From Flavobacterium geliluteum (lineage in GTDB: Bacteria; Bacteroidota; Bacteroidia; Flavobacteriales; Flavobacteriaceae), in NCBI RefSeq assembly GCF_017948595.1, contig NZ_JAGFBV010000020.1, positions 1 to 64,000 of the forward strand: a DNA stretch of 64,000 nt, given 5' to 3'. The notes beneath the pieces were generated by a model. That model was not told the DNA's origin. It made no database searches and saw nothing but the letters and a program-made list of their open reading frames with translations. The position numbers were made by a program, and so were the translations under genes. The stretch's first letter is position 1; each line of letters begins with the position of its first letter. Positions 1 through 64,000 of this stretch are shown piece after piece.

Positions 1-28
1 GTCAAATCAAAAACAGTTATAAAACGAA

Positions 29-75
29 AAACGCTTATAGCGGATTTTTTAAAGTCCTGTTATAAGCGTTTTTTT
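29..75. terminator. bidirectional hairpin terminator
   Basis: An 11-bp perfect inverted repeat (29-39 with 61-71, AAACGCTTATA) is followed by a T-run on the plus strand, and by a T-rich stretch on the minus strand. It lies beyond the stop codon of the minus-strand scoB gene and probably ends that operon. It may also end a plus-strand gene left of the window. The rest of 1-176 holds no gene that I can see. Confidence 0.7.
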
Positions 76-176
76 ATTGTCTAAAAAATAAACCTGATCA
101 AAATAAGGGATGTTTTTCAGTGCCCTCCTATTACAAGCCGGCTTTTTGGTGATTTTTATTAAAAAAAGAAAATCGT

Positions 177-830
177 TTAGATATTCATTTCCGGAATTTC
201 GCCTTCAATAATCAATTCTGCTTCTGTTGAAGCAATAATGTGCTCAACAGAAACACCTGGCGCGCGTTCTAAGAGCTTAAAACCCTTTGCAGTTATTTCC
301 AGAACAGCAAGCTCAGTAACCACCTTTTTCACGCATCCTACACCCGTTAATGGCAAAGTACATTTTTTTAAGATTTTTGATTCTCCGGCTTTATTAACAT
401 GCATCATGGCTACGATTATATTTTCGGCAGAAGCCACCAAATCCATCGCTCCTCCCATTCCTTTTACCATTTTGCCTGGAATTTTCCAGTTGGCAATATC
501 ACCATTTTCCGAAACTTCCATAGCACCTAAAATAGTCAAATCTACTTTTTGGCTTCGAATCATTCCAAAACTAAAAGCCGAATCAAAAAAACTGGCTCCG
601 GGAAGTGTCGTAATCGTCTGTTTTCCTGCATTAATGATATCTGCGTCTTCTTCTCCTTCGAAAGGGAAAGGCCCCATACCCAAAACACCATTTTCACTCT
701 GAAACTCCACAGCAATATCTTCTCTAACGTAATTCGCAACCAAAGTCGGAATTCCGATGCCTAAGTTGACAAAATACCTGTCTTTTACCTCTTTTGCAAT
801 TCGTTTTGCAATATCTTCTTTTGTTAACAT
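177..830 (-). CDS. scoB: 3-oxoacid CoA-transferase subunit B
   Basis: Beta subunit of succinyl-CoA:3-ketoacid (or acetoacetate) CoA-transferase. The enzyme moves CoA from succinyl-CoA to acetoacetate in ketone-body and leucine catabolism. The family's catalytic glutamate motif SENG is at residues 45-48 (Glu46), preceded by NLGIGIPT near residue 22. The chosen ATG gives 217 residues, the usual length. An upstream in-frame ATG at 863 would add 11 residues lying inside the intergenic repeat, so it is disfavoured. The gene follows scoA in the same direction, about 93 bp downstream. Substrate preference cannot be read from the sequence. Confidence 0.93.
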   Translation of the reverse strand: MLTKEDIAKRIAKEVKDRYFVNLGIGIPTLVANYVREDIAVEFQSENGVLGMGPFPFEGEEDADIINAGKQTITTLPGASFFDSAFSFGMIRSQKVDLTILGAMEVSENGDIANWKIPGKMVKGMGGAMDLVASAENIIVAMMHVNKAGESKILKKCTLPLTGVGCVKKVVTELAVLEITAKGFKLLERAPGVSVEHIIASTEAELIIEGEIPEMNI

Positions 831-852
831 ATTTTTGAATGTTTCAATTTGG

Positions 853-930
853 AAATTAGACAATTAGATAGAGCCTTGTGGCATAATCCGATTAATTATC
901 TAATTGTCATATTTTCTAATTATCTAATTC
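853..930. repeat. inverted 8-bp-period array (nnATTAGA units)
   Basis: Between scoA and scoB. On the plus strand 853-868 holds two 8-bp units (AAATTAGA, CAATTAGA). On the minus strand 891-930 holds five units in register (GAATTAGA, TAATTAGA, AAATATGA, CAATTAGA and a degenerate one). The two arrays face each other and include a perfect 12-bp inverted repeat (860-871 with 897-908). The right array overlaps the scoA stop codon (924-926). The period, not only the composition, is conserved. Function unknown. Confidence 0.65.
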
Positions 931-1625
931 TTTTTACGAACGGTGCGTTGCTCAATACGTTTCTCGAATTTTTCTCCCTGAAAAATACGCTGCACCATAA
1001 TTCCTGGTATATGGATTTGATTGGGATCTAAAGTGCCAACCGGAACCAATTCTTCGACCTCAGCAATTGTAATTTTTCCTGCACCTGCCATACAAGCATT
1101 AAAGTTTCTGGCGGTTCCTTTAAAAATAAGATTACCAGCCTCGTCTCCTTTCCAAGCTTTCACAATAGCAAAATCGGCTTTGAAAGCTTCTTCCATAATG
1201 TGCATTTTTCCGTTAAATTCGCGCACTTCTTTTCCTGCCGCCACTTCGGTTCCAAAACCTGCTGGAGTAAAAAAAGCAGGAATTCCAGCCTGTGCGGCGC
1301 GAGAACGTTCTGCCAGAGTACCTTGCGGAATTAACTCCACTTCTAGTTCGCCCGACAGCATCTGACGTTCAAACTCGGCATTTTCACCCACGTACGAAGA
1401 AATCATCTTCTTGATTTGTCTTTTTTGCAAAAGCAATCCTAAACCAAAATCATCTACACCTGCATTATTAGAAATACAAGTAAGATTCGATATTGATGTT
1501 GCTACCAAAGCTGCGATAGTATTTTCTGGAATTCCGCATAAGCCAAAACCGCCAAACATAATCGTCATGTTGCTTTCGATTCCTTTTATTGCTTCCTGAA
1601 CATTATTTACTTTTTTTGTAATCAT
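924..1625 (-). CDS. scoA: 3-oxoacid CoA-transferase subunit A
   Basis: Alpha subunit partner of the downstream scoB product. The family's N-terminal CoA-binding signature GGFGLCG is at residues 25-31. The protein is 233 residues, normal for separately encoded SCOT/AtoD alpha subunits. Stop codon TAG is supplied by an 8-bp repeat unit that lies between the two subunit genes. The 190-bp upstream region holds the PBP1A terminator and presumably the operon promoter. Together with scoB this forms a two-gene catabolic operon on the minus strand. Confidence 0.93.
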
Positions 1626-1714
1626 ATCAAATGGTCTTTATTGACGTATAATTTTGATAAAAATAAAGTTTTTTGATTAAATAATAGTTATTTCATAAAA
1701 AAATAATAGTCAAA

Positions 1715-1764
1715 GCAAAAAAAAGCCTTTTGGATCTTCCAAAATTAAGGAAGAAACAAAAGGC
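1715..1764 (-). terminator. terminator of the ricT-gldH-PBP1A operon
   Basis: Nested inverted repeats: GCCTTTTG at 1725-1732 pairs with CAAAAGGC at 1757-1764, and CTTCC at 1736-1740 pairs with GGAAG at 1749-1753. Read on the minus strand, the hairpin is followed by eight T residues. It lies about 55 bp beyond the PBP1A stop codon. Confidence 0.8.
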
Positions 1765-1817
1765 AATACTTTATTTTTATAAAATAAAAACCTACTTAGA
1801 AAGAGGTCAATTTACAA

Positions 1818-4124
1818 TTACAGTTCAAATTCGTCTGTACTTTGCTCTGTCTGAGTAGTATCTTTTACGACAGCTGGTCTAACGTAACAATCTACTTTTA
1901 TGCTCAAACCAGGAGGACGATCGAATGCAGATTTTGAAACCTGAAGCCCTGCGTCAGCATAGCATAATTTCATAAAATAAGCCCAAACCGGCAAAGCAGC
2001 TGTTGCTCCCTGACCATACGTCAAGCTTTTAAAACGTGCCGAACGATCTTCGCAACCCACCCAAACACCTGTTACTAGATTTGGAACCATACCCATAAAC
2101 CAACCATCTGATTGGTTTTGTGTGGTTCCGGTTTTACCCGCAATTGGGTTTTTGAACATGTACGGATATCCTGTCCAGCGATTGTCGCCATTACCACCGC
2201 CTTGTGTACGCAAACGCGCACCAGATCCAGTCTCGGTAACACCTTCCATCAATTTAATTACGGCAAAAGCAATATCTTTATTTAGTACATCGTGTGATTC
2301 TGGAATTGGCTCATAGATCACCTCGCCACTTTTGTTTTCAATACGACTTAAAAACTGAGGTTTTACATACACTCCCTGATTGGCAAAAGTGCTGTAAGCC
2401 GCTACCATATCTTCTACTGTAGCATCTACTGCACCAAGCGCTATTGAAGGTTGAGAAGGAATATCAGACTTGATTCCTAATTTATGCGCCAGTTCTACCA
2501 CCGCATCAGGACCAGTTCTGTCTATAAGTTTTGCAGAAACCGTATTGATAGAGTTTGCCAAACCTTGCTTTAAAGTTACCATACCACGGTATCTATTATC
2601 GGAGTTTCTTGGTTCCCAATCTTCAGTAACATTATGTTTCCCTTTATGAATCATAAACGGACCGTCAAGAATAGAGTCACAAGGCGACATGTTAAGTTGC
2701 TCGATTGCAGTTGCGTAAACAATTGGTTTGAAAGTAGAACCTACTTGTCTCGCTCCTTGTCCTACGTGATCGTATTGAAAATATTTATAATTGATTCCGC
2801 CTACCCAAGCCTTGATACTACCTGTCTGAGGCTCCATCGCCATTAAACCTGACTGCAGAAAATGTTTGTAATAACGAATAGAATCCAACGGAGTCATCAC
2901 AGTATCACGTTCTCCTTTCCAGGTAAAGACGCGCATTTTAGTTTTTACTTTAAAAGAAGCTATAATATCTTCTTCACTTTTTTCTAAATCTTTCATCATG
3001 GCCCAACGGCTCGAATTTTTCATGGCTTGCATCATGATTCTATCCGTTTCGGCTTTTGTAATATTCAAAAAAGGCGCATTCTTATTGGTTTTCGATTCAA
3101 TAAAAAATTGTTCCTGAAGATTTTTCATGTGAGCCAAAACAGCCTCTTCGGCGTGCATTTGCATTCTCGAATCTATGGTAGTATAAATTCTCAAACCATC
3201 TTTATAAATATCATAATCAGAACCGTCTGGTTTTTTGTTTTCAGCCATCCATTTTTTCATGTAGTCACGCAGATATTCTCTAAAATAAGTTGCCATTCCC
3301 TCGCGGTGGCTTTCTAACTTAAATTTTAAGTTTATTGGTAAGGCTTTGTACTTCTCTTTTTGAGACTCCGTAATCATCTTGGCTTTTACCATTTGACCCA
3401 GTACTACATCACGACGGTTTTTAACACCAACAGGATTTCGCAAAGGATTATAAAGAGATGAATTATTAAACATTCCAACTAATATTGCCGATTCGTCTAT
3501 GGTTAAATCTTTAGGCTCTTTAGAAAAATACGTTTGAGCTGCAGAACTTACCCCAACAGCGTAATTTCCGAAATCGTATACATTACAGTACATCGCTAAA
3601 ATCTCATTTTTGGTATACTGCCTTTCCAGACGAATTGCAATAATCCATTCTTTTATTTTTTGCACTATTCTAAAGGGCAAAAAGCTAGATCCTCCACGAT
3701 GAAATAATTGTTTTGCTAACTGCTGTGTTAAGGTACTAGCTCCTCCATTGGTCCCCAAGGAAAAAGCAGCTCGCAAAGTTCCGCGTCCATCAATACCCGA
3801 ATGCTCATAAAAACGAGCATCTTCGGTAGCAACCAAAGCATCTACAAGGTTTTTCGGTAAATCCGAATACTTCAACTGAGACCTATTGGTTTTAAAGTAC
3901 TTACCGATCACGACTCCATCTGAAGAAATAATTTCGGTAGCCAAATTAGAATCCGGATTTTCTAAATCTTCAAAAGAAGGCATCGAACCAAAAAGTCCCC
4001 ATGATGCGAACAAGAAAAACGCCAGGAGCGCTAGTAGCCCGTAAACGAAAATTCGCCAAAATTTCTTTTGATAATACTTAATATCTTTAACACTATTTGG
4101 TTGATTGTTTTTTGTGGTAGCCAT
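1818..4124 (-). CDS. class A penicillin-binding protein (PBP1A type)
   Basis: Bifunctional peptidoglycan synthase anchored in the inner membrane. A membrane segment at residues 24-43 follows a charged N-terminus. The glycosyltransferase domain shows EDARFYEHSG with catalytic Glu101 and GASTLTQQLAKQLF at 128-141. The transpeptidase domain shows the serine motif STFK (Ser463), SIN at 525-527 and KTG at 664-666. Length 768 residues is normal for the family. It follows gldH with a 2-bp gap, so it is the last gene of the ricT-gldH-PBP1A operon. The family assignment is secure; equivalence to E. coli MrcA rather than MrcB cannot be judged. Confidence 0.95.
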   Translation of the reverse strand: MATTKNNQPNSVKDIKYYQKKFWRIFVYGLLALLAFFLFASWGLFGSMPSFEDLENPDSNLATEIISSDGVVIGKYFKTNRSQLKYSDLPKNLVDALVATEDARFYEHSGIDGRGTLRAAFSLGTNGGASTLTQQLAKQLFHRGGSSFLPFRIVQKIKEWIIAIRLERQYTKNEILAMYCNVYDFGNYAVGVSSAAQTYFSKEPKDLTIDESAILVGMFNNSSLYNPLRNPVGVKNRRDVVLGQMVKAKMITESQKEKYKALPINLKFKLESHREGMATYFREYLRDYMKKWMAENKKPDGSDYDIYKDGLRIYTTIDSRMQMHAEEAVLAHMKNLQEQFFIESKTNKNAPFLNITKAETDRIMMQAMKNSSRWAMMKDLEKSEEDIIASFKVKTKMRVFTWKGERDTVMTPLDSIRYYKHFLQSGLMAMEPQTGSIKAWVGGINYKYFQYDHVGQGARQVGSTFKPIVYATAIEQLNMSPCDSILDGPFMIHKGKHNVTEDWEPRNSDNRYRGMVTLKQGLANSINTVSAKLIDRTGPDAVVELAHKLGIKSDIPSQPSIALGAVDATVEDMVAAYSTFANQGVYVKPQFLSRIENKSGEVIYEPIPESHDVLNKDIAFAVIKLMEGVTETGSGARLRTQGGGNGDNRWTGYPYMFKNPIAGKTGTTQNQSDGWFMGMVPNLVTGVWVGCEDRSARFKSLTYGQGATAALPVWAYFMKLCYADAGLQVSKSAFDRPPGLSIKVDCYVRPAVVKDTTQTEQSTDEFEL

Positions 4125-4126
4125 AA

Positions 4127-4612
4127 CTATTTCAAATCTTTTTGTTCTATTCTAAAACCTACATCAGTGATACCCTCTAAAGCCTGAACTCCGGGAATCT
4201 TTCCTGATTCTCTAACAGCTTGTTTGATATGTACTTTGTATTTTCCTCTAAACTTTACTCCTTCTTTAAAATATAGTTTACTTTCTTTAATATCCGAGAA
4301 ACCTTCTCCTAAAAGTGTGCCGTCAGGATTGGCCATTAAATATTCTAAAGTGTCGACTTTTGTAAATCCGTTTGGCGTTTCGATAGCCACAATCAAAAAA
4401 AGATTATTGAACGGATAATTGTTATTATCTCTCAAATTTACAAATAAATCATATCTTTTTGTGGAGTCTAAAACGGGCAAATCAAAGGTTACAATACTGT
4501 CTTTGTGCCACGCACTTCCAACAGATTTGTACTGATCAAACACTCTTTTTTTATCACAAGAAAAAAGAAGTATCCCTACCAAAAGAAGAATTCCGCTATT
4601 TTTTATTCTCAT
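4127..4612 (-). CDS. gldH: gliding motility lipoprotein GldH
   Basis: 161-residue lipoprotein. The signal peptide ends in LLFSC with the lipidated Cys at residue 19. Sequence features such as the FDQY segment after the signal and the central YDLFVNLRDNNNYPF stretch match the GldH family. In Flavobacterium johnsoniae GldH is required for gliding and for the surface motility machinery; its exact biochemical role is unsettled. The start overlaps the end of ricT by 17 bp and the stop lies 2 bp before PBP1A, so it is translated from one mRNA with both. Confidence 0.9.
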   Translation of the reverse strand: MRIKNSGILLLVGILLFSCDKKRVFDQYKSVGSAWHKDSIVTFDLPVLDSTKRYDLFVNLRDNNNYPFNNLFLIVAIETPNGFTKVDTLEYLMANPDGTLLGEGFSDIKESKLYFKEGVKFRGKYKVHIKQAVRESGKIPGVQALEGITDVGFRIEQKDLK

Positions 4613-5936
4613 TTTTAGTAATAATTATAGGTTTTCTAGGTTCGCCTTGCTTTTTTTCGTTCGAATTATTGTTGGGTTTGTTCGAATTATTAGGCTTGTT
4701 ATTATTCGGTTTGTTGGGTTTATTTGGGTTTCCTCCTCCGGCCTTTGGGGCATTGATATTGGTATTTGCCTGAGGTTTCGGGGCGTTGGCCACAATCGCA
4801 TTTTCTGTTGGTTTGCGTTTGCGATTTGGTTTTTTCTTTCTTTTCGGCTGATCAAAACGAGTTAAACTTTCCTGCCCCATAGCGTTATTAAAATCTTTTT
4901 CAGGCTCTAAAGTCACCTCAATAGCAAAATCTTCCAAAGACGAAACTTTGTTTTTTTGCTTATTCTCGGCAATAATTTCTTTTACCTGATCAATTTTTAA
5001 AACATGCCAGTTTGCAAAATTATTGGTGTAAGCAAACCACATCAATCCCTTAAAAATATCTTGTTTCTGGCAGATTGCGTCTCCTTTTTCGGTAACCAGC
5101 TTGGTATCGTAATCCGGAAAATCTTTCAGGGCATCCATGTACGTATCCAATTCGTAATTCAGGCAGCATTTTAGTTTTCCGCATTGTCCTGCTAATTTTT
5201 GAGGATTCAACGAAAGTTGCTGATAGCGTGCCGCCGAAGTATTGACACTTCTAAAATCGGTCAACCAAGTAGAACAGCAAAGTTCTCTTCCGCAAGAACC
5301 AATACCTCCTAAACGAGCTGCTTCCTGACGAAAACCCACTTGCTTCATCTCTACCCTTGTGCTAAATTCTTTAGCAAAATCCTTAATCAAAAGTCTAAAA
5401 TCGACTCTATCATTGGCGGTGTAATAAAACGTAGCTTTCGAACCATCGCCTTGAAATTCGATATCCGAAATTTTCATTTCCAGCTTGTGCTGAATGGCCA
5501 ATTCTCGGGCACGAACTTTCATTGGTTCCTCGCGTTCACGCGCTGCAGACCAAATATCAATATCTTTTTGAGATGCTTTTCTATAAATTTTAGGTACTTC
5601 ATTACTCTCGTGATTGACCCCTTTTTTCTTCATTTGAATTTTTACCAATTCGCCTGTCAAAGTTACGATCCCGATATCGTGTCCCGGTGAAGCAACAGTA
5701 GCCACAATATCACCAATACTTAACGTTAATTTTTCTGAATTTCTAAAAAATTCTTTGCGTCCGTTCTTAAAACGCACCTCAACACAATCAAAAATAGCCT
5801 CTCCATTAGACGGACTCATGTTTGAAAGCCAGTCAAAAACTGTTAATTTATTGCAGCTATCGGTGCCGCAAGTCCCATTATTTTTACAACCTTTTGGTGC
5901 GCCACCATCTGAGGTTGAACAACTTGTACATGCCAT
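4596..5936 (-). CDS. ricT: PSP1/RicT-like regulatory protein with Asn/Pro-rich tail
   Basis: The core resembles PSP1-domain proteins (RicT/YaaT), which in Bacillus act in an iron-sulfur complex that promotes RNase Y processing. The N-terminus MACTSCSTSDGGAPKGCKNNG is Cys-rich, and further clusters RELCCS and CGKLKCCLNYELD lie in the middle. The last 80 or so residues are low-complexity (Asn, Pro, Lys), probably disordered. I start at ATG 5936. An in-frame ATG at 5966 exists, but a likely -7 element (CACTTTTG on the minus strand, 5956-5963) lies inside that extension. Its role in Bacteroidota is inferred only. Confidence 0.82.
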   Translation of the reverse strand: MACTSCSTSDGGAPKGCKNNGTCGTDSCNKLTVFDWLSNMSPSNGEAIFDCVEVRFKNGRKEFFRNSEKLTLSIGDIVATVASPGHDIGIVTLTGELVKIQMKKKGVNHESNEVPKIYRKASQKDIDIWSAAREREEPMKVRARELAIQHKLEMKISDIEFQGDGSKATFYYTANDRVDFRLLIKDFAKEFSTRVEMKQVGFRQEAARLGGIGSCGRELCCSTWLTDFRSVNTSAARYQQLSLNPQKLAGQCGKLKCCLNYELDTYMDALKDFPDYDTKLVTEKGDAICQKQDIFKGLMWFAYTNNFANWHVLKIDQVKEIIAENKQKNKVSSLEDFAIEVTLEPEKDFNNAMGQESLTRFDQPKRKKKPNRKRKPTENAIVANAPKPQANTNINAPKAGGGNPNKPNKPNNNKPNNSNKPNNNSNEKKQGEPRKPIIITKNENKK

Positions 5937-6050
5937 AATTTTATATGTAGTGTTGCAAAAGTGCAACTTAAGTTCATAAACGTTTGATCGGTAAAGATAG
6001 TATTTTTTTTAGTTTGCTTTTTATCGATTAAAACTAAAGGGTTGTTAAAT

Positions 6051-6086
6051 AAAAAAACCTATTCTGTTTGACACAAAATAGGTTTT
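6051..6086 (-). terminator. terminator, copy 1 of an identical 36-bp pair
   Basis: Imperfect hairpin with arms CCTATT and AATAGG and flanking A/T runs, giving a T-run on the minus strand. It lies 20 bp past the stop codon of the RhuM-family gene. The whole 36 bp is identical to 7290-7325, in the same orientation. Confidence 0.8.
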
Positions 6087-6105
6087 TAGATGTTTTTTAA
6101 ATCTG

Positions 6106-7092
6106 TTATTTTAGTTTTTTTATTTGTTTATCAAAATCAGAAATTATTTTTTGTGTTTTATTAAAAACCTCGTAAGCTTTAATTGCTTTTTTGTCAGCTT
6201 GCAGTTTAGAAATTTTTCCTTTTCCTTCTATTATTTTATAATCATTAAAAGATAAAAACTTATTAACGCTTGCAGCCAATTGTTCCATTGTAAAAGTGTT
6301 TTCACGCTCTATCAATCCTTCTATATAATCGAAATATCCAATTACAGTGCGCTCCAGTTGTTTAATTTCTTTTTCCTGCAAATAATTTTTAGCAACAATT
6401 ACATCCGATTTCAAAATTCTTCCATTTGGACTATTTTTCCAAGTAGTCAATCCCATATTTTCTTTTTTGGCATTCGCGGTTTCAAGTATTATCTCGGCCG
6501 CTGTTTTACCTGTTATGGCATAATGAAATTTATTTTGAATTGTAGCATAAAAGTTTTTAGTTATTTCGGCATTGCTATTATAGTCGATGCTGCATTCGGC
6601 AAAAATATCTGTGATTTGCTGATAAATTCTCCTTTCACTCGCCCGAATCGAGCGAACCCTTTGCAATAATTCTTTAAAATAATCTTTGCCAAAAATAGCC
6701 TGAACTTGTTTTAAACGATTGTCATCTAAAACGAAGCCTTTTATAATATATTCTTTTAAGGTTTGAGTTGCCCAAATACGAAACTGTGTGGCTTTGGTTG
6801 AGTTTACTCTATAACCAACAGAAATGATGGCATCGAGACTATAGTGTTTTACCTTGTATTTTTTACCGTCTGAAGCAGTTGTCGAGAAAACCTCGGTAAC
6901 TGAATTTTCTTCTAATTCATTACTTTCAAAAATATTTTTTAAATGTAATGAAATATTATCTGTGCTACAATCAAATAATAATGCCATTGCTTTTTGTGAA
7001 AGCCACACCGACTCATTTTGTAACAAAACATCAACGCGTATTTCACCGCTTGGTGCAGTGTACAACACAAACTTTTTTAAATCATCCTCCAT
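6106..7092 (-). CDS. RhuM-family (virulence RhuM) protein
   Basis: 328 residues. The N-terminal two thirds match the RhuM family, named after a gene in a Salmonella pathogenicity island. Visible features are a VWLSQKAMALLFDCSTDNISLHLKNI-type helix-turn-helix-like segment near residues 28-53, followed by HYSLDAIISVGYRVNS and FRIWATQTLKEYI. The C-terminal part is helical and charged. Biochemical function is unknown; relatives are common on mobile or accessory DNA and next to restriction systems. The gene stands alone between two identical terminators, suggesting late arrival between trhO and ricT. Confidence 0.85.
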   Translation of the reverse strand: MEDDLKKFVLYTAPSGEIRVDVLLQNESVWLSQKAMALLFDCSTDNISLHLKNIFESNELEENSVTEVFSTTASDGKKYKVKHYSLDAIISVGYRVNSTKATQFRIWATQTLKEYIIKGFVLDDNRLKQVQAIFGKDYFKELLQRVRSIRASERRIYQQITDIFAECSIDYNSNAEITKNFYATIQNKFHYAITGKTAAEIILETANAKKENMGLTTWKNSPNGRILKSDVIVAKNYLQEKEIKQLERTVIGYFDYIEGLIERENTFTMEQLAASVNKFLSFNDYKIIEGKGKISKLQADKKAIKAYEVFNKTQKIISDFDKQIKKLK

Positions 7093-7289
7093 AATTACTT
7101 TCTCTCTGTTACGATTATCGTATTCAACTTAACAGGTGAGTACTTTGACAAAAATAACGATTGTTGGGCAAAAACCGCTGTTTTAAAACTGTATCAGCAT
7201 TTGTTTTTTAAATTTTAACTGCTTCCAAAATCTTTACAGGCAAAAAGAACAACTATATACTTTTTCAAGCTTAGTGAATGATATTCGTA

Positions 7290-7325
7290 AAAAAAACCTA
7301 TTCTGTTTGACACAAAATAGGTTTT
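7290..7325 (-). terminator. terminator, copy 2 of an identical 36-bp pair
   Basis: Same 36 bp as 6051-6086, same orientation, 25 bp past the trhO stop codon. It ends trhO transcription; the T-run is on the minus strand. The rest of 7093-7350 shows no gene. The two copies form a direct repeat around the RhuM-family gene. Confidence 0.8.
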
Positions 7326-7350
7326 CTTTAAATGAAAATTTTAGAAAAAT

Positions 7351-8709
7351 TTATCCTAAAATCTTATAAATTTTATCAGACAACCTGATTCTGAAAGGAA
7401 CTTCAAAAGTAACTTTATTGCCTGCTTTTGCTATTGTGTTTTCGGCTCCGTCGACAATCATTTTGTCTAAAACCAATTCCTGATTACCTGTAGTTGGTCC
7501 AGAAATTAAGATGGTATCACCAATGTTTAGCTCTTGATTTTCTATCGTAAACTGTCCTACTTGTGCTTTTACGTAGTAATGTTCTGCTTTTCCAAGCAAT
7601 ACTTTTTTTACTTTTACTTTCTGACGAATATCAACTTGCTTCTCGGCTGCTGCCAAAGCTGTATCGGCCAATTCTCCAGAATGTTTGAATTTTAAATTTT
7701 CTGATTTTCCTTTTCTAAAAACTTTGTTCCCAACCTGTTTTCCAGTTCTTAACCGCACCTGATCTACCAACGGCATGTGTATGATTTCTAAACATTCGGT
7801 AGAACAGCAATTTTCCATTGCCGCTTTACATTCATCACATTGAATAAACAACAAATGGCATCCGTCATTTTCGCAATTGGTATGGTTGTCGCAGGGTTTT
7901 CCGCATTGGTGACATTGCGAAATAATATCTTCTGTGATTCTTTCGCCAAGACGATTATCGAATACAAAGTTTTTCCCGATGAACTTGCTTTCCAGACCTT
8001 CTTCTTTTAGCTGTTTGGCATAATTGATGATTCCGCCTTCTAACTGAAAAACATTTTTGAAACCCTGGTGTTTAAAATAAGCACTTGCTTTCTCGCAACG
8101 AATTCCGCCTGTGCAATACATGACCAGATTTTTGTCTTCTTTATGGTTTTGAAGCTGTTCGTTGATTATGGGCAAACTTTCTCTAAAAGTTTCGACATCC
8201 GGCGTGATGGCGTTTTTAAAATGCCCTACTTCGCTCTCGTAATGATTTCTAAAATCGACTACAATCGTGTTTGGATCTTCGAGAATTTCATTGAATTCCT
8301 TGGCTTTCAGATGAACGCCTATATCGGTTACATCAAAAGTCTCATCGTTTAAACCATCTGCAACAATTTTATCACGGACTTTAATCGTTAATTTTAAAAA
8401 GGAGTGATCATCATGTTCTATCGCTTCATTCAAACGGATGCCTTTCATAAAATCGTATGTTTCGAGAGTTCCTCTAAAAGCTTCTAAATTGTCGGCAGGA
8501 ATACTCATCTGAGCATTTATGCCTTCATGGGCAACATAAATTCGGCCTAAAGCATCAAGTTTGTTCCAGGCGATAAATAAATCATCGCGAAATTTTTTGG
8601 GATCTTGAATTTTGGCATACGCATAGAAAGACAACGTGAGTCGTTGTTTACCGGCATCATCGATCATGATGGCTCTTTCTTCTGCGCTTAAAGTGTTGTA
8701 CAGTTGCAT
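7351..8709 (-). CDS. trhO: tRNA uridine(34) hydroxylase TrhO with C-terminal beta-barrel extension
   Basis: TrhO (YceA) uses oxygen to make 5-hydroxyuridine at tRNA position 34. An N-terminal acylphosphatase-like region (to about residue 120) is followed by a rhodanese domain with active-site loop CTGGIRC (Cys199). A Cys-rich, probably zinc-binding, cluster lies at residues 266-306, as in the family. At 452 residues it is about 100 longer than E. coli YceA. The tail (about 360-452, with GKAEHYYVKAQVGQ, NIGDTILISGPTTG and a closing RIRLSDKIYKI) resembles the EF-Tu domain-2-like barrel that ends U32 peptidases such as TrhP. That similarity is my reading and was not searched. Confidence 0.9.
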   Translation of the reverse strand: MQLYNTLSAEERAIMIDDAGKQRLTLSFYAYAKIQDPKKFRDDLFIAWNKLDALGRIYVAHEGINAQMSIPADNLEAFRGTLETYDFMKGIRLNEAIEHDDHSFLKLTIKVRDKIVADGLNDETFDVTDIGVHLKAKEFNEILEDPNTIVVDFRNHYESEVGHFKNAITPDVETFRESLPIINEQLQNHKEDKNLVMYCTGGIRCEKASAYFKHQGFKNVFQLEGGIINYAKQLKEEGLESKFIGKNFVFDNRLGERITEDIISQCHQCGKPCDNHTNCENDGCHLLFIQCDECKAAMENCCSTECLEIIHMPLVDQVRLRTGKQVGNKVFRKGKSENLKFKHSGELADTALAAAEKQVDIRQKVKVKKVLLGKAEHYYVKAQVGQFTIENQELNIGDTILISGPTTGNQELVLDKMIVDGAENTIAKAGNKVTFEVPFRIRLSDKIYKILG

Positions 8710-8752
8710 GCTATAAACAGTTTTTAAGTTTAGAAATTATTTTTTTGTGCTG

Positions 8753-8784
8753 CAAAAGTAGCAAAAAAGGTTCGAAGTTGCAAA
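8753..8784 (-). promoter_or_regulatory. trhO promoter
   Basis: On the minus strand TTTG (8781-8784), 20 bp, then TACTTTTG (8753-8760). This matches the Bacteroidota housekeeping consensus (-33 TTTG, -7 TAnnTTTG). The start codon is 44 bp downstream. Confidence 0.65.
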
Positions 8785-8790
8785 GACTTC

Positions 8791-8838
8791 TTCTAAGCGG
8801 TTAAGATTCTGAGTAGCTAAGGCGCTAAGGTTTTTAGG
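8791..8838 (+). repeat. 8-bp-period array, nnCTRAGn family (copy A)
   Basis: Six consecutive octamers in register: TTCTAAGC, GGTTAAGA, TTCTGAGT, AGCTAAGG, CGCTAAGG, TTTTTAGG. It faces the oppositely oriented array at 8995-9034; together they enclose the GC-rich hairpin at 8880-8953. Related arrays lie at 17636-17724 and 44670-44709. Confidence 0.7.
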
Positions 8839-8879
8839 ATTCATTGTAAAGACTAAAGTTCTTAAGAATTTTGATTTTT

Positions 8880-8953
8880 AGCCCAGATGGAAGCGGCATC
8901 CTTTTGTGCCGGGGTTCGGCACAAAAGATATAGCGGACAGCTGGATTGGCTTC
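8880..8953. other. GC-rich hairpin element, possible structured RNA or dispersed repeat
   Basis: A compact GC-rich block in AT-rich surroundings. A perfect 11-bp stem (8901-8911 with 8917-8927, CTTTTGTGCCG) closes a 5-nt loop. Outside it AAGCGG and GCGG motifs and outer AGCC...GGCT complementarity suggest a longer cruciform or RNA fold. From memory, similar blocks recur between genes in flavobacterial genomes, which would make this a dispersed family member. I cannot tell whether it matches a named RNA family. No open reading frame fits it. The 8710-9036 gap otherwise holds the trhO promoter and two octamer arrays. Confidence 0.5.
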
Positions 8954-8994
8954 AAACAAAAAAAACTGCCTAAATAAATAGACAGTCTTGTATA

Positions 8995-9034
8995 ACTTAG
9001 AACCTTAGCTACTCAGAACCTCAGCACCTAAAAA
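8995..9034 (-). repeat. 8-bp-period array, nnCTRAGn family (copy B, inverted)
   Basis: On the plus strand the octamers read ACTTAGAA, CCTTAGCT, ACTCAGAA, CCTCAGCA, CCTAAAAA, the reverse complement of the copy A unit type. The array ends 3 bp before the bacilliredoxin stop codon at 9037, so it may also affect that gene's 3' end. Confidence 0.7.
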
Positions 9035-9036
9035 AA

Positions 9037-9447
9037 TTAACAATACTCATTAAACGCATCTTGCAAATTCTCAGCGATTAATTCAGCTGGACGACCTTCG
9101 ATGTGGTGACGTTCTAGCATGTGAACCAATTCTCCGTTTTTAAACAAAGCCATAGAAGGGGATGATGGAGGAAAAGGAAACATGTGTTGTCTTGCAGCAT
9201 CTACCGCTTCTTTGTCAACACCCGCAAAAACCGTGATTAAGTGATCTGGTTTTTTTGCTCCATCCAAACTCATTTTTGCTCCCGGACGTGCATTTCTTGC
9301 AGCACAACCACAAACAGAATTCACAACAACTAGCGTGGTACCTTCAGCTTTGATTGCATTATCTACAGCTTCTGCACTATGTAAATCTTGAAAACCAGCT
9401 GCTGTTAACTCAGCCTCCATTGGTTTTACCATTTCTTGTGGATACAT
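9037..9447 (-). CDS. BrxA/BrxB-family bacilliredoxin (YphP/YqiW)
   Basis: 136-residue cytosolic thioredoxin-fold protein. The family active site CGC is at residues 46-48 ([13 protein letters not shown]), and the C-terminal half shows [11 protein letters not shown]. In Bacillus these proteins remove bacillithiol from mixed disulfides; in Bacteroidota the partner thiol is not established by the sequence. It is a single-gene unit on the minus strand with a good promoter element at 9481-9488. Confidence 0.93.
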
Positions 9448-9480
9448 ATTTTTATCTTTTAAATTTTACTTTTTGACTTG

Positions 9481-9488
9481 CAAAGTTA
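9481..9488 (-). promoter_or_regulatory. -7 element of the bacilliredoxin promoter
   Basis: TAACTTTG on the minus strand, an exact TAnnTTTG match, 33 bp before the start codon. GTTG-rich sequence lies at about the -33 position. Confidence 0.55.
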
Positions 9489-9591
9489 CAAAGTTTACTC
9501 GCAACAACTTAATTTGAAGTATAAAGTTTTGTTATAGTTCCATTGATATATACTCTTTACGAAATATTCAACAAAGATAGACCTTGAATTA

Positions 9592-9690
9592 TCATTCCGA
9601 CTGAGGAGGAATCTCAACAAGTAACTCATCACAGAAATTTATCAATCTTTGTAGAACTTCTCACGGAGATTCCTCCTCCATCGGAATGAC
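9592..9690. repeat. MITE-like imperfect palindrome
   Basis: 24-bp terminal arms (9592-9615 and the complement of 9666-9689) match at 22 positions and frame a spacer of about 50 bp. The arms read TCATTCCGA...GGAGGAATCTC. No coding sequence inside. It lies 42 bp past the lycopene cyclase stop codon and could end that transcript. It resembles short dispersed palindromes seen in flavobacterial genomes, but no second copy is in this window. Confidence 0.6.
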
Positions 9691-9732
9691 ATACCAGGCC
9701 CAAAACTATTTCAAGATCTGCTTGAAAAATTT

Positions 9733-10923
9733 TTATTTAAATAAAACCCGAAACAAAGCTTTTATAAACGGCATTTTCGGGCATTTTAAAATTACTTTCA
9801 GATCTTCCCATAAACTGGTTTCTTCGTCTAGAAATTTAAAAATTAGACTTGGATTTCCTTTTTTAAATAATGAAGAAAAAATAAGGCTTCCCAACTCATT
9901 ATGACGGTACAAAACATCCAAAAGCAATAAATCATAATACCAAAATTTGTTTTTTTTATGAAAATCAGACATTTTAAGTGATCCTGATGGCATTAGAAGC
10001 GAGGCCGAAGGAGCTAAAAACGCCACCAATTGAGATGATTTTTTTTCTGAATTTTTAAAAGTATAACCCGTACTGGCTTTTGTCCATCCGCCAGCAGTTC
10101 CTATATTTAATACTCTTTTGGTGTTTTTTTTCCAAAACGGATAGCAGGTCATCGGAATACTGCCTTGTTCTTTTTCTGTAATTTCAAAATGATCGGCACC
10201 TAAATTTTTTAAGTATATCTGAATTTCATTTTCGTATTCCTCTTTCGAAAGCAAATTTTCAGAAAATAACGTATATTCAACCAAAGCTTCGGTTTTTGAA
10301 GCGGGTAAAACATACATAAACCGCGTATTGCCTCTTTGTTCTACAGAAAAATCCATAAAAGTGGCCTGTTCCGGATCAAAAATTTCCTTCTCAGATTTTA
10401 CAAACCATCCCACAAAATGTTGCTGCAAAACAGGATATTTTGTGTGATTGGCGACAAACTCTTTGGTGTAAATACTATTAAACAAATAATCACAAGTATA
10501 TCTGTTTTCTTCTGTTCCGACAAAAACATGATTCTCTAATTCATTAATATCAGTCACTTTTTCGCGCAAAAAAACTACATTTTCTTGCTTTGAAAGAGCT
10601 TCAAAAACAAAATTGTAAAAATCCAATCCTCGAATTTGATTGTATTGATAAGGTTTTAAATCCAAATCAGATCTAAAATTTTCATTGGCAAACAAAGCCG
10701 AATCCCAATTCTTTAAAACAATCGAATTCCAAACTGTAGCATTTTCATTCCAGAAACACCAGGTTCTGTCGTTGGTTTCCTTTAGATTTTCATCTAATAA
10801 TGCAATTGATTTATGAGAAAAACTGCCCGATTGCACCATTTTGTAAACAGTCATCAAAGCGGCCAAACCTGTTCCGGTAAAGATGTAATCGTAATGTTTG
10901 ATTTGCGAAGAATTCATTTTCAA
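9733..10923 (-). CDS. crtY: lycopene beta-cyclase-like flavoprotein
   Basis: 396 residues with an N-terminal dinucleotide-binding segment (YDYIFTGTGLAALM) and the cyclase-type motif NDRTWCFW near residues 51-58. Further family marks are GFVL-like FVGWFVKSEK, FMYVLP and GTAGGWTKASTGYTF near residue 280. Lycopene cyclases make beta-carotene, a precursor of the yellow zeaxanthin of many flavobacteria. No other carotenoid gene is nearby, which is unusual. It starts 12 bp after the thioredoxin-like gene, so the two are probably co-transcribed. ATGs at 10923 and 10917 are both possible starts. Confidence 0.85.
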   Translation of the reverse strand: MKMNSSQIKHYDYIFTGTGLAALMTVYKMVQSGSFSHKSIALLDENLKETNDRTWCFWNENATVWNSIVLKNWDSALFANENFRSDLDLKPYQYNQIRGLDFYNFVFEALSKQENVVFLREKVTDINELENHVFVGTEENRYTCDYLFNSIYTKEFVANHTKYPVLQQHFVGWFVKSEKEIFDPEQATFMDFSVEQRGNTRFMYVLPASKTEALVEYTLFSENLLSKEEYENEIQIYLKNLGADHFEITEKEQGSIPMTCYPFWKKNTKRVLNIGTAGGWTKASTGYTFKNSEKKSSQLVAFLAPSASLLMPSGSLKMSDFHKKNKFWYYDLLLLDVLYRHNELGSLIFSSLFKKGNPSLIFKFLDEETSLWEDLKVILKCPKMPFIKALFRVLFK

Positions 10924-10935
10924 AAATAAGAAATT

Positions 10936-11400
10936 TTATTCTTTCAATTTTCCTAAAAGAAATTTAAAATCGCTTGCGCTAATAAAATTATGATACTGCA
11001 GAATGATCTCGTTTTTATCGTTCATGACACATAAAGCAGGATAGACAAGCTGTTTGTCAGCGGCTGCTAACTGAATAGCGAGTTCGTGAACGCCAACATT
11101 ATTCCCCGAAGGTTTGTAATAAAAAGTATGATTATTGAACGTAATGTTGCGTTTTTCTTCTGCATTGAAATCTATGAAATAAAACTCCGAATTCAGTCTT
11201 TCACTGATTTCCTGATTTTTGAAGGTCGTATTCTTCATTCGTTGACAAAACTGGCACCAATCGGTGTGAATAAACACGATAATTTTTCGCTTTTGAATAT
11301 GTTGCAAACTATCAATCGCTTCAAAGGTTCTACTTTTTAGCTGACAGAAAGCTGTTGAAGTTATTCCAAAAAAGAATAAAATTAGAAATAGCTTTTTCAT
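10936..11400 (-). CDS. exported thioredoxin-like protein
   Basis: 154 residues with a signal peptide (cut near SAFCQ, residue 20) and one thioredoxin-fold domain with active site CQFC at residues 49-52 (HTDWCQFCQRM). The type is that of periplasmic DUF255/DsbD-C-like thiol reductases. It follows the TonB-dependent receptor by about 155 bp and precedes crtY by 12 bp. A role in reducing disulfides of the neighbouring envelope protein is possible but only inferred. Confidence 0.85.
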   Translation of the reverse strand: MKKLFLILFFFGITSTAFCQLKSRTFEAIDSLQHIQKRKIIVFIHTDWCQFCQRMKNTTFKNQEISERLNSEFYFIDFNAEEKRNITFNNHTFYYKPSGNNVGVHELAIQLAAADKQLVYPALCVMNDKNEIILQYHNFISASDFKFLLGKLKE

Positions 11401-11555
11401 TTGTTTAAAATTATTTTGCCACCGATTTTAGTGATTTTAATGATTATAAAAAAAATGTTAAATCTGCGTGCTAATTATTTAATTCGTTTGAGATTCCTAA
11501 GAAATCTCAAACTGATGTAAAATCTTTTTCAATCCTTTAAATCTGTGACAAAAAA

Positions 11556-13820
11556 TTACCTCAAAGTATATCGCAATCCAAAAAACCCTCGAATCGTTTG
11601 ATTTTGCCCGTACACATACGTCGTATCAAATGTTAAACCATAAGGATTTTCAGGCGTTACCATTACTTTTCCAGCAGCATCGTATTGCACATTTTTATCG
11701 AAAGGATCATTGGCTCTCGAAATCAAAAACGGATTATTTTGCTTTGGAGTAAAGTTTAGCAAATTTTTGATTCCGCCGTAAAATTCAAAATCTTTCCAAC
11801 CCAAATATGTCAACTGAATGTTCTGGATACTGTACCAGGGCGATTTCGGGCTTCTCGGATCGTATTCGTTCAACAAAGGGAGTTTCATCGGGCTGTAAAC
11901 ATTTCCGGTATAATCTAAAAGCAAATTCCACGGTTCAATTCTATAAGAAACACTCCAGGTTCCGGTAAAATTTTCTGTTAAAAAAGGTCTTTCCGAAATT
12001 CCGTTTTCAACATTTTTATTGTCTAAAAGAGTTGCTCCGACAATCATCTTCAAACCTGCCGGAAAATTAACATCTACATTTGTGCTAATTCCTTGGCTAA
12101 TAGCGTGACCATTGATGTTATCATATATAATTTTGTTGGGATCGGCCTCGTAATCCGAAATAATTTTATTGCTAAATCGAGTATAAAAAGCCGTAGTTTC
12201 AATTCCGATAAAAGTGCCGTTCTCGAAGTTTATTTTCTGAATGTAATTTAGATTAACGTTGATAGATTGTTCTGGCTTCAGATCATTCTCAATCACTACA
12301 TCGCGAGAGCCAGTAAGGGCTGCGTGGTCTTCTGTAAATAAATTGACAACCCGAAAACCAGTTCCGGCATTCAACCTAAAAATCGCATTGTCGTTCTTTT
12401 TCCATCGATAAGCGACTCTCGGCGTGTAAATCGAACCATGAATTGAATTATAATCATAGCGCATTCCGAGTAAAACCTGATTTTTAGGATTGATGGTAAT
12501 TTCATCCTGAACAAAAATCCCGGGCAGCCAGGTATTTTCGGCTTCTTTTGTGGCAGTTGTATTGTCGTTGTAATACGAATATCGATTGGCAATTCCGGCA
12601 AGGAAATCATTTTGACCAATCTTTTTATCCCAAGTCAATTGCAAAAAACCAATTTTCTGATTGGCGATATACGATGTAGTTCCGTAGCGACTATCCTGAT
12701 AATGCACATTTCCAGAGAAAGAAAGCATCAATTTTTCTTCAAACGGCAATTGATATGTTCCGATCAACTCGCCACGTTTGGTATAAATACTTTCGCCGTA
12801 AATTTCATCGCCTCCGCGAAATTTTTTCTCCCAATGTACATCGCCACCCCAGCGATCCTCATACATTCCCCGCGCTGCAATGGTAAAAAGGCGACTGTTT
12901 TCTCTTGCAAAACTCCATTTATTAAAAACCGAAATTCGTTCAGATAAAGTAACATCTGTAAAATTATCCTTGTCTTTATCGACAACCTGATCGTAGTTAA
13001 AGTAGTTCAAACCCAACAAAGTCGTTGCTTTTTTTCCAATATTAAATTTCATCCCCAGATCAAGATTACTTTCAAAATAAGTAGTTGTAAAATAATCTGC
13101 CGAAAAAATGGGCGCATTGACAGGGTTTTTGGTAATAATATTAATCAATCCGCCAACCGCCTCGCTGCCGTACAAAGAAGAAGCAGGGCCTTTGACGATT
13201 TCGATCCGTTCGACCAAAGAATTCGGAATTCCCGACAAGCCGTACACCGTAGAAAGACTGCTCACAATGGGCATTCCATCAATCAAAACCAAGGTATATG
13301 GGCCTTCTAGACCATTTATATGAATATCGCCTGTATTGCAGACGCCACAATTAAGTTGTGGCCGCACGCCATTTATGTTTTGAAGCGCTTCGTAAATACT
13401 GGCCGTTGGATTTTTTTTGAAAAAAACTGGCGAATACACCTCTACCGGAACAGCACTTTCTAACCTTTTTACAGCTTTTAAAGTTCCCGAAACCACGACT
13501 TCGTTAAGTTGATTTTGATTATCCTTCAATTCAAATTCTAAAGAATCACTTGATGAAGAAACCTCAATTTTCTTTTTTAAAGTTTGAAAACCCACTTTTG
13601 AAACTTGAACAGCATAATTGCCAACAGGCACATTTTCGATTAAAAAATAGCCCAAACTATCCGTAACCACTTCAAGATTGGTGTTTTGTAAATGCACATT
13701 TGCCATGTAAACTTTCTTCCCTTCAGACGATACAAAACCCGTAATTGTAGCTCTTTCTTGTGCAAAAGAAAATTGTAAACCAAACAATATCAATAACCAA
13801 ATTGATTTTTTTATTTTCAT
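11556..13820 (-). CDS. TonB-dependent receptor with CxxC plug motif
   Basis: Outer-membrane receptor of 754 residues. Signal peptide (residues 1-20, ends FSFAQ), a carboxypeptidase-like beta-sandwich (about 25-100), NEVVVSGT near 106-113, a plug with RIEIVKGPASSLYGSEAVGG and a C-terminal barrel ending RGFFGLRYTLR. A CGVC motif (Cys158, Cys161) lies early in the plug. I use ATG 13820; the upstream TTG at 13838 would overlap the -7 element. Neighbours (thiol oxidoreductases, MerC, Fur family) hint at metal uptake, but the substrate is not shown by the sequence. Confidence 0.9.
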   Translation of the reverse strand: MKIKKSIWLLILFGLQFSFAQERATITGFVSSEGKKVYMANVHLQNTNLEVVTDSLGYFLIENVPVGNYAVQVSKVGFQTLKKKIEVSSSSDSLEFELKDNQNQLNEVVVSGTLKAVKRLESAVPVEVYSPVFFKKNPTASIYEALQNINGVRPQLNCGVCNTGDIHINGLEGPYTLVLIDGMPIVSSLSTVYGLSGIPNSLVERIEIVKGPASSLYGSEAVGGLINIITKNPVNAPIFSADYFTTTYFESNLDLGMKFNIGKKATTLLGLNYFNYDQVVDKDKDNFTDVTLSERISVFNKWSFARENSRLFTIAARGMYEDRWGGDVHWEKKFRGGDEIYGESIYTKRGELIGTYQLPFEEKLMLSFSGNVHYQDSRYGTTSYIANQKIGFLQLTWDKKIGQNDFLAGIANRYSYYNDNTTATKEAENTWLPGIFVQDEITINPKNQVLLGMRYDYNSIHGSIYTPRVAYRWKKNDNAIFRLNAGTGFRVVNLFTEDHAALTGSRDVVIENDLKPEQSINVNLNYIQKINFENGTFIGIETTAFYTRFSNKIISDYEADPNKIIYDNINGHAISQGISTNVDVNFPAGLKMIVGATLLDNKNVENGISERPFLTENFTGTWSVSYRIEPWNLLLDYTGNVYSPMKLPLLNEYDPRSPKSPWYSIQNIQLTYLGWKDFEFYGGIKNLLNFTPKQNNPFLISRANDPFDKNVQYDAAGKVMVTPENPYGLTFDTTYVYGQNQTIRGFFGLRYTLR

Positions 13821-13835
13821 AAAATTAAATTTAGA

Positions 13836-13843
13836 CAAAGCTA
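13836..13843 (-). promoter_or_regulatory. -7 element before the TonB-dependent receptor
   Basis: TAGCTTTG on the minus strand fits TAnnTTTG exactly and sits 15 bp before the chosen ATG. The -33 element is weak (TTTA). Confidence 0.45.
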
Positions 13844-13922
13844 AAAATTAAATTCGATAAATAAAATTTTTGATGATAAAAATTCACATTCCATTATATT
13901 TCAGTCAACTAAATCAAAAGTG

Positions 13923-14837
13923 CTACTTCATAAATTCTTCGTCAATGAGCTCTTTATTGATCATTGCTCCCGCTAAAGAACCTGACGAAACTGCCATCGC
14001 CACGGCTCTCGCCGGATAACAATTATCGCCACTTGCAAACACTCCGCGAAGAGTGGTTTTTTGTAAATGATCTACTTTTAGCAGTCCTTGCTCTGTCAAT
14101 TCGCAGCCAAGAACGGAAGGTAAAAGACAATGTTGCTCAAAAGGAGGTCTGTGATACACGGCTTTAACACTTATTTTTTCTCTGTTTTTAAAGACGATAC
14201 AACTGATATTACCTTTTTCGTGTTCAAAAGATTCAATTTCATCTTCGATAATTGCAACTTTATTTTTGGCAAGAATTTGTATTTGTTCTGCTGTCAAAGT
14301 AGCTTTTCCGTTGGTACACAATCGTAACTCTTTTGTCCAGTTGGCTATTAGTTTTGCATATTCAAAACCAGCTTCGCCATTTGCTATTATAGCTGTTTTT
14401 TCAGACTTCACTTCGTAACCATGACAATACGGGCAATGAATTACAGAAATCCCCCAGCACTCATCAAACCCTTCGATTTTGGGAAGCAAGTCTTTTACCC
14501 CTGTGGCAAACAATAGTTTTTTGGCATAAAAAACCGCTCCTGATGCTGTGGTGATTTCAAATCCGTTCTCTGTTACGATGGCCTTTGTGGCAAGCCCATT
14601 ATAAAACTGAACAGTTTTGTAAAGTGCAACTTGTATTTTGGCTTTCGCCGAAATTACATTGGGTTTCTGACCATCGTGAGTAATAAAATTGTGCGAATGC
14701 GGCGTTTGTCTGTTACAAGCCAAACCGCTATCAATGACCAAAACTTGTCGCAAGGAACGACCTAAAGCCATCGCAGCAGAAAGCCCGCTATAACTGCCGC
14801 CGATTATAATAACTTCAAAATGTTTACTTTGTATCAT
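13923..14837 (-). CDS. NAD(P)/FAD-dependent oxidoreductase, thioredoxin reductase-like
   Basis: 304 residues. FAD-binding motif GGSYSGLS at residues 13-20 and a redox-active CPYC at 135-138 (HCPYCHGYEV), followed by a second nucleotide-binding region and the C-terminal GVFASGD motif. It belongs to the thioredoxin-reductase-like group often paired with redox or metal-stress genes; its electron acceptor is unknown. Its start overlaps the merC stop by 14 bp, so the two are translationally coupled. Confidence 0.88.
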   Translation of the reverse strand: MIQSKHFEVIIIGGSYSGLSAAMALGRSLRQVLVIDSGLACNRQTPHSHNFITHDGQKPNVISAKAKIQVALYKTVQFYNGLATKAIVTENGFEITTASGAVFYAKKLLFATGVKDLLPKIEGFDECWGISVIHCPYCHGYEVKSEKTAIIANGEAGFEYAKLIANWTKELRLCTNGKATLTAEQIQILAKNKVAIIEDEIESFEHEKGNISCIVFKNREKISVKAVYHRPPFEQHCLLPSVLGCELTEQGLLKVDHLQKTTLRGVFASGDNCYPARAVAMAVSSGSLAGAMINKELIDEEFMK

Positions 14838-15210
14838 GTTTTTTTTCTTTATTTAATGGAGAAAATAGATTACTATGTGATTTATAGTTTAAAAAATGTC
14901 CTATGATCATTCCGATTCCTCCCCAATAAATAAGTTTTAGATGCACGTCAAAAAAAATTTCATACAAAATACTAATCAATATTGCAGTCATCGAAATAAT
15001 CAGGATAGTAGCAACCAAAAGATTTGATTTTTTAATACTTTTGAGTATTGCAAACAAACCAATTGCGGCACAAACCAAATCAATAAATGGATTGTGCGTT
15101 AGTCCCAAAGGCAGCATACTAAGAAGTGGAAAAATAAGACAGTGTACCAAGCAAATGGTTGCACTCGAAATTCCTAAAAGATCATAAATAGGTACTACAG
15201 TTTTTCTCAT
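14824..15210 (-). CDS. MerC-domain membrane protein
   Basis: 128 residues with four predicted membrane helices. The first helix carries Cys20 and Cys24 in CLVHC, the vicinal cysteines expected of MerC-type mercury carriers. No merA or merR is nearby, so mercury transport is doubtful; the divergent Fur-family gene and shared operators point to regulated metal handling, perhaps of zinc. It is the first gene of a minus-strand unit with the thioredoxin-reductase-like gene. Confidence 0.85.
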   Translation of the reverse strand: MRKTVVPIYDLLGISSATICLVHCLIFPLLSMLPLGLTHNPFIDLVCAAIGLFAILKSIKKSNLLVATILIISMTAILISILYEIFFDVHLKLIYWGGIGMIIGHFLNYKSHSNLFSPLNKEKKHDTK

Positions 15211-15229
15211 TTTTAGTATATTTGATTAA

Positions 15230-15281
15230 TGCAATTTTGTTGCAAATATAGAAGTTTTTTATTAATTGCAACTTTGTTGCG
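15230..15281. promoter_or_regulatory. paired operators between merC and the Fur-family gene
   Basis: Two near-identical 15-bp sites in direct orientation, 37 bp apart: TGCAATTTTGTTGCA (15230-15244) and TGCAACTTTGTTGCG (15267-15281). Each is an inverted repeat (TGCAA/TTGCA, GCAAC/GTTGC). They cover the -7 and -33 elements of the merC promoter and lie just upstream of the divergent regulator gene. This is what an autoregulated Fur/Zur-type repressor would need. Binding is inferred. Confidence 0.65.
15243..15271 (-). promoter_or_regulatory. merC promoter
   Basis: On the minus strand TTG (15269-15271), 18 bp, TATATTTG (15243-15250), an exact -7 match. Both elements overlap the paired palindromic operators. 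Confidence 0.65.
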
Positions 15282-15304
15282 TTATATAATTTGAAAAAAT
15301 ATAA

Positions 15305-15685
15305 ATGAAGATTACAAGAAACACCGTAGCAAAGACAGCCGTTCTAGAGATTTTTGGGAATTCAACAACGGCGCTTTCGCATACCGAAATTCAGAAGCAG
15401 CTGAACGAAGTTTGTGATCGCGTAACGACTTACAGAATACTTGACAGACTAATACAAGACGATATTATTCATAAAATAGTAGATCTTGACGGAACTGTAA
15501 AATACGCGAAATGCCGTCATGAGCATCGCGTACACATTCATAATCATGCCCATTTTAGTTGCGAAAATTGTCATGAAATAACATGCTTAGAAAATGTAAA
15601 ACCGAGTTACCTTATTCCGCATAGCTATAAAGTAAAAGACATTAACTTTACGCTTTCAGGTTTGTGCCCAAAATGCTCATCCTAA
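15305..15685 (+). CDS. Fur-family transcriptional regulator (Zur-like candidate)
   Basis: 126-residue metal-responsive repressor. The winged-helix part includes VTTYRILDRL (residues 40-49). The dimerisation part has a His-rich stretch HEHRVHIHNHAH (72-83), CENC (Cys86, Cys89) and CPKC (Cys121, Cys124), the two pairs that form the structural zinc site. Divergent from merC with two palindromic operators between, which suggests autoregulation. Whether it senses zinc, iron or peroxide cannot be fixed from the sequence; the setting favours zinc or another thiophilic metal. Confidence 0.88.
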   Translation: MKITRNTVAKTAVLEIFGNSTTALSHTEIQKQLNEVCDRVTTYRILDRLIQDDIIHKIVDLDGTVKYAKCRHEHRVHIHNHAHFSCENCHEITCLENVKPSYLIPHSYKVKDINFTLSGLCPKCSS

Positions 15686-15690
15686 CAACA

Positions 15691-15706
15691 TTTAGACTAG
15701 TCTAAA
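15691..15706. promoter_or_regulatory. 16-bp perfect palindrome, candidate DtxR/MntR operator
   Basis: TTTAGACTAGTCTAAA is fully self-complementary and lies about 30 bp upstream of the -7 element of mntH. The TTAG...CTAA ends resemble operators of the DtxR/MntR family, and a DtxR-family gene follows mntH. There is no T-run behind it, so it is not a good terminator for the preceding gene. Confidence 0.6.
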
Positions 15707-15735
15707 AATTTTATTAAACGAATACTATTTTTCTA

Positions 15736-15743
15736 TATATTTG
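15736..15743 (+). promoter_or_regulatory. -7 element of the mntH promoter
   Basis: TATATTTG, an exact TAnnTTTG match, 19 bp before the mntH start codon. No clear -33 TTTG is visible; the palindrome lies just upstream. Confidence 0.55.
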
Positions 15744-15762
15744 TTAAAACAATATTTTTACA

Positions 15763-17631
15763 ATGACTAAATCTTTAGAAGAAGTTAACCAATCGGTTGC
15801 TACAGAGCATAAAAAAAAGGGATTCAGAAAAATATTAGCCTTTTTAGGACCCGCCTACTTAGTCAGTGTGGGTTACATGGATCCGGGAAACTGGGCCACA
15901 GATATTGCCGGCGGCAGTCAGTTTGGGTATTCTTTGCTTTGGGTTTTGCTAATGAGCAACTTGATGGCGCTTTTGCTTCAAAGTTTGAGTGCACGTCTCG
16001 GAATCGTTACCCAACGTGACTTGGCACAGGCATCGAGAGAGACCTATTCTAAGTTTATCAACTATATTTTATACTTTTTGGCCGAAATCGCCATTGCAGC
16101 CTGCGACTTGGCCGAAGTTTTAGGAATGGCGATCGGAATCAACTTATTGTTTGATATTCCGCTTATCGAAGGCGTTTTGATCACCGTTTTAGACACTTTT
16201 TTATTGTTGTTTTTAATTAATAAAGGCATCCGAAAAATGGAGGCATTTATCATTGTACTCGTTGCCATCATTGGGTTTTCTTTTATTTTTGAAATGATTT
16301 TTGCAGAGCCGGAAATAGACAAAGTAATTTACGGATTGATTCCGTCGATCCCGAGTTCGGCTGCTTTGTACATCGCGATCGGCATCATCGGTGCGACCGT
16401 AATGCCACACAACTTGTACCTACATTCTTCTTTGGTACAAACCCGAAAATTCGACAGGACTCCGGCGGGAATCAAACAAGCCTTAAAATACAATTTTATT
16501 GATTCTACCATTGCCCTAAATCTTGCTTTTTTTGTCAACGCTGCTATTCTAATTTTAGCAGCAGCCACATTTTACAAAAATGGCATGTTTGAAGTTGCCG
16601 AAATTCAGGACGCGCATCAGTTTCTGGAACCTTTATTAGGCACCAAATGGGCACCTATTTTATTTGCCGTAGCTTTAATCGCGGCAGGACAAAGCTCAAC
16701 CATAACGGGAACACTGGCAGGACAAATTGTAATGGAAGGCTATTTGAATTTAAGAATTCAACCTTGGGTACGACGCATCATTACCCGCTTGATCGCTATT
16801 GTCCCAGCGGTGGTCGTAATCATGATTTATGGCGAAAGCGTAACCGGTAAATTATTGATTTTAAGCCAAGTAATCCTGAGTTTACAATTGGGTTTTGCGA
16901 TTATTCCGTTGATACATTTTGTGAGCGACAAAACCAAAATGAAAGGTTTTCATATCTCCAGAACTACTCAATTTGCCGCCTGGACTATTGCTTTGATCAT
17001 TGTTTCGCTCAATGCAAAATTGGTTTATGACGAGATTAATTCCTGGTTAGAAAGCTCCAGTAATTCTCTAATTCTTTGGTTTACGGTTGTCCCGCTGGCA
17101 TTTGGATTTTTAGGATTGTTGCTTTATATCGTTTTTAAACCTTTTATTGCTAGGGCAAAGTCGAATATCGAAAACCATTCACCTCATCATTTACAGTTAA
17201 ATTTTACTTCGAAAGAAGTTTATACCAAGAAAAACATCGCTATTTCTGTCGATTTTTCTAATGCTGATGAAGCTGCGCTCAACAACGCCTTCGAATTGGG
17301 CGGAATCGAGGCGCAATACACTTTAATTCATATTGTAGAAACCGTTGGTGCATTAATTTACGGAGGCCATGTTGACGACCACGAAACCACTATTGACGAA
17401 AAATTATTATTAGAATATAAAGAAATACTTTCTCAAAAAGGCTTTAAGATCGAAACCGAACTTGGCTTTGGAAAACCTAACAGCGTGATTCCGAAAATAA
17501 TAAACCAAGGCAATTTTGATATTTTAGTGATGGGAACCCACGGCCACACAGGCTTAAAAGACCTTTTATTTGGCACCACAGTTGACAAATTGAGACATAA
17601 AATTTCGATACCTTTGTTAATTGTTAAATAA
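15763..17631 (+). CDS. mntH: Nramp divalent metal transporter fused to a universal stress protein domain
   Basis: 622 residues, about 200 longer than plain MntH. Eleven or so membrane helices, with the metal-binding motif DPGN (residues 40-43) in helix 1 and MPHNLYLH (214-221) in helix 6. These sites bind Mn(II) or Fe(II) in Nramp proteins. Residues from about 490 to the end form a cytosolic UspA-like domain closing with GTHGHTGLKDLLFG and IPLLIVK. The fused domain may sense nucleotides or stress; this is inference. A palindromic operator precedes the gene and a DtxR-family regulator follows it. Confidence 0.93.
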   Translation: MTKSLEEVNQSVATEHKKKGFRKILAFLGPAYLVSVGYMDPGNWATDIAGGSQFGYSLLWVLLMSNLMALLLQSLSARLGIVTQRDLAQASRETYSKFINYILYFLAEIAIAACDLAEVLGMAIGINLLFDIPLIEGVLITVLDTFLLLFLINKGIRKMEAFIIVLVAIIGFSFIFEMIFAEPEIDKVIYGLIPSIPSSAALYIAIGIIGATVMPHNLYLHSSLVQTRKFDRTPAGIKQALKYNFIDSTIALNLAFFVNAAILILAAATFYKNGMFEVAEIQDAHQFLEPLLGTKWAPILFAVALIAAGQSSTITGTLAGQIVMEGYLNLRIQPWVRRIITRLIAIVPAVVVIMIYGESVTGKLLILSQVILSLQLGFAIIPLIHFVSDKTKMKGFHISRTTQFAAWTIALIIVSLNAKLVYDEINSWLESSSNSLILWFTVVPLAFGFLGLLLYIVFKPFIARAKSNIENHSPHHLQLNFTSKEVYTKKNIAISVDFSNADEAALNNAFELGGIEAQYTLIHIVETVGALIYGGHVDDHETTIDEKLLLEYKEILSQKGFKIETELGFGKPNSVIPKIINQGNFDILVMGTHGHTGLKDLLFGTTVDKLRHKISIPLLIVK

Positions 17632-17635
17632 AAGT

Positions 17636-17724
17636 TGCTAAGGCACTGAGCAACTAAGGTTCTAAGGTTTTCTTTAGCATCTTTACACTCAGAACCTCAG
17701 CAACTAAGAACCTTACAACCTCAA
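17636..17724. repeat. inverted pair of 8-bp-period arrays, nnCTRAGn family (copy C)
   Basis: Plus-strand units TGCTAAGG, CACTGAGC, AACTAAGG, TTCTAAGG (17636-17667) face minus-strand units at 17685-17724 (ACACTCAG, AACCTCAG, CAACTAAG, AACCTTAC, AACCTCAA). The two arrays are separated by 17 bp, so a hairpin is possible. This fills nearly the whole gap between mntH and the DtxR-family gene. Confidence 0.7.
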
Positions 17725-17727
17725 GAA

Positions 17728-18381
17728 ATGACTTTCTCAGAAGAAAACTATCTTAAAGCGATTTACCACCTTACGGCTTCGTCTGATACCGAAGTAAGCA
17801 CCAATGCCATTGCCGAAATGATGGAAACCAAAGCGTCGTCTGTTACAGATATGCTTAAAAAATTATCCGAAAAAGATTTGATTAACTACAAAAAGTACCA
17901 AGGCGTTTCTTTGACGGAAAACGGAAGATTGGCGGCAAAAATGATCGTGAGAAAACATCGTTTATGGGAAGTTTTCTTGGTCGAAAAACTGAATTTTACT
18001 TGGGATGAAGTTCACGACATTGCAGAACAGTTAGAACACATCAAATCGGAGCAATTGATCAATCGTTTGGATGATTTTTTAGGAAATCCGACAGAAGACC
18101 CGCATGGTGACCCGATTCCCGATGCCAACGGACGTATTGTAAAAGTTGAAAAACAATTGCTTTCTGAACTTACCGAGAATCAAACTGGGGTTTGTGTGGG
18201 TGTAAAAGATACTTCCTCGGAGTTTTTGAAATACTTAGACAAACAAGAGATTGCTTTGGGTTCCCGAATTGTATTTCTATCGAAAGAAACCTTCGATTTA
18301 TCGGTAAAAATTAGCGTAGATGGCAGAGAATTGTCTATTTCGAACAAAATTGCTTCAAATTTATTCGTGAAATTGGTTTAA
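17728..18381 (+). CDS. DtxR/MntR-family metal-dependent regulator
   Basis: 217 residues. N-terminal winged helix (ENYLKAIYHL, ASSVTDMLKKL), central dimerisation and metal-binding region with VRKHRLWEVFL, EQLEHIKSEQLI and HGDPIP, and a C-terminal SH3-like FeoA-type domain from about residue 150. Such proteins repress Mn or Fe uptake when metal-loaded. Placement 96 bp after mntH and the palindrome before mntH suggest that it controls that transporter. Confidence 0.9.
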   Translation: MTFSEENYLKAIYHLTASSDTEVSTNAIAEMMETKASSVTDMLKKLSEKDLINYKKYQGVSLTENGRLAAKMIVRKHRLWEVFLVEKLNFTWDEVHDIAEQLEHIKSEQLINRLDDFLGNPTEDPHGDPIPDANGRIVKVEKQLLSELTENQTGVCVGVKDTSSEFLKYLDKQEIALGSRIVFLSKETFDLSVKISVDGRELSISNKIASNLFVKLV

Positions 18382-18384
18382 ATC

Positions 18385-18771
18385 ATGGATATCGATGTGT
18401 TTTTATATATAGTTTTCTCAGTCACTTTTTTTGGGATTGTTATTACTCAGGAGAAATCATTACATAATAAAAAGACTTTTTTAAAGCTCTTTCTATTTTC
18501 TGCTTTTCTCATCTTAATTGGAATTATATTTCTTTACGATAAAAATCAAAAAAATCAAAAACTAAGCTATTTTGGCTCTCAAATGACCTTTATCTTTTTA
18601 TATCTTTATAAATTCGTAAGTTTAATTTATTATCCGATTTTTCTAAGACAACCCGAAATTTCTAAAAGTCCAAAACATAAAATTGACATTATCCCTACTT
18701 TAATTGTTTTTACAGGAACAATCAGTTTGCCTTTTATCGTTGACACTTATATTACCCAGCAATTTTTTTAG
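18385..18771 (+). CDS. hypothetical membrane protein
   Basis: 128 residues with about four hydrophobic helices (near 5-22, 30-48, 68-85 and 108-125), and short charged loops between. I do not recognise the family. It starts 3 bp after the DtxR-family stop codon and is probably co-transcribed. Its stop overlaps the stop of the convergent gene at 18768 by 4 bp. Confidence 0.6.
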   Translation: MDIDVFLYIVFSVTFFGIVITQEKSLHNKKTFLKLFLFSAFLILIGIIFLYDKNQKNQKLSYFGSQMTFIFLYLYKFVSLIYYPIFLRQPEISKSPKHKIDIIPTLIVFTGTISLPFIVDTYITQQFF

Positions 18772-19169
18772 ACAATCCCCTTCTCTACCATTTCGAGCAT
18801 GACCGTCGAAGCATTTTTAAACGTTGGTGGCTGCTCGATAATACTGCCTGCGTTTTTCTTGTTGACTTTGAAAGTCAGGTCATTATCGGTGGTGAATAAA
18901 AGTGCTGTCAGGAACGGATTCTTGATGTAGGTTCCCAACACCATCAAAGCTTCGTCTAAAGTATGAATGCTTTCGATTTCTTCGGTTTTGTAGCGCGTTG
19001 TTAGTGAGATTGAAAAGGTATTATCTTCGTTTAAAACCAAACGAAAATAGATGTTTTTGATTTCGGTGTCACCAATAGTTTTGGCGAGTGTAAGTTTGGC
19101 AAAAGTGCCGCTTTGAATACTTTCTTTAACGCGTTGGCAAAAGAGAGCAAATATAGGTTCGTAAGACAT
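18768..19169 (-). CDS. hypothetical protein
   Basis: 133 residues, soluble, no signal peptide. I do not recognise the family. Sequence alternates beta-like stretches (IYFRLVLNEDNTFSISLTTRYKTE) with a helical N-terminus containing ALFCQRVKESI. It overlaps the convergent membrane protein gene by 4 bp and lies upstream of the enoyl-CoA hydratase, also on the minus strand, with a 69-bp gap the other way round (the hydratase stop is further right). Confidence 0.6.
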   Translation of the reverse strand: MSYEPIFALFCQRVKESIQSGTFAKLTLAKTIGDTEIKNIYFRLVLNEDNTFSISLTTRYKTEEIESIHTLDEALMVLGTYIKNPFLTALLFTTDNDLTFKVNKKNAGSIIEQPPTFKNASTVMLEMVEKGIV

Positions 19170-19238
19170 GATGTTTTGCGAGTCGAAAAACGACTAATTT
19201 ACTGTTTATCTAATTTTTATATTATTGAATATAAAGTT

Positions 19239-20021
19239 TTACTTTCCGGTAAATTCGGCTTTTCTTTTTTCTAAAAAAGCAGTAGTTCCTTCTTTAAAAT
19301 CCTGAGTTCCGAAACATTTTCCGAATGATTTGATTTCGGTTTCAAAACCATCTTTCCCGTCTTTGTAATTGGCATTTATCGCTTTTATCGCTTTGTTGAT
19401 AGCATAAGGCGCATTTTTAATGATTTTTTGAGCGATTCCGGAAGTAAACGCCAAAAGTTCTGCTTGTGGCACCACATGATTGACCAAACCGTATTGTTTT
19501 GCTTCTTCGGCGGTAATCATGGCTGCGGTCATAATCATCTCCATCGCGCGGCCTTTACCCACCAATTGTGGCAAACGCTGTGTTCCTCCGTAACCCGGGA
19601 TTAATCCTAGAGAAACTTCTGGAAGCCCCATTTTGGCATTGTCAGATGCAATTCTAAAATGACACGACATGGCCAACTCCAGTCCACCTCCCAATGCAAA
19701 ACCGTTTACGGCTGCAATGACTGGTTTCTTTAAATTTTCTATCAGATCGAATAAAGATTCTTGACCTTCAGCGGCCAATTGAGCCCCTTCGACAATAGTA
19801 TAATTTGCAAATTCTGAAATATCAGCGCCTGCTACAAACGCTTTTTCGCCAGTTCCTGTCAAAACAATAACACGAACGTCCTCATTTTTAGCTAATATTT
19901 GAATCGCTTTGCTCAGGTCATTAATAGTTGCTTTGTTTAAGGCATTAAGTTTTGTGGGACGATTAATGGTTACGGTGGCTATTTTTTCTTCGATAGCTAT
20001 TAAAAGATTTTCGTAGTTCAT
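19239..20021 (-). CDS. enoyl-CoA hydratase/isomerase family protein
   Basis: 260-residue crotonase-fold enzyme. Oxyanion-hole segments GEKAFVAGADISE and NGFALGGGLELAMSCHFRIA are present, and the catalytic glutamates are seen in PEVSLGLIPGYGGTQRL. It resembles short-chain enoyl-CoA hydratase/crotonase of fatty-acid or butanoate metabolism. An in-frame upstream ATG at 20093 would run 62 bp into the kinase gene, so ATG 20021 is preferred. It starts 10 bp after the kinase stop codon, likely one transcript. Confidence 0.92.
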   Translation of the reverse strand: MNYENLLIAIEEKIATVTINRPTKLNALNKATINDLSKAIQILAKNEDVRVIVLTGTGEKAFVAGADISEFANYTIVEGAQLAAEGQESLFDLIENLKKPVIAAVNGFALGGGLELAMSCHFRIASDNAKMGLPEVSLGLIPGYGGTQRLPQLVGKGRAMEMIMTAAMITAEEAKQYGLVNHVVPQAELLAFTSGIAQKIIKNAPYAINKAIKAINANYKDGKDGFETEIKSFGKCFGTQDFKEGTTAFLEKRKAEFTGK

Positions 20022-20031
20022 GATAATGGTT

Positions 20032-21504
20032 TTATGCGTTTGTAATGGGTAGGGAAACCGTAAAAGTAGTTCCTTTTCCGTAAGTTGATTCAAAGGTAAT
20101 TGTTCCTTTATAATTTTCGATGATGTTTTTGATAATTCCGAGTCCTAAACCCATTCCGCTGGTTTTGGTTGTGAATTTTGGTTCAAAAATGCGACCAATA
20201 TCTTGCTTCTGGATTCCAATTCCGTTGTCTTTTACAGCAATTTCAACATTATTATTGCGTCTTTTTACGGTCACGACAATTGATTTATGAAATTGGCTTT
20301 CCGGAATTGCCTGTGTGGCATTTTTAACCAAGTTGGTAATCACACGAATCAGTTGCGTACGATCCATTTTAGAAATAATTTCTTCTTCCTGACTTTCAAA
20401 AACAATATAATCTTCATTAAAAATATCCAAAGAAAGTTCTACAACTTCGACCACATTTAAGGTCTCGTTTTGCTGCGCTGGCATAGAAGCAAAATTAGAA
20501 AACGCCGAAGCCACTGCGCTCATCGTATCAATTTGCTGAATTAAGGTTTCGGAGTAATCATTCATTTTTTGCTTTACATCCGGCAAAGTGGGGTCAAACT
20601 TGCGTTGAAAACTCTGTACCGTCAAGCGCATTGGAGTAAGCGGGTTTTTAATCTCGTGCGCAACCTGTTTTGCCATTTCGCGCCAAGCTTCTTCGCGCTC
20701 GCTTTGTGCCAATTTGATCGCACTGGTCTCTAACTTATCGACCATTCCGTTGTAGGCTTTTATCAAAAAGTTGACTTCTTTACTATTGGCTTCCAAAACA
20801 ATTTTTTCGTTTTTCTGGTCTAAATTCGTTTCTTCCAATCGGTCTGAAATCGTTTTTAACGATTTTGTGATGTAAGTAGATAAAAAATACGCCAAAGCAA
20901 AAGCAACTACCAACATAAAAGAGTAAACTTGACTCAAACGAATTAAAAAAGTGTTCAATTCATTATCATAATAACCATCGTCCTCAAGATAAGGCAGGTT
21001 TAAGACTCCCAAAGGTTTGAATTTCTCGTCTTTTATCAAACTGTAGGACGAGCGATTTTTAACTCCGTCAATGGTTTTAATATCTACAAAACGCTTTTCG
21101 ATAGACGAACGAACCAATTTTAGGATATATTCGGGAATGGGCGGCGCGACTTTATCAACGGCGAAAGACTCCTTAGACGATTTTAGTAATTTTCCGTTAA
21201 GGCTGTAAATATTAATTTCGATATTGTGAATTTGCGCTAATTCGTGGATTTTATCTTTGAAAATTAAATCTAAATTCCCCGTTTTCAGCGGATAAGTGGT
21301 AGTTGATAGCACGTAATTAATGTGTTCTTTTACGGCATTTTCTTTGCGCTCTAAACGTTCCTGATGGTATTCTTTGGCTTCATTTTTAAATTGAATAATC
21401 GAAATAGAAGCCATTAAAAAAGAAGCCACAACAATCAATACAATCATCGAAAGGAAAATCCTAACACGAAGCGAAAGCATCGACATTTTGAAGTTGTTGA
21501 ACAT
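20032..21504 (-). CDS. NtrY-like sensor histidine kinase
   Basis: 490 residues. Two membrane helices (about 13-35 and 190-212) flank a periplasmic sensor region, followed by a HAMP-like linker (SDRLEETNLD). The phosphoacceptor motif is VAHEIKNPLTPMRL (His near residue 285), with ATP-binding motifs NLVKNATQAI, DNGIGI and GMGLGLGI. No response regulator gene is adjacent, so the partner is unknown; the enoyl-CoA hydratase downstream is the only linked gene. Confidence 0.9.
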   Translation of the reverse strand: MFNNFKMSMLSLRVRIFLSMIVLIVVASFLMASISIIQFKNEAKEYHQERLERKENAVKEHINYVLSTTTYPLKTGNLDLIFKDKIHELAQIHNIEINIYSLNGKLLKSSKESFAVDKVAPPIPEYILKLVRSSIEKRFVDIKTIDGVKNRSSYSLIKDEKFKPLGVLNLPYLEDDGYYDNELNTFLIRLSQVYSFMLVVAFALAYFLSTYITKSLKTISDRLEETNLDQKNEKIVLEANSKEVNFLIKAYNGMVDKLETSAIKLAQSEREEAWREMAKQVAHEIKNPLTPMRLTVQSFQRKFDPTLPDVKQKMNDYSETLIQQIDTMSAVASAFSNFASMPAQQNETLNVVEVVELSLDIFNEDYIVFESQEEEIISKMDRTQLIRVITNLVKNATQAIPESQFHKSIVVTVKRRNNNVEIAVKDNGIGIQKQDIGRIFEPKFTTKTSGMGLGLGIIKNIIENYKGTITFESTYGKGTTFTVSLPITNA

Positions 21505-21521
21505 AGGTGTTGTTTTTTTAG

Positions 21522-21587
21522 CTTCAGGTTTCAGGTTGCTGATCGCGACAACAACCTAAAACTTTAAACCTGAAACTTTAAACTATT
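21522..21587. repeat. inverted 7-bp-period array (TTTCAGG / CCTGAAA type)
   Basis: Left arm CTTCAGG, TTTCAGG, TTGCTGA (21522-21542). Right arm AACCTAA, AACTTTA, AACCTGA, AACTTTA, AACTATT (21553-21587), in strict 7-bp register. The last unit contains the hemJ stop codon (CTA on the plus strand, 21583-21585). Located between the kinase and hemJ. Confidence 0.65.
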
Positions 21588-22131
21588 TTTTCTCGCGTAT
21601 TCTTTTATAAAATTGAAATCCTAGCATCAGTAGAACCGAGAACAAAATGATTCCGATTACGCCATAAATCCAATTGAAGGCATTTTTTAGAACAACCAAA
21701 AAAACCACTGCAAAAAGTATAATGGTAGCTCCTTCATTCCATAAACGCATAAAATTAGTAGAATATTTCACTTCATTGTTTTGAAGCTGTTTAAAAATCT
21801 GATGGCATTTTAAGTGATACAAATATAATAAAAACACGAAACACAATTTTACGTGCATCCAAGGCATTTTGAGCCAAGCGTTTCCCAAATCGGTAAAAAA
21901 CAACATCCAAAAAGCAAAAATACTGGCTAAAATTGCCGAAGGCCAAGTGATAATATACCACAAACGATACGACATAATTTTGAATTGCGATTGCAAAATT
22001 TCCTTTTCAGGAGATGGTTTAGCGTTGGCCTCAATTTGATACACAAACAGACGCACTATATTAAACAATCCCACAAACCAGGTTAATACGAAGATAATAT
22101 GTAATGCTTTTAAGTAGTTGTAATATTCCAT
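21583..22131 (-). CDS. hemJ: CopD-family protein, HemJ-type protoporphyrinogen oxidase candidate
   Basis: 182-residue protein with four or five membrane helices. The N-terminus HIIFVLTWFVGLFNIVRLFVY has the conserved His and Arg pattern of HemJ, and LKMPWMHVKLCFVFLLYLYHLKCH carries further His residues suited to haem binding. HemJ oxidises protoporphyrinogen IX to protoporphyrin IX, the step before ferrochelatase. The gene directly follows hemH (22 bp), which supports HemJ over a copper-resistance role. Confidence 0.85.
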   Translation of the reverse strand: MEYYNYLKALHIIFVLTWFVGLFNIVRLFVYQIEANAKPSPEKEILQSQFKIMSYRLWYIITWPSAILASIFAFWMLFFTDLGNAWLKMPWMHVKLCFVFLLYLYHLKCHQIFKQLQNNEVKYSTNFMRLWNEGATIILFAVVFLVVLKNAFNWIYGVIGIILFSVLLMLGFQFYKRIREKK

Positions 22132-22153
22132 TTAGGTCATTTTTGTCTTTGTA

Positions 22154-23173
22154 TTATTTTTTTGCTGCCCAATCACTAATCCAGGTACCTACTGTTTTAC
22201 ACCACTCATCATCATCATTTAAACAAGGAATAGCTTTGAAGTTTTCTCCTCCATGCGCTTTAAATTCATGATTGGCTTCCATGGCAATTTCTTCCAAAGT
22301 TTCTAGACAATCCGATACAAATGCTGGTGTTACTACGGCTAAGTTTTTAATTCCTTTTTCAGGCATTTTATTCACCTCTACATCAGTATAAGGCGTTAAC
22401 CATTTGTCTCCGGCCAATCGTGACTGAAAAGTCTGGCTGTATTTTCCTTCTGGAATACCCAATAATTTAACAACTTGTTTGGTGGTTTCGTAACATTGAT
22501 GACGGTAACAAAATTCGTGTGCCGGCGAAGGCGTATTACAGCAAGAACCATCAATTTTACAATGTGATTTTGTGATATCTGTTTTACGAATGTGACGCTC
22601 TGGGATTCCGTGATACGAGAATAATAAATGATCGTAATCGTAGCCTTCTAAATGACCTTTAATAGAATCGGCAAGATTTTGCAGATAATCGGGTTTGTTA
22701 TAAAATGCGGGAACAATGGTAAATTTCATTTCAGGAAAATGTTTTTTACGCAGTTCTTCTGCTAGTTCTAATATGGTAGTTGTAGACGCCATAGCATGTT
22801 GCGGGTACAAAGGAAAAAGCAACACTTCATTCACGCCTTTATCATGCAATTCCTGTAAACCAGACAACAACGAAGGATTTCCGTAACGCATGGCCAAAGA
22901 AACCGGAACCTCTACTAATTTTTGTACCTTTTTGTGCATTCTTTTAGAAATAACAACAAGAGGAGAACCTTCGTCCCACCAGATTTTAGCATAAGCAGCG
23001 GCCGATTTTTTAGGTCTTGTTTGTAAAATAATACCGCGAACTAATATTGCTCGCAACAAAAACGGAACATCAATCACGTATTTGTCCATTAAAAACTCAT
23101 CTAAATATGGTTTTACATCTTTGGGAGTTGGACTTTCCGGAGAACCTAAATTTACTAATAATACACCTTTCAT
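22154..23173 (-). CDS. hemH: ferrochelatase
   Basis: 339-residue cytosolic enzyme that inserts Fe(II) into protoporphyrin IX (or coproporphyrin in other lineages). Family marks are VNLGSPESPTPKDVKPYL at the N-terminus, the active-site segment LLFSYHGIPERH, and CCNTPSP/CYRHQCYETT with cysteines. The C-terminal PAFVSDCLETLEE provides the second conserved region (Glu). Own promoter upstream; hemJ downstream. Confidence 0.95.
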   Translation of the reverse strand: MKGVLLVNLGSPESPTPKDVKPYLDEFLMDKYVIDVPFLLRAILVRGIILQTRPKKSAAAYAKIWWDEGSPLVVISKRMHKKVQKLVEVPVSLAMRYGNPSLLSGLQELHDKGVNEVLLFPLYPQHAMASTTTILELAEELRKKHFPEMKFTIVPAFYNKPDYLQNLADSIKGHLEGYDYDHLLFSYHGIPERHIRKTDITKSHCKIDGSCCNTPSPAHEFCYRHQCYETTKQVVKLLGIPEGKYSQTFQSRLAGDKWLTPYTDVEVNKMPEKGIKNLAVVTPAFVSDCLETLEEIAMEANHEFKAHGGENFKAIPCLNDDDEWCKTVGTWISDWAAKK

Positions 23174-23193
23174 GTTATCTTTTTTTGTTGAAA

Positions 23194-23223
23194 CAAAAGT
23201 ACTTAAACCTACTTTTTTTCAAA
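23194..23223 (-). promoter_or_regulatory. hemH promoter
   Basis: On the minus strand TTTG (23220-23223), 18 bp, TACTTTTG (23194-23201), a full match to the Bacteroidota consensus, 20 bp before the start codon. Confidence 0.7.
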
Positions 23224-23272
23224 TTGTGATTAACTATTTTTTATTTATTGTTTAATATCTGAAATCGATTCT

Positions 23273-24142
23273 TTACTGAATGTTTGGATTGATCGACATC
23301 AAATATTTTTTTGGAGTTGTGGCAAACTTTTTCTTAAAGGCTGCTATAAAGTGACTTCCGGTGCTGTACCCAATTTTCAAGCCTACTTCGTTAACATTAT
23401 AAGATCCGCTGTCGAGTAATTTTCGGGCAAAATCCATTTTATAATCAAACAAAAAACCATAAACCGTATCGCCATAAATTTGCTTAAAACCCATTTTTAG
23501 TTTTTTCAAATTCAGACCCACCTGATCAGAAAGTTCCTGTAATCCAGGCGGTTCGGCCATATTGGCTATGATAATTTCTTTGGCTTTTTTAATTTTCAAT
23601 ACATTTTCTTCATCCACCAAAAAAGGACATTGCTCTGCATCAGGATCTTCATTTCGATTAAAAAAAAGACTCAGCAACTCGTATCCTTTTCCTTTGTAAT
23701 ACAGATTTTTTATAGATGGATTAAGATTGTAATGAAACATTTGGTTCAGCACAATCGCCATTGACGGACTAATATCGCTCTCGTTATAATACTTTTTTTC
23801 TTGATTTTCTTTGCTCAAAAAAGGAATATGTTCTGCATCGTCTGTAAACAATCCATGAAATTTTCTAATGGAAACGAATATTGAAATCAACCAGGATTTT
23901 GGCGCAATTTCTACGTTTAGAGGCAATTCTTTTTCGGTATTATAAAACAATAATGCTTTTTCTCCTTTGAGATTGAGCACATAATTACGTTGGTTAAAAA
24001 TGAAGTTGGCACTTCCTTTTAACCCGAAATGAAATTGTATCAACCCCAATTGAACGGGACGTTGAAAGGTTAAAACCTCATCAGTATTATTTTGAAAACG
24101 AATTAAAATAAAATCATCGTCAATTTTTATTTCTTCTTCCAT
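23273..24142 (-). CDS. AraC-family transcriptional regulator
   Basis: 289 residues: an N-terminal ligand or dimerisation part and a C-terminal double helix-turn-helix from about residue 190 (LQELSDQVGLNLKKLKMGFKQIYGDTVYGF, then VNEVGLKIGYSTGSHFIAAFKKKF). It lies between hemH and the envelope redox cluster, on the minus strand. A 13-bp motif 58 bp before its start recurs at the same distance before the first yceI gene, so it may regulate itself and that gene. Effector unknown. Confidence 0.88.
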   Translation of the reverse strand: MEEEIKIDDDFILIRFQNNTDEVLTFQRPVQLGLIQFHFGLKGSANFIFNQRNYVLNLKGEKALLFYNTEKELPLNVEIAPKSWLISIFVSIRKFHGLFTDDAEHIPFLSKENQEKKYYNESDISPSMAIVLNQMFHYNLNPSIKNLYYKGKGYELLSLFFNRNEDPDAEQCPFLVDEENVLKIKKAKEIIIANMAEPPGLQELSDQVGLNLKKLKMGFKQIYGDTVYGFLFDYKMDFARKLLDSGSYNVNEVGLKIGYSTGSHFIAAFKKKFATTPKKYLMSINPNIQ

Positions 24143-24199
24143 TTTTTTGATTTCCTTTATTCAACTTAAAAATAACGTCTTTTAGTGAAACGCCAGATT

Positions 24200-24212
24200 T
24201 GGTCTTTCAAAA
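24200..24212 (-). promoter_or_regulatory. shared 13-bp motif upstream of araC-type gene
   Basis: TTTGAAAGACCAA on the minus strand, 58 bp before the start codon. Identical to 24877-24889, which is also 58 bp before its gene. Confidence 0.5.
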
Positions 24213-24279
24213 TTAAATCTTTTTGATGGTTTATTCTTTACTTCGCCTTAAAATTATAAAATGTTTATTGTTTAGCACC

Positions 24280-24819
24280 TTATTTCAAGACCGCATTGAG
24301 CTGAACATTGATTTTATTAGACACTTTGCTTTTGACTACCGAAGGTATAGCAATATTAAAATCGCTTGCATTTACGGAGAAATTAGACAACATATTGATT
24401 CCCGCGGACGATTTACTCATTTTTATTACCGTTTTGATCGCAACTGTTTTTCCGTGAAGTTCCAATTTTCCATTAACCGTAAAATCTTTTGGCGTCGCGG
24501 TTAGGCTGTTGCTATCAAAATTTTCTAACTTTCCTTTAAAAGTCGCTTTCGGATATTGGTCGCTTTCGATATAATTTTCGTTAAAATGCTCTTCCATCAG
24601 CGCTACCTTAAACCGAAATCCTTTTACTAAAGCCAAACTTGCTATTTCTCCCGTTGCAGGATTCAAAACTACAGTAACACTTTTGTTCGTCGCCTTTACT
24701 TCTTCAAAAGAAGGAACAGAAGCTTCAAAAGTGATAATTCCTGATTTACAAACCAGCTTTTCCTGAGCAATCGCCCAATTGGAGAATGCTAAAATGGCTA
24801 TTACGATGATTTTTTTCAT
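24280..24819 (-). CDS. YceI-family periplasmic lipid-binding protein (1)
   Basis: 179 residues: signal peptide (about 18 residues, ends NWAIAQ) and a YceI lipocalin-like barrel of alternating strands, with conserved TFKGKL and FTVNGKLELHGKTV. YceI proteins bind long isoprenoid chains such as polyprenyl quinones in the periplasm. A close paralogue lies 88 bp upstream. The pair likely arose by tandem duplication. Confidence 0.9.
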   Translation of the reverse strand: MKKIIVIAILAFSNWAIAQEKLVCKSGIITFEASVPSFEEVKATNKSVTVVLNPATGEIASLALVKGFRFKVALMEEHFNENYIESDQYPKATFKGKLENFDSNSLTATPKDFTVNGKLELHGKTVAIKTVIKMSKSSAGINMLSNFSVNASDFNIAIPSVVKSKVSNKINVQLNAVLK

Positions 24820-24876
24820 ATCATTTGCTTTTAAAATTATTATTTCGAAAAGATTTTACAACTTTTTAGATCAAAC

Positions 24877-24889
24877 TTGGTCTTTCAAA
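24877..24889 (-). promoter_or_regulatory. shared 13-bp motif upstream of yceI (1)
   Basis: TTTGAAAGACCAA on the minus strand, 58 bp before the yceI start codon; same sequence and same distance as the motif before the AraC-family gene. Confidence 0.5.
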
Positions 24890-24907
24890 CTTTCTTTTTA
24901 ATGCCCT

Positions 24908-25447
24908 TTATTTTAAAACAGCAATAATCTGAATATTGACTTTATTGTCTAATTTATACTTAATAAGTGCCGGAATTGGTATGCCATAATCATCTGCGTT
25001 GACAGAGAAATCGGTTAAAATAGTAATTCGAGGACCTGATTTGGTAATTTTTGCATTTACAATAACGTCTTTGGTTTTGCCATGAAGTTCTAATTTTCCT
25101 TTGATGATAAAATCTTTATAACCTTCTGTCAGACTGTTGGCGTCAAAATCTTGTATTTGTCCTCTAAACACTGCTTTTGGATAAGTATTCGTTTCCATAT
25201 AATTTTCATTAAAATGTTCTTCCATCAAAGCGATTTCAAAACGAAAACCTTTCATCATGGCCAAACTTGCAATTTCTCCTGTTCTTCTATTCAGAACAAA
25301 AGTGACATTAGTATTGGTTCCCTTAACGGGCTGAAAAGAAGGCACAGATGCTTCAACCGATATTGTTGCTGTTTTGGTGATCAGTTTCTCTTGCGAAAAA
25401 ACGATCAGAGACACCAATAACATGGTGATAAGTAATATTTTTTTCAT
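24908..25447 (-). CDS. YceI-family periplasmic lipid-binding protein (2)
   Basis: 179 residues with a signal peptide (ends LIVFSQE) and a full YceI domain; the arrangement and length match the neighbour at 24280-24819 (for example GFRFEIALMEEHFNENY against GFRFKVALMEEHFNENY). It starts 19 bp after the haem lipoprotein stop codon, so both probably come from the ECF-like promoter at 25907-25930. Confidence 0.9.
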   Translation of the reverse strand: MKKILLITMLLVSLIVFSQEKLITKTATISVEASVPSFQPVKGTNTNVTFVLNRRTGEIASLAMMKGFRFEIALMEEHFNENYMETNTYPKAVFRGQIQDFDANSLTEGYKDFIIKGKLELHGKTKDVIVNAKITKSGPRITILTDFSVNADDYGIPIPALIKYKLDNKVNIQIIAVLK

Positions 25448-25466
25448 AGTATTTTTTGCCGGATTG

Positions 25467-25832
25467 TTATTCTAACAATCCGTCCTGCTGCCATTTTAAG
25501 ATGATGTCGATTGTGGTCTGAGGCAATCTTGGCCCTCCTTGTGGCATCAATAAACTGTTGCCGTTTTCTAATGAAATTCTGTTTAACAACCCACGGTTTT
25601 GAACAGCACTTTTTACTTGATCGTACGTAACTAAAGACATTGGAGCTCCATTTCTTGGCGTTGCCGCGTGGCAGGAAATACAATTATTGTCGATAATAGA
25701 TTTTACATTTTGATTGTAGGTTACTGCTCCAGAAATTGGAGTGTCTTCCATCAAAGTATCAGGGTTGTCATCACTGCATCCTATTAATAAAGTAGCGAAT
25801 GCCAAAACAGAGAAAAGGTTTTTCGGTTTCAT
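25467..25832 (-). CDS. c-type haem lipoprotein
   Basis: 121 residues. Lipoprotein signal with LLIGC (Cys19), acidic linker, and a single haem-attachment motif CISCH (Cys51, Cys54, His55). The C-terminal PRLPQTTIDIILKWQQDG resembles the end of cytochrome c-like domains of planctomycete/PSCyt type, and MPQGG offers a Met ligand. Anchored in the envelope, it could pass electrons; the partner is unknown. First gene of a unit with yceI (2). Confidence 0.85.
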   Translation of the reverse strand: MKPKNLFSVLAFATLLIGCSDDNPDTLMEDTPISGAVTYNQNVKSIIDNNCISCHAATPRNGAPMSLVTYDQVKSAVQNRGLLNRISLENGNSLLMPQGGPRLPQTTIDIILKWQQDGLLE

Positions 25833-25906
25833 AATAATTGATTTTTAATTTAAAAAAAAGTTTTCACAACTCTGCAGAATTATAAAAACAACTCACTGAT
25901 TTCATA

Positions 25907-25930
25907 TACGGTATAATGTTCATTCTAGTT
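25907..25930 (-). promoter_or_regulatory. ECF-sigma-like promoter of the haem lipoprotein/yceI unit
   Basis: On the minus strand AACT (25927-25930) preceded by A-rich sequence, 16 bp, CGTA (25907-25910) continuing TATG. One mismatch to the AACC-N16-CGTA pattern found three more times in this region. The start codon is about 75 bp downstream. Confidence 0.5.
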
Positions 25931-25959
25931 TTTTAAGTGAAGCTTTCTTTTGCGGGCGA

Positions 25960-25983
25960 AACCAATCTTACCGTTTTACCGTA
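25960..25983 (+). promoter_or_regulatory. ECF-sigma-like promoter of the OB-fold/DUF5777 unit
   Basis: GCGAAACC (AACC 25960-25963), 16 bp, CGTAGATA (CGTA 25980-25983). It is divergent from the 25907-25930 element; the two -35 boxes are 29 bp apart. Start codon 30 bp downstream of the -10. Confidence 0.6.
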
Positions 25984-26013
25984 GATAAGAAAACACCTCT
26001 AAAAATCGATCTC

Positions 26014-26403
26014 ATGAGAAAAAAGATATTCATCGGAACTTTAATTGTATTGGCCACAGCTACTGCAGTTTATTTTTATACCTATCAAGACCACAGAAAC
26101 ATTAGCAGCGAAAAGGCTTCTTATGTAATGAGCATTTCTGACTTAGAACAGGAGTTTGCTAAAAACGACAGTCTTGCATTACTGAAATATCAAGATAAGA
26201 CTATTGAATTGACGGCACAGGTAACAGCAGTTGAAAGCGAGGACAAAGCACTTATTCTAGAACAAAAACTCTTTGCAACTTTTAATGACAGTGTGCCTGA
26301 AAACATTGTTTCTGGCGAAAAAATCAACATCAAAGGACGATTTCTTGGCTATGATGAATTACTAGACGAATTTAAAATGGACCAGAGCTCCATTATTGAA
26401 TAA
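26014..26403 (+). CDS. membrane-anchored OB-fold (tRNA_anti-like) protein
   Basis: 129 residues. One N-terminal membrane helix (residues 5-23), then a small beta-rich domain (about 55-120: KTIELTAQVTAVESEDKALILEQKLFATF) of the tRNA_anti-like OB type. These domains in Bacteroidota envelope proteins have no defined role. Followed by the DUF5777 gene after 38 bp in the same direction. Confidence 0.75.
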   Translation: MRKKIFIGTLIVLATATAVYFYTYQDHRNISSEKASYVMSISDLEQEFAKNDSLALLKYQDKTIELTAQVTAVESEDKALILEQKLFATFNDSVPENIVSGEKINIKGRFLGYDELLDEFKMDQSSIIE

Positions 26404-26441
26404 TTAAAAAAACAATTTCTAACAATCCAAAATTATATTTT

Positions 26442-27281
26442 ATGAAAAAGCTTATACTCTTATTTTTTTTATTCCCTTTGGCATCATTTGCACAAAATGA
26501 TCTTCTGGACGGAATGGATACTGCTACTCGCAACGAAAAAGTAACATCTGCCTTTAAGGGCTTAAAAATTGTCAATTTAGAATCCACTAAACTTGCTGCA
26601 AAAGGTGATTTGTATTTTATTGTAGCACATAGATTTGGTTCTGTAAAAGATGGTTTTGAAGGATTCTTTGGTTTGGATAATGCCAACACGCAACTAAAAT
26701 TTGTTTACGGATTGACACAATGGCTTACCATTAGTGCTGCCCGTAGCGAATTGGCTTATGATTTTTCTACCAAGTACACGTTGCTTAATCAGACTACTAA
26801 TGGTTTTCCAGTAACCGTTGCCGGTTTTACAAGTTTGGCGATCAACAATACGCTGAAAGAAAGTCTTTACCCGAAACTAACTTTTGACAATCGTTTTACT
26901 TATGTAGGTCAATTATTGATTTCCAGAAAATTCTCCGAAAAACTATCTTTAGAAGTAGCGCCAACGATGTTTCATGAAAACTTTGTAGATAACGTGCAGC
27001 AAGATAATACGCAATATGCGGTTGGGCTTGGAGGTCGTTACAAATTATCTAAACGTTGGTCACTAAATGTTGATTATGCTGCACATTTAAACAGAGCATC
27101 AAATTCTATCTACAAAAATCCACTCTCTGTAGGTTTTGATTTAGAAACTGGTGGGCATGTTTTTCAGATGCATTTTACTAGTTCTCAAGGAATTCACGAA
27201 GCAGGATATCTTGCTCAAACCACAGGAGACTGGACAAAAGGAGATGTGTTTTTTGGGTTTAACCTTCTTAGGGTTTTCTAA
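26442..27281 (+). CDS. DUF5777-family outer-membrane beta-barrel protein
   Basis: 279 residues with a signal peptide (ends ASFAQ, about residue 18). The rest alternates short amphipathic strands, for example LYFIVAHRFGSV, LKFVYGLTQWLTISAARSELAY and WSLNVDYAAHLN, typical of an outer-membrane barrel, and ends in GFNLLRVF with a terminal Phe. Members of this family are often beside YceI and cytochrome genes, as here. Function unknown. Confidence 0.82.
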   Translation: MKKLILLFFLFPLASFAQNDLLDGMDTATRNEKVTSAFKGLKIVNLESTKLAAKGDLYFIVAHRFGSVKDGFEGFFGLDNANTQLKFVYGLTQWLTISAARSELAYDFSTKYTLLNQTTNGFPVTVAGFTSLAINNTLKESLYPKLTFDNRFTYVGQLLISRKFSEKLSLEVAPTMFHENFVDNVQQDNTQYAVGLGGRYKLSKRWSLNVDYAAHLNRASNSIYKNPLSVGFDLETGGHVFQMHFTSSQGIHEAGYLAQTTGDWTKGDVFFGFNLLRVF

Positions 27282-27364
27282 AAATTTTAGCTTTTTAATG
27301 CCCTATTCGACAGTTTTTGGTATTTAAAACAATTCTAAATTAAACATCTTAACAGTATTCGCAA

Positions 27365-27388
27365 AACCAGATAGGAAAAACGCTCGTA
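27365..27388 (+). promoter_or_regulatory. ECF-sigma-like promoter of the trHb-like lipoprotein unit
   Basis: GCAAAACC (AACC 27365-27368), 16 bp, CGTAGATA (CGTA 27385-27388), followed 25 bp later by the start codon. Same spacing and nearly the same boxes as at 25960-25983. Confidence 0.6.
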
Positions 27389-27413
27389 GATACTTTTCAC
27401 AACCTTAAAACTT

Positions 27414-27848
27414 ATGAAAATGAATAAAACAATCAAAAAAGGACTACTTATCCTGGGAGGAACCGCCTTGCTGTTTATCGCTATTTTGCTTTTTCACATT
27501 ATAACAGCCAAACCAGCGGTATACGAGAGTCCGAACTTACAAGTGAGTCGTATTGATTTTGAAAACAATATCGATTCGCTGCAAGCTAAACAAATTAGCG
27601 CTGACTTGAGATCAATCAAAGGCCTGACCTCTGATTCTATTATTATTAAAAGAAATGTTGTGGTGTATTTCCATAACAACAAAATCACTAATTCAGAGAA
27701 AGTATTCAACGAATTAATGAGTAAAAGACCTTACGAAGCCAAACGATATATTTTACCAGCCAATCTAGCCAGCAAAGAAGTTTGTCCAGTAGATCAGAAT
27801 AGTTTTAGTTATAAAATGTCTAAATCTATAAATCAATTTTTTAATTAA
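27414..27848 (+). CDS. hypothetical membrane-anchored protein
   Basis: 144 residues: membrane helix at about 10-30, then a small soluble domain (45-115). Its strand-helix-strand-strand-helix-strand look (IDFENNIDSLQAKQISADLRSI, SIIIKRNVVVYFHNN, SEKVFNELM) resembles a ferredoxin-like heavy-metal-associated fold but without CxxC. One Cys near the C-terminus (KEVCPVD). First gene of a unit with the truncated-haemoglobin-like lipoprotein, 19 bp apart. Confidence 0.65.
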   Translation: MKMNKTIKKGLLILGGTALLFIAILLFHIITAKPAVYESPNLQVSRIDFENNIDSLQAKQISADLRSIKGLTSDSIIIKRNVVVYFHNNKITNSEKVFNELMSKRPYEAKRYILPANLASKEVCPVDQNSFSYKMSKSINQFFN

Positions 27849-27867
27849 TCCTTAAATACTATTTATT

Positions 27868-28461
27868 ATGAGAAATTTTTCAAGAATTACACTAAGTGTA
27901 TTATTAGTTTCGTCAGCAGCATTTACTTCTTGCAGCAATGACGATGATTCAACGCCAACAGAGCCAGTAAAAGCATCAATTTACACACGTTTAGGCGGAA
28001 CAACGATGGTTGCAGATCCTGATAATTCAGGACAAATGATTGAGCAAGGACGTTTGTCATTTCGTAAAGTAGTAAACTCTACAATCGGACTTATTGTTGC
28101 TGATGTTCAAGCAAATGCTGCAGGAAATTTACAAGCACATTTTGCTCCAGTTTTGGCAGAGACGGGAAATACTCAGGCTACCAGCATTGCAAAATTGTCT
28201 GATAATCTAACCGATTTCTTCTCTTTTAATACAGGAGGAACAAATGCAGTAAACACGTACTCAGGTTTAAACATGGTAGCTGCGCATGATCCAGCAACAA
28301 ATCCACGTATGGGAACAAAATCGAACACTGCAGATTATACAAAATTCGTAGGATATGTAGGAGCAGCAGCAAATGCTAACGGAGTAGCTTCAAACACAGA
28401 ATTATACACTGATATTGTGGCTGTTCTAGAATCATTGAGAACTCCTATCGTTCAAAAATAA
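27868..28461 (+). CDS. lipoprotein related to group I truncated haemoglobin
   Basis: 197 residues. Lipoprotein signal with TSC (Cys22) and an acidic SNDDDS linker typical of surface or outer-membrane lipoproteins. The rest follows truncated-haemoglobin marks: IYTRLGG (38-44), then LTDFF...NTGGTNAVNTYSGLNMVAAH (114-140), matching the FLxxxTGGxxxYxGxxMxxAH helix E/F pattern with proximal His140. The C-terminus GVASNTELYTDIVAVLESLR fits helix H. About 40 residues longer than typical trHb because of inserts around 50-105. A haem- or gas-binding role outside the cytoplasm is inferred. Confidence 0.6.
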   Translation: MRNFSRITLSVLLVSSAAFTSCSNDDDSTPTEPVKASIYTRLGGTTMVADPDNSGQMIEQGRLSFRKVVNSTIGLIVADVQANAAGNLQAHFAPVLAETGNTQATSIAKLSDNLTDFFSFNTGGTNAVNTYSGLNMVAAHDPATNPRMGTKSNTADYTKFVGYVGAAANANGVASNTELYTDIVAVLESLRTPIVQK

Positions 28462-28476
28462 TTCTTTTCCAAAGTC

Positions 28477-28507
28477 AAAAACGCTACCTTCTACAGGTAG
28501 CGTTTTT
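28477..28507 (+). terminator. terminator after the trHb-like gene
   Basis: 13-bp stem (28477-28489 with 28495-28507, AAAAACGCTACCT) around a 5-nt loop with a terminal T-run, 16 bp past the stop codon. Confidence 0.85.
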
Positions 28508-28642
28508 ATTTAATACGCAATTTATAGCGTTAACTCTTTCAAAAGCAAGTCAATAATATTGCTGCTCATTAAATCTGAAGTATCGTTATTAAAGTTTTTA
28601 AAAAAAACGATCAAAAAAAGTATTTTAATACCACTTTGAAAG
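28508..28642. other. intergenic stretch before hemA, no gene seen
   Basis: The gap 28462-28879 is about 418 bp. Besides the terminator, the ECF-like promoter (28643-28666) and the hemA-proximal promoter (28821-28853), I see no gene or RNA fold. An 11-codon ORF starting near 28712 has no support. Confidence 0.5.
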
Positions 28643-28666
28643 AACCCTAAGCGATATTTTTTCGTA
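28643..28666 (+). promoter_or_regulatory. ECF-sigma-like promoter upstream of hemA
   Basis: TGAAAGAACC (AACC 28643-28646), 16 bp, CGTACATA (CGTA 28663-28666). Same pattern as the three promoters of the envelope redox cluster. It would give a leader of about 205 nt before hemA. Confidence 0.5.
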
Positions 28667-28820
28667 CATACTATAGAAGTCAGTGCGCAACCTTATTTAG
28701 AACAAATCTATATAAATGGTCAAAAAACACCTGATTTCTCTATATTTCTAATAAAAACCGTTTTTGTAATTACGATTTTGAATCAATTTTTCTTGAAGCG
28801 ATACAAAAAGAACTTACAGC

Positions 28821-28853
28821 GTTGTTTTTATAAAATAGTTAATAATAATTTTG
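28821..28853 (+). promoter_or_regulatory. hemA-proximal housekeeping promoter
   Basis: GTTG (28821-28824), 21 bp, TAATTTTG (28846-28853), the latter an exact -7 match. It lies inside the upstream in-frame extension of hemA, which supports the start at 28880. Confidence 0.55.
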
Positions 28854-28879
28854 TTGAACTTTTTAAGGAAAGTATAATT

Positions 28880-30136
28880 ATGGAAAACTTTAACATGTCC
28901 AGAAACAGCACTTTTTACGCTTTAGGTTTAAGTTACAAAAAAGCAGATGCAACAATAAGAGGAAAATTTAGCCTGGATGCCAAAGCTCAATCTATCTTAT
29001 TAATGCAGGCCGAAGCCGAAGGAATAGAGTCGCTGATCGTTACATCAACTTGCAATAGAACCGAAATTTATGGTTTTGCTAATCATCCCTATGAATTAAT
29101 CAAATTGCTTTGTGAAAACAGTAACGGATCTGTTGAAGAATTTCAGGAAGTAGCTTATATTTATAAAAATCAGGAAGCGATCAATCACATGTTTCGTGTA
29201 GGAACAGGATTAGACAGCCAAATTTTAGGTGATTTTGAAATTATAAGTCAAATAAAAAATGCTTTCAACCAAAGTAAATCCAATGGTTTAATAAATACTT
29301 TCATGGAGCGTTTGGTAAACTCTGTGATTCAGGCCAGCAAAAAAATCAAAACAGACACGGAGATTTCTTCTGGTGCGACTTCAGTTTCTTTTGCTTCTGT
29401 TCAATACATCATCAAAAATGTAGAAGATATTGCCAACAAAAATATTTTACTTTTCGGAACGGGAAAAATTGGTAGAAATACTTGTGAAAATCTTGTAAAA
29501 CATACCAAACACGAACAAATCATCCTGATCAACAGAACCAAAGACAAAGCCGAAAAATTGGCCGAAAAACTGGATTTAGTTGTAAAAGATTATTCTGATC
29601 TGGAAGTAGAAATACAAAAAGCAGATGTTTTGGTAGTGGCCACTGGTGCTCAAAACCCAACGGTTGACAAAGCCATCTTAAATCTTAAAAAGCCTTTGCT
29701 TATTTTAGATTTATCGATTCCTAAAAACGTACATGAAAATGTTACCGAAATAAAAGGCGTAACGCTAATTCACATGGATTACTTGTCGCAACTAACCGAT
29801 GAAACTTTAGAAAAAAGAAAAACACACATTCCTGCTGCCGAAGTTATTATCGAAGAAATAAAAGACGAATTCAACACCTGGACAAAAGGCAGAAAATTTG
29901 CACCAACTATTAATGCTTTGAAAGCCAAACTTAACGACATCAAAAACTCGGAATTGGATTTTCAAAGTAGAAAAATAGCTGATTTTAATGAAAAACAAGC
30001 CGAAATTATCAGCAACAGAATTATTCATAAAATTACCACTCATTTTGCAAATCACCTCAAAGAAGAAAACACGATGGTAGATGAATGCATCGAAATGATA
30101 GAAAAAATATTTAAAATTGAAGCAGTAGTCAAGTAA
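28880..30136 (+). CDS. hemA: glutamyl-tRNA reductase
   Basis: First enzyme of tetrapyrrole synthesis: reduces Glu-tRNA(Glu) to glutamate-1-semialdehyde with NADPH. 418 residues. The catalytic Cys58 lies in TSTCNRTEIYG, the Rossmann motif in LFGTGKIGRNTCENL, and the C-terminal dimerisation helices follow from about residue 320. An upstream ATG at 28778 would add 34 unconserved, basic residues and cover the -7 element; ATG 28880 is preferred. Heads the hemA-C-D-E run. Confidence 0.95.
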   Translation: MENFNMSRNSTFYALGLSYKKADATIRGKFSLDAKAQSILLMQAEAEGIESLIVTSTCNRTEIYGFANHPYELIKLLCENSNGSVEEFQEVAYIYKNQEAINHMFRVGTGLDSQILGDFEIISQIKNAFNQSKSNGLINTFMERLVNSVIQASKKIKTDTEISSGATSVSFASVQYIIKNVEDIANKNILLFGTGKIGRNTCENLVKHTKHEQIILINRTKDKAEKLAEKLDLVVKDYSDLEVEIQKADVLVVATGAQNPTVDKAILNLKKPLLILDLSIPKNVHENVTEIKGVTLIHMDYLSQLTDETLEKRKTHIPAAEVIIEEIKDEFNTWTKGRKFAPTINALKAKLNDIKNSELDFQSRKIADFNEKQAEIISNRIIHKITTHFANHLKEENTMVDECIEMIEKIFKIEAVVK

Positions 30137-30223
30137 TATTTTTATTCTAAATTGCATTGAATTTCAGAAAATAATGCGTCATAGTTACACCATTATGGAA
30201 TAAGTTCCTGAAATTCTTTAATT

Positions 30224-31168
30224 ATGGCAGAAAAAACAAAAATGGCAGAAAAAACGATACGTATAGGCACAAGAGATAGCGAACTCGCTTTATGGCAAGC
30301 ACATACGGTTCAAAAAAAATTAAATGATCTTGGTTACACAACCGAGATTGTTGCTGTAAAATCTACAGGTGATATTATTTTAGACAAACCTCTTTACGAG
30401 CTTGGTATTACCGGTATTTTTACAAAAACCTTAGATATTGCCATGATCAACGGCGATATTGATATTGCGGTTCATTCTATGAAAGATGTGCCAACGGCTT
30501 TACCAAAAGGCGTTGTTCAGGCGGCAGTTTTAGAAAGAGCCAATGTTTTGGATATTCTGGTTCATAAAGGAAATCCTGATTTCGAGAACCAACCAAGTAC
30601 AGTTGCCACAGGAAGTTTACGCCGTCAGGCGATGTGGCTTAACAAATACCCGCATCATACCGTAGTCGATTTACGTGGAAACGTAAATACACGTATGCAA
30701 AAACTACAAGATAGCGATTGGAATGGCGCTGTTTTTGCCGCTGCAGGTCTGGAGCGCATCAACCTTACTCCCGAAAATTATATCAATTTAGATTGGATGA
30801 TTCCAGCGCCTGCACAAGGAGCAATGCTGGTTGTAGCCATGGAAAACGACAATTATACCCTGGATGCCATATCTCAATTAAATCATATCGAAACCGAAAT
30901 CTGTACCTATATCGAGCGCCAGTTTTTAAGAACATTAGAAGGTGGTTGTACAGCGCCAATTGGTGCACTGGTGCGCTATGACGAAGAAGAAGATACTTTG
31001 CGTTTTCAAGGTATTTTACTTTCTGTTGACGGAAAACAAAAACTCGAAATTGACAAAACAGTTGCCATTGAAGAATGGAAAAAACTAGGATTCTACGCTG
31101 CTCAGGAAATTTTAAACTCGGGCGGAGCTGAATTGATGCAAACCATTAAAGAATCGTTGAAAAAATAA
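30224..31168 (+). CDS. hemC: porphobilinogen deaminase (hydroxymethylbilane synthase)
   Basis: Polymerises four porphobilinogens to hydroxymethylbilane. 314 residues. The N-terminus IRIGTRDSELALWQA and the dipyrromethane-cofactor Cys242 in EGGCTAPIGAL are diagnostic. The first 18 bases are directly repeated (30224-30241, 30242-30256), giving two ATG starts and the N-terminus MAEKTKMAEKT; the second start (30242) gives the usual length. Stop overlaps the hemD start by 1 bp (TAATG). Confidence 0.95.
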   Translation: MAEKTKMAEKTIRIGTRDSELALWQAHTVQKKLNDLGYTTEIVAVKSTGDIILDKPLYELGITGIFTKTLDIAMINGDIDIAVHSMKDVPTALPKGVVQAAVLERANVLDILVHKGNPDFENQPSTVATGSLRRQAMWLNKYPHHTVVDLRGNVNTRMQKLQDSDWNGAVFAAAGLERINLTPENYINLDWMIPAPAQGAMLVVAMENDNYTLDAISQLNHIETEICTYIERQFLRTLEGGCTAPIGALVRYDEEEDTLRFQGILLSVDGKQKLEIDKTVAIEEWKKLGFYAAQEILNSGGAELMQTIKESLKK

Positions 31169-31842
31169 TGAGTAAGTCAATTCAAATATTATCTACAAAA
31201 GTGCTTTCAGGCATTCAGAAGCAAGCTTTACAAAAAGCGAATTTTGAAGTAATTGAAGCAGATTTTATTACAACCGAAAATAATGCTTTCGAAATAAAAG
31301 ACCTTAACGACAATTTAATTTTCACGAGCCAAAATGCGGTTCTGAGCGTTTTATCAAATCCAAAAGTAGAAGAGCTAAAAACCAAAAATGTCTTTTGCGT
31401 CGGACTTAAAACAAAAATTTTACTGTCGGAAAACGGTTTTAATGTGGTGGCTTACACGGGTTATGCTTCAGATTTGGCCGAAATCATCACTTTGATTTAC
31501 CGTAATGAGAGCTATACTTTTTTTAGTGGAAACATGAGACGAGAAACGTTGCCCAAAGCACTAAAAGAAGCAGATATTAAACTGAATGAAATTCAGGTGT
31601 ACGAAACAACCCTGACACCTCAAAAGATAAAAACGGCTGTCGATGCGATTCTGTTTTTTAGTCCGTCCGGTGTTGAAAGTTACCTCAAAGACAATTCCAT
31701 CAAAAAAGAAAAATGCTTTTGTATTGGCGAAACCACCGCTCAAGCTTTAGATAAAATTACAAAAAACATCAGTATTGCTGATCAGCCCACGGTTGAAGAC
31801 GTCATAGAAGATGTGATTACTCAATATACCAATACGCTTTAG
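31168..31842 (+). CDS. hemD: uroporphyrinogen-III synthase
   Basis: 224 residues. Closes hydroxymethylbilane with inversion of ring D. The family is poorly conserved; visible support is the two-domain HemD pattern with [38 protein letters not shown] and [11 protein letters not shown]. Coupled to hemC by a TAATG junction, which makes the assignment firm. Confidence 0.92.
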
Positions 31843-31878
31843 GCAATCTGCCAAAAGCAAAAAATCAAGACAAACAAC

Positions 31879-31913
31879 GCTTAAAGCCAAGAGCTTAAAG
31901 CCCAAAGCAATAA
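31879..31913 (+). repeat. 7-bp-period array (GCTTAAA / GCCnAnA units)
   Basis: Five heptamers in register: GCTTAAA, GCCAAGA, GCTTAAA, GCCCAAA, GCAATAA, ending 5 bp before the hemE start codon. It occupies the expected ribosome-binding region. Confidence 0.6.
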
Positions 31914-31918
31914 AAAAA

Positions 31919-32947
31919 ATGTTAAAAAACGACCTATTTTTAAAAGCACTAAAAGGAGAAACTGTTCAACGTCCGCCAGTATGGATGATGCGCCAAGCCG
32001 GAAGATATTTACCAGAATTTATCGCTTTACGTGATAAATATGATTTCTTTACCCGTTGTCAAACTCCAGAATTGGCTGCAGAAATCACCGTTCAGCCTAT
32101 TAGAAGAATTGCACCGGATGCAGCGATTTTATTCTCGGATATTTTGGTGGTTCCGCAAGCAATGGGAATTGAAGTGTTGATGAAAGAAAATTTTGGTCCG
32201 TTTTTACCAAATCCAATTCGCACAACAGCAGATGTTGATCGCGTTTATGTTCCAAACATTCAGGAAAGCCTTGGTTATGTGATGGATGCCATCAAACTCA
32301 CCAAAGAAATGCTGAATGACGAAGTACCACTTATTGGTTTCGCAGGTTCGCCATGGACGATTTTCTGTTATGCTGTTGAAGGAAAAGGCTCTAAAAGCTT
32401 TGATACTGCCAAAGGATTTTGTTTTTCAAATCCGATAGCAGCGCATACCTTGTTGCAAAAAATTACAGACACTACGATTTTATACTTAAAAGAAAAAGTA
32501 AAATCGGGAGTAGATGCCGTTCAGATTTTTGACTCTTGGGGAGGAATGCTTTCTCCTGTTGATTATCAGGAATTTTCATGGAAATACATCAACCAAATCG
32601 TTGAGGCTTTGGCAGATCACGCTCCGGTTATTGTTTTCGGAAAAGGATGTTGGTTTGCGCTTGGCGAAATGGGTAAAAGCAGAGCTTCGGCTTTGGGAGT
32701 AGATTGGACATGTTCGGCCAGAAATGCACGCTATTTGTCTGGTGGAAACATTACTTTACAAGGAAATTTCGACCCATCAAGATTACTTTCCCCAATTCCT
32801 ACCATCAAAAAAATGGTTCATGAAATGATCGACGAGTTCGGAAAAGATAAATATATCGTAAATTTAGGCCACGGAATTTTACCGAACATCCCTGTAGATC
32901 ACGCCAAAGCGTTTATTGATGCGGTGAAGGAATACCAAGCAAAATAG
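31919..32947 (+). CDS. hemE: uroporphyrinogen decarboxylase
   Basis: 342 residues. Removes the four acetate carboxyls to give coproporphyrinogen III. The signature [16 protein letters not shown] (residues 19-34) holds the substrate-binding Arg residues; [16 protein letters not shown] and the C-terminal [14 protein letters not shown] are also conserved. Follows hemD by 76 bp, which holds a heptamer array. Confidence 0.96.
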
Positions 32948-32973
32948 TTGATTTTTTTTAGTTGACGTTTATA

Positions 32974-33006
32974 TTTCCTGCAAGGTTTTTAAAACCTTGT
33001 AGGTAT
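32974..33006. repeat. left REP-like palindrome at the RAYT locus
   Basis: Hairpin with 13-bp arms (CCTGCAAGGTTTT and AAAACCTTGTAGG, one G/A difference) around a single base. The 33 bp is the reverse complement of 33701-33733 apart from one loop base. Confidence 0.75.
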
Positions 33007-33073
33007 AAATAAGTTTACCAGTAACTATAAGAAGACCTAAAAGGTTTTCGAAAATGGAAAACATAATAACAGT

Positions 33074-33625
33074 ATGAAATTGGAAGTTTTAGAGAAAGAT
33101 TGTTATTATCATATTTTTAATCGGGGAATTGATGGAGTTACGATCTTTGAAAATGACAATAATAAAATTTATTTTTTAAATCAATTATCAAGATATTCTG
33201 AAGATAAAATATCTATTTTGGCTTATTGTCTTATGAGTAATCACTTTCATCTGGTCATTCGATTAAATACTGAGGAAAAAGAAGTCACTCAATTACTTTC
33301 AAATTTTTTCAATTCTTATGCTAAGGCGTTCAATAAACAAAAAAATAGAACTGGCAGTCTTTTTGAAAAACATTTTAAAAGAATAAAATTAAAGGATAAG
33401 AATTATTTAAAACAATTAATTCTTTACGTTCATTTGAATCCGACACATCATTTTAATTTAGACTTTAAAAGCTATAAATTTTCATCATTTCAAGCTTTTT
33501 TATCCAATAAGGAAACAAAAATAGTACGTGACGAAGTTTTAGAATTATTTGGAGGTTTAGAAAATTTCCTGTTTTGCCATAATCAAAAAAATAATCTTTT
33601 GAATGAAACATATACTTTTGAGTAA
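33074..33625 (+). CDS. REP-associated tyrosine transposase (Y1_Tnp/IS200-like)
   Basis: 183 residues, a single Y1 HUH-type domain. The metal-binding HUH motif is HFH at residues 57-59 (AYCLMSNHFHLVIRL) and the catalytic Tyr is probably Tyr118 in LILYVHLNP. N-terminal YYHIFNRG is typical of RAYT proteins. No OrfB/TnpB is present. The gene is bracketed by two inverted palindromic repeats, as RAYT genes are by their REP sequences. It separates hemE from the rest of the hem cluster. Confidence 0.88.
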   Translation: MKLEVLEKDCYYHIFNRGIDGVTIFENDNNKIYFLNQLSRYSEDKISILAYCLMSNHFHLVIRLNTEEKEVTQLLSNFFNSYAKAFNKQKNRTGSLFEKHFKRIKLKDKNYLKQLILYVHLNPTHHFNLDFKSYKFSSFQAFLSNKETKIVRDEVLELFGGLENFLFCHNQKNNLLNETYTFE

Positions 33626-33700
33626 TACGTTTTGTCTGGAAAGACTTTGAAAACAATATAAAACTGCTGAGAATATTACAGTGTCTAACAACAATAAAAA

Positions 33701-33733
33701 ATACCTACAAGGTTTTTAAAACCTTGCAGGAAA
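33701..33733. repeat. right REP-like palindrome at the RAYT locus
   Basis: Mirror copy of 32974-33006, itself a hairpin with 13-bp arms. The pair encloses about 690 bp with only the transposase gene. It ends 9 bp before the next start codon. Confidence 0.75.
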
Positions 33734-33742
33734 AAGAAAATC

Positions 33743-34126
33743 ATGCTCAACAAAGGTTTAAGAGACGATGAAGCCATTAGAATTGACAATGTCCTTAAAA
33801 CATTGCGGGCTCTTGACTTTCTACCAAAAACATTGTGTGATGATGAACTATTTAGCCTTGAAAATTTATTAAAAGAGTTCGGTTTAAGTATTGAATCTTT
33901 AATAGACTATCAGAAGGATGAATTAATTGAATTATTGCATCGTAATCATTTTGATTTCAATCAATTAGAGCAATTTGCCGATTTTTTGATGGAATTTTCA
34001 AAAGCAGAAAACTATAATTTTGAAGACAAAGCATTAGCTATTTACCAACATATTCAGCAGGAAAGCAGCATTTTTTCCTTTGGGATTAATGCTAAAATAG
34101 CTTCGGCTGCAAACACAAAAAGGTGA
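33743..34126 (+). CDS. hypothetical protein
   Basis: 127 residues, soluble, mostly helical and acidic (LLKEFGLSIESLIDYQKDELIELLH). I do not recognise the family. It overlaps the following acetyltransferase by 4 bp (GTGA), so the two are coupled. Placement inside the hem cluster is the only hint to its role. Confidence 0.7.
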   Translation: MLNKGLRDDEAIRIDNVLKTLRALDFLPKTLCDDELFSLENLLKEFGLSIESLIDYQKDELIELLHRNHFDFNQLEQFADFLMEFSKAENYNFEDKALAIYQHIQQESSIFSFGINAKIASAANTKR

Positions 34127-34674
34127 TTTTTACAGATTTAAAAACAGAAAGAATCGCTACTATTCTTCCGGAAGAGTTTTACAACCTCATCAGGAAGAAT
34201 AAACAACATATCGAAAAGTCTTTTCCTGTTACACTCGCAAGTTGTTTAGATTTAGAAAAAACAAAGGAATTTATTGTTTTAAATCAAAACATAGAAAACA
34301 AAAAAGACGGTTATTTTTTTTATATTAGAAACACCAAAACGAACAATCTAATTGGTTATTTATGTGTAAAAAGTATTAATAATCGCATTTCGAAATGTGA
34401 ATTGGGTTATTTTATAGATAAGGATTTTCAAGGAAAAGGAATTACTTCGCAAGTAGTTTCAGAAGCGTTGGATTTTTGTTTCTGTACATTAAACCTGAAT
34501 AAAGTTTTTATTTGTACATCAAAAATCAACAAAGCCAGTCAGCAGATTGCACTAAAACATCATTTTAAGCAAGAAGGAATATTGCGGGAGGAATTCAAAA
34601 GCGGTAACGGAACATTTGAAGACATCGTTTATTTTGGATTGCTAAAATCAGAATACCATAAACATGAAAGATAA
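34123..34674 (+). CDS. GNAT-family N-acetyltransferase (RimJ/RimL type)
   Basis: 183 residues. GNAT marks: KCELGYFIDKDFQGKGI (acetyl-CoA pyrophosphate loop, near residues 88-106), LNLNKVFICTSKINKASQQIALKHHFKQEG. The start is GTG, overlapping the previous stop as GTGA. The 3' end overlaps the hemF start by 11 bp. Substrate unknown; the RimJ/L group includes acetylases of protein N-termini. Confidence 0.87.
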   Translation: MIFTDLKTERIATILPEEFYNLIRKNKQHIEKSFPVTLASCLDLEKTKEFIVLNQNIENKKDGYFFYIRNTKTNNLIGYLCVKSINNRISKCELGYFIDKDFQGKGITSQVVSEALDFCFCTLNLNKVFICTSKINKASQQIALKHHFKQEGILREEFKSGNGTFEDIVYFGLLKSEYHKHER

Positions 34675-35566
34675 ATTTTACGCCTACATACAACAGTTGC
34701 AAGACCAGATTTGTGCCGGATTAGAAGCCGTTGACGGAACGACAAAATTTCGTGAAGACCTCTGGAAACGTCCGGAAGGCGGTGGTGGAAGAACACGTGT
34801 TATTGAGAACGGAAGTGTTTTTGAGAAAGGCGGCGTTAACATTTCTGCGGTTCATGGAACATTGCCCGAAGCGATGCAGAAAATGTTTGGCGTTGGCGAA
34901 GCCGATTTTTTTGCTTGTGGACTCAGTTTGGTTTTACACCCAAAAAACCCAATGGCACCAACGGTTCATGCCAACTGGCGATATTTTGAAATGTACGATG
35001 AAAAAGGAAATATTATCGAACAATGGTTTGGCGGCGGACAGGATTTAACACCTTATTATTTGTTTGAAGAAGATGCGAAACATTTTCATCAAACGTGTAA
35101 AACCGCTTGCGACCAACACAATCCTGAATTTTATACAAAATATAAAAAACAATGTGATGCTTATTTTTGGAATGCTCATAGAAACGAAGCCCGCGGAATT
35201 GGCGGTTTGTTCTTTGATTATTGCAAAGCAAATGAGCAAATGAGCATGGAAAACTGGTTCAGTTTCGTAACCGAAGTTGGAAATTCATTCTTAGAAGCGT
35301 ATGTTCCGATTGTAGAAAAAAGAAAACACATGCCTTTTACAGCAGAGCAAAGAACGTGGCAGGAAATCCGTCGTGGCCGTTATGTAGAATTCAATTTGGT
35401 TCACGATAAAGGCACGCTTTTCGGACTAAAAACCAACGGAAGAATAGAAAGTATTCTGATGAGTTTGCCTCCGCATGTGCAATGGGTATACGACCATCAT
35501 CCGGAAGCGGGAACCGAAGAAGAAAAACTAATATTAACACTTGAAAATCCTCGAGAATGGATCTAA
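34664..35566 (+). CDS. hemF: oxygen-dependent coproporphyrinogen-III oxidase
   Basis: 300 residues. Decarboxylates coproporphyrinogen III to protoporphyrinogen IX using O2. Signatures: ENGSVFEKGGVN, HANWRYFEMY, WFGGGQDLTPYY and RGRYVEFNLVHDKGT. Implies aerobic haem synthesis, consistent with HemJ. Starts inside the GNAT gene end and its stop overlaps a possible DUF4421 start. Confidence 0.96.
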   Translation: MKDKFYAYIQQLQDQICAGLEAVDGTTKFREDLWKRPEGGGGRTRVIENGSVFEKGGVNISAVHGTLPEAMQKMFGVGEADFFACGLSLVLHPKNPMAPTVHANWRYFEMYDEKGNIIEQWFGGGQDLTPYYLFEEDAKHFHQTCKTACDQHNPEFYTKYKKQCDAYFWNAHRNEARGIGGLFFDYCKANEQMSMENWFSFVTEVGNSFLEAYVPIVEKRKHMPFTAEQRTWQEIRRGRYVEFNLVHDKGTLFGLKTNGRIESILMSLPPHVQWVYDHHPEAGTEEEKLILTLENPREWI

Positions 35567-36501
35567 AAATGATTTATATAGTGTTTTTTGGAGGCGTTTG
35601 TGGGTCTTTTGCCCAAAATGATTCGCTTCAAAATCACTATTTTAAATCATATAATGACAAAATCACGGCGAGTCTTTATTATTTAGATACTTCCAATAAT
35701 TTTCAGATAGGATTTACATCTGATAATCAAAAAAAATACATCGATCTCATTCCAAACCGTAAAGAACAATTGGGTGTAAGTCTGAGTTACAAATTTATTG
35801 ATATGAGTTTTGGATATTCTCCGAGATTTTTTGATGTCAACAAAGACAATTCAGACTCAAAACTATTTAGTTTCAACACCCGGTTTTATTATAAAAAATG
35901 GATGCAGTCGTTTACTTTTATCAATCAAAAAGGCTTTTATGCCAGTGAAGAAAATTTTGAAGTAGCTTTTCCGCGCATGCGTACTACAAAAATCGGAGGA
36001 ACAACTTCTTATATCTTTAATGATCAATTCTCCTATAAAACCTTAGTCAATCAAAATGAATGGCAGACCAAAAGTTCAGGAAGTTTTATTCCGAATTTTT
36101 CGTTTTATTATACTAATTTGAATTTAAACAACGAACCCAATTCATCCAACGGCGATATTTATGTTTTGTCGTTAGCACCCTCTTATTTTTATAATTTTGT
36201 CATCAGCAATCGTTTTTTAATTGGTGCAGGAATAGCATTCGGAGCAGGAATTAATAGTATTGACGGAGATGTTTCGGCTTTGTATGAACTCGATTTGAAT
36301 TTAAAATTGGCTTATAACAAAGATTCCTTTTTTGCCTTTGCGAGTCTAAATAATCTTAATTTTGTTCAAAAAGAATCACCTTCCAACAGATTAAATGACA
36401 ATATTTCGACCATAAAACTTTCGTTGGGCTATCGCTTTGACCCTCCCAACAAAGTACAAGAGGTTTACGAAAAAATAAATCAAAAGATTAAAATTGAATA
36501 A
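35557..36501 (+). CDS. DUF4421-family protein
   Basis: 314 residues, signal peptide (ends CGSFAQ) and repeated amphipathic strands (for example LGVSLSYKFIDMSFGYSPRF, TFINQKGFYA), suggesting an outer-membrane beta-barrel. The pattern fits DUF4421. ATG 35557 overlaps hemF by 10 bp; ATG 35569 is an alternative 2 bp after the hemF stop. Role in the hem cluster unknown. Confidence 0.75.
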   Translation: MDLKMIYIVFFGGVCGSFAQNDSLQNHYFKSYNDKITASLYYLDTSNNFQIGFTSDNQKKYIDLIPNRKEQLGVSLSYKFIDMSFGYSPRFFDVNKDNSDSKLFSFNTRFYYKKWMQSFTFINQKGFYASEENFEVAFPRMRTTKIGGTTSYIFNDQFSYKTLVNQNEWQTKSSGSFIPNFSFYYTNLNLNNEPNSSNGDIYVLSLAPSYFYNFVISNRFLIGAGIAFGAGINSIDGDVSALYELDLNLKLAYNKDSFFAFASLNNLNFVQKESPSNRLNDNISTIKLSLGYRFDPPNKVQEVYEKINQKIKIE

Positions 36502-36526
36502 TCATAATTAATGCCCTTATTTTATA

Positions 36527-36554
36527 TTTAAACCCTGAAAATTTAAACCTTAAA
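36527..36554 (+). repeat. 7-bp-period array upstream of hemB
   Basis: Four heptamers: TTTAAAC, CCTGAAA, ATTTAAA, CCTTAAA, 9 bp before the hemB start codon. Same unit type as the array at 21522-21587. Confidence 0.55.
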
Positions 36555-36563
36555 CAAAAAAAT

Positions 36564-37565
36564 ATGTTCCCATTACAAAGAGGTAGAAGACTACGCGTAA
36601 ATGAATCGATACGCAGTTTGGTTCGCGAAACAACATTAAGCCCAAGTGATTTTATGTTTCCGATGTTTATTGCAGAAGGCGAAAATTATAAAGTAGAAAT
36701 TTCATCAATGCCCGGAATTTATCGCCGTTCGATTGATTTAACTGTTGAAGAAGTAAAAGAACTTTTTGCTTTAGGAATTCGTGCTGTTAATATTTATGTA
36801 AAAGTAGATGAATCGCTAAAAGACAATACGGGTAAAGAAGCCTGGAATGCTGACGGATTAATGCAAAAAGCCATAAAAAGCATCAAAGCTGCGTGTCCCG
36901 AAATGATCGTAATGCCAGATGTTGCACTTGATCCTTACTCAATTTACGGTCACGACGGAATTATCGAAAACGGTGATGTTGCCAACGATATTACCAACGA
37001 AGCCCTTGTAAAAATGGCCGTTTCGCATGCACAAGCCGGAGCAGATTTTGTAGCTCCGAGCGATATGATGGACGGGCGTGTTTTACGCTTACGCGAAGGA
37101 TTGGATGCTGCGGGTTTTCATAATGTGGGCATCATGAGCTATTCTGCTAAATATGCTTCTGCTTTTTACGGTCCTTTTCGTGACGCTTTAGACAGTGCTC
37201 CGAGAGAAGCGGATGTCGTGGTTCCGAAAGACAAAAAAACCTACCAAATGGATTATGCCAATCGTATCGAAGCGATCAAAGAAGCTTTATCTGATGTAGA
37301 AGAAGGAGCCGATATGGTCATGGTAAAACCTGGAATTGCCTATCTGGATATCGTGCGCGAAGTAAAAAATGCTGTAAATGTTCCGGTAACCGTTTTTCAT
37401 GTTTCGGGAGAATACGCTATGATAAAAGCCGCCGCCGAAAGAGGCTGGCTGGACCACGACAAAATCATGATGGAACAATTGATGTGTATCAAAAGAGCCG
37501 GAGCCAGTTTAATATCGACTTACTTTGCAAAAGAAGCGGCAATACTTTTACACAATAACAAGTAG
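36564..37565 (+). CDS. hemB: porphobilinogen synthase (delta-aminolevulinate dehydratase)
   Basis: 333 residues. Condenses two ALA to porphobilinogen. Seen: FVAPSDMMDGRV, the Schiff-base region VMVKPGIAYLDIV and a second conserved Lys region. MPDVALDPYSIYGHDG lacks the Cys-rich zinc triad of animal enzymes, suggesting a Mg-type enzyme. Typical length. Confidence 0.95.
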   Translation: MFPLQRGRRLRVNESIRSLVRETTLSPSDFMFPMFIAEGENYKVEISSMPGIYRRSIDLTVEEVKELFALGIRAVNIYVKVDESLKDNTGKEAWNADGLMQKAIKSIKAACPEMIVMPDVALDPYSIYGHDGIIENGDVANDITNEALVKMAVSHAQAGADFVAPSDMMDGRVLRLREGLDAAGFHNVGIMSYSAKYASAFYGPFRDALDSAPREADVVVPKDKKTYQMDYANRIEAIKEALSDVEEGADMVMVKPGIAYLDIVREVKNAVNVPVTVFHVSGEYAMIKAAAERGWLDHDKIMMEQLMCIKRAGASLISTYFAKEAAILLHNNK

Positions 37566-37599
37566 AAAACAATTCAGCCCTAAACTCAGCTTAAAAATC

Positions 37600-37992
37600 A
37601 TGAAAAAAATACTATTCTTATCTGCGGTTTTAACTTTTGCATCTTGCAAAAAAGAAGAAAAAACAACCATAGATAATTCACAAATCGCAACCGAAGAAGC
37701 TGCTCCAGCTGCAACTCCAGAAGAATTAGGAAAATCAATTTTTGAAGGAAAAGGAAATTGTGTTTCCTGCCATCAGGTCGATCAAAAAGTAATTGGCCCA
37801 AGCATACAAGAAATTGCAAAAACTTATAAAAGCAAAAACGCTGATATTGTAACTTTTCTAAAAGGAAATGCAGACCCCATTGTAGACCCAAGTCAATATG
37901 ATGTTATGAAGACAAACCTTGCGGTGACCAAAGAGATGTCTGATGAAGAACTACTGGCGATTCAAACGTATATTTACAGCCATCTGAAATAA
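37600..37992 (+). CDS. cytochrome c lipoprotein
   Basis: 130 residues. Lipoprotein signal with ASC (Cys16), an Ala/Pro/Glu-rich linker, then a class I cytochrome c domain with CVSCH (Cys54, Cys57, His58) and a likely Met ligand in YDVMKTN. An upstream in-frame ATG (37525) would overlap hemB and lacks a signal peptide, so ATG 37600 is chosen. Probably an envelope electron carrier. Confidence 0.88.
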   Translation: MKKILFLSAVLTFASCKKEEKTTIDNSQIATEEAAPAATPEELGKSIFEGKGNCVSCHQVDQKVIGPSIQEIAKTYKSKNADIVTFLKGNADPIVDPSQYDVMKTNLAVTKEMSDEELLAIQTYIYSHLK

Positions 37993-38030
37993 TACTTATT
38001 TTCTTCAGAACAAACAAATAGATTAAAACA

Positions 38031-38060
38031 AAAACGGCGCTAAATTTTAGCGCCGTTTTT
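38031..38060. terminator. bidirectional terminator, cytochrome c / M13 peptidase
   Basis: 14-bp stem (38031-38044 with 38046-38059, AAAACGGCGCTAAA) with T-runs on both strands between convergent genes. Confidence 0.85.
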
Positions 38061-38075
38061 TACATTTATAAAAGA

Positions 38076-40136
38076 TTACCAGATTTTAACTCTTTTCTCT
38101 GGTTCTACATACATTTTGTCTCCTTTTTTGATTCCGAATGCCTCATAAAAAGCATCCACATTCTGAACCGGCACATACGCTCTGTACATTCCCGGAGAGT
38201 GCGGATCTGTTTTTACTTGACTTTTTATCGCTTCATCTCTAGATTTGGTTCTCCAGACAGTTGCCCAGGAAATAAAGAAACGTTGCTCTGGTGTGTAACC
38301 GTCAATTAAACCCGGATGAGGATTAGATCTCAAGTACAATTGCAAACCATCGTAAGCAGCGTTAATACCACCTAAATCACCGATGTTTTCACCCAAAGTA
38401 AATTTACCATCAACATGAATGCCCGGTAATGGCTCCAAAGCGCTATATTGAGCTGCAAGATCACCACCAAGAGCAGTAAATTGCTTCAAGTCGTCAGCTG
38501 TCCACCAGTCTACGAGATTTCCATCTGCGTTGTAACGAGCCCCTGAATCATCAAAACCATGAGAGATTTCGTGACCAATAACAGCTCCAATTCCTCCATA
38601 ATTTACAGCTTCGTCTGCCTGATAATTATAGAAAGGCGGTTGTAAAATTGCTGCTGGAAAAACAATCTCGTTGTAAGACGGATTAAAATAAGCGTTTACT
38701 GTTTGCGGAGACATCCCCCACTCTGTTTTATCTACTGGCTTGCCTAATTTAGCAAGGTCTTCTTCATAATCCCATTTTGATAAATTTTTCATATTATCAA
38801 AATAAGTCCCACCTTCATTAACATTTTTAAGTGTCAAAGCCGAATAGTCTTTCCACTTATCAGGATATCCAATTTTTACTGTTAGTTTATTCAGTTTCTC
38901 AATAGCTTTTGCTTTTGTTTCGTTAGACATCCAAGGCAAAGCATTGATTCTGTTTTGATACGCCAACATTACATTTGCGATCATATTTTTTGCTTTTTCT
39001 TTTGCTTCAGCAGGAAATAATTTCTCTACATACAATTTTCCTAAAGCCTCTCCAGTTGCACCGTTGATTACCTGCAAAGCCATTTCGTCACGTGGACGTT
39101 GTTTCAAAGCACCAGTTAAAGTCTTTCCGTAGAAATCAAAATTAGCATTTTCGATATCGGTGCTTAACGTAGAAGCAGCTCTATTTAAAACAGTCCATTT
39201 TAGGTACTCTTTCCAAGCTTCTATTTTCTTTTCTGTGAATGTTTTTTCTAAAGCCACCATATAACGTGGTTGAGCAACATTAACGGTGTCTAATTTTGCC
39301 ATTCCGATTCCAGCAAAATATTTCTCCCACTGAATAGAAGGCGTGCTCTTTTTTAAATCGGCAACGGCAGTTGGATTGTATTGTTTTCTGCGGTCTCTTC
39401 TTTCTACACGATCCAATCTTGGAGCAGACATTTCAACTTCTAAAGCTAAAATTTGTTTTGCGCTTTCTTTGGCTTTTGCAGGAGATTCTCCGATAAACTG
39501 TAACATTCTAGCCACGTGCACTTCGTATTTCTCACGTTTTTCTTTAGAATCTTTATCATCAGAATTGTAATAATCTTTATCAGACAATCCTAGAGCTCCC
39601 GGAGTTAAGTTAACAGAATTTTTGTTACTGTTTTTGGCATCTGCTCCAATATAGATTCCAAAGAAACCAAGACCACCTTGAGGCTGCATTTCGATAAGAA
39701 GATTTTGCAAATCGGCTACTGTTTTAATAGCATCTATTTTCTTCAAATACGGTTGAAGCGGCGTTACACCACGTTTGTTTCTTCCAACAGTATCCAAAAT
39801 AGTGTTGTATAAAGCGATGGCTTTACCTTGATCTGTGTTGGATTTGTACTTTGGATTCTTAGACGCTTCTTTTAGAATTTCTAGAGCATCCTTGTCTGTT
39901 TTTTGTCTTAATTCGTTAAAACTTCCCCAAGAATTTCTGTCACTTGGAATTTCAGTTTTATCCAACCAAGTTCCGTTTACAAAACGAAAAAAGTCTTCTG
40001 ACGGACTAATTTTGGTATTCATGTATGATACATTAATACCTGGTTCTTTAGGTTTAGCATCTTGTGCCTGAATTGCTGTAAAAGACAACATTACAGAAAA
40101 AGCACAAAACACCGATTTGTTAAGCTGTTTAATCAT
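38076..40136 (-). CDS. M13-family metallopeptidase (neprilysin/PepO-like)
   Basis: 686 residues with a signal peptide (ends AIQAQ). Zinc-binding HEISH at 522-526 (His522, Glu523, His526) followed by GFDDSGARYNADGNLVDWW, with the third ligand Glu in ENIGDLGG, and NAYFNPSYNEIVFPAAILQPPF before it. Probably an exported endopeptidase for small peptides. Single-gene unit. Confidence 0.94.
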   Translation of the reverse strand: MIKQLNKSVFCAFSVMLSFTAIQAQDAKPKEPGINVSYMNTKISPSEDFFRFVNGTWLDKTEIPSDRNSWGSFNELRQKTDKDALEILKEASKNPKYKSNTDQGKAIALYNTILDTVGRNKRGVTPLQPYLKKIDAIKTVADLQNLLIEMQPQGGLGFFGIYIGADAKNSNKNSVNLTPGALGLSDKDYYNSDDKDSKEKREKYEVHVARMLQFIGESPAKAKESAKQILALEVEMSAPRLDRVERRDRRKQYNPTAVADLKKSTPSIQWEKYFAGIGMAKLDTVNVAQPRYMVALEKTFTEKKIEAWKEYLKWTVLNRAASTLSTDIENANFDFYGKTLTGALKQRPRDEMALQVINGATGEALGKLYVEKLFPAEAKEKAKNMIANVMLAYQNRINALPWMSNETKAKAIEKLNKLTVKIGYPDKWKDYSALTLKNVNEGGTYFDNMKNLSKWDYEEDLAKLGKPVDKTEWGMSPQTVNAYFNPSYNEIVFPAAILQPPFYNYQADEAVNYGGIGAVIGHEISHGFDDSGARYNADGNLVDWWTADDLKQFTALGGDLAAQYSALEPLPGIHVDGKFTLGENIGDLGGINAAYDGLQLYLRSNPHPGLIDGYTPEQRFFISWATVWRTKSRDEAIKSQVKTDPHSPGMYRAYVPVQNVDAFYEAFGIKKGDKMYVEPEKRVKIW

Positions 40137-40337
40137 TTTTGTATATAGTTTTAGGATATATACAAATTTATCGTTATTCTTCTGAACTTACCGTTAAAAT
40201 TCAAAGTTTTTTAAGCAAAAAATATTAATTCTCGCATTTTTATCCTTTCAACACAAAAAACGCAATGATTTTAATAAATAAATTCCCTTTTTTCTGTAAT
40301 ATTTAAAATTGTTTTTGGAATATTTGCCCAACAAAAA

Positions 40338-41273
40338 ATGACCATTTTGAAAGCAAAATTACAAAATGCCTTTTCTAACAGAATTGATGCTATCGGCCTG
40401 CCTATACTGGCATTATGCTGCGTCAGCTTTTTTTGGGGAACAACTTGGCTGGCATCAAAAGAAGGAGTAAAACACATGCCTGCTTTGCAGCTGGCTACAA
40501 TTCGTCAGTTTCTGGGCGGCCTTTTATATGTGCTTTATTTTGTACTTAAAAAAGCACCTTGGCCAAAAGGAAAGCAATGGCGAACTATTCTGGTTTTGGC
40601 ACTTTTAAATTTTGCTTTGAGCAATGGATTAAGCACGTGGGGCGTAAAATACATCAGTAGTGGTTTGGGCGCTATTATTGCAGCCATTTTTCCTATTTGG
40701 ATTGTTATCATTTGTTTTTTTCAGGGAGAAAGAGTGGCCAAACTGGCGATTATTGGTTTGCTCATCAGTTTTGGGGGTATTTGTATTATTTTTATGGATT
40801 ATCTGGCAGATTTTATACGTCCTGAATTTCAATTTGGAATACTATTATCTCTCACAGCGACCGTAACCTGGGCGTTTGGAATTTTGCAGACTACCAAACA
40901 AGCCGTTAATTTCAATCCCTATTTTAGCCTGGGGCTTCAAATGTTACTCTCGAGTTTTATCCTTTTTGTCATTACCGAAGCCACAGGAACCAATATTCCG
41001 TTAAGGCAAATTCCTCCGGCATCATGGTGGTCTATTGGTTATCTCGTAATTGTGGGTTCTGTATTTACGTTTATCGCTTTTATCTACACCTTGCAACACC
41101 TTCCCAAAGAAATCAGCAGTATTTATGTGTACATCAATCCGATTGTTGCGATCGTTCTGGGTTTTTTTATTTTTGGAGAAACACTCACCCAAACTATTGC
41201 GGTTGGTTCTATGGTTACCCTTATCGGATTGTATCTGGTGAATAAATCCATCCGAAAACCGAAGCTAAAATAA
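40338..41273 (+). CDS. EamA/DMT-family transporter
   Basis: 311 residues with about ten membrane helices in two EamA repeats (VSFFWGTTWLASKEGVKHMPALQLATIRQFLGG at the start of the first). Such proteins export or import metabolites; substrate unknown. An unlikely overlapping ORF on the opposite strand (40271-40477) is ignored. Confidence 0.88.
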   Translation: MTILKAKLQNAFSNRIDAIGLPILALCCVSFFWGTTWLASKEGVKHMPALQLATIRQFLGGLLYVLYFVLKKAPWPKGKQWRTILVLALLNFALSNGLSTWGVKYISSGLGAIIAAIFPIWIVIICFFQGERVAKLAIIGLLISFGGICIIFMDYLADFIRPEFQFGILLSLTATVTWAFGILQTTKQAVNFNPYFSLGLQMLLSSFILFVITEATGTNIPLRQIPPASWWSIGYLVIVGSVFTFIAFIYTLQHLPKEISSIYVYINPIVAIVLGFFIFGETLTQTIAVGSMVTLIGLYLVNKSIRKPKLK

Positions 41274-41422
41274 TTTGCTTCAAACTCCTGAATTTTCGGA
41301 GCCATCCAGATGATTTTAATTCGTGAAATATTCCCTTCCAAAAATGACAAGATCCTGTTAAAAACCTTTTTATATAAAGATTTTAAAAACTGCTTTTTGT
41401 ATTTTTGCATCAAATTTTATTT

Positions 41423-42088
41423 ATGAAATCGCTTCTTTACAGATACCGAAAGTTTTTTATTGTTTTGATTGTATTTTCGGTAGTAACTATATCGTTGTTT
41501 TATTCGGCTTTGAAGCCACAAAAAACATTACCCATTTTTAATCCCGCCGATGTAAATCCCGAATTGGTAGACAGTACAGTGCAGTACAAAAGCAAATACC
41601 ACACGATTGCCGATTTCTCGTTTATCAATCAAAACGGAGATACCATCACGCAAAAAAATTACGAAGGAAAGATTTATGTAGCCGATTTTTTCTTTACCAC
41701 CTGTGGCTCTATTTGTCCCAAAATGACGACCAATCTGGCCGAAGTTCAAAAAGCTGTTTTGAATAATCCTAAAGTAATGTTACTCTCTCATACCGTCTTT
41801 CCTGAGGTTGACAGTATTCCAGTTCTCAAAGCTTACGCTATAAAACATGGTGTGGTAAACAGTAAATGGAATTTGGTTACCGGCGACAAAAAAGAAATTT
41901 ACAAAATAGCCCGCAAATCTTACTTGGCGGTAAAACTAGGAAGACCTGACCAATTGTATGATATGGTACATACCGAAAATTTTGTTTTGGTCGATCAAAA
42001 GCGTCGCGTTCGTGGTTTTTATGACGGAACCAACAAAGAAGATATGAAACGTCTTCTGGAAGATATTGATTTTTTATGCCAACAGTAA
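41423..42088 (+). CDS. SCO1/SenC family protein
   Basis: 221 residues: N-terminal membrane anchor (11-29) and a thioredoxin-like periplasmic domain with the copper ligands CGSIC (Cys94, Cys98) and His183 (MVHTENF). SCO proteins deliver copper to cytochrome c oxidase. ATG 41423 gives a clean N-terminus; an ATG at 41405 adds 6 residues. Confidence 0.92.
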   Translation: MKSLLYRYRKFFIVLIVFSVVTISLFYSALKPQKTLPIFNPADVNPELVDSTVQYKSKYHTIADFSFINQNGDTITQKNYEGKIYVADFFFTTCGSICPKMTTNLAEVQKAVLNNPKVMLLSHTVFPEVDSIPVLKAYAIKHGVVNSKWNLVTGDKKEIYKIARKSYLAVKLGRPDQLYDMVHTENFVLVDQKRRVRGFYDGTNKEDMKRLLEDIDFLCQQ

Positions 42089-42160
42089 AAAGAGGTTTTT
42101 TGAGGAAACATTAGTCGGTACAAAACTGTGTTAAATACCTTAATATAAAGAATAATTGTC

Positions 42161-42188
42161 TATTTTTGCAATCTAAATTCAATCTAAA
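42161..42188 (+). promoter_or_regulatory. feoA promoter -7 element and direct repeats
   Basis: TATTTTTG (42161-42168) matches TAnnTTTG. It is followed by two CAATCTAAA copies (42169-42177 and 42180-42188), spaced 11 bp, just before the feoA start. The TCTAAA half-site also appears in the mntH palindrome. Operator role is inferred. Confidence 0.4.
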
Positions 42189-42193
42189 TAAGC

Positions 42194-42433
42194 TTGCAAA
42201 CTACTATCCACTCCCTAAAAAAAGGCGAAAAAGCCATTATCAAAGATTTTGATATCGATTTGATTCCGCTAAAGTTACTAGAAATGGGTTGTTTGCCGGG
42301 CAGCTTGGTCGAATTGCTTCAGATCGCTCCTTTTGGAGATCCTTTGTATCTGGACATTAATGGCTCACATGTTGCCATTCGTGTAGAAACTGCTCGCGAA
42401 ATTGAAGTTGAACTTATCAAAACCATTCTGTAA
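42194..42433 (+). CDS. feoA: ferrous iron transport protein A
   Basis: 79-residue SH3-like cytosolic protein that assists FeoB. Start is TTG; an in-frame stop 9 bp upstream leaves no earlier ATG. Stop and feoB start overlap as TAATG. Confidence 0.9.
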   Translation: MQTTIHSLKKGEKAIIKDFDIDLIPLKLLEMGCLPGSLVELLQIAPFGDPLYLDINGSHVAIRVETAREIEVELIKTIL

Positions 42434-44532
42434 TGAGCATTCAAAATATTAATGTTGCCCTTATCGGAAATCCCAATACCGGAAAAACCTCTGTTTTCAA
42501 TCAGCTTACAGGTCTGAATCAGCAAGTGGGGAATTATCCGGGCATCACGGTAGAAAAAAAAATAGGCTTTTGCAAATTTCCTCACAATATCAAAGCCAAC
42601 ATACTTGATTTACCGGGAACATACAGTTTGAATGCCAGTTCGATGGACGAAAGTGTCGTGATTGAACTTTTGCTCAACAAAAATGATAAATTATATCCCG
42701 ATGTAGCAGTAGTCGTAACAGATGTTGAAAATCTAAAACGAAATTTACTGATTTACACGCAGATAAAAGACCTCGAAATTCCAACGATATTAGTCATTAA
42801 CATGTCTGATCGTATGAAAAGCAAAGGAATCACCCTCGATATTCCTTATCTCGAAGAACATCTTAAAACGAAAATTGCGTTAGTCAGTTCCAGAAAAGGT
42901 TTAGGAATTGAAGAACTAAAAAACCTTATTATTTCGTACAGGACTCTCCCGAATGAAGCTTGCCTCGACATGTCCAGCATTGATAAAGCTTACTTTAAAA
43001 ATCTAAAGGAAGCTTTTCCCAACCAATTGTTGTACAAATTATGGCTGGTAATTACGCAGGATGTCAATTTTTCTAATCTTGATCGAAATGAACTCAGAAG
43101 CACTTTTACCAAATCACATTCGGAGTTAAAGCGTTTACAGCAAAAAGAAACCATCAAAAGATATCAATTTATCAATGAGGTTTTAAAAGGAGGCTTACAA
43201 GTAGATGCCTCAATGGCAAATGATGTACGAGCCAAACTAGACCGTGTTTTAACGCATAAAGTTTGGGGTTACGTGATTTTCTTTGCGATTTTATTTATTA
43301 TTTTTCAATCTATATTTTCTTGGTCAACCATCCCAATGGACTTTATTGACAGCACATTTGCTTCTTTGAGCAGCTGGGTTGGGGCGGAATTGCCAAGCGG
43401 TATTTTAACCGATTTACTTTCGCAAGGAATAATTCCGGGAATTGGCGGAATTTTGATCTTCATTCCACAAATTGCCTTTTTATTTCTCTTTATTTCGATA
43501 TTGGAAGAAAGCGGTTATATGAGTCGTGTGGTCTTTTTAATGGACAAAATCATGCGCAAATTTGGTCTTTCGGGTAAAAGTGTTGTGCCTTTAATTTCGG
43601 GAACTGCCTGTGCTATCCCGGCCATTATGGCGACCCGAAACATCGAAAACTGGAAAGAGCGTCTGATTACTATTCTGGTAACTCCTTTTACAACTTGTTC
43701 TGCTAGATTACCCGTTTACGCCATCATCATCGCTTTGGTAATTCCGAATGAACGTATTTTTGGGATTTTAAACATGCAGGGATTGTCGCTAATGTTATTG
43801 TATTTACTGGGTTTTACCGCCGCTATATTGTCTGCTTATATTTTAAACAAAATATTAAAACTGGACAGCAAAACCTATTTTGTGGTCGAAATGCCTAGTT
43901 ATAAATTACCCCTTTTTAAAAATGTAGCCATCAATGTCGTCGAAAAAACAAAAGCTTTTGTGATGGGTGCTGGTAAAATTATCCTTGCGATATCTGTTAT
44001 TTTATGGTTTTTGGCCTCTTATGGTCCCGGAAGAGATTTTAACGAAGCCGAAAAAATTGTAAAAGAAAGAAACAGCTACAAGCCATTGACCGAAATAGAA
44101 TTTGAAAACGCTGTTGCATCTCAAAAAATAGAAAACTCTTATATCGGAATCATGGGTAAAGCCATCGAACCGGCAATTTCACCTTTAGGGTACGATTGGA
44201 AAATCGGGATTGCGATTATCAGTTCGTTTGCCGCACGAGAAGTTTTTGTAGGTACACTAGCCACGATTTACAGTGTTGGAAACAGTGATAACGAAGCCAC
44301 GATAAAAAGCAAAATGCAGGAAGAAATCAATCCGGAAACGGGGCACAAAATTTTCAATTTTGCTTCGGGAATATCGTTATTATTATTTTATGCCTTTGCC
44401 TTACAGTGTGCGAGTACACTTGCCATCACCAAAAAAGAAACCAATTCGTGGAAATGGCCTGCCATGCAACTCGTTTTTATGAGCGGTCTCGCCTATTTTG
44501 TAGCATTATTTGCTTATCAAATTCTAAAATAA
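42433..44532 (+). CDS. feoB: ferrous iron transporter B
   Basis: 699 residues. N-terminal G domain with GNPNTGKTS (P-loop, 12-20), DLPGTYSL and NMSD (G4), a linker, then a membrane core with two Gate regions and conserved SGTACAIPAIMATR. Imports Fe(II). Start overlaps feoA by 1 bp. Confidence 0.96.
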   Translation: MSIQNINVALIGNPNTGKTSVFNQLTGLNQQVGNYPGITVEKKIGFCKFPHNIKANILDLPGTYSLNASSMDESVVIELLLNKNDKLYPDVAVVVTDVENLKRNLLIYTQIKDLEIPTILVINMSDRMKSKGITLDIPYLEEHLKTKIALVSSRKGLGIEELKNLIISYRTLPNEACLDMSSIDKAYFKNLKEAFPNQLLYKLWLVITQDVNFSNLDRNELRSTFTKSHSELKRLQQKETIKRYQFINEVLKGGLQVDASMANDVRAKLDRVLTHKVWGYVIFFAILFIIFQSIFSWSTIPMDFIDSTFASLSSWVGAELPSGILTDLLSQGIIPGIGGILIFIPQIAFLFLFISILEESGYMSRVVFLMDKIMRKFGLSGKSVVPLISGTACAIPAIMATRNIENWKERLITILVTPFTTCSARLPVYAIIIALVIPNERIFGILNMQGLSLMLLYLLGFTAAILSAYILNKILKLDSKTYFVVEMPSYKLPLFKNVAINVVEKTKAFVMGAGKIILAISVILWFLASYGPGRDFNEAEKIVKERNSYKPLTEIEFENAVASQKIENSYIGIMGKAIEPAISPLGYDWKIGIAIISSFAAREVFVGTLATIYSVGNSDNEATIKSKMQEEINPETGHKIFNFASGISLLLFYAFALQCASTLAITKKETNSWKWPAMQLVFMSGLAYFVALFAYQILK

Positions 44533-44538
44533 ATCACG

Positions 44539-44661
44539 ATGGTCCAAGAAATTATAGCCTTTATCATCTTAGGATTTGCCATTGCTTTCCTGATCAAAAA
44601 GTTTTTTTTCAAATCTAAAAAGAAAAAAGATTGCGGTGACGGCAATTGTGGATGTAGTTAG
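44539..44661 (+). CDS. FeoB-associated Cys-rich membrane protein
   Basis: 40 residues: one membrane helix (about 5-20), a basic stretch (KSKKKK), and a Cys-rich tail DCGDGNCGCS. Small proteins of this kind commonly follow feoB. It starts 6 bp after the feoB stop. Its shortness may leave it unannotated. Confidence 0.85.
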   Translation: MVQEIIAFIILGFAIAFLIKKFFFKSKKKKDCGDGNCGCS

Positions 44662-44669
44662 GTTGAAGT

Positions 44670-44709
44670 AGCTAAGGCTCTAAGATACTAAGTTACTGAG
44701 TGATTAAGA
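44670..44709 (+). repeat. 8-bp-period array, nnCTRAGn family (copy D)
   Basis: Five octamers in register: AGCTAAGG, CTCTAAGA, TACTAAGT, TACTGAGT, GATTAAGA. Single-orientation copy 8 bp past the small feo-linked gene. Confidence 0.7.
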
Positions 44710-44811
44710 TTTTAGCTAAAAACTGAATTTACTAAATAACCCGATTTTTTTGAACATAATTTTTGAATCCGATTGAGAAATCTTGATGCTTGTCGATTAA
44801 CTTAAAAGATG

Positions 44812-45465
44812 TTACTTCACTCCTTCCCATTCTGCGTAAAACTGAGCTAGAAATGATTCCATAAAACGATGTCTTTCTGCCGCAATTTGCTTTCCAGTAT
44901 CGGTATTCATTTTGTCTTTTAGAAGTAAAAGCTTTTCGTAAAAATGATTAACAGTGGGCGCGTTATTGTTCTTGTATTCTTCCTTTGTCATGGTGCTGAT
45001 TGGCGCAATTTCGGGATCGTACAAGCTTCTGTTTTTAAATCCTCCATAGTTGAACGCTCTCGCTACTCCAATTGCTCCTATCGCATCTAAACGATCCGCA
45101 TCCTGAACGATATCCAATTCGACAGAAGAAAACTTTTTTTGAAAATTTCCGCCTTTAAAAGAGATGTTTTCAATAATATTTACAACATGTTCCGTAATGG
45201 TTTCAGAAACGTTTTCAGATTCTAAAAACAAACGAGCCGTTTTGGGTCCGATCGTTTCATCGCCACCATGAAATTTACTGTCTGCAACATCATGAAGCAA
45301 GGCTCCTAATTGTACCACAAGCAAATCGCACTCGGTATCACGGGCAATCAAAAGCGAATTTTTATACACTCTTTCGATATGAAACCAGTCGTGACCACCT
45401 TCGGCATCGTTGAGTTTTTCTTTTACAAAAGCTATCGTTTTATTGATCAATTTTTCGTTATCCAT
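44812..45465 (-). CDS. HD-domain hydrolase
   Basis: 217 residues. HD metal motif in LLHDVADSKFHGGD (ligands His, Asp) and a first His in GGHDWFHIERVYKN; a later D-x in VQDADRLDAIGA. Phosphohydrolase of the YedJ-like group, substrate unknown. ATG 45465 is used; a longer start at 45501 adds 12 unconserved residues. Confidence 0.88.
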   Translation of the reverse strand: MDNEKLINKTIAFVKEKLNDAEGGHDWFHIERVYKNSLLIARDTECDLLVVQLGALLHDVADSKFHGGDETIGPKTARLFLESENVSETITEHVVNIIENISFKGGNFQKKFSSVELDIVQDADRLDAIGAIGVARAFNYGGFKNRSLYDPEIAPISTMTKEEYKNNNAPTVNHFYEKLLLLKDKMNTDTGKQIAAERHRFMESFLAQFYAEWEGVK

Positions 45466-45566
45466 AATTATTTTATACTGTTTGATTTTATAAAAAAACA
45501 AACATAATTTGCCGTTTAATCAGATTTACAACTTTTATTAAGGATAAGATTGCAACCCCATTTTAT

Positions 45567-45613
45567 TAAAAAATGTTGATTATCAAAGCTTTAAAAACTC
45601 TAATAATCAACAT
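45567..45613 (-). terminator. terminator after the acyl-ACP desaturase gene
   Basis: 11-bp perfect inverted repeat (45573-45583 with 45603-45613, ATGTTGATTAT) with a T-run on the minus strand, about 60 bp past the stop codon. Confidence 0.7.
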
Positions 45614-45670
45614 GTATTTGGTAATTTAGACAAAACACAACAAAGTTGCATTTTACGTAAAATCTAAAAT

Positions 45671-46663
45671 TTACAATCTTGCTGGTTCCACCCATTTAAA
45701 GATATGAGACTCTTGCGGGATCACCAATCTTTCTGAAATTCTCGCCATACGAGCAGGCAACTTCATCAAATAATCACGAGCCTTTTCTGCTTCATCAGTC
45801 AAATTTGAAATTTTATCAATCTCCCATTTATCCATTAATTTTTGCATGATATCTACATAATCTGATGCTGTGTAAACGCCGATACGTTGTGCTGAATCCG
45901 AAAATTGTTCGAAAGCAGAACTTATCTTTTGACCCGATTCTCTTAAAAAATGTGCTGGCATAACGATTTTCTGTTTCATCATGTATTGAAAAGCCAACAT
46001 CATTTCGCTAGGATCAACAGCAAATATACGCGTAACAAATTCGCTATAAGCGTGATGATGACGCATCTCGTCACCCGCAATCATTTTGCACATTTTAGAC
46101 AATTTGTTGTCGCCAAATTTCTTGGCAATCTGCGCTACTCTGTTGTGAGAAACATAGGTTGCCAACTCCTGAAAACTAGTGTAAACAAAGTTTTTATATG
46201 GGTCTCTTCCTGTTCCAATATCAAAACCATCATTAATCAGGTGCTGCGTTGTCATTTCGATTTCACGCATGTTCACTCGGCCAGACAAATACAAGTATTT
46301 ATTTAGCAAATCGCCGTGACGGTTTTCTTCACCGGTCCATTGACGAATCCATTTAGACCATCCATTTCCACCATTTTCTATCTGATCAATTCCTTCTACA
46401 TCCATTAGCCATGATTCGTACGTTGGCAAAGCTTCCTCAGTGATGGTGTCACCAACAAGCGTTACCCAAAAATCATAAGGCAAATCTTTTGCAATCTCAC
46501 GTAATTCTTTTACCTCCTCAAAAAAGTTTTCTCCTTGAGAATTAGGCAAAAAATCTGTGGGCTGCCAAATTTTTTCAACCGGAATTAAATACTGTTCTAC
46601 GAAGCTGTCAACGTTTTTTTCTAAAAACTGCATCACTTCTAATCTAATGTTTTGTATAGACAT
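45671..46663 (-). CDS. acyl-ACP desaturase (ferritin-like)
   Basis: 330 residues. Soluble di-iron fold: EENRH (112-116) and DEMRHHH (198-204) supply the iron ligands. Introduces a double bond into acyl chains bound to acyl carrier protein. It lies 53 bp after plsC in the same direction, which links it to phospholipid synthesis. Confidence 0.92.
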   Translation of the reverse strand: MSIQNIRLEVMQFLEKNVDSFVEQYLIPVEKIWQPTDFLPNSQGENFFEEVKELREIAKDLPYDFWVTLVGDTITEEALPTYESWLMDVEGIDQIENGGNGWSKWIRQWTGEENRHGDLLNKYLYLSGRVNMREIEMTTQHLINDGFDIGTGRDPYKNFVYTSFQELATYVSHNRVAQIAKKFGDNKLSKMCKMIAGDEMRHHHAYSEFVTRIFAVDPSEMMLAFQYMMKQKIVMPAHFLRESGQKISSAFEQFSDSAQRIGVYTASDYVDIMQKLMDKWEIDKISNLTDEAEKARDYLMKLPARMARISERLVIPQESHIFKWVEPARL

Positions 46664-46716
46664 TACTTATTTTACATTTGGGACTTAAACTTAAAATTAT
46701 TCTTGAAAATTTAAAT

Positions 46717-47457
46717 CTATTTATACTCGTTTACTTCTTCTACAATTGCTTTCTCTGTCATTGCCATCAACTCTGCAAAGTCATGGTCTTTTACTGCTAA
46801 CGCTTTGTGGACTGTAAAGGTAAGGCGATTTCCTAAACCAACAGGAAAAAAACCATACTTTACCATTTTCCATGAATTGTTGATACTCACCGGAACTACA
46901 TACGCAGAAGGCGCATATTTGCATAAGATTTTTAAGCCACTTTGGGCAAATTCTTTTGGTTTTCCGGTTTTGCTTCTTGTGCCTTCAGGAAAAATCACAG
47001 CCGCACGTTGGTGCTTTTCGATATATTCAGACAAACCTTTGATCACCGGAATGGCTTGTTTTGGGTCTTTTCGATCAATAAGAACTGATCCACCATGTCG
47101 CAAGTTGTATGACACACTCGGGATACCCGTTCCTAGTTCTTTCTTACTTACAAATTTACAATGAAAACGTCTAAAGTACCAAATCATAGCCACAATATCG
47201 TACATACTTTGGTGATTAGAGACAAAAATTATTGGAACTCCTACGGGAATTGTCTCTCTGTTTTTTATTTTGTACGTGGTTCCTACCAAATTTGTACAAC
47301 GTAAAAGGAAAAAATTTAAATAATCCACACTTACTTTATGAGCCTGATAGCCAAAAACATTCAGACATATCCATTGTATTGGGTGAAAAATAGCCAAACA
47401 AAAGCCAAAACACAAATAGTAAATAACGGAAATAGGGTAAGAAATTATTTTTTGCAT
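46717..47457 (-). CDS. plsC: 1-acyl-sn-glycerol-3-phosphate acyltransferase
   Basis: 246 residues. Acyltransferase motifs NHQSMYD (81-87), and FPEGTRS (156-162), plus two hydrophobic N-terminal segments. Makes phosphatidic acid. ATG 47457 is used; an in-frame ATG at 47487 would cover the -7 element. Confidence 0.9.
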   Translation of the reverse strand: MQKIISYPISVIYYLCFGFCLAIFHPIQWICLNVFGYQAHKVSVDYLNFFLLRCTNLVGTTYKIKNRETIPVGVPIIFVSNHQSMYDIVAMIWYFRRFHCKFVSKKELGTGIPSVSYNLRHGGSVLIDRKDPKQAIPVIKGLSEYIEKHQRAAVIFPEGTRSKTGKPKEFAQSGLKILCKYAPSAYVVPVSINNSWKMVKYGFFPVGLGNRLTFTVHKALAVKDHDFAELMAMTEKAIVEEVNEYK

Positions 47458-47475
47458 GCTTAAAAAATTATTGCC

Positions 47476-47552
47476 CAAAAGTAACAAATAAATTTTTTAA
47501 GGTCATTAAAATTAAAAACAATAACGGTTTTGGTGGTTTAATTGTACCTTTG
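47476..47552. promoter_or_regulatory. divergent promoters plsC / rnpA
   Basis: Minus strand TACTTTTG (47476-47483) for plsC; plus strand TACCTTTG (47545-47552) for rnpA. Both are exact -7 matches; -33 boxes are weak. The rnpA element lies over an alternative TTG start at 47550. Confidence 0.5.
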
Positions 47553-47585
47553 CCTACTAAAACTGGTATTATTTTCCTGAATTTA

Positions 47586-47990
47586 ATGAATTTTACTTAC
47601 CCGAAAAACGAGAAACTAAAAAGCAAAACTACAATTGGATTACTATTTTCTGAAGGAAAATCGGTTTCTAAATATCCGTTGCGTTTGGTGTATCGCGCTG
47701 GTGAAGCAAATGCTGACGAGAAAATCAAGATTGGTGTCTCGGTCTCAAAAAAATATTTTAAAAAAGCGGTTGATCGTAATTATTTCAAACGTGTCCTGCG
47801 GGAAACCTATCGCCTGAACAAACATTTGCTTTGGGATAATGTTCAGGAACCTTATTCTATCATGTTTTTTTACCAAACTAAAGACAGATTATCTTACCAG
47901 GAAATCAATACCAAAACCGTTCAGTTGTTTGAAAAATTTTTGCTTCAGGTAAATAAAACTTCTGCATCAGAATCAGAGACGGAAGTATAA
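47586..47990 (+). CDS. rnpA: ribonuclease P protein component
   Basis: 134 residues. Protein subunit of RNase P, which matures tRNA 5' ends. The basic RNA-binding helix RNYFKR is at 64-69 (VDRNYFKRVLRETYRLNK). ATG 47586 is chosen over TTG 47550 because the -7 element covers the latter. It is not next to rpmH here. Confidence 0.93.
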   Translation: MNFTYPKNEKLKSKTTIGLLFSEGKSVSKYPLRLVYRAGEANADEKIKIGVSVSKKYFKKAVDRNYFKRVLRETYRLNKHLLWDNVQEPYSIMFFYQTKDRLSYQEINTKTVQLFEKFLLQVNKTSASESETEV

Positions 47991-48107
47991 TTTCAATCTA
48001 TATTCAACAGATTTCGATCTTTAGGCTAATATTCATTTGGACGAATTATCGTTATTACTGATTTATTCCTATTTTAGTGTTTTTATAATTAAACAGACTT
48101 CTTCACA

Positions 48108-49745
48108 ATGGCTCTAATTTTCAAAAGAAAAATCATAATTCCTGCTGTCGCTGCCGCATTTTTATTTATTGGAACCAGTTTCAAAGACGATTTTTTTGAG
48201 ATTGCGAAGCAAATCGAAATCTTTACAACGTTATTCAAAGCCGTCAATACCAACTATGTTGATGACACCAATCCCGGCGAATTGATGGACAAGTCTATCA
48301 AAAGTATGTTGGCAAGTTTAGATCCGTATACGGTTTATTTTAATGAACAAGATGTGGTCAATTTCAAAATCAACAATACGGGCGAATATACCGGAATTGG
48401 TGCCTTAATCACCCGAAAAAAAGACCGTTTGCTGGTAAGAGAACCGTATAAAAACTTTCCTGCCGACAAAGCGGGGTTAAAAGCAGGTGACGAAATTATT
48501 CAAATTGGCGATGTTTTGATTGCCGATTTTAAAGACGATGCTTCTCAATTGCTAAAAGGTGCCAAAAATACAAAATTTACTATTAGATACCTCCGTCAGG
48601 GAAAAACGTATACAACAGACATCGTTCTGGATGAAGTCGAAATTAAATCGGTTCCTTTTTTTGGTAAAATCGATGAGAAGACGGGTTATATCGTTCTGGC
48701 TCACTTTAGCAGAAAAGCCTCTAATGAAGTAAAAGACGCGCTTGAGAAACTAAAAGCAGATGGTGCCAAACAAATTGTGCTCGATTTAAGAGGAAATCCG
48801 GGCGGTTTGCTTAATGAAGCGGTTGATATCTGCAATTTGTTTGTTCCGAAAAACGAAGTAATCGTAACTACAAAATCCCGAATCGAAAAACACAATAACA
48901 CGTATAAAACCAACAAAGAGCCAGTTGATACCGAAATTCCTTTGGCTATTATCGTTAACGGAAGAAGTGCTTCGGCCTCTGAAATTGTTTCAGGTGCTTT
49001 ACAGGATTTAGACCGCGCCGTAATTCTGGGAAGCAGAAGTTTTGGTAAAGGTTTGGTACAACGTACGGTAGAACTTACTTACGGAACTCAGCTAAAAGTA
49101 ACTATCTCACGCTATTACACGCCATCGGGACGATGCATTCAGGCATTGGATTATGCGCATAAAGACAAAAATGGTGTCGCTCAAAAAACAGATGCTAAAA
49201 ACTTTAATGCCTTTAAAACCAGAAAAGGAAGAACCGTTTATGACGGGGGTGGCGTTTTGCCAGACATCGAATTGGATGAAACCAAGGTGAGCCCGATTAC
49301 GAATGCTTTGAACAGAAATGATGGAATCTTTGATTATGCTACTTCTTATTATTACAAAAATCCAAATTTAGGCGACAAAATTCCGACGATTACAGATGCT
49401 GATTATGCCAGTTTTAAACAATATTTGAAAACCAACAAAATCACTTTTGATACCGAAACCGAAGTTGCTTTGAAGAACACTTTAGCTACAGCTAAAAAAG
49501 AAAACATAGACGAAGCGATTCAGGCAGAATACCAGCAACTACTGACTGCACTTGAAAAAAGCGAAACAACGTTACTGGACAGAAATCAAAAGGAAATTAA
49601 AAACCTGATTCAGGAAGAACTCATCAAAAGATATCAATATCAAGAGGGATTGTATCAATTTTACATCAAAAACAACTCTGAAATTAAGAAAGCGGTAAGT
49701 GTTTTAAACAATCAGGCTGAGTACAAAACGATATTGAAAATGTAA
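48108..49745 (+). CDS. S41-family C-terminal processing protease
   Basis: 545 residues with an N-terminal membrane segment. PDZ domain (about 90-170), then the protease core with catalytic Ser289 (GRSASASEI) and Lys314 (SFGKGLVQ). A C-terminal helical extension from about 430. Periplasmic tail-specific protease. It follows rnpA by 118 bp. Confidence 0.93.
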   Translation: MALIFKRKIIIPAVAAAFLFIGTSFKDDFFEIAKQIEIFTTLFKAVNTNYVDDTNPGELMDKSIKSMLASLDPYTVYFNEQDVVNFKINNTGEYTGIGALITRKKDRLLVREPYKNFPADKAGLKAGDEIIQIGDVLIADFKDDASQLLKGAKNTKFTIRYLRQGKTYTTDIVLDEVEIKSVPFFGKIDEKTGYIVLAHFSRKASNEVKDALEKLKADGAKQIVLDLRGNPGGLLNEAVDICNLFVPKNEVIVTTKSRIEKHNNTYKTNKEPVDTEIPLAIIVNGRSASASEIVSGALQDLDRAVILGSRSFGKGLVQRTVELTYGTQLKVTISRYYTPSGRCIQALDYAHKDKNGVAQKTDAKNFNAFKTRKGRTVYDGGGVLPDIELDETKVSPITNALNRNDGIFDYATSYYYKNPNLGDKIPTITDADYASFKQYLKTNKITFDTETEVALKNTLATAKKENIDEAIQAEYQQLLTALEKSETTLLDRNQKEIKNLIQEELIKRYQYQEGLYQFYIKNNSEIKKAVSVLNNQAEYKTILKM

Positions 49746-49760
49746 TCACATCAAACCCAA

Positions 49761-49795
49761 AAAAAGCTACAACCTAAAAAATTGTAGCTTTTTTT
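49761..49795. terminator. bidirectional terminator, S41 protease / ElaA
   Basis: 12-bp stem (49761-49772 with 49782-49793, AAAAAGCTACAA) with T-runs on both strands between convergent genes. Confidence 0.85.
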
Positions 49796-49814
49796 ATGCC
49801 TTTCAACAAAAGAC

Positions 49815-50261
49815 CTATTCCCGAATCATTTCGATATGCGGAATATCATCTTCCAGATACATTTCACTGGATTGCACAAAACCGTGGCTTTCGTAAAACT
49901 TCTTTAAGTACAGCTGTGCACCAATTGTAATTTTGTCTTTATCAAAATGCGTTTTGATTCCGCCAATTGCTTCGCGCATTAAATCGTGTCCCCATTTTTT
50001 TTCACGATATTCAGCATGCACAACAACACGGCCAATAGAAGCATTATCAAAACTAATTCCTGCGTCAAACAAACGTGCATAGGCCACTATTTTATCATCA
50101 TATTCGCCAATGAGGTGTAATGCTTGCTTGTCTTTCCCGTCAAGGTCCAAATAAACGCAATTTTGTTCGACTACAAAGATCTCACTGCGCACTTTGAGCA
50201 AATCGTATAACTCATGAGCAGTTAATGCCTCAAAAGGCTTTATTTTCCATTTTAACTCCAT
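49815..50261 (-). CDS. ElaA-type GNAT acetyltransferase
   Basis: 148 residues with the ElaA N-terminus (HELYDLLKVRSEIFVVEQNCVYLDLDGKD) and GNAT core (IGRVVVHAEYREKKWGHDLMREAI). Substrate unknown. Follows the DUF4837 gene on the minus strand with a 25-bp gap. Confidence 0.9.
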   Translation of the reverse strand: MELKWKIKPFEALTAHELYDLLKVRSEIFVVEQNCVYLDLDGKDKQALHLIGEYDDKIVAYARLFDAGISFDNASIGRVVVHAEYREKKWGHDLMREAIGGIKTHFDKDKITIGAQLYLKKFYESHGFVQSSEMYLEDDIPHIEMIRE

Positions 50262-50286
50262 TCTGTTTCTATTATATTCTTTAAAA

Positions 50287-51261
50287 TTATCTTTTCATCA
50301 CTTTTACCGATTTTATTATGGCCTCTAATTCCAACATTAAATCCCGTTCCTGATTGGATGGAGAATAACAAAAGCCTTCAATCACAAGGATTCTATTATA
50401 ACTTTCATCAATAATTGCGTAATTGATAAAAGGCCCCGTCATAAAATCGTTTCTAAGTTCCCAAGTACCTTTGGTCTCAAATGTTTTTTTCCCGTTTAAT
50501 GAAGTAACCGAAAAATAAGGCGCATAGGCTTCGCCTGTGATCATCTGCGTATTGGGTTCGCGGCCTTTGATGTATCGGCCAACAGAATCACGCATTCTAA
50601 CAATATTTCCGACGATATCTGTACCACGAGTAATTCTCGATTTAGGAATTTGATAAATCAGTAAACTGGTGTTACCGCTAATGATTTCTTTTTTAAGCCA
50701 AATAAAATTCTTTTTGTGCAACATGTATTCGTAACCTGTCGGGATTTGCAAATCGACATGAAACTTATTTTTGATAATGGTGGGGTTCAAAAGTGATTTA
50801 CTGTTGTCTTTCTGAATTTTCTGAATTTCTGTATGACGAATTGCCTTGATAATTTGCGGGCCATTCATCTCGATACTGCAAATAATATCTTCTATCGATT
50901 TGCCGTAAATTCGGAATGTATTTCGGGGCAGTGACTTGGTATTGGTTTTTACCTCAAACTTATCGATTCCGGCTTTTTTTACCACAATAATGCTTCGGCT
51001 ATCGGTTACAAAACCTTCCAGCAAACGCGCGGGATATTGATTGATGGTAAACAAAGGTTCTTCTTGGGTAAGTCCCCAGACTGGTGATGCAAATTTATTT
51101 CTGATGCTGTCACCCACTTCGCCATACCACAACTGATCATCAATAATCACCGATATGGTATTGGTTTTGCCTTCTTTAACAGGCTGATCGCTGTCATGTT
51201 TCTGAAAACACGCAACGAACAAACACGAAAGTAATAAGCATAAAAAATGGGTTTTATTCAT
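50287..51261 (-). CDS. DUF4837-family lipoprotein
   Basis: 324 residues; lipoprotein signal with FVAC (Cys18). The sequence fits DUF4837, a Bacteroidota family without known function. Follows the LysM transglycosylase by about 47 bp in the same direction. Confidence 0.85.
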   Translation of the reverse strand: MNKTHFLCLLLSCLFVACFQKHDSDQPVKEGKTNTISVIIDDQLWYGEVGDSIRNKFASPVWGLTQEEPLFTINQYPARLLEGFVTDSRSIIVVKKAGIDKFEVKTNTKSLPRNTFRIYGKSIEDIICSIEMNGPQIIKAIRHTEIQKIQKDNSKSLLNPTIIKNKFHVDLQIPTGYEYMLHKKNFIWLKKEIISGNTSLLIYQIPKSRITRGTDIVGNIVRMRDSVGRYIKGREPNTQMITGEAYAPYFSVTSLNGKKTFETKGTWELRNDFMTGPFINYAIIDESYNRILVIEGFCYSPSNQERDLMLELEAIIKSVKVMKR

Positions 51262-51308
51262 TTTTATAATTTTATGAAATAAAACCCAAATTTAAGTAAG
51301 ATTTTTAA

Positions 51309-53138
51309 TTATCCGTTTATTTTAAGTTTCATTCCGGGTTTTATATCGCCATCCTTGATGTTGTTCCACTTTTTAATATCTGAAATAGTCACACCAGGGT
51401 ATTTTTTTGAAATACTGTATAATGAATCGCCTTTTTTGACAAAATACTCTTCACCAACATTTTTAGAAATCGGTTTTTTCTTGAATGAATCAACAGTATT
51501 TGAAGCAACTGAAGTAGTTTGGTCGTTTACTATTTCGGCAGCTTTACCAACTATTAACGTTTTCCCTAAACCAATGTTGTTTGAGTTTAAGTTATTCCAC
51601 TCTTTTAATTCGGCTACAGTAAGATCGAATTTTTTAGCAATACTGCCCAGATTGTCTCCGGCTTGCACGATGTATTCTTTAGACTCAGTAGCAGTGTTAA
51701 CTTTTTCATCCGCGGCAGCGATTGCTTCTTGAGTTTCTTTTTTGTCTGCAACAGGAATTACTTTTACATCAGTTGATTTCTTGATGGTATCTGTAGATCT
51801 AATTTTAAGTGTTTTTCCTAGTGCAATATTGTTGCTTTTAAGGTTATTCCACTTTTTGATATCTACTACCGAAACATTGTACTTGTCAGCAATGGCGCCC
51901 AAATTGTCGCCTTTTCGCACCTTATAAAATTCTGTACTTTGAGCAAAATCCTGAACCTGATTCGTCTTAATCACCTTGTTTTTAGGTGCCAACCTTGAAG
52001 CCAATTGTGTAGGCATTCTTCTAAAACCGCTGTCGTGTTGTACGTAAGCATAAATTTTATCTTCGTTAGAAACGAAAGTAGCAATTTTATCTTTTGGCAA
52101 ACGTAAAAAATGTTGTTCATCTTTATAGAAAGGTACTACTTTTAATTTATACGAAGGATTTAAAAGCTCCAACTGTGACTGTGGCATATCCAGCAAATCA
52201 GCAATTTGTTTGAAAGTCATCTTTTCTTTGATGCGAACAGTATCGGTTTCGAAGTTTTTAACAACCGCTCTTTCCGGATTTATTCCATGTTCTTTGTGGT
52301 ATTCAAAAAGATACATTGTGGCTAAAAAAGCAGGAACATATCCTTGTGTTTCTCTTGGAAGATGGTTGCGAATGTCCCAATATTTGGTTTTTCCGCCAGA
52401 ACGGCGAATTGCTTTGGTAACATTTCCTGGTCCGGAGTTGTAGGAAGCCAAAACCAGTTCCCAATCACCAAAAATAGTAAACATTTTATTCATGTAAACT
52501 GTAGCAGCAGCCGTAGCTTTTATAGGATCACTACGCTCATCAATATACGAATCTATTTTAAGATCGTATCGTTTTCCGGTTCCGTACATAAACTGCCAAA
52601 GTCCGGTAGCGCCCATTCTAGAAACTGCTTTAGGGTTTAAAGCAGATTCTACAACGGCTAAATATTTTATTTCTAATGGAACGTTTTGCCTGGCAAAAGC
52701 ATCCTCAAAAATAGGAAAGTAGTATTCTGATAAAGCCATTAAACGCGAAAATGACTTTCTACGATTTTTTAAGAACGACTTTATTATGTTTTCTAATCCT
52801 TGATTGTATTCTATATCAAAAGGTGATTTCTCATTCATGTCCTGAAGACGTTGCTTGAGCAAGTCTGTTGGCAATTCTTCATTAACACTTAAATCGGTAT
52901 TAATGGTTTGAATGTCTTTGGTCAGATCCTCGTAAATGTCTAAACTGGTTAACTCATTCATCCAAAGACTGTCTACACGGGTAGCCAAATTGTCTTTTAC
53001 AAACGTGCTTTTAACAGAATCTAGGTACGAAATTTTAATTTCTGGCTTTACCGTAACATCATTATGGGCAACTTCTTGCGCCACCAATGACATTGAGAAT
53101 AAAACAGAAACCGCTAACGATATTTTTCTTATAATCAT
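51309..53138 (-). CDS. lytic murein transglycosylase with three LysM domains (MltD-like)
   Basis: 609 residues. Signal peptide (ends SLVAQE), SLT domain with the catalytic Glu in VVESALNPKAVSRMGATGLWQFM and NSGPGNV, then three LysM repeats, each ending in a KWNN/EWNN segment. Cleaves peptidoglycan; LysM bind it. ATG 53138 places the signal peptide; an ATG at 53168 adds 10 residues. Confidence 0.93.
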   Translation of the reverse strand: MIIRKISLAVSVLFSMSLVAQEVAHNDVTVKPEIKISYLDSVKSTFVKDNLATRVDSLWMNELTSLDIYEDLTKDIQTINTDLSVNEELPTDLLKQRLQDMNEKSPFDIEYNQGLENIIKSFLKNRRKSFSRLMALSEYYFPIFEDAFARQNVPLEIKYLAVVESALNPKAVSRMGATGLWQFMYGTGKRYDLKIDSYIDERSDPIKATAAATVYMNKMFTIFGDWELVLASYNSGPGNVTKAIRRSGGKTKYWDIRNHLPRETQGYVPAFLATMYLFEYHKEHGINPERAVVKNFETDTVRIKEKMTFKQIADLLDMPQSQLELLNPSYKLKVVPFYKDEQHFLRLPKDKIATFVSNEDKIYAYVQHDSGFRRMPTQLASRLAPKNKVIKTNQVQDFAQSTEFYKVRKGDNLGAIADKYNVSVVDIKKWNNLKSNNIALGKTLKIRSTDTIKKSTDVKVIPVADKKETQEAIAAADEKVNTATESKEYIVQAGDNLGSIAKKFDLTVAELKEWNNLNSNNIGLGKTLIVGKAAEIVNDQTTSVASNTVDSFKKKPISKNVGEEYFVKKGDSLYSISKKYPGVTISDIKKWNNIKDGDIKPGMKLKING

Positions 53139-53248
53139 ATAACATTTTTTTAAAATTCTATAATTCAATGAATTACAAAAACCTTAGTTTTACAAACTTA
53201 ATCAGATTATGGGTGTAAATCCTTTAAAAAAATGTTAATTGTGGATTT

Positions 53249-54436
53249 TTAGTCCAAAATTGCAGCAATTCCAGGTAAAATCCTACCTTCTAACATTTCA
53301 AGCATTGCACCACCACCTGTAGATACGTAACTCATTTTGTCTTCGAAACCAAATTGTTTTACAGCAGCAACGGAGTCGCCACCTCCCACTAATGAAAAAG
53401 CTCCTTTTGCGGTTGCTTCGGCAATAAAATTACCTAAAGCAATAGTTCCTTTAGAGAAAGTTTCCATTTCAAAAACTCCAAGAGGACCATTCCACAAAAT
53501 AGTTTTCGATTCTAAAATTACCTTTTTAAAATTTTCTAAAGATTTAGGACCTGCATCAAGACCTTGCCATCCGTCAGGAATTGCGGTAACGTCTACCACT
53601 TGAGTTTTTGCTGTATTAGAAAAATCGTCTGCAGCAATAACATCAACAGGAATATGAATCTGAACCCCTTTTTCTTTAGCCAATCTTAAAATTTCAAGTG
53701 CCAATTCTTGTTTGTCATCCTCGCAGATCGACTCACCAATTTTACCACCTAGTGCTTTAACGAATGTAAAAGTCATTCCACCACCAATAATCATGTGGTC
53801 TACCTTGTCTAAAATATTCTCGATAACCGTAATTTTCGAAGAAACTTTAGAACCACCTAAAATAGCCACCACAGGTTTCTCGCTATTTTTAAGTACTTTA
53901 TTTAAACTTTCTATTTCTTTTGCCAATAAGATTCCGAAACATTTTTCAGTTGGAAAAAATTGTGCAATAATGGTTGTCGAAGCATGCGCTCTGTGCGCTG
54001 TACCAAAAGCATCGTTTACATAAATATCACCAAGTGAAGCCAATTCTTTGGCGAAAGCAACATCTCCCGCTTCTTCTTCGGCATGAAAACGTAAATTTTC
54101 TAACAATAAAACTTCTCCTGGTTTTAGTTTTTTTGCTGCTGTCTGCGCTGGTTCTCCAACACAATCTGAAGCAAATTGTACCTGAACTCCTAAAATTTCA
54201 GAAGTGGTTTTAAGAATATGTTTTAATGAATATTTTTCTTCGACATCTTTTGGTCTTCCCAAATGCGACATCAAGATTACGCTTCCGCCTTGTGCTAAAA
54301 TAGCATCAATAGTTGATTTTGCTGCCTCAATACGAGTTGCATCTGTTACATTAAAGTTTTCATCCAAAGGAACATTAAAGTCAACACGGATGATTGCTTT
54401 TTTATTTTTAAAATCGAAATCGTTTAAAGTTTTCAT
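53249..54436 (-). CDS. pgk: phosphoglycerate kinase
   Basis: 395 residues. Glycolytic enzyme, 1,3-bisphosphoglycerate + ADP to 3-phosphoglycerate + ATP. The signature [10 protein letters not shown] and the nucleotide-binding [15 protein letters not shown] are visible. Monocistronic with promoter at 54468-54475. Confidence 0.97.
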
Positions 54437-54467
54437 TTGATAAGTTTTTAATTTTTTGAAAGAAAAA

Positions 54468-54475
54468 CAAATATA
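54468..54475 (-). promoter_or_regulatory. -7 element of the pgk promoter
   Basis: TATATTTG on the minus strand, exact TAnnTTTG match, 31 bp before the start codon; -33 weak. Confidence 0.5.
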
Positions 54476-54630
54476 GAACTTTTAGGGTAGTATTAAATTC
54501 GAAAAATCTAAAAATAAAGGGTCAATCACAACGAAAACGTTGTAAATTATGAAAAAAAACAAATTAACTTTTAAAAAAGATAAAAATGCTTCGTTATACC
54601 ATTTATGCTGTGTTTTAACAAAAAACAGTC

Positions 54631-55611
54631 TTAATCATGCACCGGACTTTGCGTACAAGGACAGTTACTGATTGACTGAAGGAAATCGAAACCAATCGTT
54701 ACAACGTGCGTACCTGTGTTGTAATTGCCTAAGTCATTGAACATAATTTGGTACGAATATCCAAAGTAGAATTTAGACTTCATAAAACCAGCCATTGGGC
54801 CAACAGAAAGAGGCTTAGGAAACTGGTCGTTTAAGAAACGATACGAAACCCCAACCCAATAGTAATCTTCGTAACGATTGTAACGTCTGTACTTGAAGTT
54901 AAAATCGGTTGTAGAACGTTTATCACTAGCAAAATATTGGTAGTAAAGAGAAGGCTCATACTCGATACGGCTGTTCTCCCCGTCTCTAAATGTATAACCC
55001 GTATACACCTGATAATTGGAAAGCAAGCTAGGCTCTACGCCTCTGTACTTGTCAACATTTTTCTTTAAAACGTTATTGGCATTAAAACTTACATAAAAGT
55101 TTCGGTTACGATACAAGGCACTAACATCAAAGTTATTGTTACTTGTATAACGGTTATCTGTTATCGATGGATCGAAAACAGGATTTCCGTCAGGACCGTT
55201 GTTATTAAAATCATTAATATCGATTCTAAAACTATTAAAGTTGTACGAAATACCAAAAGACAAATACTGTTTAGAATAATAATCTAAAATTAAGTGATGG
55301 GCAAACGAAACTTTGGCTCCAGTTTGTCTAGTATATCCGTTTTTATCATTGTACACCGAAATACCAACACCGGAACGATCCAGGATTCTAAAATCGGCAT
55401 AAACCGACTGATTTTCGGGAGCATCTTTAATACCGACCCATTGCGTCAAGCCATTGGCTCTAATACGTAGGTTGTCTCCGATACCCGCATAAGCAGGTGA
55501 GAGTACAAAAGGGTTATCAGCTAAATACTGCGTAAAAACGGGTAGGTTTAACTCTTGGCTGTAACCTGTTGTTACAGCCATGAGTACTAAAGATAAAATT
55601 AATTTTTTCAT
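54631..55611 (-). CDS. sprF: PorP/SprF-family type IX secretion membrane protein
   Basis: 326 residues with a signal peptide (ends TGYSQE) and a PorP/SprF-type outer-membrane barrel: PVFTQYLADNPFVLSPAYAGIGDNLRIR near the N-terminus and GPMAGFMKSKFYFGYSYQIM near the C-terminus. In F. johnsoniae SprF is needed for SprB to reach the surface. The gene directly follows the giant adhesin gene, the sprB-sprF order. ATG 55611 gives the signal peptide; an ATG at 55707 overlaps the adhesin gene. It may be a paralogue of SprF. Confidence 0.83.
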   Translation of the reverse strand: MKKLILSLVLMAVTTGYSQELNLPVFTQYLADNPFVLSPAYAGIGDNLRIRANGLTQWVGIKDAPENQSVYADFRILDRSGVGISVYNDKNGYTRQTGAKVSFAHHLILDYYSKQYLSFGISYNFNSFRIDINDFNNNGPDGNPVFDPSITDNRYTSNNNFDVSALYRNRNFYVSFNANNVLKKNVDKYRGVEPSLLSNYQVYTGYTFRDGENSRIEYEPSLYYQYFASDKRSTTDFNFKYRRYNRYEDYYWVGVSYRFLNDQFPKPLSVGPMAGFMKSKFYFGYSYQIMFNDLGNYNTGTHVVTIGFDFLQSISNCPCTQSPVHD

Positions 55612-55654
55612 TGTAATATTTTTTTTAGATAACATCATTGGGGGCTTTATTTTG

Positions 55655-58600
55655 TTATCTGTATAATGTGAAATGTCCAACAAACTCCCTTGCATCTTTC
55701 TCGTCATTTAGTTTAAGAACATACCAGTAATCACCTGATGGTAATTCTTCACCATTGTATTTTCCATCCCATTTTTGACCGTAGCGATATTTGCCAATTA
55801 CACGTCCGTATCTGTCATAGATATCGAAAAGTAAGTTGTTGTAAATATTGGTACACTCAGGACCCCACTCGTCAAACTGACCATCGCCGTTTGGTGTAAA
55901 GTGATCTGGAATACAAACGTCAACATATTTGCCAGGAACGGTAATCGTTGCAGTACATCCATTTTGATCTCTTACTATTATTACATAATCTCTTGATTTG
56001 TAAATTTTAAATTCATGTTCAGATGTAAATGGTTCTCCATCAAAACTGTATTCGTAAGCAGGAGATCCGCCTGTAGCCGTCACCGAAATAATATTCAGTT
56101 CTTCTTTTCCAGGAGTTTTAGTAATCGCTAAAGGTGCCACCGCTTTTATAGTGAAATCTACAGAAGATTGGAAACAACCATTGTCATGAATTGCCGTAAC
56201 ATAATGTACTCCAGGAGCAACATTTAAGAAAATGTTACTTACTTGGTTAGTCGAAGCAAGTCCATCCAATTCGTATGTTACAAGTGATGGATCTGTATTA
56301 CTTGGATCTATAGTTACAGTTACAGCATTTGCAGCAGCGTTGTTAACACAGTCGTAATTGATCTCTACTGTAGGATTAAGTACAACTGGTTCTGGCATTA
56401 TCACCTCAACTTCTGTTGAACAATTTGTTGCAGAATCATTTACATAAACGATATGTTTTCCACCAGAAAGACCAGTAAAAGGGAATATCGTTTGACCTAC
56501 AGCACCTTGTGTATATGGTCCCGCTTTAACGTCAAGACTCACACTATATGGTTCTGTACCTCCTACCACTTGAATACTGAATGATCCGTCTTTATCTCCG
56601 GCACATGCTTCAGGAACCATAGAATTAGGAACTTCTGTAGCAATAAGCGGATTAGGTTGTGTAATCGTTACATCGCTTATAATATAACATCCATTTTCGT
56701 CTTGTGCGATAAGTGTATAAGTTCCTGGTGCTAATCTGTCAAATACCGTTTTAGAATCAAATTGATTTAAATCAGGTGAAATAGCATACTTGATAACTCC
56801 AGTTCCACCAGAAGCAATCACTTCAATCTTACCATTGTTTTCTCCAAAACAAGAAACGTTAGTTGGAATGAACTGTGCTTGAATTGCAGTAGCTGGTTGT
56901 CTGATTTCAGCTGTAGCTGATGTTGCAGTACAATCATCACTAGTTACTTGTACCACATAAGTACCAATTACCAATCCTTCGAATCTTCCAGAAGCTTGTG
57001 GCCCTTGAATGATTGTTCCGGCAGTATTTTCCAGCGTATAGCTGTAGTTTCCTAAACCGCCTGTAGCGTTTGCAACAATAACTCCTGTTGCTTCACCAAG
57101 ACATTTTACTACTGCATTGGTCACATCTAAACCTACTACTAATGGCTCTAATGCCGGATTAGCAACTTCGTTAGAAATAAATCCAACACAACCGTTAGCA
57201 TCTCTTACATAATATTGATACACACCTACTGGTACTCCAAAAGTAACAGAAGTTGTAAACGACCCAATTGTTGTTGCAAAATTAGCAGTCGTACTATACG
57301 TATATGGACCTGTACCTCCAGTTGCGCTCAATGTAAGCTCAGACTGTGTAAGACATGTTTGTGTTCTACTTAAAGTCAAGGTTGGTATAACTTCTGTTGG
57401 CTGCGTTATCACAATATTTGCAGATGTTGCAGCACAACTAAATCCGTCTGTAACTGTTATGCTATAAGTTCCGGCAGCTAATCCTGTAAAAATTGGATCA
57501 CTTTGTGGTCCGGAAACAATAACCGGAGTTGCAGAAACAATATTTAGCGTGTACATAAAATTACTTCCCTGACCACCTGTTGGAGGATTTACGGTAATTA
57601 TACCGTTTCTATCTCCAAAACATGAAAGCACACTTGCGTTTGCAGTAGCCGTAACTACGATAGGAGCAGGGACAACTAATGTTGCAGTTGTTGTAGCAAT
57701 ACATCCGTTAGCGTCTTTTGCATTAATAGTGTAAACACCTGCACTTAAACCTGTAAAGTCATATTGCGCAGAGTATGCTACAAGGATAGCTCCATTTAAT
57801 ACCAATTCGTATTGGTAAGCACCAGGCCAACCACCAGAAGCAGATGCAGAGATTGTACCATCATTATTACCTGCAATACAAGTAATTTCTGATTGAGTAG
57901 TTGTCACTACTAATGCTGCATTTGGCTGCTCGATACTAAATACAGTTTCAACTGTACAAGTAGGTCTTCCAACCAATGTAGCTGACACAGAATATTGACC
58001 AGCTGTAAGGTTAGTAATTGTAATTGGACCCGCACCTGTTGTTGTGCCCACAATAGTAGCAATACTTGGGAATGGACCCGTAATAGTGTAATTGAAAGGT
58101 CCTGCATCATTTGTTGGCACTAATTGATTGTCAACAAATGTAAGCTCAACGCTTCCGTCTGCAGTACCGTAACAAATTTGAGCGTTAACTGGAACTGCTT
58201 TTATTTCGAAAGTATTCGGATTATTTACATAATAAATTTCCTGAATAGAACAATTAGTCGCTGGGTTTGTCACTGTAATCATGAAGTTACCAATTGGTAA
58301 ATCTGTGAATACACCCGTAGGCTGATTAACAGCGGTATAAACAGTACCATTGATTCCGACAACACTATACAATAATGCTGCTGGTGTACCGCCCGTAGTT
58401 GTTACACTAACCGTAATATCTTCATTTGAAATACAAGTAATTGCGTCATCTACGCTTACAACAATATCATCCAAACTAATAAAAGGAGCAATCGTTATAG
58501 GCGCAGTAGATGTTCCTAAACATCCTTTATCATCATAAACGTTTACAACGTAAGATCCGCCAGAAAGGTCAGACTCAGTATACACGTTTGAAGCACCGCT

Positions 58601-61600
58601 TTGTACTACTACACCACCTTTAATAAATTCGTATTTAATATAATTTGATGAACCGCCTGTTACAGAATTTACTGTAATCGTAGCCGAATTGGTAATGTTT
58701 GTACCAGCAGTACAACCAAACTGAGTTACAACTGGGGGATTCACAACTATTGGTGCAGGCTCATTAATTCTAACATCATCAGAAGTTGTACAACCTCTTC
58801 CAGATGTTACGACTACCGTATAATCTCCAGGAGCTAGACCTGTAAATTCACCAGAAGCTTGAGGTCCTGCGATTATTGTTGCTCCCGCCATTACTGTATA
58901 AGTATAAACAGGGTTATCATTTACTCCAGGAGAACTGGCACCTATAGCAGCTGAAATTGTACCGTCTGCTGCACTATTACAAGTTACATCTGTAGCTGTC
59001 ACTGTAAATCCAGTAATAATTGTTGCAATAGGAATATTGAATGTAACAGTATCATCACAACCAGTAGTTAAGTCAGTAACTACAATTGTGTGGTTTCCTG
59101 CTCCTACTCCAGTGAAGTTACCTGTTGGTACTCCAAAATTACCGTCTAAGCTGTACTCATAATTTGCTGGACTAGCGCCACCTGTAGTAGTAGCTGTAAC
59201 TACTCCGTTATTTGATGTACAGTTTGGTAATGTTGTTACCACAACTTGTAAATCTAATGCCGGGAAAATATCAATCAATGCTGGGAATGATGCCTCGCAA
59301 TTGTTAGCATCTTTTACAGTTAAGGTATAAGAACCTGCTGCCGAAACGATAAACGTTGGACTAGCTTGGAAACCACTACCAATACTGTATTCAAATGGTC
59401 CAACTCCAGAAACTCCAGAAATGGTAAATGTATACGTACCGTTTGTTGCATCAGGACATTGGCTGAATGGGTTTACCACAGCACCCGTTGGCAATGGATC
59501 TTCAGTAATTGTTACTGTTTGGAAAGCAGGAGCACATCCGTTAAGGTCTCTCACATAAACATCCCAAGCCATTACGGTACCGTTCGCCGTATCTACTACT
59601 AGATTTGCGCTGCTACTATATGTTGTTGGAGCAGGATCATTAGAAGGTACTACTGCATATTCATAAGCAGGAGTTCCACCCGTTGCATTAACAGTAATAA
59701 TCGCTGTTTTAGTAATACAATTAATATTTGTTGCATTAGTTGTAAAACTTAAAGGTGCACTTGGCTGATTAACAACGAAATTAGTTACAGAAGCTTGACA
59801 ACCTGATGTTGCATCAGTAACTGTGAATGTATAATTACCCGCTATTAAACCAGCATAAGTAACCACATCACCCACTTGAGTAGGTACAACTGCGCCTGGT
59901 GTCAATGTGTAAGTATAACCTGCTGGAGCCGGATTGATATAATTGCTAATCGTAAATGTTACAGTACCTGTCGCATCACCATTACATAAAACATCACTCA
60001 ACAATTGAGCAGTAACACTTATTTCATCTTCTTCTTCAACCACAATCGATTTGGTAGTACTACATCCGTTAGCATCGGTAACTTTTAAAGTATACGTATC
60101 AGCTACCAAATTAATAAAGACACCCGAAGTATTCGTTGCAATAGCAGTTGCCGGAGCAATAATTTCGTAAGTATATGAAGCTAATCCGCCAGTAACATTG
60201 TTTACTGTAATTGTTGTAAAACTGCCTGCAGTATTACAATAAATTGGAGTCGCCGTAATATTCATATCTGTTGGTGGCGTGTACGGAAGTATTGTAGCAG
60301 AACCTGTTACTCTACAACCATTTGCATCAACCACAACATAATTGATCGTTTGACTAGTATTTACAGTTTTTGATGGAGATGAACCAAAAGTTACACCATT
60401 ATCAAAACTATAACTGTACTCACCAGTACCACTTGGAGTTCCTCCAGATGCCCCTAATGTGAGCACCGCATCAGTAGCTGTGTTTGACGTATTACAACCG
60501 AATGGTGTAATAGTAGGTATCACCGCTAAACTTGGTGGATCTATAATTGTAATATCTTGAGCTAATGATGGACATAATTTAACATCTCTTACTACCACTG
60601 AGTAGGTCGCAGCAACTAATCCTGTGAACGGAATCGTAGTACTTTGGAAAGCACCACCGTTTACACTGTATTCGAAAGGAGCAGTACCTGCGCCAGGAAT
60701 AATAGTAAAACTACCGTTGTTTCCTCCATTACAACTTACATTCACTTGAGTATAAGTAAAAGTAGGCGTTACATTTGGTGTAACAACAACCGGAACCGTT
60801 ACAGCAGAACATGCTTGACTGTCTGTTACTCTGAAAATATAAGTTCCAGGCGTATTTGTTGTAAAGGTAGTACCTACAAGAGTTGTCGGGTTAAATGTAA
60901 CACCGTTGTCTGTAGAAACTTCATAACCACCAGTATAAGCACCTGTTCCTTGAGTCGCGGTTAATACTATAAAAGCATCTGCATTACAAGTAAGATCTGT
61001 AAGCGCAGCTTTCAACAATAATTCTTGCTCAAGCTCATAAACATAAGGTGTTGTTACAACGCAATTATTAGCATCTTTTACATAGAAAGTATAAGAACCC
61101 GGAGCATTTAATGTAAAGTTTGGATTGGTTGTATAACCATTACCAATATTGAACTGTAATGGACCCACACCTGTTCCTGTTAAGGTAACATTTACAGGAG
61201 CACCTGTATAACAAACTCCTGTGATAGGATCAATTGTAGGTAAAGGGTCTGTTGTAAGCGGAAGTGCTATTTGAGCAATACATCCGTTAGCATCTCTTAC
61301 AAAAGCAACCCAATTTTTGGTTGGATTTGCATCCAGAACCGCACTAGGAGAAGCTTTGTAAGCTCCTAAAGCTGGAACTGGTGTAATATTTGTATCAACA
61401 AAAGCATACGTATAGGCTGGTGTTCCACCACTTCCTTGAACAGTAACTCTTGCTCCAAAATTACAATTAGCAGGAGTATTTGAGATTATTGCTAGGGTTA
61501 AGGTTGGCAATTGCGCAACATTTACTGAAACTGTTGCAGTACATCCTGTAACCTCATCGGTAACCACGATAGATTGCGTACTAGCACTATTTATTCCTGT

Positions 61601-64000
61601 TACCGGAATTGTTAGACTAGTTTGTCCAGTTACTACAGCACCACCGTTTATAGAATAGCTGTAAGTTCCTGCAAAGTTTCCTACGGTAAATAATACCTCA
61701 CCGTTGGCACCTGGATTACAAGTTACGTTTCTCACTAATTGTCCAGAAACTGTAATATTTGTTACTGGTTGAATAGTGAATGAATCTTGATATTTACATC
61801 CGTTCGCATCTGTCACTTGGAAAGTATAAGTTCCCGGTGCCAAAGCTAAGAAAGTAGCAGATGCTGCATTATCGACAGCTGAAGCTGTTGGAGCTATGAT
61901 TTCATATTTGGTAATCGCATAACCACCTGCAACCGTAACGGTTACATCTGTAGTTGTATTGATACAAGTTATTGGCGCTGCAGCGAATGACAATCCTGTA
62001 ATTCTTTGGTAAGGATTTACTATAACTGTGTTGTCAAAAGTACATCCGTTAGCATCTTTTACATAATAATGAATGGTTTGTGGAGTACCATTATCAATCA
62101 CTGACAATGTATTGGCATTATAATAATTGGCAGAACCATCAAAATTATATTGATATGGCGCTGTACCTGTTCCGGCAGTAACATTAACTGTCACAATCGC
62201 TGGCTGAGCAATATTACTCGCATTACAAGAATAATCTGTAACAGCTGCAGTAGCCGCAAGAAGTGTAGGCTGACCCACTGTGTACGGTCTGCTTAGAGAA
62301 CAACCTCTACCTGAATTTACTGTAATTGTATAAGCCCCTTGAGGAAGATTAGAAAACACATTATCTGTTTGTACCATTCCTGCTGGAATTGGCGTAATAG
62401 CGTATGTATACACTGGATTATCATTTCCAGCAAGAACATTTACAGTAATAGAACCATCGCTTGAACCGTTACATAACGCATCTGCTACAACAGCATCAAA
62501 AGTTACTGGTGTTGGCGCAATTAAAGTAACAGAAGCTGTAGTACTACAAGCTGTAGGTGTTGCTGTATCTGTCATCGTTACCGTATAAGTACCTGCTGGC
62601 AAACCAGAAATCACATTAGCTGCTATAGTTACACTTGCTGGCATTGGAGCAATTGTGTAAGTATAAGTATTCGTACCACCGGCACCCGATAGTGTAATGA
62701 CACCATCGTTATCTAAACATGTTGGTAGAGCCGTAATAGTCGGAGTTACCACAAGTGGTGCATCTATAATAATTGTTTCTGTATCGATACAACCGTTAGC
62801 ATCTTTTATACTAATGGTATTTGAACCTGAATTAAGACCTGTTACATCAAAAGGTAAACCAGTAGTAATGCTGGTATAAACTCCGCTTCCGTTTACACTG
62901 ATTGAAAGTGCTCCCGTACCTGCATTGATAGCAGAAACTCTCACAACATAAGATCCTTGAGCCACACATTTGTCTACAACTTGTAAAGCAATTTCTGGAC
63001 TTGGGTCTTTAACAATAGTTGTTTGAAGTGGGAATGTACAACCATTTGCATCTCTAACAATAATATTCCAAACTAGATCAGTACCCAAAGCACCCGGATC
63101 TAAATTTAGTACATTACTTGTAGAAGTAAATGATGAAGGCACCGCTGGATCAACAGCATAAGCATAGGTATAAGGTCCTGTTCCTCCAGTTGTTCTTATG
63201 GTAACTTGAGCAGGGTTATTACAATTTGCATTTACAGTTGATTGAACCACAGCAGTAAGTGCTTGTGCTGGTTGTGTGATTTGGAATGTATAAGAAGTAG
63301 AACATAATGTTCCTCCAACTTCAGATACTCTTAAAACATAATTTCCTGCACTTAATGTCGTAATATTACCAGAAACTGGTCCACCTGCTGGTCCTGTTAA
63401 GGTTCCATTAATTGCTGGGGATACTGGCAATAAAGTTAATGCATTTAAAACTTGATAATTGATAGAAGTTACTGTAGCATCATAATCCTCAACGGTAAAG
63501 TTTAAAGTTCCTGTTGCTGTTGCATTACAAGTCACATTTGTACTTGTTGTTCCAGTAATCTTTATGCTTGATGGTGGGCTTGGTGTTGGAAATTCTAGTA
63601 TAGAAATACAGTCATTAGCATCCTTTACTTGCAAGAAGTAATTTGTAGCATGAGCCAGCCCTACAAAAGTATAAGAATTACTTGCCGTTGGTGCTGTTTC
63701 AGTAAGTGGTTGACCAAAAATAGAATATCTATAAGGTGCTGTTCCTCCTGATGTTGTTACCGTAATATTTACGCCAGTAGCACAATTATTACTATTCACT
63801 ATAGCAGTAAATTGTAAAAAAGGAGGTGTTTCGATTCTTAATTTTGCACTTTTGAACTCACAACCATTTGCATCAACAACCGTAATATAATAATCTCCAA
63901 AATTTAAACCTGAAAATTGATGAACTCCTGTAGGAGCAACTCCATTTTCAGTATAAGTATCTATTTGTGTAAATGAATCATTGTACAATGTATAAGTATA
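55655..64000 (-). CDS. sprB: giant SprB-like gliding-motility adhesin, C-terminal part (gene continues right)
   Basis: The minus-strand frame is open to the window edge, so the N-terminus is missing. About 2,780 residues are seen. At least 17 repeats carry a DANGC-type turn (VRDANGC, VKDANGC, VTDANGC) and a preceding Cys, about 80-100 residues apart, matching SprB repeats. The last 85 residues form a type-B gliding-motility C-terminal domain (CIPDHFTPNGDGQFDEW, then DIYDRYGRVIG and the ending GHFTLYR), which targets the type IX system. SprB is the mobile cell-surface adhesin of gliding. sprF-like gene downstream supports sprB; a paralogue is possible. Confidence 0.85.
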   Translation of the reverse strand, partial: YTYTLYNDSFTQIDTYTENGVAPTGVHQFSGLNFGDYYITVVDANGCEFKSAKLRIETPPFLQFTAIVNSNNCATGVNITVTTSGGTAPYRYSIFGQPLTETAPTASNSYTFVGLAHATNYFLQVKDANDCISILEFPTPSPPSSIKITGTTSTNVTCNATATGTLNFTVEDYDATVTSINYQVLNALTLLPVSPAINGTLTGPAGGPVSGNITTLSAGNYVLRVSEVGGTLCSTSYTFQITQPAQALTAVVQSTVNANCNNPAQVTIRTTGGTGPYTYAYAVDPAVPSSFTSTSNVLNLDPGALGTDLVWNIIVRDANGCTFPLQTTIVKDPSPEIALQVVDKCVAQGSYVVRVSAINAGTGALSISVNGSGVYTSITTGLPFDVTGLNSGSNTISIKDANGCIDTETIIIDAPLVVTPTITALPTCLDNDGVITLSGAGGTNTYTYTIAPMPASVTIAANVISGLPAGTYTVTMTDTATPTACSTTASVTLIAPTPVTFDAVVADALCNGSSDGSITVNVLAGNDNPVYTYAITPIPAGMVQTDNVFSNLPQGAYTITVNSGRGCSLSRPYTVGQPTLLAATAAVTDYSCNASNIAQPAIVTVNVTAGTGTAPYQYNFDGSANYYNANTLSVIDNGTPQTIHYYVKDANGCTFDNTVIVNPYQRITGLSFAAAPITCINTTTDVTVTVAGGYAITKYEIIAPTASAVDNAASATFLALAPGTYTFQVTDANGCKYQDSFTIQPVTNITVSGQLVRNVTCNPGANGEVLFTVGNFAGTYSYSINGGAVVTGQTSLTIPVTGINSASTQSIVVTDEVTGCTATVSVNVAQLPTLTLAIISNTPANCNFGARVTVQGSGGTPAYTYAFVDTNITPVPALGAYKASPSAVLDANPTKNWVAFVRDANGCIAQIALPLTTDPLPTIDPITGVCYTGAPVNVTLTGTGVGPLQFNIGNGYTTNPNFTLNAPGSYTFYVKDANNCVVTTPYVYELEQELLLKAALTDLTCNADAFIVLTATQGTGAYTGGYEVSTDNGVTFNPTTLVGTTFTTNTPGTYIFRVTDSQACSAVTVPVVVTPNVTPTFTYTQVNVSCNGGNNGSFTIIPGAGTAPFEYSVNGGAFQSTTIPFTGLVAATYSVVVRDVKLCPSLAQDITIIDPPSLAVIPTITPFGCNTSNTATDAVLTLGASGGTPSGTGEYSYSFDNGVTFGSSPSKTVNTSQTINYVVVDANGCRVTGSATILPYTPPTDMNITATPIYCNTAGSFTTITVNNVTGGLASYTYEIIAPATAIATNTSGVFINLVADTYTLKVTDANGCSTTKSIVVEEEDEISVTAQLLSDVLCNGDATGTVTFTISNYINPAPAGYTYTLTPGAVVPTQVGDVVTYAGLIAGNYTFTVTDATSGCQASVTNFVVNQPSAPLSFTTNATNINCITKTAIITVNATGGTPAYEYAVVPSNDPAPTTYSSSANLVVDTANGTVMAWDVYVRDLNGCAPAFQTVTITEDPLPTGAVVNPFSQCPDATNGTYTFTISGVSGVGPFEYSIGSGFQASPTFIVSAAGSYTLTVKDANNCEASFPALIDIFPALDLQVVVTTLPNCTSNNGVVTATTTGGASPANYEYSLDGNFGVPTGNFTGVGAGNHTIVVTDLTTGCDDTVTFNIPIATIITGFTVTATDVTCNSAADGTISAAIGASSPGVNDNPVYTYTVMAGATIIAGPQASGEFTGLAPGDYTVVVTSGRGCTTSDDVRINEPAPIVVNPPVVTQFGCTAGTNITNSATITVNSVTGGSSNYIKYEFIKGGVVVQSGASNVYTESDLSGGSYVVNVYDDKGCLGTSTAPITIAPFISLDDIVVSVDDAITCISNEDITVSVTTTGGTPAALLYSVVGINGTVYTAVNQPTGVFTDLPIGNFMITVTNPATNCSIQEIYYVNNPNTFEIKAVPVNAQICYGTADGSVELTFVDNQLVPTNDAGPFNYTITGPFPSIATIVGTTTGAGPITITNLTAGQYSVSATLVGRPTCTVETVFSIEQPNAALVVTTTQSEITCIAGNNDGTISASASGGWPGAYQYELVLNGAILVAYSAQYDFTGLSAGVYTINAKDANGCIATTTATLVVPAPIVVTATANASVLSCFGDRNGIITVNPPTGGQGSNFMYTLNIVSATPVIVSGPQSDPIFTGLAAGTYSITVTDGFSCAATSANIVITQPTEVIPTLTLSRTQTCLTQSELTLSATGGTGPYTYSTTANFATTIGSFTTSVTFGVPVGVYQYYVRDANGCVGFISNEVANPALEPLVVGLDVTNAVVKCLGEATGVIVANATGGLGNYSYTLENTAGTIIQGPQASGRFEGLVIGTYVVQVTSDDCTATSATAEIRQPATAIQAQFIPTNVSCFGENNGKIEVIASGGTGVIKYAISPDLNQFDSKTVFDRLAPGTYTLIAQDENGCYIISDVTITQPNPLIATEVPNSMVPEACAGDKDGSFSIQVVGGTEPYSVSLDVKAGPYTQGAVGQTIFPFTGLSGGKHIVYVNDSATNCSTEVEVIMPEPVVLNPTVEINYDCVNNAAANAVTVTIDPSNTDPSLVTYELDGLASTNQVSNIFLNVAPGVHYVTAIHDNGCFQSSVDFTIKAVAPLAITKTPGKEELNIISVTATGGSPAYEYSFDGEPFTSEHEFKIYKSRDYVIIVRDQNGCTATITVPGKYVDVCIPDHFTPNGDGQFDEWGPECTNIYNNLLFDIYDRYGRVIGKYRYGQKWDGKYNGEELPSGDYWYVLKLNDEKDAREFVGHFTLYR

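Follow-up and report, generated by a model that had tools for sequence, protein, structure and literature searches.

Three of the four boxes of the AACC-N16-CGTA type in the window (the whole 64 kb stretch of DNA that was analysed) look like real promoters for one stress-type sigma factor. From the sequence comparisons described below, it is highly probable that a single SigK-like ECF sigma factor recognises the three promoters, that this regulator is provided with an intragenic feedback promoter, and that hemA stands outside the regulon.

Boxes and genes in the window

Exact AACC-N16-CGTA was found on the plus strand at 25960-25983, 27365-27388 and 28643-28666 and nowhere else in the 64 kb, and AACT-N16-CGTA was found on the minus strand at 25907-25930; the four positions given in the initial annotation were borne out letter for letter. 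The minus-strand promoter, AAAACT-N16-CGTATATG (25903..25932), is that of a small cytochrome c-like lipoprotein gene (25467..25832, minus strand; PF13442 at 22 bits, under the cut-off of 27), in whose product a CISCH haem-binding stretch was recognised by eye, and it probably also serves the two YceI genes behind (24908..25447, separated by 19 nt from the cytochrome c gene, and 24280..24819, both on the minus strand and both PF04264). On the plus strand, GAAACC-N16-CGTAGATA (25958..25987) precedes an OB-fold protein gene (26014..26403; PF12869, tRNA_anti-like) and probably also serves a DUF5777 beta-barrel gene (26442..27281; PF19089). The third promoter, AAAACC-N16-CGTAGATA (27363..27392, plus strand), precedes the gene of a 144-aa protein (27414..27848, plus strand), for which the name lipo144 was coined in this analysis and for which no match was obtained in Pfam or NCBIfam. 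The same promoter probably also serves the next lipoprotein gene (27868..28461, plus strand); its label, trHb-like, was taken from the initial annotation, and no match to its product was obtained in Pfam at 0.001 or in NCBIfam at 0.01. The site at 28641..28670 (plus strand), before the glutamyl-tRNA reductase gene hemA (28880..30136, plus strand; PF05201, PF01488 and PF00745), was judged to be a look-alike and not a member.

Motif statistics and conservation of the three promoters

The boxes had been described as far above chance, with about 0.02 expected. The naive expectation is indeed near that value (0.016 when the 788 intergenic bases within 25833-28879 are taken), but the count was made post hoc, and dinucleotide shuffles of the window gave a mean of 1.26 matches, with at least three matches in 12 of the 100 shuffles. 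In the whole genome, 83 exact matches to the short motif were counted against 165 for the reversed pattern. The short motif on its own was rejected as evidence, since neither the window shuffles nor the genome counts show enrichment. It is by cross-species conservation that three sites, though not the hemA site, stand far beyond chance. According to the weight matrix, the -35 box is better given as AAAWCY than as AACC. The fuller motif AAAWCY-N16-CGTANATR is enriched, with 91 matches versus 44 for its reverse, summed over 10 same-genus genomes.

In the loci that carry the whole cluster, the site is kept before each of the cytochrome c, OB-fold and lipo144 genes (14 of 14 in each case), and the conservation of the boxes in orthologous loci, by which the initial annotation was to be judged, is present for these three genes. 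Among named Flavobacterium loci, AA[AT]C[CT]-N16-CGTA was found in 39 of the 39 distinct upstreams of the cytochrome c gene, 36 of the 36 of the OB-fold gene and 68 of the 70 of lipo144, these counts deriving, as most of those given here, from one genus, with overlap between the named and the other genome sets. Before trHb, the second gene of its unit, the pattern was found in 1 of 66 distinct upstreams. Identical upstreams, upstreams shorter than 100 nt, matches starting after the first 25 residues, fasciclin matches below 65% identity and the yceI2 query were excluded from these counts and from the hemA count below.

At the conserved sites the spacing and the place are fixed and the spacer sequence drifts, with the boxes at a median of 23-60 nt upstream of the start codon, depending on the gene. 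The strict motif occurred 49 times at spacing 16 in 36 DUF5777 loci and not once at spacings of 12-15 or 17-20. By a weight matrix of 125 sites, all of which contain CGTA as demanded by the search pattern, the cytochrome c site (21.8), the lipo144 site (19.7) and the OB-fold site (16.0) ranked 1, 2 and 3 in the window, and the next-best score was 5.0. Computation has shown where the sites lie and how they are conserved and spaced, as well as the gene linkage and codon bias described below. At seven loci with only the cytochrome c, OB-fold and DUF5777 genes, the usual sites were absent or elsewhere, and 10 of 30 DUF5777 loci in sigK-bearing genomes were without a strict site in the stretch read.

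The hemA site

For hemA, the first haem-synthesis gene, which had been placed in the same regulon, the results point the other way. AA[AT]C[CT]-N16-CGTA was found in none of 65 distinct hemA upstreams; both boxes were exact in only 5 of the 14 orthologous loci, where the spacer is frozen too; and the weight-matrix score of 2.0 (rank 8 in the window) is background. TAATTTTG (28846..28853, plus strand), 34 nt before hemA, fits TAnnTTTG, the consensus of the primary-sigma -7 box in Bacteroidetes (PMC9723704). Among the six upstream regions examined, such a box occurs before hemA alone; there is none upstream of the cytochrome c, OB-fold or lipo144 genes. A matching -33 TTTG was not found at 17-23 nt from it. 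With conservation, spacer and matrix score all against it, hemA was rejected as a regulon member. The reading of the boxes as ECF-sigma promoters of one regulon was supported for the promoters of the haem lipoprotein (cytochrome c), OB-fold and lipo144 genes, probably together with YceI, DUF5777 and the trHb-like gene, and was not supported for hemA.

Sigma factor and anti-sigma factor

The most likely sigma factor of the regulon is an ECF protein of SigK-like type, paired with an RskA-type anti-sigma factor; the genes of both lie outside the window on contig G000:C30, with a one-base overlap of their reading frames. The sigma factor matched PF04542 (63.5 bits) and PF04545 (31.7 bits) above the cut-offs and PF08281 slightly below (25.2 bits, cut-off 25.7). 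Directly downstream, the anti-sigma factor matched PF10099 (RskA_C) with 67.3 bits (cut-off 29.4). The best NCBIfam match of the sigma factor was NF007228 (SigK) with 108 bits, and because this is under the model cut-off of 226 the protein is named SigK-like and not filed as SigK. Its first structural match was SigK (2.7e-16) and its second SigW (8.9e-15). Two SigK-typical cysteines (133 and 183) were not aligned in a comparison by eye with 4nqw; 94% of ECF18 members and 56% of ECF19 members have them (PMC7509140), and they are not universal in SigK.

In 14 of the 80 named loci, no more than 6 kb separates the sigK-rskA pair from the cluster, and in another family (L382) the gene order is sigK-rskA-site-lipo144-trHb. 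Sites upstream of sigK and directed at it were found in 7 of 74 loci; in the window's genome no site within 1 mismatch is directed at sigK itself.

Predicted targets outside the window

The same promoter, with at most 1 mismatch, was found upstream of fasciclin genes (PF02469) in 62 of 62 distinct upstreams, obtained from 65 loci read from close fasciclin matches. Of the 72 genomes in which RskA was matched, 58 carried a close fasciclin gene; of the 29 in which it was not, none did. It was doubted that the site next to sigK acts directly on the glutathione peroxidase gene, because several hundred bases and, in the window's genome by eye, a terminator-like hairpin intervene. Near-matches within long genes (L130, L134, L135, L137, L139 and L140) were taken as chance.

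A predicted promoter within the sigK coding sequence

The same promoter was also found within the coding sequence of sigK, directed at rskA, in 70 of 71 distinct genes of the genus, in 28 of 29 across the family and in 21 of 27 across the class (loci listed), being absent from 6 of the 27 class-wide genes listed. The class set consisted of the 27 non-genus loci among 30 listed, an RskA match having been obtained in 42 of 149 genomes. The element falls in the stretch that encodes the linker joining regions 2 and 4 of the sigma factor, some 210-250 nt short of the gene's end, and its place is kept across loci of 31-60% G+C.

Retention of the element by protein sequence or RNA structure, rather than as a promoter, is unlikely. 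Its promoter function is predicted only, and the asparagine, phenylalanine and valine encoded there are themselves well conserved in the genus; however, these residues do not account for the fixed choice of codons. The codons AAC, TTC and GTA were each used in 70 of 70 genes, but have shares of 43%, 21% and 40% in the rest of those genes; the F and V or I residues are partly given because the site was located by a protein pattern requiring them, which 1 of the 71 genes (L274) fell outside. In synonymous shuffles of sigK the element is lost (means of 5.1 for the genus, 1.2 for the family and 1.0 for the class), and class members with different amino acids retain the same boxes. It is likely that the sigK-like gene across Bacteroidia carries a double code, in which the linker codons spell a promoter for the encoded sigma factor itself, directed at the anti-sigma gene, so that every activation gives extra inhibitor and no extra sigma factor, and the promoter constrains the linker residues. 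The arrangement suggests a built-in negative feedback.

Proposed mechanism and alternative explanations

We infer recognition by the SigK-like sigma factor, transcription, the signal and the feedback as follows. The three window sites, as AAAWCY-N16-CGTANATR, would be the -35 and -10 elements for the sigma factor encoded on G000:C30, which would be released by the RskA-type membrane anti-sigma factor. The releasing signal may be envelope oxidative damage, a guess from the methionine sulfoxide reductase, fasciclin and YceI targets. The free sigma factor would direct RNA polymerase to three units in the window (cytochrome c/YceI, OB-fold/DUF5777 and lipo144/trHb-like) and, elsewhere, to fasciclin, MsrB and further genes. 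Since the promoter embedded in the sigma gene is directed at rskA, active sigma factor should raise its own inhibitor.

That the promoters are real and read by another ECF sigma factor, or by several of overlapping specificity, is improbable. Sigma region 4 was matched at 17 loci of the genome, and for an ECF-type motif of F. psychrophilum with a CGT -10 box it has been suggested that several ECF factors may have it in common (PMC9723704), but strict sites were found at only one of the 17, the SigK-like locus, and just one relaxed match at one other (L119); neighbourhoods and co-occurrence also favour the SigK-like pair, and the genes listed for motif SM6 in PMC9723704 differ from the targets here. 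The boxes might instead be a binding site for an ordinary transcription factor, which is very improbable in view of boxes that form neither repeat nor palindrome, the spacing fixed at 16, the short distance to the start codon, the lack of TAnnTTTG in the three upstreams and the presence of the element in the sigma gene itself. Chance matches in A+T-rich DNA as the source of all four boxes are scarcely credible: the genome and shuffle counts of the short motif agree with it, and so does the hemA site, but the distinct-upstream counts and weight-matrix ranks refute it for the other three.

No paper was found in the open-access literature that describes this promoter, a Bacteroidetes regulon of the SigK/RskA type or a sigma gene containing the promoter of its anti-sigma gene. 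The analysis proposes an ECF regulon, including promoter sequence, sigma factor and targets, in a phylum whose promoters are unusual and in which class I (ASDI) anti-sigma association accounts for only 6% of ECF factors (PMC7406223). Envelope genes whose function is unknown (DUF5777, lipo144, DUF4331 and fasciclin) would come under one regulator, and the promoter embedded in sigK would be a compact feedback design, open to test by a few synonymous changes.

Comparison with known systems

In Mycobacterium tuberculosis, as here, an ECF sigma gene is followed by that of an RskA-type membrane anti-sigma factor. MPT70 and MPT83 are fasciclin-domain proteins. Both are targets of M. tuberculosis SigK-RskA, and fasciclin genes are predicted targets here too, at the level of promoter sequence. 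In contrast to M. tuberculosis SigK, the sigma factor here scores under the SigK model cut-off with the two typical cysteines unaligned, the targets extend to cytochrome c, YceI, DUF5777 and lipo144, and the anti-sigma promoter lies within the sigma gene.

In Rhodobacter, singlet oxygen raises Msr enzymes, and the RpoE-ChrR targets include a fasciclin protein, the R. capsulatus RpoE-ChrR pair itself being nearer to SigK-RskA (PMC7074977). Msr and fasciclin are among the predicted targets of the present system too, in which the anti-sigma factor is RskA-type by Pfam. Motif SM6 of F. psychrophilum is of ECF type and has a CGT -10 box; its genes include a sigma/anti-sigma pair, and among those listed are type IX secretion and Band 7 genes (PMC9723704). 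The CGT box is alike here, CGTA having been set by the search pattern, whereas the SM6 genes listed in that source do not overlap with the targets found; no type IX secretion genes were recognised among the target genes read.

The sites also resemble the SigW-type layout of Bacillus subtilis, in which an AAC-type -35 box and a CGTA -10 box are separated by a 16-base spacer. The sigma factor here is nevertheless structurally closer to SigK than to SigW by the values given above, and its anti-sigma factor is RskA-type.

Conservation of the putative promoters upstream of the envelope redox cluster

Four look-alike boxes upstream of the envelope redox cluster and hemA, proposed in the initial annotation as ECF-sigma promoters (AACC-N16-CGTA), were confirmed in the window in both letters and places. 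The short motif was not enriched (3 versus 1.26 expected in the window; 83 genome-wide versus 165 for the reversed pattern), and the question therefore had to be decided by cross-species comparison. The fuller motif AAAWCY-N16-CGTANATR (strict motif) gave 91 matches in 10 genomes versus 44 for its reversed form.

The DUF5777 protein was searched in 101 genus genomes including the window's own, 75 of which had a match, and longer stretches were taken for 20 of these. All cluster genes, cytochrome c through hemA, were present at 14 loci including the window, and AAA[AT]CT-N16-CGTA, A[AT]CC-N16-CGTA and AAA[AT]CC-N16-CGTA were found in 14/14 of them before the genes for cytochrome c, the OB-fold protein and lipo144 (a 144-aa protein), respectively, with steady distances to the start codon and drifting spacers. 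In the other 7 stretches, whose only cluster genes are those for cytochrome c, the OB-fold protein and DUF5777, the usual sites were absent or elsewhere, and one of them (L070) had a site before DUF5777. Among 36 DUF5777 loci, the strict motif occurred 49 times at spacing 16 and never at spacings 12-15 or 17-20.

A named-genome scan was done with the best 80 of 130 relatives of the trHb-like protein, from Flavobacterium, its family or class, which shares genomes with the genus set yet contributes further species. The promoter was detected in the upstreams of cytochrome c (39/39), OB-fold (36/36), lipo144 (68/70) and fasciclin (9/9) genes and, as a control, of trHb (1/66). The whole analysis is computational and based on DNA sequence, and because most of the relatives compared belong to one genus, its counts are not independent events, the class-wide set being the best guard. 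With a weight matrix built from 125 sites of the named-genome scan, the three window promoters took ranks 1-3 (21.8, 19.7 and 16.0), and the next window position scored 5.0.

The assignment of the hemA box to the same promoter type had to be abandoned. Both boxes were exact in only 5/14 whole-cluster loci, and since the spacer was also frozen in those 5, conservation extends over a single block around AGCGATATTTTT rather than over two boxes. The hemA site scored 2.0 with the weight matrix, the promoter was found in 0/65 hemA upstreams as a control among the same best 80 of 130 relatives, and a TAnnTTTG box was seen only at hemA among six upstream regions examined. A near-palindrome, TTATTTAGAACAAATCTATATAAA (window 28693-28716), also lies upstream of hemA, is conserved in relatives keeping the hemA block, and resembles an iron-regulator (Fur) box.

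Sigma and anti-sigma genes

Sigma region-4 matches were found at 17 loci in the window's genome; strict sites were present at only one (two sites, contig G000:C30), and one other locus had a single relaxed match. For the sigma at the site-bearing locus, the best NCBIfam match was SigK (under the model's cut-off) and the best structural match was 4nqw (SigK); two SigK-typical cysteines failed to align by eye. The next gene encodes an anti-sigma in which the RskA_C domain was matched above its cut-off. These genes are referred to as sigK and rskA. A Flavo-1 RNA (RF01705, 58.4 bits) lies close to the sigK locus L128, at 6472-6550.

AAAACC-N16-CGTA was located within the sigK coding sequence, between the region 2 and region 4 stretches and directed at rskA. 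By a relaxed pattern, the intragenic site was present in 70/71 distinct sigK genes of the genus, 28/29 of other genera of the family and 21/27 of the class, versus means of 5.1, 1.2 and 1.0 (maxima 10, 4 and 4) in synonymous-codon shuffles, respectively. The class-set sites shared one frame (21/21), at nucleotides 275-281 in 20 and 248 in one, and spacing 16 was found 31 times at class loci, whereas no other spacing between 12 and 20 occurred more than 3 times. Within the genus, the intragenic sites used the codons AAC, TTC and GTA in 70/70 cases each, versus 43%, 21% and 40% at other positions of these genes, respectively, the computed P values not to be taken literally because the sequences are related. 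The simplest reading of these sequences is that the active sigma would raise its own anti-sigma through the intragenic promoter.

An RskA match was obtained in 72/101 genus genomes, those of G018 and G022 being distant (30-33% identity) and that of G001 a fragment containing stops. Fasciclin matches at E 1e-70 or better were present in 58 of these 72 genomes (G018 and G022 included) and in 0/29 without an RskA match; weaker ones occurred in both groups. The fasciclin promoter was found with at most one mismatch in 62/62 distinct upstreams, 23-63 nt before the aligned start. Within the stretches read, at least one strict site was present at 20/30 DUF5777 loci of genomes with sigK-rskA and at 0/5 of genomes without; the G001 locus had one. 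In G001, rskA is a broken remnant and the best fasciclin match has an in-frame stop as well, so that regulator and target apparently decayed jointly.

Gene neighbourhoods and further probable targets

The gene neighbourhoods agree, pointing to sigK-rskA too. The pair lay less than 6 kb from the cluster at 14/80 named loci (best 80 of 130 relatives). Behind a site and divergent from sigK were a lipo144 homologue at L268 (46% identity) and, by eye, at L259, L266 and L274, a DUF4331 protein gene at L252 and an MsrB gene at L292; a site directed at sigK itself was seen at 7/74 loci. L382, which belongs to a different family of the class, has the arrangement sigK-rskA-site-lipo144-trHb, with lipo144 and trHb 25% and 50% identical to the window's proteins, respectively. 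At L378, the genes following sigK and rskA encode a small lipoprotein, for which Pfam gave no match, then YceI and a protein matching DUF5777, and a search there for a site of this motif found none.

A second sigK-rskA copy adjoins the hemA end of the cluster in three genomes (G042:C1, G053:C7 and G049:C7), its rskA sharing 76-79% identity with the rskA of the window's genome. At L128, a perfect site at 7575-7605 (minus strand) between sigK and a glutathione peroxidase gene opens a stretch of several hundred bases ahead of the latter; many relatives instead carry at this position either a short peptide or one of two genes, for a DUF4331 protein or for a lipo144 homologue.

Probable targets outside the cluster, among those read, included a fasciclin protein, MsrB (followed by MsrA, by eye), a chalcone-isomerase-like protein and DUF3050. 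Msr and a fasciclin gene are linked to singlet-oxygen responses in Rhodobacter (PMC7074977), and ECFs are associated with ASDI anti-sigmas in 6% of cases in Bacteroidetes versus 32% in all phyla (PMC7406223). PMC7509140 treats SigK-RskA in Actinobacteria and Yersinia, and its main text gave no hit for Bacteroidetes or Flavobacter. Transcription starts of F. psychrophilum have been mapped and an ECF motif with a CGT box reported, with a gene list that differs from the present targets (PMC9723704).

About 130-480 nt beyond the rskA end, the same promoter motif on the opposite strand was observed at 12/29 loci from other genera (L331, L334, L336, L337, L339, L341, L342, L345, L349, L355, L357 and L358). 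No ATG-started reading frame of 30 codons was found near these 12 promoters, and Rfam gave no match for the 8 candidates searched. At most of the 12 loci a hairpin follows a shared core resembling TTTTTTTGTTAGTT; together with the lack of a frame, this suggests a candidate sigma-dependent small RNA.
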